Positions 1 to 34,559 of a DNA stretch of 34,559 nucleotides are shown here, piece after piece. The notes under the pieces were generated by a model that was given only the letters and a program-made list of their open reading frames with translations, was not told the DNA's origin and made no database searches. The stretch's first letter is position 1. Each line of letters begins with the position of its first letter. Position numbers and translations under genes: made by a program. Origin of the DNA: an uncultured Eubacterium sp. (GTDB taxonomy: Bacteria; Bacillota; Clostridia; Lachnospirales; Lachnospiraceae); contig CAKRGX010000016.1 in assembly GCA_934338065.1 (NCBI GenBank), positions 1 to 34,559 of the forward strand, written 5' to 3'.

Positions 1-2
1 TC

Positions 3-47
3 TGCGAAAATCAACCTCTTTCGCATCATTCACTTTTGTGCTAGAAT
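3..47 (+). promoter_or_regulatory. Promoter and inverted-repeat operator of the XRE gene
   Basis: An extended -10 (TGC then TAGAAT, 42-47) lies 17 bp from a weak -35 TTTCGC (19-24). A perfect inverted repeat, TGCGAAA (3-9) and TTTCGCA (19-25), overlaps the -35 hexamer. This is a typical place for autorepression by an XRE protein, but the link to the downstream gene is inferred. Confidence 0.5.
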
Positions 48-81
48 AGAATCACAAATATTATTAAGGAGGCAGCACATT

Positions 82-615
82 ATGGTAGGTAAAAAAATCC
101 GGGCATACCGGGAATTCAGAGGATACAGTCAGATACAGTTAGCCGAGCTGTCCGGCATTAACGTAGGTACGATCAGAAAATATGAACTTGGAATCCGGAA
201 TCCAAAACCGGATCAGTTAGAAAAGATAGCAACTGCACTGGGATTAAATGTAAGTGTTTTTCTGGATTTTAATATTGAAACAGTCGGAGATGTACTCTCT
301 CTGTTGTTTTCTATTGATAATTCAGTGAACCTCTCACTTGCCGAGACACCTGAGCAGAAGATTTCACTGACTTTTGATAATCCTACAATGCAGGACTTTT
401 TCAGGAAATGGTGTCAATTTAAAAGTGTCTATGAAAAGGAAAAAGCTGAAATATTAGCTATTGAAGATGAAGATAAAAGACAGGAAGAACTGGATAAGCT
501 CAACGCTACCCAGGAAGAATGGAAACTGCGTGCTATGGGAACTACGATAGGTTGCCATACTATCGTTAAGAAGGGCACTGAAGGCAATGACATCAAGACA
601 TATGATCTGACTTAA
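82..615 (+). CDS. XRE-family helix-turn-helix transcriptional regulator
   Basis: This 177-residue protein has a Cro/C1-type helix-turn-helix in residues about 4-58 (IRAYREFRGYSQIQLAEL, then GTIRKYELG with PDQLEKIATALGL). That arrangement is classic for XRE DNA-binding domains. The rest (60-177) is acidic, contains a charged helix rich in E, K and D around 130-160, and matches no family I can name; it could be a dimerisation or sensing part. The ATG at 82 has a strong AAGGAGG (66-72) at good spacing. The gene stands alone: it is followed by a bidirectional terminator and faces the permuted tRNA-like RNA gene on the other strand. An inverted repeat over its -35 suggests it represses itself. Such regulators are common in mobile elements, but no phage or ICE gene is visible here. 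Confidence 0.85.
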   Translation: MVGKKIRAYREFRGYSQIQLAELSGINVGTIRKYELGIRNPKPDQLEKIATALGLNVSVFLDFNIETVGDVLSLLFSIDNSVNLSLAETPEQKISLTFDNPTMQDFFRKWCQFKSVYEKEKAEILAIEDEDKRQEELDKLNATQEEWKLRAMGTTIGCHTIVKKGTEGNDIKTYDLT

Positions 616-630
616 TTTTGTGCATAAGAA

Positions 631-659
631 AAAGAGCTCACGAAGAGCTCTTTATTTTT
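631..659. terminator. Bidirectional Rho-independent terminator
   Basis: Perfect 9-bp stem AAAGAGCTC (631-639) / GAGCTCTTT (645-653) with a 5-nt loop. The forward strand continues into TTTATTTTT and the reverse strand into TTTTTCTT, so it can end both the XRE transcript and the minus-strand tRNA-like RNA. Confidence 0.85.
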
Positions 660-872
660 GGTGGTCTGGGGGAATTGCTTATTATTCCATGCTACCATTA
701 CACCATATCGCCGCAAATACCCAGACCTACTAATAAGATTTCTTTTTTCATAATATCAATTCCTTTCTTGTAAATGCACTTTTCGATGTCATATACTATT
801 CCCGAAATCATAGAACTCAAAAGAATTCCTAATATGGTGGCGATATCTGGAATCGAACCAGAACCTATTGCT
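659..872 (-). ncRNA. Circularly permuted tRNA-like RNA gene (3' half upstream of 5' half)
   Basis: Read on the minus strand, the predicted transcript opens with a tRNA 3' half: T-arm TCTGG-TTCGATT-CCAGA (862-846), acceptor strand TATCGCC (845-839), discriminator A (838) and encoded CCA (837-835). After a 122-nt spacer comes a 5' half: acceptor strand GGCGATA (712-706), exactly complementary to TATCGCC; a D-arm-like TGGTGTAATGGTAGCAT (705-689); and an anticodon-arm-like hairpin GGAAT (688-684)/ATTCC (675-671). Its loop is 8 nt instead of 7, with U33 at 681 giving an AAG triplet. Joined in normal order the halves make a full cloverleaf opened in the variable loop. The spacer and tail add an 8-bp stem GGTCTGGG (727-720)/CCCAGACC (670-663) that encloses the 5' half and is followed by ACCA (662-659). 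A sigma-70 promoter lies just upstream and a terminator just downstream. Whether it is charged, or serves as a decoy, sensor or attenuator, is unknown. The alternative is a decayed remnant of tandem tRNAs. Confidence 0.6.
698..751 (-). CDS. Possible 17-residue peptide inside the permuted tRNA-like gene
   Basis: An ATG at 751 is preceded by GAAAGGA (767-761) nine bases upstream, a good ribosome binding site. The frame encodes MKKEILLVGLGICGDMV and stops at TAA (700-698) within the D-arm of the tRNA 5' half. Two lysines followed by a short hydrophobic stretch would suit a leader or small membrane-active peptide, but 17 codons can occur by chance. If translated, ribosomes would unwind the acceptor and D-arm strands, so translation and tRNA-like folding would exclude each other. 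No homologue is recognised. Confidence 0.3.
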   Translation of the reverse strand: MKKEILLVGLGICGDMV

Positions 873-878
873 AACTTA

Positions 879-908
879 ATTATAGTGGTAGTGTAGCATT
901 GATTTCAA
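879..908 (-). promoter_or_regulatory. Promoter of the permuted tRNA-like RNA
   Basis: Minus-strand -35 TTGAAA (908-903), 18-bp spacer, consensus -10 TATAAT (884-879). The expected start is near 872, just before the T-arm of the 3' half, which makes the tRNA-like RNA an independent transcript. The spacer, read on the plus strand, resembles the D-arm sequence (14 of 19 positions). Confidence 0.7.
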
Positions 909-933
909 ATTTGTCAATCAACTTTCAAAATTT

Positions 934-952
934 TGTTATCATTCTGTTATCA
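934..952 (+). repeat. Direct repeat of TGTTATCA
   Basis: Two copies of TGTTATCA at 934-941 and 945-952, 11 bp apart, lie in the gene-free stretch before the orphan terminator. Short direct repeats like this can be recombinase arm or core sites, but no integrase gene is in view. Confidence 0.3.
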
Positions 953-953
953 C

Positions 954-993
954 AAACGGTTGTCAGGACTCTCTCCCGGCAACCGTTTTTCTT
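954..993 (+). terminator. Orphan plus-strand Rho-independent terminator
   Basis: Stem AAACGGTTG (954-962) / CAACCGTTT (980-988) followed by TTTCTTT on the plus strand. No plus-strand gene precedes it after 659, so it ends either an unannotated short RNA starting in 860-950 or read-through from the XRE gene. Together with 1042-1071 it shields the str operon end. Confidence 0.6.
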
Positions 994-1041
994 TATCATT
1001 CGTTATTCTTTTCCGACTTATTTAACTTTTTTAAGCAACAG

Positions 1042-1071
1042 AAAAACCCCAGAAACACAAGGTTTCTGGGG
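1042..1071 (-). terminator. Terminator of the str operon (after tuf)
   Basis: Minus strand: 10-bp stem CCCCAGAAAC (1071-1062) / GTTTCTGGGG (1056-1047) followed by TTTTTC, about 60 bp past the tuf stop codon. Confidence 0.85.
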
Positions 1072-1128
1072 TATCTTACGTTTGGACACAACGTTATCTT
1101 GCGATAACAAATCTATATTCAGATTGTA

Positions 1129-2316
1129 TTACTCGATGATTGTAGCAACACGTCCTGATCCTACAGTACGTCCACCTTCACGGATAGCGAATGTAAGACC
1201 CTGATCCATAGCGATTGGGTGGATCAATTCGATAGTCATCTCTACGTTATCTCCAGGCATGCACATCTCTGTTCCCTCTGGTAACTGGATAACACCTGTT
1301 ACGTCAGTTGTACGGAAGTAGAACTGTGGACGGTAGTTACTGAAGAAAGGTTTATGACGTCCGCCTTCTTCCTTCTTCAATACATACACCTGTGCAGTAA
1401 ACTTTGTATGGCATGTCAATGAACCTGGCTTAGAAAGAACCTGACCTCTTTCGATATCAGTCTTCTGAATACCACGAAGAAGTACACCAGCGTTATCACC
1501 AGCCTGAGCCTCATCCAACTCTTTGTGGAACATCTCGATACCAGTTACAACAGACTTCTGAGTCTCTTCTTTAATACCAACGATTTCTACTTCATCATTC
1601 AAGTGAAGTGTACCAGCCTCTACACGTCCTGTAGCAACTGTACCACGACCTGTAATAGAGAATACATCCTCTACAGGCATAACGAATGGCTTATCTGTAT
1701 CACGCTGTGGATCTGGGATATATGCATCAACAGTATCCATAAGCTCCATAATCTTGTCGCCCCACTCGCTGCTTGGATCTTCCAAAGCTTTCAAAGCAGA
1801 ACCTTTGATGATTGGGCAATCTGTGAAGTCATACTCCTCAAGCTGCTCTGTTACTTCCATCTCTACAAGTTCGATCAGCTCATCATCGTCTACCATATCA
1901 CATTTGTTCAAGAATACTACGATATAAGGTACACCTACCTGACGGGAAAGAAGGATATGCTCTTTTGTCTGAGCCATAACACCGTCAGTAGCAGCTACTA
2001 CAAGAATAGCTCCATCCATCTGAGCAGCACCAGTGATCATGTTCTTAACGTAGTCAGCATGTCCTGGACAGTCAACGTGTGCGTAGTGTCTCTTCTCTGT
2101 CTCATACTCAACGTGAGCTGTAGAAATTGTGATACCACGTTCTCTTTCTTCTGGAGCCTTATCGATGTTCTCAAAATCAGTAGCTTCGTTACCAGATACT
2201 CTCTCAGCCAATACCTTTGTGATAGCAGCTGTCAATGTTGTTTTACCATGATCTACGTGACCAATAGTACCAATGTTACAATGTGGTTTAGTTCTAACAT
2301 ACTTTTCCTTAGCCAT
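1129..2316 (-). CDS. tuf: Elongation factor Tu
   Basis: EF-Tu is the cytoplasmic GTPase that carries aminoacyl-tRNA to the ribosomal A site. The 395-residue protein starts [27 protein letters not shown]. It has the P-loop GHVDHGKT, the switch [10 protein letters not shown] and the NKCD base-recognition motif, followed by the two beta-barrel domains ([32 protein letters not shown]) and the usual C-terminus. The upstream in-frame ATG at 2337 is rejected because GGAGG (2331-2327) sits correctly only for the ATG at 2316. It is the last gene of rpsL-rpsG-fusA-tuf and has its own strong promoter in the fusA-tuf gap, so it can be made in excess over EF-G. Length and motifs are fully typical. Confidence 0.99.
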
Positions 2317-2374
2317 TTCTAAACGTCCTCCTAACAATTTTCATTTTTAATAATTTTCTTTTACATATAGCCTA

Positions 2375-2403
2375 ATTATAGGTGATTGCTTATAAAAAAG
2401 CAA
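2375..2403 (-). promoter_or_regulatory. Internal promoter for tuf
   Basis: Minus-strand TTGCTT (2403-2398), 17-bp spacer, TATAAT (2380-2375), lying between the fusA stop and tuf. TTGCTT and the AAGCAA in the spacer can pair, so a weak hairpin overlaps the -35. It gives tuf transcription independent of the rpsL promoter. Confidence 0.75.
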
Positions 2404-2412
2404 GACCCAAAT

Positions 2413-4533
2413 TTACTGTCCATTTCTCTGTGCCAGGACTTTTTCCTGTACATTCTTCGGACACTTATCATATCTCTCAAAGAACATGGAGTAGTTACCG
2501 CGTCCCTGAGTAGATGAACGAAGTTCTGTTGAATATCCAAACATCTCTGCCAGTGGAACAAATGCGCGGACGATCTTACCACCACCGATATCATCCATAC
2601 CTTCAATCTGACCACGTTTTGCATTCAGACTTCCGATTACATCACCCATGTATTCTTCCGGCATTGTAACTTCAACCTTCATGATAGGCTCAAGCAGTAC
2701 AGCATCACCCTTCTTCATAGCTTCTTTGAAAGCCATAGAACCAGCAATGTGGAATGCCATTTCACTGGAATCGACTTCATGGTAAGAACCATCATAGCAG
2801 TTAGCGTGAATACCAAGTACCGGGAATCCAGCCAGAATACCTGCCTGAGCAGCTTCCTGAATACCTTCATCTACAGCAGGAATATATTCCTTAGGAATCG
2901 CACCACCAACTACAGTAGATTCAAATTCGTATGTGGACTCGCCATTCGGATCCATCGGTGTGAAGCGCACACGGCAGTGACCATACTGACCACGACCACC
3001 AGACTGCTTAGCATATTTGCTGTCAATCTCAACTTCTTTTGTAAATGTTTCTTTGTATGCAACCTGAGGAGCACCTACATTTGCTTCAACTTTAAATTCA
3101 CGAAGCAGACGGTCTACGATAACTTCCAAGTGAAGTTCGCCCATTCCGGCAATGATTGTCTGACCAGTTTCCTGATCTGTATGAGCACGGAATGTAGGAT
3201 CCTCTTCTGCCAGCTTAGCAAGAGCCTCACCCATCTTACCCTGATCATTCTTTGTCTTAGGCTCGATAGCCAGCTCAATAACCGGTTCAGGGAATTCCAT
3301 AGACTCAAGAATAACCGGATGCTTCTCATCACAGATAGTATCACCAGTTGTTGTTAATTTAAAACCAACAGCTGCGGCAATATCACCTGAGTACACTTTA
3401 TCAATTTCATTTCTCTTATTAGCATGCATCTGCACAATACGTCCTACACGCTCTTTCTTACCTTTTGTAGCATTCAATACATAAGAACCAGAGTTCATTG
3501 TACCAGAGTAAACACGGAAGAATGCTAATTTACCAACGAATGGATCGGCCATGATCTTAAATGCCAAAGCTGAGAATGGCTCATCATCAGAAGAACGACG
3601 AGTAACTTCATTTCCATCTTCGTCAATACCTGTAATATCAGGAATGTCTGTCGGTGCCGGCATATACTCAATAACACCATCAAGTAACTTCTGTACACCT
3701 TTATTCTTATAGGCAGAACCACAAAATACCGGAACAGCCTCGTTTGCGATTGTTCCTTTACGAAGAGCTTTCTTCATATCATCGATAGAAGGTACTTCAT
3801 CTTCGAGATACTGCATCATCAGATCATCATCGAGTTCACAAACCTTCTCAACAAGGTTGTCATGCCATTCCTGAGCAAGATCTTTCAGATCATCAGGAAT
3901 CTCTGTAATCTCGATATCCTCACCTTTGTCATCTTTATAATAATATGCTTCCATCTCAAACAGATCGATCAAACCGATGAAATCATCTTCTTTTCCAATC
4001 GGAATCTGAACAGGGATTGCATTTTTGCCCAGACGGTCAATAATCGTCTGAACAGACATGAAAAAGTCTGCACCCATTTTATCCATCTTGTTGATGAATG
4101 CCATACGAGGTACATTATAAGTGTCAGCCTGACGCCATACATTCTCTGACTGAGGCTCAACACCAGCTTTCGCATCAAACACACCTACAGCTCCGTCTAA
4201 CACACGCAGAGAACGCTCAACCTCTACAGTAAAGTCTACGTGTCCAGGAGTATCGATGATGTTGACACGATGCTCTAAAGCACCAGCCTTTGGTTTGTGA
4301 TGGTCTTCCAGTGTCCAGTGGCAGGTCGTAGCAGCAGAAGTAATGGTAATACCTCTTTCCTGTTCCTGCTCCATCCAGTCCATGGTAGAAGCGCCATCGT
4401 GAGTCTCACCAATTTTATAGTTAACACCGGTATAGTAAAGAATACGCTCTGTAAGCGTTGTCTTACCAGCATCAATATGAGCCATGATACCGATATTTCT
4501 GGTGCGTTCCAATGGATATTCTCTTCCAGCCAA
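2413..4533 (-). CDS. fusA: Elongation factor G
   Basis: EF-G is the GTPase that drives ribosomal translocation and, with RRF, ribosome recycling. The 706-residue protein begins with the G domain ([32 protein letters not shown]) and continues through domain II ([18 protein letters not shown]) and domains III-V ([24 protein letters not shown]). It ends with the family's [20 protein letters not shown] region. The start codon is TTG (4533-4531), with AGGAGG seven bases upstream and no better ATG nearby; the second residue, Ala, fits known EF-G N-termini. It lies between rpsG and tuf in the str operon. Nothing is missing, and no extra copy or FusB-type element is visible here. Confidence 0.98.
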
Positions 4534-4582
4534 AACTATTTCCTCCTTATTTCATAATCACGCGCAGTTGCAAGCAGGCATC

Positions 4583-5053
4583 TTACCATCTGTAATGTGC
4601 AAATGCCTTGTTTGCCTCTGCCATCTTGTGCATATCTTCTTTCTTCTTTACAGATGCACCAGTGTTGTTGGCAGCATCCATAATCTCATTGGCCAATCTT
4701 TCTTTCATTGTTTTCTCACCACGACCGCGAGAATACGTAGTCAACCAACGAAGAGCCAATGCCTGTCTGCGGTCAGGACGTACTTCGATCGGAACCTGAT
4801 AAGTGGAACCACCGATACGTCTCGCTTTAACCTCGAGTTCAGGCATTACGTTGTTCATAGCCTCATCAAATACTTCCAAAGCATCTTTGCCAGTCTGCTC
4901 TGCAACCTGCTCAAATGCTCCGTATACGATTTTCTGAGCAACGCCCTTTTTACCGTCCAGCATGATATTGTTAATCAGCTTTGTAACAATCTTATTCTTG
5001 TATACTGGATCAGCCAATACATCTCTTTTCTGAATATGTCCTTTACGTGGCAC
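4583..5053 (-). CDS. rpsG: 30S ribosomal protein S7
   Basis: S7 nucleates assembly of the 30S head and contacts tRNA at the E site. The start is GTG (5053-5051) behind GGAGGG. It yields a 156-residue protein beginning [17 protein letters not shown], the expected length and N-terminus. The longer in-frame start at 5110 would add 19 residues found in no S7 and is rejected. Conserved blocks include [33 protein letters not shown] and [15 protein letters not shown]. It is the second gene of the str operon, 131 bp after rpsL and 49 bp before fusA. In other bacteria S7 represses this operon by binding the rpsL-rpsG spacer; I did not find a clear matching fold here. Confidence 0.98.
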
Positions 5054-5184
5054 GTTACTTCCCTCCTTAATAATGATTAATTCACAGGTACTCACGACTT
5101 GTGTCCGCACCAGCTTAAAGTTTGCTTACTTCTATAAATATATAATAAGATGCAAAAATTAATCCGGTACTTTTTTAAATTAGC

Positions 5185-5604
5185 TTACTTTGCAGCTTTC
5201 GGTTTCTTTGCTCCGTATTTAGAACGAGCCTGCTTACGATTAGCAACACCTGCTGTATCCAATGTACCACGAATGATATGATATCTGGTACCTGGCAGAT
5301 CCTTAACACGTCCACCACGAATCATAACAACACTATGCTCCTGAAGGTTGTGTCCTTCACCTGGGATATAGCTTGTTACTTCGATACCGTTTGAAAGACG
5401 AACTCTGGCGATCTTACGAAGAGCTGAGTTAGGCTTCTTAGGTGTAGCAGTACGAACAACAGTACAAACACCACGCTTCTGTGGAGAGCTTGTGTTAACA
5501 GACTTCTTCTTCAAAGAGTTGTAGGATGACTGCAGTGCTGGAGAATTAGATTTCTTAGCAACCGATTTTCTTCCCTGCTTTACTAATTGGTTAAAAGTTG
5601 GCAT
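5185..5604 (-). CDS. rpsL: 30S ribosomal protein S12
   Basis: S12 lies at the decoding centre and sets reading accuracy. The 139-residue protein has the [10 protein letters not shown] loop and the GRVKDLPG loop with the Lys residues whose change gives streptomycin resistance. Both are wild type, so the sequence predicts a streptomycin-sensitive ribosome. [20 protein letters not shown] is intact, including the Asp usually methylthiolated by RimO. It is about 15 residues longer than E. coli S12 owing to an insert near residues 19-40, which is usual in Firmicutes. The ATG at 5604 follows AGGAGGTG. It is the first gene of the str operon, and its promoter overlaps the end of the preceding cvpA-like gene. 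Confidence 0.98.
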
Positions 5605-5680
5605 TAATTTTCACCTCCTGTAGTTTATTCTGTGCAAACGTCATCTTTATGCGCCTTTATGTTCCATATTTCAGGTACAC

Positions 5681-5730
5681 AAAAAGCCCACACGACACAC
5701 ATGCTAAATTATTATATCGTGCGGGCTTTT
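5681..5730 (-). terminator. Terminator of the CvpA-like operon, with the rpsL promoter inside its loop
   Basis: Arms 5730-5717 and 5695-5681 pair (AAAAGCCC with GGGCTTTT and CACGA with TCGTG, one mismatch) and are followed by TTTTTGTG on the minus strand. The loop (5716-5696) contains the -10 of the rpsL promoter, so only read-through RNA from upstream carries both arms. Confidence 0.8.
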
Positions 5731-5739
5731 CTTTGTCAA
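5711..5739 (-). promoter_or_regulatory. Consensus promoter of the rpsL-rpsG-fusA-tuf operon
   Basis: Perfect TTGACA (5739-5734), 17-bp spacer, perfect TATAAT (5716-5711). The -35 overlaps the TGA stop of the cvpA-like gene. The predicted start near 5704 lies in the loop of the upstream terminator, so RNA begun here lacks the 5' arm and escapes termination. Confidence 0.9.
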
Positions 5740-6218
5740 GAAAAAATATTTAAATTACTAATTGATCTGCTTACTGAGTCTAAAACATCCGACAATATTG
5801 CACTCTGTTTCACACAAGGATAAATCTCACGGCACCATTCTGCCTGTCTGCTCATGCTGATAATAAAAAGAACCACACACACTACGAGGATCCCCAGAAC
5901 ACCCCCAAGCAATGCCCCTCCTATTTTATTCAGCCCATGCAGCACCGGAATCTTATCAACCAGCCGGAGCACTCGTGCGATCAATCCGAGAATAACAGCC
6001 GCAGCTGCCATCGCGATCAGAACTGCTGCCCCGGTCCCCCAGCCAATATCGTCCGGCAGCATTTTCGCAATTACCGGATATACGGCAAAGGCGAAAGCAA
6101 TCATCAACACCATCTTTACCAGGGAATATAATGTCAAAAGAAACCCTCTTACTGCTCCTGCGATCACTCCTGCCAAAACAACAGCGAGTGCGGTCAACTC
6201 AACTATATATGGCTGCAT
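5736..6218 (-). CDS. CvpA-family integral membrane protein
   Basis: This 160-residue protein shows four hydrophobic segments (about 5-25, 30-50, 62-83 and 100-124). Its layout is that of the CvpA / colicin V production family: an N-terminal GVIAGAVRGF motif after the first helix and a Gly/Ala-rich third and fourth helix with LNKIGGALLGGVLGILVV. The exact role of the family is not settled; members are linked to biofilm, envelope stress and cell-surface processes. The ATG at 6218 has GGGAGGAG upstream. It is the last gene of an operon with the DUF5711 gene (22 bp gap) and the MPN-like gene. Its stop codon overlaps the -35 box of the str operon promoter. Confidence 0.8.
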   Translation of the reverse strand: MQPYIVELTALAVVLAGVIAGAVRGFLLTLYSLVKMVLMIAFAFAVYPVIAKMLPDDIGWGTGAAVLIAMAAAAVILGLIARVLRLVDKIPVLHGLNKIGGALLGGVLGILVVCVVLFIISMSRQAEWCREIYPCVKQSAILSDVLDSVSRSISNLNIFS

Positions 6219-6240
6219 TTCTTTTCTCCTCCCGTATTTC

Positions 6241-7386
6241 TCACTTACTCAAAGTAATTCTTTGAATCGTGGAACTATCGATCAATGTATATTCATTACC
6301 CGATGTGGCAGGCAGTACCGCCTGTATCTCCTGTCCAAATTCATGCAAAAACTTTTCATGTCCGTTAAACCTTATGATATAGCAGGAACGATTGCCCGTA
6401 AAAACAATCTCCGAATCATAAACCTGCATATCATCATACTCATATGAAATCTTTTTATTTAACTTTTCTCTTCCTTTACCATCATATAAAAGAAGTGTTT
6501 GATTGTCTGCTTTTCCTTCTTTTGCCGTAACAACGGCAATCACATCATCCCCATAAGACACACTTTTTATCTGTTCATCAAAATTTTTTTCAACTTCGAT
6601 CCGTGGCTGACGCATTTCTTCAAAAACGGTATATCCTTTTTCACGAAAAACAGCAACCTCTTCATCATCTATAAATTCTATCCGTGCTAGCATTTCGCTC
6701 CCAAAAGATTTACCACCTACTAAAGTATTTTTTTCCTGGCCAACTTCTGTAAAATTATAAAAACTAACTTTCGTCTCAATCGTTGTTCCGCTCACGACAA
6801 GATGGGCAGTAACCACGCTTTTACCATCTGGAGAAATATCAAAATCAATCGGATATCCTTCTTCCTGAACATTGGTGGGAATCTCTACCAGTAGTTTTTC
6901 TGCCGGATCATATGGATTATAAATATTAAGCACATTTGAATCCTTATCCTTTAACAAAACAGCAACCACCCCCTGTCTTGCCACTTTAGCACGCACAATA
7001 GGAAGACTGGTCTCTATGCTTGTCCCCTCATCTTTTCCGTTATAAACATAGAACTCTTTGCCATCGACATCTGCCACCACAACATAATCGCCACACACAT
7101 CTACCTGTGGCCGTTTCATTTCATATCCGCCATTCCAAAGACTCTTTCCCTGATTATCAATCTCGCTGATCCCGCTCCGGCTGTATTTTAAAATATTATT
7201 ATTGTAATATTGATACGTAACATTGTTACTGTCACTGCGTTCCACCTTGCTTTTTACCTCATAATTTTCAAAACAGCGGTTGTTATAAAGATAGAAAAAT
7301 ACACCAATCGCTGATGCAAGCAAAATTGCGCCAAGAACAGAAATAATGATAACTATCTTCTGTTTCTTTTTCCCTGAAAATTCCAT
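6241..7386 (-). CDS. DUF5711-type membrane-anchored beta-propeller-like protein
   Basis: This 381-residue protein has a short basic N-terminus (MEFSGKKKQK), one membrane segment (about 11-33), then an extracellular region of repeated beta-strand units such as YSRSGISEIDNQGKSLWNGG, PQVDVCGDYVVVADVDGKEF and FDISPDGKSVVTAHLV. Such GD-VVVAD and SPDGK patterns are usual in PQQ/WD40-like propellers, and the protein fits DUF5711, a family of unknown function common in Lachnospiraceae. There is no catalytic motif. The ATG at 7386 has AGAAGGGAA upstream. It sits between the MPN-like gene and the cvpA-like gene on one transcript, suggesting a shared envelope role. Confidence 0.75.
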   Translation of the reverse strand: MEFSGKKKQKIVIIISVLGAILLASAIGVFFYLYNNRCFENYEVKSKVERSDSNNVTYQYYNNNILKYSRSGISEIDNQGKSLWNGGYEMKRPQVDVCGDYVVVADVDGKEFYVYNGKDEGTSIETSLPIVRAKVARQGVVAVLLKDKDSNVLNIYNPYDPAEKLLVEIPTNVQEEGYPIDFDISPDGKSVVTAHLVVSGTTIETKVSFYNFTEVGQEKNTLVGGKSFGSEMLARIEFIDDEEVAVFREKGYTVFEEMRQPRIEVEKNFDEQIKSVSYGDDVIAVVTAKEGKADNQTLLLYDGKGREKLNKKISYEYDDMQVYDSEIVFTGNRSCYIIRFNGHEKFLHEFGQEIQAVLPATSGNEYTLIDSSTIQRITLSK

Positions 7387-7457
7387 ATCGTTCCCTTCTT
7401 ATGCAAAGATCTTTTGTTCACCAAACAGATACTGTCTCATTATACCACACCGCTGTT

Positions 7458-8411
7458 TTATTTTGCAACCGGACTTTGTACCGGTGTTGCCACGGGCGCC
7501 GGACTGGCTGCCGGAGTCATTTGCAAAGCTCCGCCCGATGTGGCAGCAGGTGACGCTGCCAGAGCTGTTGCTGCCGGTTTCTTCAATGTGCTGGTTCTTG
7601 TCTCTACACTCGTACGGTTTCCTCCACTTGTATGACCGGGCTGTGCCATCGTCTGCAGTGAACGGAGCTGTTCTTTCATTTGGTTCAGCGTCGTTTGATT
7701 CTTCACTGTGACAGCGCCGATCAAAATTGCGATGAGAGCAACCATCCCTGCTATGCTCCGCCCCATATGAGTTTCCCTTTGCTGTCTCCTCTCTTTTTTT
7801 TGCTCCTTCTCCCTCATGATCCCACGAATATTCCGCACAACACGATCATCTTCCTGCTCCACAATATGTATATGCCGGTCATTTTCTTTTTCCATATAAT
7901 GCAGCATCTCAGGATTTTTTTCGTAATAAACAAAATACCCTTTCTGTTTTTCTAACTGACCGGTCCGATAAACAAAGAACCGGTCCTCTTGTTCATCCGC
8001 TTCATATACGTATAGTATTTTATCTCCTTTGCAAAAATTTTTGCGGTGTATCTCCAGCAGTTTCGGGGCCTCATTTACAGAAAACCCATTCTGTGTATAA
8101 AACCATCCCAGAATCTCCAAATCCGTAAAATTTTCTTTTATCAAAGAATACACATTATCCCACATCTCTGACGTTAATTCTACGGAATTTCTTTTTTCGA
8201 AATTTTCTATCTCAACAATTCCGGAAATCTGATATATTTTATCGCCATTATAAGTATAATAATTTCCTAGCAGGACAGCTGCTTTTTCTCCTGTTTTGCC
8301 ACGTTCTGCCAACTGTCGTGCAAAGCGTATGACATAATCTTCCATATAAATCCTTCCGCGCGACGGAATCTCACCTATCTGACGTACACTCTTTGGTTTT
8401 GACCACTGCAT
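7458..8411 (-). CDS. MPN/JAB-like domain membrane protein without metal ligands
   Basis: With the chosen start (ATG at 8411, GAGAGGT upstream) the protein has 317 residues. Residues about 20-165 follow the Mov34/MPN/JAB pattern: AAVLLG, then ISGIVEIENF, then LTSEMWDNVYSLI and EILGWFYTQNGFS, then ILYVYEADEQEDRFFVY. In active JAMM peptidases the GW segment reads GWYHTHP and supplies zinc ligands; here it is GWFYTQNG, so the ligands are gone and no peptidase activity is expected. A charged helical stretch (about 165-215) leads to one membrane helix (about 217-236), a short coiled coil and an Ala/Pro/Thr-rich tail. The JAB-like part would be cytoplasmic and the tail outside. An upstream in-frame start at 8558 would run into the divergent promoter region and is not preferred. 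The family assignment is by motif reading. Confidence 0.6.
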   Translation of the reverse strand: MQWSKPKSVRQIGEIPSRGRIYMEDYVIRFARQLAERGKTGEKAAVLLGNYYTYNGDKIYQISGIVEIENFEKRNSVELTSEMWDNVYSLIKENFTDLEILGWFYTQNGFSVNEAPKLLEIHRKNFCKGDKILYVYEADEQEDRFFVYRTGQLEKQKGYFVYYEKNPEMLHYMEKENDRHIHIVEQEDDRVVRNIRGIMREKEQKKERRQQRETHMGRSIAGMVALIAILIGAVTVKNQTTLNQMKEQLRSLQTMAQPGHTSGGNRTSVETRTSTLKKPAATALAASPAATSGGALQMTPAASPAPVATPVQSPVAK

Positions 8412-8526
8412 ATTCTGACCTCTCTTTCCAGGTAAAATCTTTTTAACACGACCCATCATACCACATAAAAACTGCATAATTTGTCGATTAGACAACTTGA
8501 AAATATAATTTTTCGAGAATGTTTTT

Positions 8527-8554
8527 TTGATATTTCGTCCATACTTTTTATGAA
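8527..8554 (+). promoter_or_regulatory. Candidate promoter of yyaC
   Basis: TTGATA (8527-8532), 16-bp spacer, TATGAA (8549-8554), 50 bp before the yyaC start. The expected sporulation-sigma motifs were not clearly seen, so this is only a sigma-A-like candidate. On the opposite strand an extended -10-like TGGTATGAT lies upstream of the MPN-like gene. Confidence 0.4.
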
Positions 8555-8603
8555 ACATATACAGCGTTTCAAAAGGATAGTAAAACAGGAAATGAGGCTA
8601 ACT

Positions 8604-9182
8604 ATGACACACTATTTTGATCCCGGAAACACCCGGTCACTCTTTGATTTTACCGTTTCTCTTCAGGAACTGATCAGGAAAAATATAGAAAAAAAAGAAG
8701 AAATTGTAATCCTATGCATAGGCTCTGACCGCGCAACAGGAGATTGTCTCGGCCCCCTCATCGGGCACAAACTCTGCCAGTTTCAGGCAAGCCGGCACAA
8801 AAAGAGCTTCCGAATTTTTGGCACTTTGGAAAATCCCATTCATGCCAAAAACCTGGAAGCCACTATGCAAATGATCCGGTTATATCATGCCAATGCACTT
8901 ATCATTGCCATCGATGCCTCACTCGGCATCGTGGATCACATCGGATATGTCACCTTGGGAGAAGGCTCTCTCTGCCCCGGCATCGGTGTATCCAAAAAGC
9001 TGCCTGCCGTAGGCGACATTTTCATTACCGGAATTGTAAACCTTTCCGGCTTTAGCAGTCAGATGCTGTTACAGACTACTCATTTAAATCTCGTTGTAAA
9101 ACTTGCTGACTTTATAACAAAAGGGCTTTATCACTCTCTTCTGCAGTCAGAGTTCCGTCCTGCCCTCCAGCGCGCGGAATAA
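8604..9182 (+). CDS. yyaC: YyaC-type spore protease-like protein (DUF1256)
   Basis: This 192-residue protein belongs to the YyaC family, which is related to the GPR spore protease and hydrogenase-maturation peptidases. Members are made in sporulating Firmicutes. Visible family features are VILCIGSDRATGDCLGPLIG near the N-terminus, GTLENPIHAKNLE, IIAIDASLG, and the C-terminal GIGVSKKLPAVGDIFITGIVN. The start ATG at 8604 has GAGG upstream; the longer frame from 8481 would add residues encoded by the promoter region. Its last 36 bp overlap the convergent recR gene. Its presence supports a spore-forming host. Confidence 0.9.
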   Translation: MTHYFDPGNTRSLFDFTVSLQELIRKNIEKKEEIVILCIGSDRATGDCLGPLIGHKLCQFQASRHKKSFRIFGTLENPIHAKNLEATMQMIRLYHANALIIAIDASLGIVDHIGYVTLGEGSLCPGIGVSKKLPAVGDIFITGIVNLSGFSSQMLLQTTHLNLVVKLADFITKGLYHSLLQSEFRPALQRAE

Positions 9183-9746
9183 TGTCATCTCATCGATAAA
9201 TTCCAACGCACCGCCCACCGGCACACCGCTGGCAATACGAGTCACTTTGATTCCTGCCTGTTTAACGAATTTGCTGATCCACAAAGCCGTTGCCTCACCT
9301 TCAACCGTAGAGTTCGTTGCAATGATCACTTCCTGCACATCTTCCCTCTGCAGGCGCTGCATGAGTTCTTTCAGTTTTAAATTCTCCGGCTGGACCCCTA
9401 TCATAGGATTCACAGCCCCATGCAATACATGATAGACCCCTTTGTACTGCCCGGTCTTCTCATATGCTGCCAGATCGCTTGGCTCCTCCACTACCATAAT
9501 AGTAGAATGATCCCTCTTAGGATTACTGCATACCTGACAAAGTTCCTGATCCGACAGATTAAAACATTCTTTGCAAAAACATATCTTCTTTCTCGCTGTC
9601 AAGATACTTTCTGCCAGATGCTCTACCCGCTTCTCTGGCAGATTTAAAATATGAAAAGCTAGCCGCTGCGCTGATTTGGGACCAATATTAGGCAGACTTG
9701 CCAATTCTTCGATCAAAGCATTGATTGACTCACTATAATAATTCAT
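9147..9746 (-). CDS. recR: Recombination mediator RecR
   Basis: RecR works with RecO (and RecF) to load RecA on SSB-coated single-stranded DNA at gaps. The 199-residue length is standard. It shows the N-terminal helix-hairpin-helix (LASLPNIGPKSAQRLAFHIL), a four-Cys zinc finger (CFCKECFNLS...LCQVC at about 57-72) and the Toprim domain (IMVVEEPSDLAAYEKTG; VIIATNSTVEGEATA). It ends with the GVPVGGALEFIDEMTLFRAL segment. Its ATG overlaps the ybaB stop by one base (TGATG), so translation is coupled. Its 3' end overlaps the convergent yyaC by 36 bp. It belongs to the pfkA-dnaX-ybaB-recR run. Confidence 0.98.
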   Translation of the reverse strand: MNYYSESINALIEELASLPNIGPKSAQRLAFHILNLPEKRVEHLAESILTARKKICFCKECFNLSDQELCQVCSNPKRDHSTIMVVEEPSDLAAYEKTGQYKGVYHVLHGAVNPMIGVQPENLKLKELMQRLQREDVQEVIIATNSTVEGEATALWISKFVKQAGIKVTRIASGVPVGGALEFIDEMTLFRALEGRTEL

Positions 9747-10096
9747 CAGAACGGAAAGCCTCCGCCCAGATTCAATCCACCAGTCAATGCTTCCATGGAT
9801 TTGGCACTGTCTTCTTCCAACATACGGAGTGCTTCATTTGTTGCTGCAACAATCAGGTCTTCCAACATTTCAATATCATCCGGATCCACCACTTCTTCAC
9901 TCAGCTTAACAGACAACACCTCTTTTTTTCCGGAAACTTTCACCGTAACAGCTCCGCCACCCGCAGTCGCTTCGTATTCTTTTTCTTCCATTTCCTTCTG
10001 CGTTTCTTCCATCTGACGCTGCATCTTCTGAGCCTGCTTCATCAAATTGTTCATATTTCCAGGCATGCCTCCCTGAAATCCACCTCTTCTAGCCAT
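9746..10096 (-). CDS. ybaB: YbaB/EbfC nucleoid-associated protein
   Basis: This 116-residue protein has the typical YbaB layout. There is a Gly-rich N-terminus ([20 protein letters not shown]), a long charged helix ([20 protein letters not shown]), then a beta-sheet core ([16 protein letters not shown]) and a helix with [14 protein letters not shown]. YbaB dimers bind DNA and are almost always encoded between dnaX and recR, as here. It is 18 bp from dnaX, and its stop overlaps the recR start by one base. Confidence 0.97.
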
Positions 10097-10114
10097 TTTT
10101 ATTTCCTCACTTTC

Positions 10115-11689
10115 CTAGTCTAGCATTTCTATTTCCACATTTTTTATAATATTTCTTAATTCCGGCAAAGAATTCATTTCTTGCTTTGTCTGCACAAACC
10201 TTATATCAAGCGAAATCTTCTTGCCTGTTAACTGTCCTGCTGCCTCAATCAGTTCTCCCTGATGTTCCTCATTTTTAAAATAATCTGCCGTAACCTCCTG
10301 CGGAAACGCTAATACAAGTTTACCGGCATCCGATACTGACAGCCGTACATCAACAAGCATACTGCGGCAGACCTGACCAACTCTGCTTAAAATCTGCTTC
10401 CAGTTCGCTACAACATCACGAACATCATCCGGCACCGCCTCGGGTCTAATTTTTTTCACAGGTTCCGGATCAGAAACTGCTGTCCCTTCTGACGGACTTA
10501 ACGCAGTTACACTGCCGGATGCCAGTGCTTCCTGCCATTGCTCTGTCATTTGTTCGATGTTTCGCATGCGCTGAAGAATCGAATCATAATCCTGTTCCAT
10601 CTGCGGGCGGCACAATTTTATCAATGCCACCTCCAGCATAACTCTTTTATTATTTCCGTATTTCATTTCATTTGCCAGTGCGGATAAAATCCGTATAAAG
10701 CGAAAAATGGTAGTTACCTCGACCTGCTGTGCATATTGTTCTATTTCCTGTAAATTTTCTGCCGTCAGATCAACGAGTTCTCCTGTCTCATCCGCTGTCT
10801 GAACCACTAACAGATTGCGCAGATACCAGATAAATTCATTGACAAACTGCGTCAGATCCTTACCTCTCTCTACCATGTCTGCAACAACCTGTATCACTCC
10901 TTCCACCCGGTTCTGCACCAGTGCTTCCATGAGTTGATGATACACATCCTGGTCAACGGCACCTAAAACTTTCAGAACCTTTTCATACGTAAGCTTCTGC
11001 CCAAAATAAAACGAAATGCATTGTTCCAGCAGACTCAGTCCATCACGAAGTGCTCCATCTGCCTGTCTTGCAATATACTGCAGCGCCTCAGGTTCTGCCT
11101 CTACCCCCTCTTTATCGAGCAGTTCCTGTAATCTCGAAGCAATCTCATCCACACGGATTCTTTTGAAATCATACCGCTGGCAGCGTGATAAAATTGTCAG
11201 AGGAATCTTATGCGCCTCTGTTGTTGCCAAAATAAAGATCAGGTAGGCCGGAGGTTCCTCCAATGTTTTTAATAGCGCATTAAAAGCACTCGTTGTCAGC
11301 ATATGAACTTCATCAACAATATATACTTTAAAGCGGCCTTCTGCCGGAGAATACTGAACTTCATCAATAACCTGGCGGATATCATCGACCCTGTTATTCG
11401 AAGCCGCATCGATTTCTACCACATTCATTGAGGTCTGCGCCTCGATTGCACGACACATCGCACACTCACCACATGGTCCCTGCGGTCCCGGATTTTCGCA
11501 GTTAACTGCCTTGGCAAAAATTTTAGCAACAGTAGTCTTACCGGTTCCCCTTGTGCCACAGAATAAATAGGCATGTCCAATGCGGTCAGCCTTGATCTGG
11601 TTCGTCAGGGTAGTCACAATATGTTCCTGCCCTTTTACATCAGAAAAATCTTTTGGTCGGTATTTTCTATATAAAGCCTGATATGACAT
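10115..11689 (-). CDS. dnaX: DNA polymerase III subunit gamma/tau
   Basis: DnaX is the ATPase of the clamp loader. The 524-residue protein has Walker A GTRGTGKTT (45-53), a four-Cys zinc module (C64, C73, C76, C79), Walker B VYIVDEVHM, sensor 1 ILATTEAH and the SRC Arg-finger motif (168-170). The lid and collar domains follow to about residue 370, then a linker and a C-terminal domain. At codons 412-413 a run of seven A occurs (10456-10450). A -1 slip there gives one Asn codon and then TAG, producing a 414-residue gamma-like form that would lack the C-terminal tau part. The gene starts 15 bp after pfkA with AGGAGAAG as its ribosome binding site, so the two are probably co-transcribed. Confidence 0.97.
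   Translation of the reverse strand: MSYQALYRKYRPKDFSDVKGQEHIVTTLTNQIKADRIGHAYLFCGTRGTGKTTVAKIFAKAVNCENPGPQGPCGECAMCRAIEAQTSMNVVEIDAASNNRVDDIRQVIDEVQYSPAEGRFKVYIVDEVHMLTTSAFNALLKTLEEPPAYLIFILATTEAHKIPLTILSRCQRYDFKRIRVDEIASRLQELLDKEGVEAEPEALQYIARQADGALRDGLSLLEQCISFYFGQKLTYEKVLKVLGAVDQDVYHQLMEALVQNRVEGVIQVVADMVERGKDLTQFVNEFIWYLRNLLVVQTADETGELVDLTAENLQEIEQYAQQVEVTTIFRFIRILSALANEMKYGNNKRVMLEVALIKLCRPQMEQDYDSILQRMRNIEQMTEQWQEALASGSVTALSPSEGTAVSDPEPVKKIRPEAVPDDVRDVVANWKQILSRVGQVCRSMLVDVRLSVSDAGKLVLAFPQEVTADYFKNEEHQGELIEAAGQLTGKKISLDIRFVQTKQEMNSLPELRNIIKNVEIEMLD
10446..10456 (-). other. Candidate slip site in dnaX (A7 then TAG in the -1 frame)
   Basis: Minus-strand GTG AAA AAA ATT AGA at codons 411-415. 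Seven A (10456-10450) allow a tRNA-Lys or RNA polymerase slip. The -1 frame reads AAT TAG, stopping at 10448-10446. The position matches the gamma/tau boundary known from E. coli dnaX. No clear SD-like stimulator is seen upstream. Confidence 0.4.
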
Positions 11690-11704
11690 ATTTTCTTCTC
11701 CTGT

Positions 11705-12778
11705 TTACACACCAAAACTGATACCAAGATTTTTTGCTTCTTGTATGATAGAAGACTCCGGGTCGACCATTTTCAGTTTACCTGCCACTTCACTCAATGG
11801 CACAGGAATAATCTCATCATTTTTAAATCCAACCATATAGCCATACTTTTCCTCCAAGACAAGTTCTGCCGCTGCAGCACCCAAACGACTGGAGATCACA
11901 CGGTCATAGGCACATGGACTACCGCCCCGCTGTGTATGCCCCGGTACCGTAATTCTTATTTCCTGCCCTGTTTTTTCTTCAATTTCGGCACCAATCTTAT
12001 ATGATACACTAGGATATGGATTATCCTTCAGCCTCGCTTTACGCTCTTTCTTGGAAAGAGCTGCATCCTCTTTACTAATTGCTCCCTCGGCGACAGCCAG
12101 AATAGAAAATCTCTTGCCTGCGTCTGTTCTCTTCTGTATCGCATCTACAACAGCATCAATATCATAAGGGATCTCAGGCAGAAGAATAACATCCGCACCG
12201 CCGGCAATTCCTGCATGAAGTGTCAGCCAGCCAACCTTATGCCCCATAACTTCAACGATAAACACACGTCCATGTGAATACGCCGTCGTATGAATACAAT
12301 CAATCGCATTTGTCGCAATATCAACTGCACTTTGAAACCCAAATGTCATATCTGTTCCCCATATATCATTATCAATCGTCTTAGGAAGGCCGATCACATT
12401 GCATCCTTCTTCCGATAACATATTGGCCGATTTCTGAGTGCCATTTCCTCCTAAAATAACCAGACAGTCCAGTTTGAGTTTATTATAGGTATTCACCATC
12501 GCCTTAACTTTATCCATACCATTTTCATCTGGTTTTCGCATATTTTTAAAAGGCTGCCGGGACGAACCAAGTATCGTTCCGCCCTCTGTCAGAATTCCCG
12601 AAAAATCAGACGGTTTCATCTTGACATATTTTTCATACATCAATCCTTTGTATCCCTCCAGAATTCCAATGATCTCTGTATCCGGATCTGCATTGTATAG
12701 TGTCTTTGCCACGCCTCTCATAGTCGCATTCAACGCCTGACAGTCGCCACCACTTGTCAAAAAGCCTACTCGTCTCAT
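11705..12778 (-). CDS. pfkA: 6-phosphofructokinase, probably ATP-dependent
   Basis: Phosphofructokinase converts fructose-6-phosphate to fructose-1,6-bisphosphate, the committed step of glycolysis. The 357-residue protein has the N-terminal GFLTSGGDCQALNATMRG loop, the phosphoryl-donor region VILGGNGTQKSA and the catalytic PKTIDNDIWGTD. It also has the substrate-binding VEVMGHKVGWL and PGHTQRGGSPCAYDR. The Gly in GGNG favours ATP, whereas pyrophosphate enzymes have Asp there. The Lys in PKTIDND is shared with pyrophosphate enzymes and with the ATP-using group III type, so donor choice should be tested. Length and loops resemble group III, which usually lacks the classic allosteric control. 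Start ATG at 12778 with AAAGGAG. It has its own promoter and runs into dnaX. Confidence 0.93.
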   Translation of the reverse strand: MRRVGFLTSGGDCQALNATMRGVAKTLYNADPDTEIIGILEGYKGLMYEKYVKMKPSDFSGILTEGGTILGSSRQPFKNMRKPDENGMDKVKAMVNTYNKLKLDCLVILGGNGTQKSANMLSEEGCNVIGLPKTIDNDIWGTDMTFGFQSAVDIATNAIDCIHTTAYSHGRVFIVEVMGHKVGWLTLHAGIAGGADVILLPEIPYDIDAVVDAIQKRTDAGKRFSILAVAEGAISKEDAALSKKERKARLKDNPYPSVSYKIGAEIEEKTGQEIRITVPGHTQRGGSPCAYDRVISSRLGAAAAELVLEEKYGYMVGFKNDEIIPVPLSEVAGKLKMVDPESSIIQEAKNLGISFGV

Positions 12779-12825
12779 AGCAAATCTCCTTTCGTACTTT
12801 AGTTCAAATCACAATGTCTGTTTCT

Positions 12826-12854
12826 AGTGTACCCTATTTCCTTTTTTTAAGCAA
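12826..12854 (-). promoter_or_regulatory. Candidate promoter of pfkA-dnaX-ybaB-recR
   Basis: Minus-strand TTGCTT (12854-12849), 17-bp spacer, TACACT (12831-12826), about 45 bp from the pfkA start. Confidence 0.5.
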
Positions 12855-12893
12855 GCAAAAAGAAAGCACAAACCTTCCGGCTCATGCTTTCTT
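12855..12893 (-). terminator. Terminator of the secreted Ig-like protein gene
   Basis: Stem AAGAAAGCA (12893-12885 on the minus strand) / TGCTTTCTT (12868-12860) followed by TTTGC, just after the stop at 12912. The plus-strand reading also ends in a T-rich stretch. Confidence 0.65.
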
Positions 12894-12911
12894 ATCTTTT
12901 TTATTCAATTA

Positions 12912-15065
12912 TCAATCTTCAGTAGACTCTTTCTTAACAGAATTAAGAACTACGTTCGTATTTCCATTGACACTAAATGCTCCGGAAACCTTGTACCATC
13001 CTAAAGGCTCAGATGTTTCGTAACGTTTGTTTCCATTCGAATCGGTATGTTCCTCAATTTTCGCATAGGCACGTACCTCACCATAATCGGAATCCCGATC
13101 GTCGTACCTGCTCGACACAACTTCATAATTGCCCGCCTTCAGATAGCAGTACATAGAACGGTCCTTATCATAGCTGTTATAGAATGTATTTACAGCTGAC
13201 CGATTGCCATAAGAATCCATAACATTCACATCACATGAGCCATAACCGGCAACTCCAGGTACATTGATATTAAAGATTACCTTATACAAAGGAAGTGTGA
13301 AATCTTTCGTCGTATTTCCATTAAATACATTTCCCCCGCTTACACTGTAAGTATTATAAAGAACTTCACAATATGTATAATAATCTCCCGGCAATACACG
13401 AGCCGTATAGGTGCCGTCCAATTCGGTTGTTGCCTGCATAGAATAATGCCTTCCATTCGCATCTGACTTCGTGTAACCACCTACAGACACCTGTTTTGCC
13501 GGCTGACCGGAAGCATCACGTACCATACCGGACACTGTCACACCCTCCTGCAGATTCATGGAAACGGTTGCCGATGCCTTAAGCGCACTGTTTTTCTCAT
13601 CGGTATAGGTTACATCAAAATTATAGTTGCCGGCAGGCACTGCCACACGATCACCTTCATTATTGTAAATAAGTTCAGAAAGCGGTTTACCATTATAAGT
13701 AACCTGATAATCTCTGTCGGCGCTTCCACCTGCTACATGAACAAAGTCTTCAATATCATATTTGTTAAGCGTATAACCACTTTCTTCATTCTTGATCGTC
13801 TTAGGGTCATCCGGATGATAAGTAAGTTGTGTAACTGCCGGCTCAGCTACTGCCACCATCTGATCATTGGAACCAATGACAAAGATATATTTTTTTGTAA
13901 ACGTGACGCCTTTCTCATCGCTACCTGTCAAAGTAGCTGTTGTTCCATTTTCCACCTGATTGATCTTACCTCTGACACATACCGATGTTTTGTCTTTACT
14001 GATGTATGCTCTCAATCCCGAAGGAAGACCACTGACACCGGTATAAGATATATTTCCTATTGCATTCGTGTTATTAATCTCCCAGTATTTATCATAAACA
14101 CCCATGGTATCTTTATTACCGGTTTCATATGTCACCTCTTCCCCTGTTGCATCACCATAACCGGAAATACTGTCCACATAGATTTCTGCCGATTTATTCG
14201 TTGCTAATGCACCAATCGTTACGCGCACATAGCTTTTCATGGAAACGCCATTTTCCAAGACAACATCATATACTTTCTGATCTTTTGTAGAAGCATTCTG
14301 TACTACATGTGGTATATACTTAACAGAAGTAGGACCAGACTTAGATTCTACCGTAAAGTTATTTGCAGCCAATGCTTTTCTGCCAGACAATGTAACTCGG
14401 ATCAAATCGGATGAGATTACAGACACACCACTGATTCCTGCGCCAACCGTCACAATGACACTTGCCTTTTTCCCACTTCCGTCTGCTGCCTTAGCGGTAA
14501 TCTTCGCCTTACCATCGGCCAAACCTTTTACAACACCCTTAGAAGACACCTTTGCTACTTTCTTATTCGATGTAGTCCAGGCTACTTTTGTACAAACACC
14601 TTTCTTAGGTGTTACCGTTGCTTTGATTTTTTTACTGCTTCCTGCAGAAAGAACAAAGTTCTTTGTATTTAATTTTACTTTCTTAACAGCAGCCTTCTTT
14701 ACTACTACTTTGATGGAAGTTTTCTTCTTTTTATTCTTCTTTGATGTAACGATAATCTTTGTCTTTCCTGCCTTCAGACCCTTAACAACACCTTTCGCAC
14801 TGACAGTTGCGATTTTTTTGTCTGCGGACTTAAACGTAACCTTTTTGTTTGCCTTTTTGTTTGGTGTAACCTTAACTGTCGTTGTCAGCTTCACCTTTTT
14901 CCCTTTCGCAACATAGGCAGTTTTTCCTGCCGGTGCCGATACCGTAACTTTCTTAACGGTTACTTTCTTTGCCTCTGCTGTAACCGGGTTCGCAATTGCC
15001 ACAGTCCCCATAACAAGTGCGAACATCATGCCACCAGTCAACACTCTGGTCATACTCTTTTTCAT
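12912..15065 (-). CDS. Secreted multi-domain Ig-like (BIG2) surface protein
   Basis: This 717-residue protein starts with a signal peptide (MKKSMTRVLTGGMMFALVMG, cleavage near residue 32). Two Lys-rich bacterial Ig-like group 2 modules follow (about 35-123 and 126-208), each with the typical KKVTFKSADKKIATVS / VVKGLKAGKTKIIV pattern. A further beta-rich region includes a putative Ig segment at about 345-395 (SGLPSGLRAYIS). Next comes a carboxypeptidase-regulatory-like fold at about 508-590 (VSGMVRDASGQPAKQVSVGG, LDGTYTARVLPGDY), then a C-terminal beta domain. There is no LPXTG signal, SLH repeat or catalytic motif. The basic Ig-like modules may bind cell-wall polymers. The start at 15065 has GGGAGGATATC upstream. 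Role unknown; adhesion or polysaccharide binding is an inference from architecture and from the xylan genes beside it. Confidence 0.8.
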   Translation of the reverse strand: MKKSMTRVLTGGMMFALVMGTVAIANPVTAEAKKVTVKKVTVSAPAGKTAYVAKGKKVKLTTTVKVTPNKKANKKVTFKSADKKIATVSAKGVVKGLKAGKTKIIVTSKKNKKKKTSIKVVVKKAAVKKVKLNTKNFVLSAGSSKKIKATVTPKKGVCTKVAWTTSNKKVAKVSSKGVVKGLADGKAKITAKAADGSGKKASVIVTVGAGISGVSVISSDLIRVTLSGRKALAANNFTVESKSGPTSVKYIPHVVQNASTKDQKVYDVVLENGVSMKSYVRVTIGALATNKSAEIYVDSISGYGDATGEEVTYETGNKDTMGVYDKYWEINNTNAIGNISYTGVSGLPSGLRAYISKDKTSVCVRGKINQVENGTTATLTGSDEKGVTFTKKYIFVIGSNDQMVAVAEPAVTQLTYHPDDPKTIKNEESGYTLNKYDIEDFVHVAGGSADRDYQVTYNGKPLSELIYNNEGDRVAVPAGNYNFDVTYTDEKNSALKASATVSMNLQEGVTVSGMVRDASGQPAKQVSVGGYTKSDANGRHYSMQATTELDGTYTARVLPGDYYTYCEVLYNTYSVSGGNVFNGNTTKDFTLPLYKVIFNINVPGVAGYGSCDVNVMDSYGNRSAVNTFYNSYDKDRSMYCYLKAGNYEVVSSRYDDRDSDYGEVRAYAKIEEHTDSNGNKRYETSEPLGWYKVSGAFSVNGNTNVVLNSVKKESTED

Positions 15066-15112
15066 TTGATATCCTCCCTTTTTTTTTGTGTGAAAAATAT
15101 ATCACCAATCCA

Positions 15113-15140
15113 ATTATAGCACTTCTCCATATTTTGTCTA
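15113..15140 (-). promoter_or_regulatory. Promoter of the secreted Ig-like protein gene
   Basis: Minus-strand TAGACA (15140-15135), 16-bp spacer, extended -10 TGC-TATAAT (-10 at 15118-15113). Confidence 0.7.
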
Positions 15141-15170
15141 CTATTTTTCAATACCATCTCATTTTTATTG

Positions 15171-15199
15171 TTGCATTTTTGCCCTATTTATATTAGAAT
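15171..15199 (+). promoter_or_regulatory. Promoter of the isomerase-xylulokinase-lipoprotein operon
   Basis: TTGCAT (15171-15176), 17-bp spacer, TAGAAT (15194-15199). The predicted start near 15206 falls inside the first AAGTACT repeat. A partial cre-like TGAAAACG is at 15269-15276, but the second half of the CcpA consensus does not match. Confidence 0.75.
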
Positions 15200-15201
15200 A
15201 A

Positions 15202-15246
15202 AAGTACTGATTTTGTTTCTAAAGTACTTACTAATTCAAGTACTGA
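15202..15246 (+). repeat. Three AAGTACTKA repeats, candidate operator
   Basis: AAGTACTGA (15202-15210), AAGTACTTA (15222-15230) and AAGTACTGA (15238-15246) lie 20 and 16 bp apart, from the predicted transcription start into the leader. The middle copy contains the palindrome AAGTACTT. The placement suits a repressor of pentose use; no regulator gene is adjacent. Confidence 0.55.
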
Positions 15247-15312
15247 TGTGTCTGTAAAATCAGGCACCTGAAAACGAACATAATTATGTATATGAAAGGA
15301 TGGTTTACAAAA

Positions 15313-16809
15313 ATGAGTATGATGAACATGCCTAAAACAAAAATCGGAATTGTTGCAGTAAGCCGTGACTGTTTCCCAGAGTCACTTTCTGTAAACAGAA
15401 GAAAAGCTTTAGTAGAAGCTTACACAAAAAAATATGACGCAGCCGACATTTATGAATGTCCGATCTGTATCGTAGAGAGCGAGATCCATATGGTACAGGC
15501 TCTTGAAGATGTTAAAAAAGCAGGATGTGATTCTCTGGTTGTTTACCTCGGAAACTTTGGTCCTGAAATTTCCGAAACACTTCTTGCTAAACATTTTGAC
15601 GGTCCTGTTATGTTCTGTGCAGCAGCAGAGGAATCCTACAAGAACGATGGTTTGATCCAGGGTCGTGGTGATGCTTATTGTGGTATGCTGAATGCAAGCT
15701 ACAACTTAAAATTAAGAAATATCCGTGCTTATATCCCTGAGTATCCGGTTGGTACTGCTGAGGAATGTGCTGACATGATCAATGAGTTTGTTCCAATCGC
15801 TCGTGCTATCGTTGCATTGAACAACCTGAAAATCATCAGTTTTGGTCCACGTCCTCTTAACTTCCTTGCATGTAATGCTCCTATCAAGCAGCTTTACAAT
15901 ATGAATGTTGAAATCGAGGAGAACTCCGAACTGGATCTGTTTGAGGCATTTAACAAGCATGCCGGTGACGCTCGTATTCCGGAAGTTGTTGCTGACATGG
16001 AAAAAGAACTTGGTGCAGGAAACAAAAAACCTGAGATTCTTGAAAAACTTGCTCAGTATGAGTTGACACTTCTTGACTGGATTGAGGAGCACAAAGGTTA
16101 TCGTAAGTACGTTGCTATCGCTGGTAAATGCTGGCCAGCATTCCAGACACAGTTTGGATTTGTTCCATGTTATGTAAACAGCCGTTTAACAGCTAAGGGT
16201 ATTCCGGTATCTTGCGAAGTTGATATCTATGGTGCACTTTCTGAGTTTATCGGAACAGTTGTCAGCCAGGATGCTGTTACTCTTCTTGATATCAATAACT
16301 CTGTACCGGCTGACTTGTACAACGAAGATATCAAAGGAAAATTTGATTACACACCTACTGATGTATTCATGGGATTCCATTGTGGAAATACAGCTTCCAG
16401 CAAGCTTTCTTTCTGCGAAATGAAATACCAGATGATCATGGCGCGTAGTCTTCCGATCGAAGTTACAAATGGAACTTTGGAAGGAGATATCGTTCCTGGA
16501 GACATTACATTCTTCCGTCTTCAGAGTACAGCGGATGCTAAGATCCGTGCCTATATTGCTCACGGTGAGGTTCTTCCTGTTGCTACACGTTCTTTCGGTG
16601 CGATCGGTATTTTCGCTATCCCTGAGATGGGACGCTTCTACCGTCATGTATTGATTGAAGGCAACTATCCTCATCACGGTGCCGTTGCATTTGGTCACTA
16701 TGGCAAAGCATTGTACGAAGTATTCAAGTACATCGGTGTTCCGGTAGAAGAGATTGGATTCAATCAGCCAAAAGGCATGCTGTACAAGACAGAGAATCCA
16801 TTTGCTTAA
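15313..16809 (+). CDS. L-fucose/L-arabinose isomerase family protein, possible pentose isomerase
   Basis: This 498-residue protein has the fold of the FucI/AraA superfamily. A Rossmann-like N-terminal part (KIGIVAVSRDCFP; LVVYLGNFGPE) is followed by a middle domain and a C-terminal barrel. Candidate metal ligands are Glu in SCEVDIYGAL, Asp in LLDINNS and His in NYPHHGAVAFGHYG, matching the Glu-Asp-His set of FucI. The gene directly precedes xylulokinase, so a pentose substrate giving D-xylulose (D-xylose), or L-arabinose isomerisation, is more likely than fucose. No XylA-type enzyme is in view. The start ATG at 15313 was chosen for GGATGG upstream and for homology-like onset (KIGIVAVS shortly after); in-frame ATGs at 15286 and 15292 are less likely. 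An operator-like repeat cluster covers its leader. Confidence 0.85.
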   Translation: MSMMNMPKTKIGIVAVSRDCFPESLSVNRRKALVEAYTKKYDAADIYECPICIVESEIHMVQALEDVKKAGCDSLVVYLGNFGPEISETLLAKHFDGPVMFCAAAEESYKNDGLIQGRGDAYCGMLNASYNLKLRNIRAYIPEYPVGTAEECADMINEFVPIARAIVALNNLKIISFGPRPLNFLACNAPIKQLYNMNVEIEENSELDLFEAFNKHAGDARIPEVVADMEKELGAGNKKPEILEKLAQYELTLLDWIEEHKGYRKYVAIAGKCWPAFQTQFGFVPCYVNSRLTAKGIPVSCEVDIYGALSEFIGTVVSQDAVTLLDINNSVPADLYNEDIKGKFDYTPTDVFMGFHCGNTASSKLSFCEMKYQMIMARSLPIEVTNGTLEGDIVPGDITFFRLQSTADAKIRAYIAHGEVLPVATRSFGAIGIFAIPEMGRFYRHVLIEGNYPHHGAVAFGHYGKALYEVFKYIGVPVEEIGFNQPKGMLYKTENPFA

Positions 16810-16854
16810 TTCATAAAATGATTTCGTATTACCAATTAGGAACATAAACATTCT

Positions 16855-16890
16855 GAAAAGCGGCTCATTTGCGGGTCGCTTTTCAAAAAT
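16855..16890 (+). terminator. Intercistronic hairpin between isomerase and xylulokinase genes
   Basis: GAAAAGCG (16855-16862) pairs with CGCTTTTC (16877-16884). It is followed by A-rich, not T-rich, sequence, so it is probably a processing or mRNA-stabilising hairpin, not a full terminator. Confidence 0.45.
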
Positions 16891-16915
16891 ATAAGAATTA
16901 AAAGGAGAAAAACAA

Positions 16916-18394
16916 ATGTATTATATCGGTGTTGATTTAGGAACATCCGCAGTAAAACTATTGCTTATGGAAGGCAACGGAAAAATCTGTAATATCGTAT
17001 CGAATGAATATCCGCTGTCATTTCCAAAGCCGGGCTGGTCGGAACAGAAGCCGGAAGATTGGTGGGATGCTGTCGTCGATGGCATTAAAAAACTGGTAGA
17101 TGGCTTTGACGCTTCCCAGGTTGCAGGTATCAGCTTTGGTGGTCAGATGCACGGTCTTGTTATTCTTGATGAAAACGATCAGGTCATCCGTCCTGCTATC
17201 CTTTGGAACGATGGACGTACGACAAAAGAGGTTGATTATCTGAACAATGAGATTGGAAAGGACAAACTTTCCCAGTACACAGCAAACATTGCATTTGCTG
17301 GTTTTACAGCTCCAAAGATTCTCTGGGTAAAAGCAAATGAACCTGAAAATTTTGCAAAAATTTCAAAGATTATGCTTCCAAAAGATTACATTGCTTATAA
17401 AATGACAGGCGTACATAGCTGCGACTACAGTGATGCTTCCGGTATGTTACTCTTAGATGTCAAGAATAAATGCTGGTCCAAAGAAATGATGGAAATCTGC
17501 GATGTAAAAGAAGAACAGCTTCCTAAATTATTTGAAAGCTATGAAGTGACAGGAAATCTTACCGAAGAGGCTGCTGCCGCACTTGGGTTAACAACAAACT
17601 GCAAGATTGCTGCCGGTGCCGGAGATAACGCTGCGGCTGCCGTAGGAACCGGTACAGTTGGCGACGGTGGATGTAATATTTCTCTAGGTACATCCGGAAC
17701 AATCTTCATTTCCAGTAAAGAATTCGGTGTGGATCGTTTTAATGCTCTTCATTCTTTTGATCATGCCGACGGCAATTTCCACTTAATGGGATGTATGCTG
17801 AGCGCTGCTTCCTGTAATAAATGGTGGATGGATGAGATTATCGGAACAAAAGATTATGCCAAAGAGCAGGAGCCAATCACGGATGATAAATTAGGAGCTA
17901 ATAATGTATTTTTCCTTCCTTATCTGATGGGTGAGCGTTCTCCTCATAACAATCCGGATGCAAGAGCAATGTTCATCGGAATGTCTATGGATACAACCCG
18001 TGCAGACATGACTCAGGCAGTTTTGGAAGGTGTGGCTTTCGCTATGCGTGATTGCTATGAAATTGCCAAAGATCTTGGTATCAATATTACTGAGACTAAA
18101 ATCTGCGGAGGCGGTGCTAAGAGTCCCCTTTGGAGAAAGATCATGGCTAACGTATTAAACATTAATGTAAATATTATCGAAAGCGAAGAAGGGCCAGGAC
18201 TTGGCGGTGCTATGCTTGCAGCTGTTGCCTGCGGAGAGTATACTTCTGTTCAGGAAGCTGCCGATAAAATTGTCAAAGTAATCGGCACAGAGAAACCAGA
18301 TCCTGCACTCGCAGCTAGATACGATGAAAGATATGCAAAATTCAAAGAAATCTATCCTACAGTAAAAGCACTGTATGATACTATGAAAGCATGA
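16916..18394 (+). CDS. xylB: Xylulokinase
   Basis: Xylulokinase phosphorylates D-xylulose to xylulose-5-phosphate for the pentose phosphate pathway. The 492-residue protein belongs to the FGGY kinases. It has the N-terminal phosphate loop YYIGVDLGTSAVKLLLM, the substrate-site GISFGGQMHGLV and AILWNDGR, and the ATP-site NISLGTSGTIFIS. The C-terminal half has LPYLMGERSPHNNPDARAMF and the adenosine-binding CGGGAKSPLWRKIMA. QMHG, typical of xylulokinases, separates it from glycerol kinase and ribulokinase. Start ATG at 16916 with AAAGGAG. It follows the isomerase gene by about 105 bp and overlaps the lipoprotein gene by 4 bp (ATGA). Confidence 0.95.
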   Translation: MYYIGVDLGTSAVKLLLMEGNGKICNIVSNEYPLSFPKPGWSEQKPEDWWDAVVDGIKKLVDGFDASQVAGISFGGQMHGLVILDENDQVIRPAILWNDGRTTKEVDYLNNEIGKDKLSQYTANIAFAGFTAPKILWVKANEPENFAKISKIMLPKDYIAYKMTGVHSCDYSDASGMLLLDVKNKCWSKEMMEICDVKEEQLPKLFESYEVTGNLTEEAAAALGLTTNCKIAAGAGDNAAAAVGTGTVGDGGCNISLGTSGTIFISSKEFGVDRFNALHSFDHADGNFHLMGCMLSAASCNKWWMDEIIGTKDYAKEQEPITDDKLGANNVFFLPYLMGERSPHNNPDARAMFIGMSMDTTRADMTQAVLEGVAFAMRDCYEIAKDLGINITETKICGGGAKSPLWRKIMANVLNINVNIIESEEGPGLGGAMLAAVACGEYTSVQEAADKIVKVIGTEKPDPALAARYDERYAKFKEIYPTVKALYDTMKA

Positions 18395-18831
18395 TGAATA
18401 AAAAAATAAGATTCTTTCCACTTGCTATACTGATCTGCCTTTTACTGACAGGATGTAATTATAGCAAGCCGGAAACACATTCTCTGATGGGATTGAACAT
18501 CAAATCTATTACTACCGTGTGCGGTACCGATTGCCGCCTGGATAATATTGATGTCAATTCCAATCAGAAATCAGCCAATGCCACTTATTCCTATACGGAT
18601 GTTGCAGACGGCAAAGGGATAACAGATGCCAAGGCATATCATGAATATTTAAAGGAATTACCCGCCTGCGTTAAGATTGATGATTTTGATGCAGACAAGT
18701 GCAAGTTTTGTGCTTATCTCCGGGTTACCAAGAAGATTGACGAAGGGTTTATGATAAAAGTAAGTTTTACCAAAGACTCGTATACCGTTCATATTCAGGA
18801 TAATGTCAATCTAAAAGAGAAAATGGAATGA
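18391..18831 (+). CDS. Small lipoprotein translationally coupled to xylB
   Basis: This 146-residue protein opens with MMNKKIRFFPLAILICLLLTGC, a lipoprotein signal with lipobox LLTG-C22, so it should be lipid-anchored on the outer face of the membrane. The mature part (NYSKPETHSLMG...) is soluble, with four further Cys residues (in CGTDC, PAC, CKFC) that could form disulfides or bind metal, and no family I recognise. Its ATG overlaps the xylB stop (ATGA) and it has no good ribosome binding site of its own, so translation depends on xylB. That coupling to a cytoplasmic kinase is odd and suggests a role in pentose or xylo-oligosaccharide handling, but no function is assigned. Confidence 0.75.
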   Translation: MMNKKIRFFPLAILICLLLTGCNYSKPETHSLMGLNIKSITTVCGTDCRLDNIDVNSNQKSANATYSYTDVADGKGITDAKAYHEYLKELPACVKIDDFDADKCKFCAYLRVTKKIDEGFMIKVSFTKDSYTVHIQDNVNLKEKME

Positions 18832-18845
18832 ATCCGGCACTACGC

Positions 18846-18895
18846 AAAAAAAGAAACAGTGTTGTCCAAACGAACCACACTGTTTCTTTTTTTAC
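18846..18895. terminator. Bidirectional terminator between the xyl operon and the large xylanase gene
   Basis: AAAAAAAGAAACAGTG (18846-18861) pairs with CACTGTTTCTTTTTTT (18878-18893). Both strands end in a T run, so it serves the plus-strand operon and the minus-strand 2224-residue enzyme gene. Confidence 0.9.
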
Positions 18896-18905
18896 TGCTT
18901 CATTT

Positions 18906-21900
18906 CTACTCAAACAGTTTCAAGTCAATGGCATCTGCCATTGCACTATATCCATCATATGGATGCAAGCCGTCCTCATGTGTATATTTTTCCAATACAT
19001 TTGTAGGATTATCCGGATCTGCCACAGCAGAATCAAAATCAATAATGCCATCTACACCTGACTCATCTGATCTCAGCCAGATATTGATCATGTTCCGGAC
19101 TTTTTCCGAACTTTCAGAGTAATAACTACTCGTTCCAAACGGAAGAATTGGTGACGCATATACCTTAATGTTATTATCATGACATAACTGGATCATTTTC
19201 TCATATTCCGGTTTCAATTTATCATATTTACTTGTATCCGAAAGTTTATCCAGATCATTCACACCAAACAAGAGAATACAGTAAGCAACCCCATCATGTT
19301 CCAACAAATCCCGGCTGAACCGATCTTTTCCGGCATCCGTTGGCCATGCTCCAAGAATAGAGTTGCCACCAATCCCCTCGTTAATGACCGATACATTGCG
19401 TGTCTTTTCATTTGCCTGCAGACGCTTAGCAAAATAATCTCCCCAGCGCGTATAGCTGTCCGGCTTTTTGCCCAGATAGGCAGCATCGGTTCCATAGCCA
19501 TCCGTAATCGAATCGCCAAAACATACTACCGCTTTTCCCTGGTGTTCGGAATATAATGACACATCAGCAAGGAAAAACCAACTCGTCGTTGTCTTCGGAT
19601 TCGTAAATGCTTTCTCTGACACCTGATTGCCCGCCACTTGATAAGTTGTTGCTCTTGCCCCCCTGTGACCGGTTATATTCGTCTCAGGAGTTGTTCCAAA
19701 ATATGTTGAAATGGCTATATTTTCCAATGCATTGACCTTAAAATTAACGGCATCCGTAACAATTGTCTTTCCTTTTGGAATCACAAATTCCGTCTTTCCA
19801 TCTACGGTTACTACCACATCGGTATCCACATCAATATCCGATTGATCCGCTGTTACCTGCTTCGCAGCATGCATGGATTTAATCGTTACATCACTCCCAC
19901 CATACTGATTGGAAAGTCTCAGACGCATCTTAGCACCGGCAGTTGTCACTTTAACAATCTGACGAACTGTACTATCTTCCAGTGTCATCTGAGGCATAGC
20001 AGACTCAGTAATATCACATTTTTCTTCTGCCGTACCCCAGGTAGTTGTCCAGTTTGTCTCTTTTGCTGCTTTCTTAAATATCACCGAGGTGATCGTCACC
20101 TTGCAGTCCTCTGTCGCACCATTACGGAACAGCTTGATTTTCCGCAAAATCTTGGAGGAATCCACCTGTATCGTCTGGGTGGTCTGATTATCCGGCAGAC
20201 AACCACCCCACACGATTTCCTGATCCTGCGTATCATCCTTATAGCGGACTGCCTTTCCGCATCCTCCGGTAGAAGAATCTTTGTATGTAAAAATCACCGA
20301 ATCAAATTTATCGGTTACATTATCCGGAAGATTAAACCAGATACCCGGATAATCTCCTTTGTAACTCAATGTAGCTGTTGCTGAATTTTCATCAAAGGAA
20401 ACGCTGGCACCTGCTTCTTCCACAACATTTTCTTCACTTAATTTCAAACGATACTCGGTTTTATCTTCATTCCAGCCATAGGAATTTTCAACGGTAACGG
20501 GTGTAGGCGTTGCCGTCGGTCGATCCGATATATCCGGTTCTTCCATTTTTTCATTTTCCGAAAACAGCCAGGATGCTACTTTATAGTTACTGCCACGGAA
20601 AACAAAGTAAATATCATGAACCCCTGTCACCGATTTTGTTATTACTGTATTTTTAAACCTATAGTTTCCATCGGTTTTCTCCGTAATATCTATCATGGCA
20701 ATCTTATTATCCAGTTTTAACGGACTATCGACAAATAACTCGATTCTCCCTGTCTCGGTATCCGAAAGAAGCTCTGCTGCAAAATTCTTCATTCCCTTGC
20801 TTCCAAAGTCTACACCCTTGATACAGGACCAGTCTCCCGTGTCAATTGAATCTAGTACCATCGGAGATCCATTAAGAGAACTGTTAACCTGAATATCATC
20901 CCTGCTGGATTTTACTCCGGCACTATTTGCTGCCGTGGTAGCATTGATATATTTACGTGATCCATCTTCATTGATATAAGGGTTAAAATTTTCAATCTGT
21001 TCTACCCCGTCATAGGAAGGTTTAATCGCAAGTTTGTCCGTATCCTTATCCACTGATATCTCATTCACATGAAGATTTCGATACTGCTTATTATCACGGA
21101 ACAGCGTATTACCAAGTACTGTTGAATGATAAAAAATATAATCATGCCCTTTAAACGACTGCATATGATGATGATTGTTATAACTTTCTCCATAAATCGT
21201 ACTTGGATTATTCAGTATCGTCCCTAAATAATGATGATAGGTACCTGTTTCATCTGTATACTTGTCACCGTTCTCTCCCTCCGGATCAAAGGAAATATTC
21301 ATCGGATCAGAAGATACATAGCAGGCAATCTGACCGGAGCCGATCCATTTGTTACCACCCGGAACATTAAAGTTTGTACAGTACGAATAATAATATTTTC
21401 CATTAAACTGGTTAATCTCACTATCCTCAAACATATAATAATTATCCAGTTCCTGTGGGTCTCCATCTAACAATACTTTGCCAGTGCCTTTTTCGAATTT
21501 GATCTTGCAGACACGTGCCGTTTTACCATGTGCTTTATCATCCGTTGTACCACCACCGAAGTATACATAGGCATCTCCCTTGTCATCAACAAGTACGGCT
21601 GGATCAAAGCACCATACAACGCCACTGCAGTTTGGTGTATTCTGATTAAACAATGTCACACCAAGATCATCTTTCCACGGTCCGGTCGGAGAATCACCCT
21701 GAACATATCCTACTGCACCACCATTGGTATAGAAGATATAATATTCATCCTGTCCATCACCGTCTCCATCAATCTTAAGTCCGGATGGAGCCCATGCTTT
21801 TGTTCCCCATTTACACTTAACCTTCTGATTAGAAGCAGCAGAATCCGGTTTGTTTGTCAGGTTCTTATTATCCAATGTTCCTTCATCTGTCCAGTTTACC

Positions 21901-24900
21901 ATATCCTGTGTGGATACAATTGTCAGAGAATGGTTGTTATAACCATTTGTTTTCAGAACACCTCCCTGGTAATCAATCCCTTCCGTTGTTCCATATACAT
22001 ACAATTTACCATCGTTTTCAGAGTTATCAATAGCTGCCGGATCGGCAATTAAATCATAATTTGTCACCATACTGCCGACCTTATGGGTCACTCCGTCACT
22101 CGATGTATACTGAAGCGGCTGGGTCAATGTGATCTTATCTTTATACCACTCATTTCCTGCGATGTGCTGAGCGAAAATGTCATCTTCCTTTTTGTTATAA
22201 ACGGCTGCTCCCGCCTCTTCTAATGACATTTTCTTTCCATTTTTATAAGCCGTAACCTTGCCATCAGCATACCCCAGTGTATAGTCATTAAAGTACTCAT
22301 AATCTTGTGTAGAAGGTTCAAAAGTTGCTTGTGGTTTCGCATTAACTTTGCCCCCCATCAACTCATAAATAGCAGAAAATGCACCCTTTACATGAAGATT
22401 TTCATCAAACAAACCACAATATGGTCCATTCATTGTAAAACTATAATCATCTGGCGCCAAATCCGGAATATCCACGATTCCCCAGATAGAAACAGCCTTC
22501 AACGGCTTAGAAGCATTGTTTTCATTTATGGCGATGTACGCTTCAAATAATTTTTTGTAAAAATCAGCATGTCTGGCAAATATTTCCTCGGAGTTTTCAT
22601 AATTACGCACTGCCAGCTCGGTCACCTGTACTTCGACTCCATGAGAAGCAAACGCTTCGATTGCATTTTTCACATTTGTAATATCATTCTCATTCATGCA
22701 ACCCGCCTGCTGGCCAAATCCGCCAATATAACTCTGCATGCCGACACCGTCACACAGTTTTTTATAACCACCCTTTCCATCTGATTGATAAGAATTAATC
22801 GAGTCAACCAAATGACAAATGGCATCACGTTTATCCGCATAAAAAGTATTAAAATCATTATAATACAACTTCACACGTTCGGCTGCGCCCAGACTTTCCA
22901 GACATTCTCTGGCATACTGGAACGATAACTCTACATAGTCACTTCCCATATGCTGTGAAAAAATATTATCTTCTATTCCACGCTCATCCGACTCATCCAG
23001 CCTCTTGCCCGGTTCTACTGCCTCATTCACAACATCCCAACAATAGATTACACCCGGATATTTATTTTCAAAATGTGTCAGCACCTGCTCGATATAATTC
23101 TTAACACGAGCTTTCATAACATCCTTTGATACATATTCGCCATCCTGCTGATAGCCTTCCCGGAAGAACCAGTCGCACATATCGGCATCCCATACCAGAG
23201 TATGACCGCGTACTGCGATTCCCTCCTTCTGTGCATAATCCATAAATATGTCGGCATAGGAAAAATTAATAACCGGCATGGACGAGGAATCCGTATACGC
23301 CCTCTGGGAGGCACTTTTGTCCAGCATTGAGTAAGCCTTCATTTCATTGGACGCTGTGATACTATTAAAATGGTGTTTCATAAGAGAACTGTATTTCTGA
23401 TCAGAAATCCTGCTTGGATTCATAACCGTTCCCATTTTAAATCCATACTGTTCAGCCAGCTCATATAACGAACTATATGTCGTTACCGCATCAGTAATAT
23501 CACGAGGATCTTTTACCAGGGTAATTGAGTCAATATGAATCGTAAAGTCTGGCGATGGTGCCTCACCACTATTATATTGCAGCAGGATCGCATAAGCACT
23601 TTTATCCTGATTCGGCGTCAGATCATAGGAAACCGTTGTAGCAGATTCCCCTACCGTATAATACCCGGCACCTATACCGCCTCCAAAAACATTTTCTGTC
23701 TTGGTCATATCAACAGCAACACAAAACTGGCTGTCACCAGAAATCTGGATAAGTGCTTTGCTATAGTCACCTAAAGAAACGGAGTTCTTGGAAGCATCCA
23801 GATAAAATACAACCTTTCCCCACGCTCCATTGATCTTCGCATCAACACTTCCATCCTCATTATAGATCACATCGCTTACTCCACCAGAATACATAAGCAT
23901 ATCTTTTGTCAATGTCAGCTTTCTTGTCTCTGTAACAACATCTGCCGTCGCTGTCGGCATCGGAGACGATGTCTGATCCGGCGTCGCTGTCGGTATCGGA
24001 GACGATGTCTGATCCGGCGTCGCAACTGCTGTCGGAGATGGTGACGGACTAGCCGGAGTTTTCTTATAATCAATAGTAATCCCCTTAATGTCTAGATTAT
24101 CGATTAGCGTTTGATAATCAATTCCTTTAATCATCAGGTGCGTTGCACTTGTGCCGTTCCCCTGTGTATTTGTTAATTCGTATGACCATTCAAATTCTCC
24201 GCTCTGGCCGTCATTCTCAGAATTGACAATATTAGAGAGTGCTATATCATATCCAGCTGTCAAATAACTGCGGAACCCTCTTTGTCCCTTCAATTCACCC
24301 TTGATCGTAACAATTACCTTTTCTCCCTCTTCAACTTTTTCCGGCAGCGGATACATGAAACTTGCCACCTTCTGGACATGCAGTGTTTCTGTCTTTTCAT
24401 CATAGGTAACTCCTGACTGCCCCACTTTGCCAGCCACATCTGACAGACTAATATTCGTCCTGGTATATCCAGGCTCCGGTGTTGCAAGCGGAATTGGCGT
24501 TACCTTTGCTGTTGCTGCCGGCGTTGGTGTTGCCGTTGGCTTCGCTGTTGCTGTCGGTGTCGGTTCTACCACAGAGTTGACAATCATTCCATCCGAACAC
24601 AAATAATAGTTTTTTTCGTGCGCGACATCCACAATCTTAGCATACACAACATTTTTGTCTTCTGCTAATGCAAACTGCCCTTCATACTTTATCCACTTAG
24701 CTGTTTCCTTTTCCAGTTCTTCCTTCGTCTTCGCTATATTGCTTCCACTTTGGTCTATGTAATAATAGATATCTGCATCCGGAATATAACTCTCGATCGT
24801 TACACTCGTATCCGTAGCTTCATACAACCCAAACGTAATCTTTTCAAGCAAAACTTCCCAAAAACTACTTTCATTTACCTGAATTTTTCCTGCCTTTTCA

Positions 24901-25580
24901 TACACCACAGATGTTGGTTTCGCTGTTGCTGCTGCCGTTGGCTTCGTTGTTGCTGTTGGCTCCACTGTCGCTGTCTCTGTTGGCTTCGCTGTTGCTGTTG
25001 GCTCCACTGTCGCTGCCTCTGTTGGCTTCGCTGCCTCTGTTGGCTTCGTTGTTGCTGTTGGCTCCACTGTCGCTGTTGGCTTCGCTGTCGCCGTTGGTTT
25101 CGTTGTTGCTGTTGATATTGGTGTTGCCGTTACCGCAGGCGCCCTGTCTGTGCCATCCACCGGCACCGGCTCCTGCGCCGTGCTGCCAGAAGACGTATTA
25201 CCGCTTCCCTCTGGTGCAACAACATCTTTCGCTCTAACCGTAACTTTAATTGTTTTTTTAACTACTTGTTTCTTATTATAAAGTTTTACAGAAATTTTTG
25301 CTTTTCCTTCTGCTTTTCCCTTGATAGTCACTCCTTTTTTAGACTTTTTCAACAAAGTGACTTTCTTCCTGCCACTCTTGTTCATCTTCCACGTAACACG
25401 TGTTGCATTCTTTACCTTAATCTTCTTTGTTTTTCCTACCTGAATGTTAACTTTTGTGGTACTAAGTTTAGGTTTCTTACTTTTTGCCTCTGACGTTGAC
25501 GTTCCAGCCATACTGATTGTCATAACAGCAGATAACACAATCGCCAGTCCCTTTGCATTTTTTCTTATTAAACTCTGCAT
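18906..25580 (-). CDS. Giant secreted trifunctional xylan-degrading enzyme (GH10-GH43-SGNH esterase)
   Basis: 2224 residues. Order: signal peptide (1-32); Lys-rich Ig-like module (35-117); Pro/Thr-rich repeat linker (150-224); a beta domain (228-338); linker; carbohydrate-binding-like domain (372-507); linker with two 12-residue repeats (508-552); second binding-like domain (553-692). GH10 endoxylanase follows (about 700-1077) with acid/base E853 in DVVNEAVEPG and nucleophile E988 in VQVTELAV. GH43 (about 1090-1540) has candidate catalytic D1180 (LIADPAA), D1326 (CFDPAVL) and E1385 (FEDSEIN), probably arabinofuranosidase or xylosidase. Next are a CBM6-like domain (1545-1674) and another binding-like domain (1700-1838). 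A C-terminal SGNH esterase (1840-2224) has GDS (S2024), GGN, GVND and DGLH (H2206), probably acetylxylan esterase. All three active sites look intact, and the frame is open throughout. No sortase, SLH or dockerin signal is seen. GGAGGG precedes the ATG at 25580. It has its own promoter and faces the xylulokinase operon. CBM families are read from position and fold pattern only. Confidence 0.92.
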   Translation of the reverse strand: MQSLIRKNAKGLAIVLSAVMTISMAGTSTSEAKSKKPKLSTTKVNIQVGKTKKIKVKNATRVTWKMNKSGRKKVTLLKKSKKGVTIKGKAEGKAKISVKLYNKKQVVKKTIKVTVRAKDVVAPEGSGNTSSGSTAQEPVPVDGTDRAPAVTATPISTATTKPTATAKPTATVEPTATTKPTEAAKPTEAATVEPTATAKPTETATVEPTATTKPTAAATAKPTSVVYEKAGKIQVNESSFWEVLLEKITFGLYEATDTSVTIESYIPDADIYYYIDQSGSNIAKTKEELEKETAKWIKYEGQFALAEDKNVVYAKIVDVAHEKNYYLCSDGMIVNSVVEPTPTATAKPTATPTPAATAKVTPIPLATPEPGYTRTNISLSDVAGKVGQSGVTYDEKTETLHVQKVASFMYPLPEKVEEGEKVIVTIKGELKGQRGFRSYLTAGYDIALSNIVNSENDGQSGEFEWSYELTNTQGNGTSATHLMIKGIDYQTLIDNLDIKGITIDYKKTPASPSPSPTAVATPDQTSSPIPTATPDQTSSPMPTATADVVTETRKLTLTKDMLMYSGGVSDVIYNEDGSVDAKINGAWGKVVFYLDASKNSVSLGDYSKALIQISGDSQFCVAVDMTKTENVFGGGIGAGYYTVGESATTVSYDLTPNQDKSAYAILLQYNSGEAPSPDFTIHIDSITLVKDPRDITDAVTTYSSLYELAEQYGFKMGTVMNPSRISDQKYSSLMKHHFNSITASNEMKAYSMLDKSASQRAYTDSSSMPVINFSYADIFMDYAQKEGIAVRGHTLVWDADMCDWFFREGYQQDGEYVSKDVMKARVKNYIEQVLTHFENKYPGVIYCWDVVNEAVEPGKRLDESDERGIEDNIFSQHMGSDYVELSFQYARECLESLGAAERVKLYYNDFNTFYADKRDAICHLVDSINSYQSDGKGGYKKLCDGVGMQSYIGGFGQQAGCMNENDITNVKNAIEAFASHGVEVQVTELAVRNYENSEEIFARHADFYKKLFEAYIAINENNASKPLKAVSIWGIVDIPDLAPDDYSFTMNGPYCGLFDENLHVKGAFSAIYELMGGKVNAKPQATFEPSTQDYEYFNDYTLGYADGKVTAYKNGKKMSLEEAGAAVYNKKEDDIFAQHIAGNEWYKDKITLTQPLQYTSSDGVTHKVGSMVTNYDLIADPAAIDNSENDGKLYVYGTTEGIDYQGGVLKTNGYNNHSLTIVSTQDMVNWTDEGTLDNKNLTNKPDSAASNQKVKCKWGTKAWAPSGLKIDGDGDGQDEYYIFYTNGGAVGYVQGDSPTGPWKDDLGVTLFNQNTPNCSGVVWCFDPAVLVDDKGDAYVYFGGGTTDDKAHGKTARVCKIKFEKGTGKVLLDGDPQELDNYYMFEDSEINQFNGKYYYSYCTNFNVPGGNKWIGSGQIACYVSSDPMNISFDPEGENGDKYTDETGTYHHYLGTILNNPSTIYGESYNNHHHMQSFKGHDYIFYHSTVLGNTLFRDNKQYRNLHVNEISVDKDTDKLAIKPSYDGVEQIENFNPYINEDGSRKYINATTAANSAGVKSSRDDIQVNSSLNGSPMVLDSIDTGDWSCIKGVDFGSKGMKNFAAELLSDTETGRIELFVDSPLKLDNKIAMIDITEKTDGNYRFKNTVITKSVTGVHDIYFVFRGSNYKVASWLFSENEKMEEPDISDRPTATPTPVTVENSYGWNEDKTEYRLKLSEENVVEEAGASVSFDENSATATLSYKGDYPGIWFNLPDNVTDKFDSVIFTYKDSSTGGCGKAVRYKDDTQDQEIVWGGCLPDNQTTQTIQVDSSKILRKIKLFRNGATEDCKVTITSVIFKKAAKETNWTTTWGTAEEKCDITESAMPQMTLEDSTVRQIVKVTTAGAKMRLRLSNQYGGSDVTIKSMHAAKQVTADQSDIDVDTDVVVTVDGKTEFVIPKGKTIVTDAVNFKVNALENIAISTYFGTTPETNITGHRGARATTYQVAGNQVSEKAFTNPKTTTSWFFLADVSLYSEHQGKAVVCFGDSITDGYGTDAAYLGKKPDSYTRWGDYFAKRLQANEKTRNVSVINEGIGGNSILGAWPTDAGKDRFSRDLLEHDGVAYCILLFGVNDLDKLSDTSKYDKLKPEYEKMIQLCHDNNIKVYASPILPFGTSSYYSESSEKVRNMINIWLRSDESGVDGIIDFDSAVADPDNPTNVLEKYTHEDGLHPYDGYSAMADAIDLKLFE
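23946..24017 (-). repeat. Two tandem 36-bp repeats in a linker of the large xylanase
   Basis: Copies at 23946-23981 and 23982-24017 differ by one base and encode the 12-residue unit TPDQTSSPxPTA. A third, partial copy follows. It is an in-frame linker that can change copy number without breaking the gene. Confidence 0.85.
24911..25130 (-). repeat. Imperfect Pro/Thr/Ala/Lys/Glu repeat array in the large xylanase linker
   Basis: Short degenerate units encode ATAKPT, ATVEPT, ATTKPT and EAAKPT variants; the DNA word GTTGGCTCCACTGTCGCTG recurs three times. All units are multiples of three. The opposite strand shows an artefactual Cys/Leu/Trp-rich open frame, which is not a gene. Confidence 0.85.
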
Positions 25581-25639
25581 ATAACCCTCCGTTCATTTTT
25601 TTATTTTTCTTTGTCCCATCACCGAATTATCGTGTATAT

Positions 25640-25669
25640 ATTATAACAGAAAAAAAGGGGGATTTTCAA
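25640..25669 (-). promoter_or_regulatory. Promoter of the large xylanase gene
   Basis: Minus-strand TTGAAA (25669-25664), 18-bp spacer, TATAAT (25645-25640), about 60 bp from the start codon. Confidence 0.75.
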
Positions 25670-25689
25670 CTATAACCTCGCTTAATCTC

Positions 25690-25719
25690 TTGTAAAATTT
25701 CCGGCTTTTATGCTATACT
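25690..25719 (+). promoter_or_regulatory. Promoter of the DUF951 gene
   Basis: TTGTAA (25690-25695), 18-bp spacer, extended -10 TGC-TATACT (25714-25719). It diverges from the xylanase promoter 20 bp away. Confidence 0.65.
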
Positions 25720-25758
25720 GTAGGGGCAGAAAGCCAAACATTCAGAAGGGAGATTCGT

Positions 25759-25935
25759 ATGGATTTTATAATTGGTCAAAAAATCAAAATGAAAAAGCCA
25801 CACCCCTGTGGCACCAACCAATGGGAAATTCTCCGCGTCGGCATGGACTTCCGTCTAAAATGTACCGGCTGTGGACATCAGGTCATGCTGCCACGTAAAA
25901 CCGTAGAAAAAAGTTTCCGTGGATTCCTTATATAA
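25759..25935 (+). CDS. DUF951 family zinc-binding-like small protein
   Basis: A 58-residue protein starting at ATG 25759 after GAAGGGAG. It has the DUF951 layout: GQKIKMKKPHPCGTNQWEI, then RVGMDFRLKCTGCGHQVMLPR and a C-terminal KSFRGFL. C17 and the C35xxC38 pair look like metal ligands. DUF951 proteins are conserved in Firmicutes, often beside rpsF-ssb-rpsR or a mechanosensitive channel gene, as seen here; their role is unknown, though nucleic-acid binding is plausible. It is too short for usual ORF cut-offs and is overlapped by a spurious frame (25710-25898). Confidence 0.92.
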   Translation: MDFIIGQKIKMKKPHPCGTNQWEILRVGMDFRLKCTGCGHQVMLPRKTVEKSFRGFLI

Positions 25936-25973
25936 TCTTTTTCTGTATTCGTGTGACTTCGTCAAAAAAATAC

Positions 25974-26002
25974 TTGCTTTTGTCTCTCTGCTATGTTAAA
26001 AT
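25974..26002 (+). promoter_or_regulatory. Promoter of rpsF-ssb-rpsR
   Basis: TTGCTT (25974-25979), 17-bp spacer, TAAAAT (25997-26002). The roughly 75-nt leader contains a CTCTTGT/ACAGGAG hairpin (near 26036-26052). In many bacteria the S6:S18 pair represses this operon through a leader hairpin; I cannot confirm the conserved CCG bulge here. Confidence 0.65.
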
Positions 26003-26084
26003 GTAACTCCGTGATATTAAATCATAATTCCTTGTTCTCTTGTACTACAGGAGAGCCAGAGACCAAAAGGAGGTGCAGGCAACT

Positions 26085-26372
26085 ATGAATAAGTACGAAT
26101 TAGCTCTAGTTGTTAGTGCAAAAGTTGAAGACGAAGTAAGAAACGCCACCGTTGAGAAAGCAAAAGATTACATTACAGCTCTTAATGGAACAATTACAAA
26201 CGTCGATGAATGGGGCAAGAAAAAACTTGCTTATGAAATTCAGAAGATGGGTGAAGGCTTTTATTACTTTATTCAGTTCGACGCCGAGCCAGACGTGCCG
26301 GGTGAATTGGAACAGCGACTTCGCATTATGGACAACGTGCTCAGATACTTATGCGTAAAACAGGAGGCATAA
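26085..26372 (+). CDS. rpsF: 30S ribosomal protein S6
   Basis: S6 pairs with S18 on the platform of the 30S subunit. The 95-residue protein begins MNKYELALVVSAKVEDEVR. It has the ferredoxin-like pattern of S6 with DEWGKKKLAYEIQKMGEGFYYFIQFDAEP and RIMDNVLRYLCVKQ. The start at 26085 is set by AAAAGGAGG and by length; an in-frame start at 26040 would add 15 residues encoded in the leader. It is first in rpsF-ssb-rpsR, the standard order. Confidence 0.97.
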   Translation: MNKYELALVVSAKVEDEVRNATVEKAKDYITALNGTITNVDEWGKKKLAYEIQKMGEGFYYFIQFDAEPDVPGELEQRLRIMDNVLRYLCVKQEA

Positions 26373-26390
26373 GATAAGGAGGAGTCTTCC

Positions 26391-26837
26391 ATGAATAAGG
26401 TAATTTTAATGGGTAATCTAACCCGCGATCCCGAGATACGTTATTCTCAGGGAGAGAATTCACTGGCAATTGCGAGATTCAGCATAGCAGTTAACCGTCG
26501 TTTTGCCCGTCAAGGCGACACAGATACCGATTTTTTTAATTGTACTGCATTTGGCAGACAGGCAGAATTTGTAGAAAAATATTTCCGCAAAGGTTCCCGC
26601 ATGTTGTTAAGTGGACGTGTACAAAATGACAATTACACCAATAACAATGGTGAAAAAGTCTACAGTGTTCAGATTATTGCAGAAGAAGTTGAGTTTGCAG
26701 AGCGCAAAAGCACAGCCGATGCTAATGCTGCCCAGAGTGGCAATTTTGGCGGTGGTGCTCCACAGCCAAATGCTGCAGCTAATGATGACTTTATGAACAT
26801 TCCAGATGGTATCGAAGAAGGTTTACCATTTAATTAA
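26391..26837 (+). CDS. ssb: Single-stranded DNA-binding protein
   Basis: SSB coats single-stranded DNA in replication and repair and recruits partners through its C-terminal tip. This 148-residue protein has the OB fold (MNKVILMGNLTRDPEIRYSQ; FFNCTAFGRQAEFVEKYFRKGSRMLLSGRVQ). An Asn/Ala/Gly-rich linker follows, and the acidic tail IEEGLPFN. The tail ends LPFN with one residue after the usual terminal Phe; the acidic-LPF motif is otherwise kept. AAGGAGGAG precedes the ATG. It lies between the two ribosomal protein genes and shares their promoter. Confidence 0.97.
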   Translation: MNKVILMGNLTRDPEIRYSQGENSLAIARFSIAVNRRFARQGDTDTDFFNCTAFGRQAEFVEKYFRKGSRMLLSGRVQNDNYTNNNGEKVYSVQIIAEEVEFAERKSTADANAAQSGNFGGGAPQPNAAANDDFMNIPDGIEEGLPFN

Positions 26838-26873
26838 AACCAGTGAGACAAGAATTTTATAGGAGGTTTTATC

Positions 26874-27137
26874 ATGGCTTATAGTAAAGATAGAGGCGAT
26901 TCTCCAATGAGAAGAAGAGGCCCTCGCAGAAGAAAAAAAGTATGTGCATTCTGCTCCGATAAAGAGCATGATTTCATTGATTACAAAGATGTTGCAAAAT
27001 TGAAGAGATATATGTCTGAAAGAGGTAAGATTCTTCCTAGAAGAATTACCGGTACATGTGCAAAGCATCAGAGAGCTTTAACTGTAGCTATCAAACGTTC
27101 TCGTCACATTGCATTAATGCCATACACATTGGATTAA
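26874..27137 (+). CDS. rpsR: 30S ribosomal protein S18
   Basis: This 87-residue protein has the S18 core with [64 protein letters not shown] shared across bacteria. Cys residues in CAFC and GTCAKH make this the zinc-type (C+) S18. Strong AGGAGG precedes the ATG. It is last of rpsF-ssb-rpsR and is followed by a terminator. Confidence 0.97.
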
Positions 27138-27155
27138 TATTATTTGTATCGAATT

Positions 27156-27204
27156 AAAAAAACTGTCTGCTGAGCGAATATCTCGCTTATACAGGCAGTT
27201 TTTT
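27156..27204. terminator. Bidirectional terminator after rpsR
   Basis: CTGTCTG (27163-27169) pairs with CAGGCAG (27192-27198), with an inner AGCGA/TCGCT stem, flanked by A7 and T6. It serves rpsR (+) and the convergent zinc-ribbon gene (-). Confidence 0.9.
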
Positions 27205-27222
27205 CTCTTATCCGTTTTTTAA

Positions 27223-28095
27223 TTAACGTTTTACCTTTTTATCGTTTTTCTTGTAAAGCCGCAGTTTATTCACAACATAGCCAAATTCACTATCTTCCTG
27301 CTTGTCTACTAATATTGTATAACGCTGAACCTTTTCCTTCTGGCCTGTATATCTGGATTTCAAATAAGCCTCTGCAACAACACGATATTTTCCTTCTGCA
27401 TACTCAATGATCTTCTCTATTTTCATCCCGGAATCTTTTCCCGGAATACGCATGGAATTAAATACGATTGTATTTCCCGCTGGACGATACACATATAATG
27501 GATAACGCTCACCATATTCTAATTTGTATTTGTAATTATCCCCAAACAACTTCTTCATTTCTTTTTTAGCTGATTTCTTAATCTGCCTGATATCGTTTCC
27601 ATATCGGATCGTGTGGTCATTATGCTCCAGATTATATACCGCCATAACGGTTGCCGTTTTATCATTCCACATAAACTTATGTGAGCCATCAGCATAAAAA
27701 GAAGCGCTGTAACCAAGAAATGGTTTCATCCTGTCAAGAAGCCCTTTCATCTCCTGCTTAACCTGCGATGTTACATCAGTTTCTTCCAATATATATGGCG
27801 TCGGAGATGGTGTTGCAACTATGGTTTGCTTCGGCTTATTGTCAGCCTCCCTGCTCGGATCCTGCTTCTCTTCATTTTTTGCAACAGGCTCTTTCGCTTT
27901 CTCCGGGAGCTTTATCCTGCCCGTCCATATAAAATATGTCAGAACACCTGCAACCGCAACAAGCAATATAGCAATAACACTTCCTACCACTGCCTTACTG
28001 GAAAAAATCCGTTGCATTAAGGTTGTACGTGTTCCACATCGATAACAAAATTCATCGTTCTCACGTAACTCTGTTCCACACTTTTTGCAGTACAT
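27223..28095 (-). CDS. Zinc-ribbon membrane protein of unknown function
   Basis: This 290-residue protein starts with a zinc ribbon (C3-x2-C6 and C17-x2-C20, MYCKKCGTELRENDEFCYRCG). One membrane helix (about 34-56) follows, then a Lys/Glu/Pro linker and an extracellular alpha/beta region of about 170 residues (LLDRMKPFLGYSASFYADGSHKFMW; IRQIKKSAKKEMKKLFG; YPLYVYRPAGNTIVF). The same plan (cytoplasmic zinc ribbon, membrane helix, extracellular sensor-like domain) is frequent in Clostridia, often without known role. The ATG at 28095 has GAGGAGGG upstream. It stands alone, convergent to rpsR and divergent from gdpP. Confidence 0.8.
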   Translation of the reverse strand: MYCKKCGTELRENDEFCYRCGTRTTLMQRIFSSKAVVGSVIAILLVAVAGVLTYFIWTGRIKLPEKAKEPVAKNEEKQDPSREADNKPKQTIVATPSPTPYILEETDVTSQVKQEMKGLLDRMKPFLGYSASFYADGSHKFMWNDKTATVMAVYNLEHNDHTIRYGNDIRQIKKSAKKEMKKLFGDNYKYKLEYGERYPLYVYRPAGNTIVFNSMRIPGKDSGMKIEKIIEYAEGKYRVVAEAYLKSRYTGQKEKVQRYTILVDKQEDSEFGYVVNKLRLYKKNDKKVKR

Positions 28096-28130
28096 AGAAT
28101 CCCTCCTCTATCGTATACCAGATATTTACT

Positions 28131-28159
28131 ATCATACATGATAAACGTATGAAATTCAA
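28131..28159 (-). promoter_or_regulatory. Promoter of the zinc-ribbon gene
   Basis: Minus-strand TTGAAT (28159-28154), 17-bp spacer, TATGAT (28136-28131). Confidence 0.65.
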
Positions 28160-28189
28160 CACCCCACTTGCCATCTTTTCACAAAATAT

Positions 28190-28218
28190 TTGTTTTTACT
28201 TGTATTCCGTGCTATAAT
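28190..28218 (+). promoter_or_regulatory. Promoter of gdpP-rplI-dnaB
   Basis: TTGTTT (28190-28195), 17-bp spacer, extended -10 TGC-TATAAT (28213-28218). Its place argues against the longer gdpP start at 28190, which would lie inside it. Confidence 0.75.
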
Positions 28219-28270
28219 GATAATCTCTATAATTATACTTAATTCAGGAATTCACGAAGGAGGTGCTATC

Positions 28271-30325
28271 TTGGAAAAAGAGAAAATAAGCGGAAGTCTG
28301 CGTTCTTATTTGCGCTGGCCGCTCTTACTTAGTATTCTTTTAATAGCAATGAATATTCAATTATATATTATAAATATAAAATGCGGCATCATTATGAGTG
28401 CCTATGTAATCATTTATCTCATCATTGCCGTCATTCTTTATCGTTTCCGTCGAAGTACAGTATTGCGGGATCTGGTCGATTACTCCATGCGCTTTCATGT
28501 AACAGTGAACCAACTGGCAACAGAAATGGATATTCCATTGGCCATTATGGGAAATAATGGTATCTGTGTATGGGAAAATAAACAATTTCAGGATAAATTT
28601 ACATCAAAGTTATCCAAAAAACACTCAATTACAGACGCTCTCCCTTCTTTGTCATCTGACTACTGGCCGCAGGAAAATAAAGAAACAAAGGAAGTGCATT
28701 TTCATATAGAAGATATTTATTATAAAGCCGTGATCCAGCTTGTCACTTTGGTCAAAGCACCATCTGACCTCCGCAGAGGAGCAGGACAAGTAGGTATCGG
28801 TGACTCTCTTTATGTCATCTATATCTATGATGAAACGGAGATTGTTCACTATATAAGAGAAAACAACGAACAACGCCTTGATGTTGGACTTCTTTATATT
28901 GATAACTATGATGAATCCCTCGCCAATGTGGATGATGTGCGCCGTTCTCTACTGGCGGCCATGGTAGACAGAAAAATCAACAAATATATGTTAAACATTG
29001 ATGCAATCACCCGGAAGATGGAAAAAGATAAATATATTTTTCTCTTCCGCCACAAATACCTCGCCCAATTACAAGCGGACAAATTCTCCCTTCTTGACGA
29101 TATCCGATCCATCAATATTGGCGGAGAAATTTCAATTACGATCAGTATGGGAATCGGTATTCAGGCAAATACATTCCGTAAGCGCCAGGAATATGCAAGG
29201 AGTGCTATGGATCTTGCCCTTGCCCGTGGCGGCGATCAGGTTGTCATAAAGACAAAAGATAACCTTCTCTACTACGGAGGAAAGAGTATACAACAAGAAA
29301 AAAACACTCGTGTCAAAGCACGTGTCAAAGCACAGGCTCTGCGTGACTCGATTCAAAGCGCAGACAAAATTGTCATTATGGGCCACCGCCTGCCAGATGT
29401 CGATGCCATTGGCAGTGCGGTAGGTATTTACCGGATCGCACAGGCATTAGAAAAACCTGCCAAAATCATTGTCAACCAGGTAACATCCTCACTGGCTCCG
29501 TTACTAAAACTTTTTGAAAATAATAAAGATTACCCGGAGGGCACATTTATTACCGGTGAACAGGCAAGGGAGTACATCGGAGACGGCAACGGCGTTCTTC
29601 TGGTCGTTGTCGATGTAAACCGTCCATCCTATACCGATGCACCGGAACTTATACCAGTCGTTTCTTCCCTGGTTGTTATCGATCATCACAGACAGACAGG
29701 CGAATCCTTTGAAAATCCTACCTTATCCTATGTAGAGCCATTTGCCTCTTCTTCTTGTGAAATGGTTGCTGAAATTCTCCAATACGCCGGTGATGAGATC
29801 CGTGTCCGAGCGATCGAAGCGGATGCCCTGTATTCCGGTATTATGATCGATACGAATAATTTTATGAACAAACCGGGCGTACGTACCTTTGAAGCAGTTG
29901 CTTTTCTGCGCCGCTCAGGAGCGGATATTATCCGTATACGAAAAATGTTCCGCTCAGACATGGAAGAATACAAGGTGCGCGCCGAAGCGATACAGAATAC
30001 TGAAATTTTCCTGGATGCTTTTGCCATTGCGCCATGTAATGCTGACCGATGTGAATCACCTACGATAGTAGGTGCCAAGATTGCCGACGACCTTCTCGAT
30101 ATCAATGGCATACGGGCTTCTTTTGTCCTGACTGCCTACGAGGGGAAAATATATATCAGTGCACGCTCCATTGACGAATTAAATGTTCAGGTAGTTATGG
30201 AAAAAATGGGGGGTGGTGGTCATATTACCAGCGCCGGAGCACAACTGGAAGACTGTTCTCTCGAAGAGGGTACACAGCAGATCAAAGAATTGTTGACAAA
30301 AATGAAAGAAGAAGGTGACATATAA
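28271..30325 (+). CDS. gdpP: Cyclic-di-AMP phosphodiesterase GdpP (DHH family)
   Basis: GdpP hydrolyses cyclic-di-AMP, a regulator of potassium balance, cell-wall stress and beta-lactam tolerance. The 684-residue protein starts with TTG (28271) behind AAGGAGG. It has two membrane helices (about 16-35 and 42-57), a PAS-like domain (80-175), and a degenerate GGDEF domain (about 200-335, with RGGDQ). The DHH domain begins at about 370 ([34 protein letters not shown]), and a DHHA1 domain holds [13 protein letters not shown]. All catalytic motifs are intact. It is the first gene of gdpP-rplI-dnaB, the usual Firmicutes order, and overlaps rplI by one base (TAATG). Confidence 0.96.
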
Positions 30326-30771
30326 TGAAAGTAATTTTATTACAGGATGTAAAATCTATCGGAAAAAAAGGTGAAGTAGTAAATGTCAGTGATGGTTATG
30401 CAAGAAACTTTATATTTAAGAAGAATCTTGGTAAAGAAGCTACTTCCAAAAACCTGAATGACCTAAAACTTCAAAAGCAAAATGAAGCTAAAGTTGCCGC
30501 ACAAAATCTGGCTGATGCACAGGCATTTGCCAAAGAAATTGAAAACAAATCCATCGAAGTAGCGATAAAAGCCGGACAAGATGGGAAAGTTTTTGGATCT
30601 GTTTCTACAAAGGAAATTGCTGTAACCGCAAAAGAACAACTGGGTTATGATCTGGACAAGAAAAAAATGCACCTAAAAGAACCGATCAAAAACATAGGCA
30701 CCTATATGGTACCTATCCGTCTTCATCCAAAAGTAACCGCCGACCTTAAAGTTATCGTTAAAGGAAAGTAA
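30325..30771 (+). CDS. rplI: 50S ribosomal protein L9
   Basis: L9 is an elongated protein at the base of the L1 stalk that limits frameshifting. This 148-residue protein has the full N-terminal domain ([30 protein letters not shown]), the long connecting helix ([26 protein letters not shown]) and the C-terminal domain ([18 protein letters not shown]). It is coupled to gdpP by a one-base overlap, and dnaB starts 2 bp after its stop. Confidence 0.97.
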
Positions 30772-30773
30772 TC

Positions 30774-32126
30774 ATGGAAGAAGCAGTTATAAAGCGAATC
30801 ATGCCCAATAACCAGGAGGCAGAGGAGGCGGTCATCGGCTCTATGCTTCTGGATCAGGAAGCTATTGTAAACGCAAGTGAAAAACTAGTCGAAACAGACT
30901 TTTATAATCCACGATACAAAACACTTTTCTCTGCTATCGTCGAATTACACAGGGAAGGGAAACCCGCAGATCTAGTAACTCTTGTTGACAAATTAAGAGA
31001 AAAAAATGTTTCTGATGATATTGGCAGCGTTGAATTCTTAAGTAATATTATTTCTGCCGTACCTACATCTGCTAATGTACGTTACTACATTGATATTGTA
31101 CAGCAGAAATCTCTTCTACGAGACTTAATCCGGACGACAGAAGAGATTGCAAACCGTGGCTATCAGGAATCTACAAATATAGAAGAATTAATGGAAGACA
31201 CAGAACGTAATATTTTTCAGTTAGTTCAAGGACGCGCTGCATCAGAAGACTTTACACCGATCAAAGACGTTGCGCTGGAAGCACTGGAAAGCATTCAGGA
31301 CGCTGCTGCTAATAATGGCAATGTCACAGGACTTTCTACTGGTTTCCGTGATCTTGACTATCGTACGGCAGGGCTACAGAATTCTGACCTGATCCTTATC
31401 GCAGCCAGACCGGCTATGGGAAAAACAGCATTTGTCCTGAATATTGCAGAACATGTTGCCATGTATAATCATGTACCAACGGCCATTTTCAGTTTGGAAA
31501 TGCCTAAGATCCAATTGGCAAAACGTTTAGTATCCATGAATTCCAAAGTGGATTCCCAGCACATCCGAACAGGTAATCTGGAAGATGACGAGTGGGCAAA
31601 AATTACGGAAAGTTCTATCATACTTGGCGAATCCAGTTTATATATTGACGATACCATGGGCATATCGATTAACGAATTGCGGAGCAAATGCCGTAAGCTG
31701 AAAATGGAACATGGACTTGGCTTGATCATTATCGATTATCTGCAGTTGATGAGCGGGAGCAGCAGCAATAAAAACATCTCACGTCAGCAGGAAGTTTCTG
31801 ATATCTCCCGTTCTCTAAAAGCTCTTGCCCGTGAGATAAATTGTCCGGTAATCGCGCTTTCCCAGTTGAGTCGTGATGTAGAAAAAAGAGAAGATAAACG
31901 CCCTATCCTGTCTGATCTTCGTGAATCCGGTGCCATAGAACAGGATGCCGACGTTGTTATGTTTTTATACCGTGATGAGTACTATAACAAAGACGCTTCA
32001 ACATCAAAAGGTGTAACAGAAGTTATCATCGGAAAACAACGTAATGGCTCCACCTGTACGGTTAAGTTAAAGTGGCTGGGGCAATATACCAAGTTCGCCA
32101 ACCTCGAAATGCGGGAAGAAGAATAA
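30774..32126 (+). CDS. dnaB: Replicative DNA helicase
   Basis: DnaB (called DnaC in Bacillus) is the hexameric fork helicase. This 450-residue protein has the N-terminal helical domain (NNQEAEEAVIGSMLLDQEA) and a RecA-type motor domain. Motor motifs include Walker A AARPAMGKTAF, the LEMP segment, Walker B LIIIDYLQLM, the sensor stretch CPVIALSQLSRDVEKR and DLRESGAIEQDADVVMFLYR. There is no intein or linker insertion. The ATG at 30774 has AAAGGAAAG upstream. A terminator follows at once, closing the gdpP-rplI-dnaB operon. Confidence 0.97.
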   Translation: MEEAVIKRIMPNNQEAEEAVIGSMLLDQEAIVNASEKLVETDFYNPRYKTLFSAIVELHREGKPADLVTLVDKLREKNVSDDIGSVEFLSNIISAVPTSANVRYYIDIVQQKSLLRDLIRTTEEIANRGYQESTNIEELMEDTERNIFQLVQGRAASEDFTPIKDVALEALESIQDAAANNGNVTGLSTGFRDLDYRTAGLQNSDLILIAARPAMGKTAFVLNIAEHVAMYNHVPTAIFSLEMPKIQLAKRLVSMNSKVDSQHIRTGNLEDDEWAKITESSIILGESSLYIDDTMGISINELRSKCRKLKMEHGLGLIIIDYLQLMSGSSSNKNISRQQEVSDISRSLKALAREINCPVIALSQLSRDVEKREDKRPILSDLRESGAIEQDADVVMFLYRDEYYNKDASTSKGVTEVIIGKQRNGSTCTVKLKWLGQYTKFANLEMREEE

Positions 32127-32132
32127 CTATGT

Positions 32133-32164
32133 AAAAAGACATTCGCAAGGATGTCTTTTTTTAT
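32133..32164 (+). terminator. Terminator of gdpP-rplI-dnaB
   Basis: AAAAAGACAT (32133-32142) pairs with ATGTCTTTTT (32151-32160), followed by further T residues; 6 bp after the dnaB stop. Confidence 0.88.
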
Positions 32165-32302
32165 CATTTTTTTCCCTATTATGTCTTACAATAATCTATA
32201 TAAATGGTCATATTTCCTTTTTCGACTCTTTTCTCATGATATAATCCATAGTACAAGCTATAAACATGGCTCAACGTAAATCACTTCAGAATGGAGGTTA
32301 TT

Positions 32303-32863
32303 ATGGAACAAATTCAATACACAATATCAGACACAGCAAAACTTCTTAAGGTTGAAACGCACGTTCTTCGTTATTGGGAAGAAGAACTTGGGCTTACTAT
32401 CCCTCGAAATAAAATGGGACACCGTATTTATCAGCAAAAACAGATAGAACAGCTCAAGCAGATCATTCAATGGAAAGAAAACGGTCTTTCGCTCAAAGAA
32501 ATCAGTGAACGTATCAATTCCGGAAGCAGTCCGCAGGTGATCCCCTATCGGGTTCCTGGAACGGTAATACATTCAGATGAAAAAATGCAGCAATTTAAAA
32601 CTATTCTCGGACGCATTGTAACCGAGGCCATACGCGACAACTCTCAGGAACTCACAGCGGATATAGCCTCATCTGTCTCCGAACATGTTAATAAAGAACT
32701 TGATTTTTTATTTCGTGAAAAAGAGGAATCCGATGAAAAAAGGTTTCGCGAACTGGACGAAACCATACGCACTTATCAAAAGGCCAGACAAGAAGCTGCC
32801 GCTTCACAAAGTGGCACAAACAAACCAAAAAAACGTCATTTTTTTGGAAAAACCAGGAATTGA
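32303..32863 (+). CDS. MerR-type helix-turn-helix protein with charged C-terminal helix
   Basis: This 186-residue protein has an N-terminal MerR-like winged helix (YTISDTAKLLKVETHVLRYWEEELGL, then GHRIYQQKQIEQLKQIIQWKENGLSLKEISERI). A linker and a predicted long charged helix follow (about 125-165, EHVNKELDFLFREKEESDEKRFRELDETIRTY), then a basic tail (KPKKRHFFGKTRN). It lacks the Cys or effector domain of metal and drug MerR proteins. The plan resembles RacA-like or phage MerR proteins that bind DNA and polymerise, but that is only an analogy. The start at 32303 is preferred because GGAGG lies just upstream; the ATG at 32291 overlaps that site. A TATAAT lies at about 32239 with a poor -35. 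Confidence 0.75.
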   Translation: MEQIQYTISDTAKLLKVETHVLRYWEEELGLTIPRNKMGHRIYQQKQIEQLKQIIQWKENGLSLKEISERINSGSSPQVIPYRVPGTVIHSDEKMQQFKTILGRIVTEAIRDNSQELTADIASSVSEHVNKELDFLFREKEESDEKRFRELDETIRTYQKARQEAAASQSGTNKPKKRHFFGKTRN

Positions 32864-32880
32864 TTTCTTTACATTCATAC

Positions 32881-32909
32881 TTGATTTTACTATATGGAAA
32901 TGGTATAAT
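32881..32909 (+). promoter_or_regulatory. Strong promoter of the small secreted Ig-like protein gene
   Basis: TTGATT (32881-32886), 17-bp spacer, TATAAT (32904-32909). Together with AAGGAGG before the start codon this predicts high expression. Confidence 0.8.
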
Positions 32910-32989
32910 ATGTTCACGCAAAGCGAATTGAATTTGTGCTATTTGCACAATTCAAAAATCATTTACAACAAAAAAAGGAGGAATTTGAA

Positions 32990-33856
32990 ATGTTCGCTAA
33001 AATTTCAAAAAAAGTTGTAGCCGTTACATTAGTTACAGCTATGGCAGTTACCACTGCAACAGTAGCAAGTGATAACACAGCAAGCGCAGCTATTAAAAAG
33101 AAAGCAACTGTATATCAAGGTAAACAAGTTAAGTTGAATGCAGGTGCAAGCGCAAAATGGTCTTCCAGCAATGATAATATTGCTCATTGCCAGAAAACAT
33201 CTGGTAAATCAATCAAAGTTCTCGGCATCAAAAAAGGTACTGCTACGATTACAGCAACTGTTGGAAGCAAAAAACAGACATGTAAAGTAACTGTTAAACC
33301 AGCAAAGAAAGGTACTGTTCTTTATAACTTTGCTAAATCTACAGACCCAGAGAACCACCCACCATTTAAAGCAAACTATTCTACATTCAAATATGATAGT
33401 TTCAAAATGTGGTTATGTCCAGCAACATTCTATGGCGAGAAAACATACATCTCCCCAGATTATCGTGGACGTAAGTTAAAAGTAAGCATGGTTGTTAAAA
33501 ACACTGGTAAACGTGATCTTCCAGAGTTAGGTGTTTGCTTCAACTACACAAAGAGCAGCGTAGACGCAAGCTATCCATTTGCTTATCATGCATCTGCAAA
33601 AGCACTTTCTGCTAGTGTAAAGAAGAACAAGAATCACAAACATTGTACATACAAAGTTGGCAAGATTAAGAAGGGTAAAGATACAAAGATTAACTTCACA
33701 TTTACCATTCCTAAAGATGCCATCAATGGTGATACAGACGAGAAGACAGGTGCTAACTACCCTATCATGATGTACATCCCTAACTTGAAAGATTCTTCCC
33801 CATACAAAGAAGGAGATGAAATCACAGTTAAGAAGTGTGTAATTAAGGTTGCATAA
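32990..33856 (+). CDS. Secreted Ig-like (BIG2) domain protein
   Basis: This 288-residue protein has a signal peptide (MFAKISKKVVAVTLVTAMAV, likely cleavage after ASA near residue 33). A Lys-rich Ig-like module follows (about 36-101: GKQVKLNAGASAKWSSSNDNIAH, KVLGIKKGTATITATVGSKK), then a beta-sandwich of about 180 residues (KLKVSMVVKNTGKRDLPELGVCF; KKGKDTKINFTFTIPKDA). That part resembles extracellular DUF4352-like or telokin-type folds seen in surface proteins. No catalytic motif or wall anchor. The start at 32990 is fixed by AAGGAGG; an upstream frame start at 32936 lies in the leader. Function unknown. It shares its N-terminal module type with the 717-residue protein and the large xylanase. 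Confidence 0.8.
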   Translation: MFAKISKKVVAVTLVTAMAVTTATVASDNTASAAIKKKATVYQGKQVKLNAGASAKWSSSNDNIAHCQKTSGKSIKVLGIKKGTATITATVGSKKQTCKVTVKPAKKGTVLYNFAKSTDPENHPPFKANYSTFKYDSFKMWLCPATFYGEKTYISPDYRGRKLKVSMVVKNTGKRDLPELGVCFNYTKSSVDASYPFAYHASAKALSASVKKNKNHKHCTYKVGKIKKGKDTKINFTFTIPKDAINGDTDEKTGANYPIMMYIPNLKDSSPYKEGDEITVKKCVIKVA

Positions 33857-33884
33857 TCCCAAACTGGTGATGTATAAACACATT

Positions 33885-33923
33885 TGCCCTATCCGTTATT
33901 TATAAACGGATAGGGCAGTTTTT
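33885..33923 (+). terminator. Terminator of the small secreted protein gene
   Basis: A perfect 13-bp stem TGCCCTATCCGTT (33885-33897) / AACGGATAGGGCA (33905-33917) followed by GTTTTTT. Confidence 0.92.
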
Positions 33924-33980
33924 TATGCTTTATTTATGATTACACTGCGATTCCGGTCTCCACACAATGGAACTTTACTA

Positions 33981-34020
33981 AAAAAAAACACAAACAGCAA
34001 TAATTGTTGTTTGTGTTTTT
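33981..34020 (-). terminator. Terminator of the tRNA-Glu/tRNA-Cys transcript
   Basis: AACACAAACAGCAA (33987-34000) pairs with TTGTTGTTTGTGTT (34004-34017), one G-U pair. On the minus strand it is followed by a run of T (33986-33981), just past tRNA-Cys. The plus-strand reading also ends in T. Confidence 0.85.
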
Positions 34021-34025
34021 TCAAA

Positions 34026-34096
34026 AGGCGACTACCAGATTTGAACTGGTGATCAGGGAGTTGCAGTCCCACGCCTTACCACTTGGCTAAGTCGCC
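34026..34096 (-). tRNA. tRNA-Cys (GCA)
   Basis: A 71-nt cloverleaf: acceptor GGCGACT (34096-34090) / AGTCGCC (34033-34027), discriminator U, D-arm AGCCAAGTGGTAAGGCG, anticodon loop CTGCAAC giving GCA, T-arm CCAGTTCAAATCTGG. CCA is not encoded. U73 and GCA are the expected cysteine identity signs. It follows tRNA-Glu on the same transcript. Confidence 0.96.
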
Positions 34097-34176
34097 ATAC
34101 TGTATTATATGAGAATCCTATATCTTTAGTGAAGAAAAAGCGGTAAATACTACCCCTTTTCTCAACTAACTATAAA

Positions 34177-34248
34177 TGACCCCTACGGGAATCGAACCCG
34201 TGTTACCGCCGTGAAAGGGCGATGTCTTAACCGCTTGACCAAGGGGCC
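34177..34248 (-). tRNA. tRNA-Glu (TTC)
   Basis: A 72-nt cloverleaf: acceptor GGCCCCT (34248-34242) / AGGGGTC (34184-34178) with one G-U pair, discriminator A, anticodon loop CTTTCAC giving TTC, T-arm ACGGGTTCGATTCCCGT. CCA is not encoded. It is first in a two-tRNA operon with tRNA-Cys, about 80 bp upstream of it. Confidence 0.96.
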
Positions 34249-34284
34249 ATGTTTTGATGTCGTATAAGCCCGACAACAAATATA

Positions 34285-34313
34285 ATATTACCACAACTTA
34301 TATAATTTTGCAA
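34285..34313 (-). promoter_or_regulatory. Promoter of the tRNA-Glu/tRNA-Cys operon
   Basis: Minus-strand TTGCAA (34313-34308), 17-bp spacer, TAATAT (34290-34285), with the tRNA starting about 37 bp downstream. Confidence 0.75.
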
Positions 34314-34415
34314 GTATTTTTTTAATATTTTTTTATTTTATTTTGATATTTCTTATAAGAGAGAAATCTGCATTATGGATTTACAAATGAATCTATTATA
34401 TACTGCACTCTCAGA

Positions 34416-34451
34416 GCCATTTATATAGCCTATTTTGGCATTTTATATGGC
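34416..34451. other. Imperfect inverted repeat downstream of the right-edge gene
   Basis: GCCAT (34416-34420) pairs with ATGGC (34447-34451), with an inner GCC/GGC stem and mismatches between. It lies just past the stop of the gene at the right edge but has no T run, so it is at best a weak terminator. The rest of 34320-34472 is AT-rich with nothing else recognised. Confidence 0.3.
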
Positions 34452-34472
34452 TTTGCGTTATTTAATCTTATA

Positions 34473-34559
34473 TCAAGCAAGAACCTTCTGCTCCAGACCC
34501 TCATATGCTGATTTTCTGCAAGTAATTACTCTGACTGCATCCTTTACCTTTTTCATCGC
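34473..34559 (-). CDS. C-terminal end of a gene cut by the right edge
   Basis: The minus-strand frame is open from the window edge to TGA (34475-34473) and reads AMKKVKDAVRVITCRKSAYEGLEQKVLA, 28 residues. An ATG sits one codon from the edge, so a 27-residue ORF is possible, but no ribosome binding site can be seen. The product is not recognised. Confidence 0.4.
   Translation of the reverse strand, partial: AMKKVKDAVRVITCRKSAYEGLEQKVLA

Follow-up and report, generated by a model that had tools for sequence, protein, structure and literature searches.

Type I toxin mRNAs such as hok and fst encode a short peptide, belong to mobile elements and fold back so that their 5′ and 3′ ends pair. Dicistrovirus intergenic entry sites use a tRNA-like fold to start a reading frame without a normal start codon. 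We know of no tRNA splicing endonuclease in bacteria. As far as the literature covered here goes, bacterial permuted tRNA folds are otherwise known from tmRNA alone. In permuted tmRNA genes the T-arm and acceptor 3′ strand come first, then CCA and a linker, and last the acceptor 5′ strand and the D region. The third acceptor pair of tmRNA is a conserved G-U that confers alanine identity (PMC3985003, excerpts). Algal and archaeal permuted tRNA genes have inverted halves and yield tRNAs (PMC3978253, excerpts). Excerpts of a 2023 survey of permuted natural RNAs (PMC10085705) describe nothing similar to the RNA reported here, and no account of it was found among the titles and abstract openings of the open PMC literature.

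This RNA shares with permuted tmRNA the order of its parts and its bacterial host. It differs in its third acceptor pair, which is C-G in eight and U-A in two of ten aligned loci (column pair 37-181), in a D-side piece without a tag region, a frame lying in the linker instead, and in having a canonical D-stem and a knot formed by a further helix, P1. As in the algal and archaeal genes, the halves are inverted and a cloverleaf is restored upon joining them, but there is no usable anticodon, the CCA is not kept and a frame occupies the junction. The likeness to type I toxin mRNAs such as hok and fst lies in the short peptide, the mobile element and the paired 5′ and 3′ ends, whereas the lock here would be a tRNA fold, the one hint of an antisense RNA is a weak promoter-like site on the plus strand at 768-797, and the toxicity of the peptide is only proposed. 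The likeness to dicistrovirus entry sites lies in a tRNA-like fold directly before a frame that has no standard start, although the fold itself is different. Since the comparisons with permuted tmRNA, permuted tRNA genes, Rfam and the literature fail to produce a match, we rate the RNA as a class unlike known ones, within open papers and Rfam 15.

A tRNA-like element with inverted halves

The window (the whole 34,559-nt stretch of DNA that we analysed) carries on its minus strand, in this order, a T-arm, an acceptor 3′ strand, a spacer, an acceptor 5′ strand, a D-arm and a hairpin (Table 1). The initial annotation had described these as a circularly permuted tRNA-like gene with its own promoter and terminator, and every part that it named lies where it was placed, including the terminator, whose stem occupies 653-631. 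Both halves terminate in CCACCA. That annotation lacked an 8-bp helix, P1 (727-720 with 670-663), which flanks the D-half and is knotted with the acceptor. Together with the nearest relatives found here, the gene order tuf-fusA-rpsG-rpsL of the window suggests a host from Clostridia.

Table 1. Coordinates, in the window, of the element and its neighbours
Feature	Position	Strand	Remark
Conserved RNA, model R1 positions 1-219	659..877	(-)	263.4 bits, with the window among the model's source sequences
T-arm, stem TCTGG/CCAGA, loop TTCGATT	846..862	(-)	
Acceptor 3′ strand, TATCGCC	839..845	(-)	Partner 712-706
A73 (838) and CCA (837-835)	835..838	(-)	
Spacer, 122 nt	713..834	(-)	
P1 5′ strand, GGTCTGGG	720..727	(-)	Inside the end of the spacer
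Acceptor 5′ strand, GGCGATA	706..712	(-)	
D-arm, GTGTAATGGTAGCAT	689..703	(-)	G18 G19; contains the stop codon
Hairpin at the anticodon position, GGAAT-AATAAGCA-ATTCC	671..688	(-)	No U33
P1 3′ strand, CCCAGACC	663..670	(-)	Followed by ACCA at 662-659
Intrinsic terminator	631..653	(-)	Bidirectional, common to the XRE gene
XRE (HTH_3) regulator	82..615	(+)	Convergent
tuf (EF-Tu)	1129..2337	(-)	3′ end is the putative integration site in relatives
Reading frame	698..877	(-)	From the RNA 5′ end to TAA 700-698 in the D-arm
Ribosome-binding site AAGAAAGGA (769-761) and ATG (751-749)	749..769	(-)	
Internal 17-aa frame, MKKEILLVGLGICGDMV	751-698	(-)	
Probable promoter, TTGACA-16-TACACT	890..917	(-)	By-eye line-up with L020-L023 and L030
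Putative transcript	627..883	(-)	From about 7 nt after the -10 box to the terminator, judged from where these two signals lie

ARAGORN and Rfam at gathering scores reported nothing at the element in the window, a silence that is expected since the halves stand in inverted order. When the halves were swapped back in silico, with CCA and short flanks added, ARAGORN called a tRNA in 8 of the 10 aligned loci, compared with 0 of 10 in native order; the anticodon was undefined in seven of the eight calls. At a permissive threshold the stretch 600-960 drew ten Rfam matches, all far below cut-off. Among these, RF04321 (tmRNA_permuted) aligned with the T-arm and acceptor (18.9 bits against a gathering score of 47, E 0.057, model positions 36-93 of 213), and the strongest of the others by E-value was SCARNA7 over the promoter region (E 0.015). 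The only Rfam families over cut-off in the window and around L030, L031, L032 and L039 were ordinary tRNA and tmRNA genes, RF04321 not being listed at gathering scores at those four loci.

A loose pattern (T-arm, CCA, 110-138 nt, D-arm, with the acceptor unconstrained) matched once in the window and never in 100 shuffles. Viral contigs gave 19 loci with this pattern, 14 of them with an ordinary tRNA at both ends by ARAGORN, and acceptor complementarity reached 6/7 or more in none of the 19 (best 5/7). With a narrower acceptor-free pattern we identified four loci in genome contigs, all of 170-nt span, from a Clostridiaceae bacterium, Anaerostipes sp. 992a, an Eubacteriales bacterium and a Lachnospiraceae bacterium. 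Acceptor complementarity is 7/7 in all four and in the window.

Relatives of the element

We identified nine relatives in nine genomes, eight with the full order of parts and one degenerate (L041). A tenth is a remnant (L029/L040, genome G031) that is missing the T-half and was excluded from alignments. Ten loci were aligned: the window, L020, L021, L022, L023, L030, L031, L032, L039 and L041, of which three (the window, L021, L023) are nearly identical. The halves are inverted in all ten, and the split order described for the window is kept in nine of the ten. L041 has kept the frame and the acceptor and lost the D-arm and P1.

In 397 genomes from the family to which G002 (Anaerostipes) belongs, BLAST searches (E <= 1e-4) gave matches in nine: full elements in G002, G266, G100 and G287, the remnant in G031, and short matches in G065, G088, G165 and G267 that cover just the ribosome-binding-site region and were set aside. 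With model R1, a covariance model built without the acceptor, one of these four short matches (L035) scored 16.9 bits (E 0.019) and the other three were unlisted at E <= 1; a second short match in G001, L028, scored 11.7 bits (E 0.19). Searches with the acceptor-free covariance model found the element in 4 of 392 genomes at the order level, one of them new (G709), and in 2 of 291 at the class level, one new and divergent (G896). In the family of G896 the count was 1 of 130, namely G896 itself (model R2), and genus samples gave 1/5, 1/2, 1/41 and 2/12 genomes, each counting its centre genome. These samples overlap one another; the few carriers in each indicate that the distribution of the element is patchy. 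Phage and plasmid collections gave no DNA match to the element and no protein match to P0017, and in viral contigs the D-half pattern had 0 matches, while 10 stretches fitted the peptide pattern and 0 were confirmed.

Conservation of the permuted fold

We counted pairs in five helices (T-stem, acceptor, P1, D-stem and hairpin; 29 pairs) over seven non-redundant loci, leaving out L021, L023 and the degenerate L041. Standard pairs occupy 198 of the 198 cells with letters, compared with 33-46% of cells in control structures slid along the alignment. Both sides have changed in 10 of the 29 pairs; shuffles average 3.6, and 0 of 500 reach 10. Further pair types show no excess (13, against 13.8 in shuffles). 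Over all ten rows 271 of 271 cells are paired and 12 pairs have changed on both sides, two such pairs, both in P1, depending on doubtful L041 cells. The alignment was fitted to the T-stem, P1 and hairpin and not to the acceptor or D-stem.

The acceptor is paired in all seven non-redundant loci and in all ten aligned ones, and the compensatory changes that would be expected of a conserved helix are found in four of its seven pairs, all four together in one locus (L039, GATGGTG/CACCATC). The other acceptors are GGCGATA/TATCGCC in six loci, GGCGGTA/TACCGCC in L020, GGTGATA/TATCACC in L031 and GGCGATA/TATTGCC in L041. The T-stem is paired in 7/7 loci, with both-sides changes in two of five pairs; the D-stem likewise in 7/7, with such changes in none of four; the hairpin has two of five (six loci with letters, that of L039 not being alignable). 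P1 is paired in 7/7 loci with two of eight pairs changed on both sides, a count that is partly fitted, P1 being in model R1. Its variants are GGTCTGGG/CCCAGACC, GGTCTAGG/CCTAGACC and GGCCTAGG/CCTAGGCC, with one G-U pair in L021, and it is not formed in L041.

A scan of all column pairs in nine rows (without L041) returned six runs. The acceptor ranked first with four covarying pairs, ahead of P1, the hairpin and the T-stem. The last two runs lie outside the model, join columns 29-34 to 172-177 and columns 172-175 to 195-198, and have two covarying pairs each. By free energy the window RNA does not stand out (z -0.79, or -2.01 with the terminator included) in a program that cannot form the acceptor/P1 knot. 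An alternative pairing, H0 (GCAATA with TATTTGC), is 86.7% paired, and its covariation score was matched by 55 of 500 shuffles; we dropped it. A pairing of the loop with the frame (AATAAG with CTTATT) agrees with the window when judged by eye and fails in L031, L032 and L039.

With the split order kept by relatives and the acceptor changes compensated, two checks that the initial annotation had set, the description of this locus as a conserved circularly permuted tRNA-like RNA with its own terminator holds, and we regard the permuted fold, on this comparative evidence, as near certain. By the same evidence the 5′ leader and 3′ end form a permuted tRNA fold with elbow bases, knotted with P1. 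Chance resemblance, or decay of two tandem tRNAs, has in our view next to no probability, given compensated changes in independent copies, the absence of complementary acceptors from all 19 viral control loci and the absence of tRNAs from eight tuf-end loci; nothing beyond the window itself was found in its favour. We reject the deletion remnant because a remnant would not accumulate compensation and because 0 tRNAs were found in those eight loci, which come from relatives.

The next question is how far the likeness to tRNA extends. Both arms fit tRNA as proposed: the TTCGA of the T-loop and the GG of the D-loop, which in a tRNA form the elbow (T54 T55 C56 A58, G18 G19), are kept in nine of ten loci, L041 differing, and a discriminator A follows the acceptor in all ten. 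The CCA of the window is present, yet it is encoded in just five of the ten loci (the window and L020-L023), and its position at the acceptor 3′ strand leaves no free 3′ end unless the RNA is processed. Similarly, the hairpin exists, but the name anticodon-like does not suit it: its loop is 8 nt in the window and 7 or 8 nt across loci, U33 is absent by eye, and the hairpin of L039 differs and is unlike an anticodon arm. The designation as a tRNA gene in the strict sense is thus unsupported, in view of the missing U33, of CCA in 5 of 10 loci and of the L039 hairpin. The same features bear on the idea that the permuted gene yields a working tRNA, a situation known in red algae and some Archaea. 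ARAGORN does call eight of ten un-permuted sequences tRNA, but with the anticodon undefined in seven of the eight, and bacteria are not known to have a tRNA splicing endonuclease; we find this idea scarcely credible. A working tRNA and a chance or remnant origin jointly take up very little of the probability.

A reading frame between the halves

The spacer length of 122 nt in the initial annotation is right, and the spacer is not empty: it additionally holds a conserved reading frame. It is open in one frame, which begins at the RNA 5′ end and runs until the D-arm supplies a stop, TAA; the frame of L041 has a TGA after the acceptor strand and a TAG at the RNA 5′ end. Spacer length is 122 nt in seven of ten loci and 125, 128 or 110 nt in the others, all differences being multiples of three. 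Between the T-half and the ribosome-binding site lies a nine-residue core, SIVSGLIYD in the window (codons 21-29, 814-788), with the consensus (S/C/I)xxSGxxYD and silent variation. Differences in this core fall on codon positions 1:2:3 in the ratio 67:13:130 (eight sequences; permutation p 0.0013, for a core picked after the signal was seen and a test that ignores relatedness), or 43:6:98 without L041. For codons 13-29 together the ratio is 178:96:230 (p 0.009). The signal is weak or absent in the T-half (90:77:44), codons 13-20 (111:83:100), codons 30-35 (91:85:118), the ribosome-binding-site region (53:48:44) and the tail after the ATG (65:33:68). On these codon-position counts, the frame through the loop between the halves carries a codon-level signal in its nine-residue core, and it has its stop within the D-arm.

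A ribosome-binding site (GGA) and ATG, found in nine of ten loci and not in L041, begin a tail of 16-18 residues. The conserved letters of the tail, GLGxCGDMV, coincide with P1, the acceptor and the D-arm; since the sequence of these helices accounts for the tail, the letters need no protein-level explanation. One frame, P0046, reads through the D-arm without a stop. Among 274 candidate proteins, 62 match the frame, and several of the 56 examined begin with translated promoter sequence, so that their predicted starts are not evidence. Searches of PDB sequences, of PADLOC with four peptides and of PHROGs with seven gave no match. Peptide hydropathy is moderate (best 19-residue means 1.33 and 1.40). 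Our impression is that the peptide may resemble Fst toxins.

These findings bear on the proposal that the RNA works in two pieces or as a circle, its spacer being disposable. The proposal is weakened because part of the spacer shows a coding signal and the 5′ strand of P1 forms the spacer's end. In its two-piece form, RNase P and RNase Z would remove the spacer, and the halves would serve in trans as a mimic, decoy or sensor. The parts are indeed ordered as in the permuted tmRNA gene, to which RF04321 gives a weak match, CCACCA ends both halves in the window, and the elbow bases are found in nine of ten loci; against these, CCA is found in five of ten, part of the spacer has a coding signal, and losing the spacer would lose half of P1. 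We consider a two-piece RNA decidedly unlikely.

In the window, codon 15 (832-830) lies 6 nt past the acceptor strand. It is ATG in L031, TTG in L039 (one inserted codon left out), GTA in L041, ATA in L020, L022, L030 and L032, and TTA in the window, L021 and L023, so a standard start is found there in two of ten loci (one ATG, one TTG), and by eye no Shine-Dalgarno site lies upstream of it. A tRNA-like starter of translation, in which the fold would set the ribosome at codon 15 without a normal start in the manner of dicistroviruses, is suggested by this position just past the acceptor, without a Shine-Dalgarno site and with a standard start in two of ten loci, and by the coincidence of codon 15 with the position at which HetE-N proteins start. 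However, ATA, TTA and GTA could be weak or unused starts, a good ribosome-binding site precedes the internal ATG, and covariation between the hairpin loop and codon 15 is absent by eye, a pairing of the two having been rejected on that ground. We hold a starter of this kind to be improbable.

A weak resemblance to HetE-N and GapS6a proteins

HetE-N (PF20701) was the sole Pfam family matched by nine of the ten frames tested. Only P0006 exceeded the cut-off: its residues 17-46 match profile positions 2-31 of 102 with 26.1 bits (cut-off 25, E 1.1e-5). The other eight fall below the cut-off, and the tenth frame, P0037, matches MASE9 weakly. GapS6a (NF047935) is matched by five of the ten frames, best 23.8 bits against a cut-off of 90. 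Profile position 1 of HetE-N falls on the ATG that is codon 15 in L031, and also on ATGs of the HetE-N proteins in L072 and L073. The listed frame of L073 begins MDFIISSIVSGIIWDVIKG; for L072 and L074 we took internal ATGs, 10 residues into the listed frame (MEELTTVILSGITWDAIKKG, profile position 1) and 5 residues into it (MNKFIVSAILSGIVWDVIKG), respectively.

The likeness consists of an N-terminal motif, xSIVSGIIW/YDxIK, which in L031 and L073 stands equally far from the start. It spans about 30 residues, after which the frame continues here in a tail dictated by the RNA, whereas the frames of L072-L074 run to 134, 321 and 328 aa. HetE-N matches were found in 4 of 397 family genomes, two over cut-off. 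HetE-N proteins over cut-off were found in none of the ten carrier genomes, the remnant carrier G031 included; the two weaker matches in these carriers are the element's own frame. By these profile scores, the start of the frame weakly resembles the N-terminus of HetE-N/GapS6a proteins.

Genomic setting

The XRE regulator gene had been suggested to form one unit with the RNA. It is adjacent in the window, at L021, L022, L023 and L039 and at the remnant L029, but it is not an obligatory partner, because this gene was not seen in the ORF lists around L020, L030, L031, L032 and L041. Next to L039 the XRE gene is shortened to 112 aa, and L020 has a different XRE gene at a distance of about 1.1 kb.

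Around L021 (region L045), an XRE gene, a tyrosine integrase and a VapE-type gene lie beside the RNA; around L023 (L047) XRE, integrase and VapE-type genes are present as well, the integrase being near-identical by eye, and a near-identical integrase and a VapE-type gene were recognised by eye around L039 (L051). L030 adjoins an HD-CE/HATPase gene, with a relaxase 3.3 kb off (L048). L031 lies about 640 nt downstream of tmRNA and tRNA-Pro, with a D5/DUF5906 gene 3.5 kb away (L049), and L032 about 140 nt from tRNA-Leu (L050). L041 is near the PADLOC candidate PDC-S01 (L052), and L020 is near an XRE gene, with a HicB-like protein and a transposase fragment by eye (L044). Mobile-element genes thus lie near five of nine relatives (L021, L023, L039, L030 and L031), as a raw count.

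The final 55 nt of tuf have a further copy, 74-91% identical and 8-41 kb distant on one contig with tuf, in G002, G709, G1039 and G1042; in G002 the repeat extends into the tuf terminator, and in G004 it lies on another contig. The search covered 13 genomes, and found the tuf end alone in seven and nothing in two. These repeats suggest an attachment site at the tuf 3′ end, with the RNA just inside the element; in the window, the integrase would sit beyond the left end.

Strong selection at the RNA level, the kept tRNA elbow, the mobile and conflict-system genes near some relatives and the confinement of the coding signal to nine codons would also suit a structured RNA acting in trans, either an sRNA or a tRNA mimic that binds a protein, for example RNase P, EF-Tu or a tRNA-attacking phage enzyme, with the frame as a secondary passenger. 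The codon-level signal, the frame-preserving lengths and the ribosome-binding site with ATG in nine of ten loci argue against a mere passenger. We judge a trans-acting RNA unlikely, if far from negligible.

A proposed closed message and its possible role

We tentatively favour, at somewhat less than even probability, a small structured mRNA of mobile elements that is closed by the permuted tRNA fold and whose short peptide is controlled by it. The tRNA fold would close a message of about 250 nt end to end. To complete the frame, a ribosome would have to unfold the acceptor and D-arm. If RNase P acted on the fold, its cut would fall at 713/712, ahead of the stop codon, and so remove the stop. 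Fold and translation would thus be mutually exclusive, and the fold would hence act as a lock and a processing signal, keeping a possibly harmful peptide nearly silent. The peptide, which would be harmful or defensive, might be released when the fold is disturbed or unprocessed, for example under phage attack or translation stress.

Several observations stand against a closed mRNA. The coding signal is confined, most loci have no standard start upstream, P0046 passes the D-arm stop, and the tail is explicable by RNA alone. None of the ten carriers has a HetE-N protein over cut-off, and L041 lacks the D-arm and P1. Free energy and the count of pair types are no better than in shuffles, and the column-pair scan gave two extra runs. 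The probability not taken up by the readings above we leave to explanations that we have not thought of.

Whichever role applies, the RNA represents the same topological trick as permuted tmRNA in a different molecule, whose compensated changes leave very little room, from sequence alone, to doubt the fold, and one sequence is under tRNA constraints and, partly, protein constraints simultaneously. If the closed message is real, RNase P, T-loop modifying enzymes and the ribosome would gain a substrate that links both ends of a message. Several relatives lie in mobile elements, some beside conflict-system genes. A 250-bp piece of DNA makes it directly testable whether tRNA folds can lock or start translation in bacteria. 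A further conjecture, which we think has little chance of being right, is that the permuted tRNA fold is a translation device for the enclosed frame, tied by P1, that places the ribosome at a codon, not necessarily AUG; its closure over the stop codon would couple start, termination and processing of a defence-related mobile-element peptide.

Promoter

For the promoter, the initial annotation had proposed TTGAAA-18-TATAAT, and here we depart from it: L020, L022 and L023 do not share the TATAAT at 884-879. The boxes TTGACA-16-TACACT line up by eye with TTGA(C/T)x and TAxA(A/C)T in L020-L023 and L030, the -10 box being TATACT in L021 and L023, and from this conservation they are the more likely promoter. 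L031 has no such promoter, its RNA starting about 20 nt after a gene. A consensus promoter scan gave four matches against 2.3 expected, both candidate promoters among them, and a weak promoter-like site on the plus strand at 768-797.

Repeats of the tuf 3′ end

The repeated tuf end looks like a recurrent attachment site of integrative elements. Downstream repeat copies of the last 55 nt of tuf were seen in several genomes (window tuf, 1129-2337, minus strand, considered together with loci L056-L069); the repeat is also present in some genomes where the permuted RNA was not found, among them G1039, with repeats ~20 and ~41 kb away from tuf.

Variant copies and related sequences

Two loci carry incomplete or divergent copies of the permuted tRNA-like RNA (table). 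The remnant in L029 adjoins a truncated XRE gene, and the form in L041 represents either decay or an ancestral state. The two proteins flanking the RNA in L048 are possibly a defence pair; a relaxase gene lies in the same stretch. Elsewhere, we recognised tRNA-like sequences by eye. The anticodon region of the gene in L002 and L015 appears to hold a long insert. ARAGORN called neither this gene, at either position, nor the complete-looking tRNA sequence at L001 1360-1480.

Features of the compared loci
Feature	Locus	Position	Description
tRNA-like gene (by eye)	L002, large viral contig	993-1300	ends GGAGTCG...GACTCCACCA
tRNA-like gene (by eye)	L015, large viral contig	6404-6700	ends GGAGTCG...GACTCCACCA
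D-half tRNA fragment (by eye)	L001	1360-1480	immediately precedes complete-looking tRNA sequence
Element remnant	L029 (genome G031)	1482-1610	D-half and frame end retained, T-half replaced
Divergent copy	L041	1501-1682	frame and 7-bp acceptor retained; lacks D-arm and helix P1
Flanking genes of the RNA	L048 (genome G266)	236-3418	HD-CE/HATPase protein and CxxC-containing protein

A shared N-terminal motif

The proteins of L072-L074 begin with a short motif, xSIVSGIIW/YDxIK, but otherwise differ; conflict proteins in general may use this motif as a module. The motif protein of L073 lies downstream of an apparent ATPase and RloB-like pair, identified by eye.
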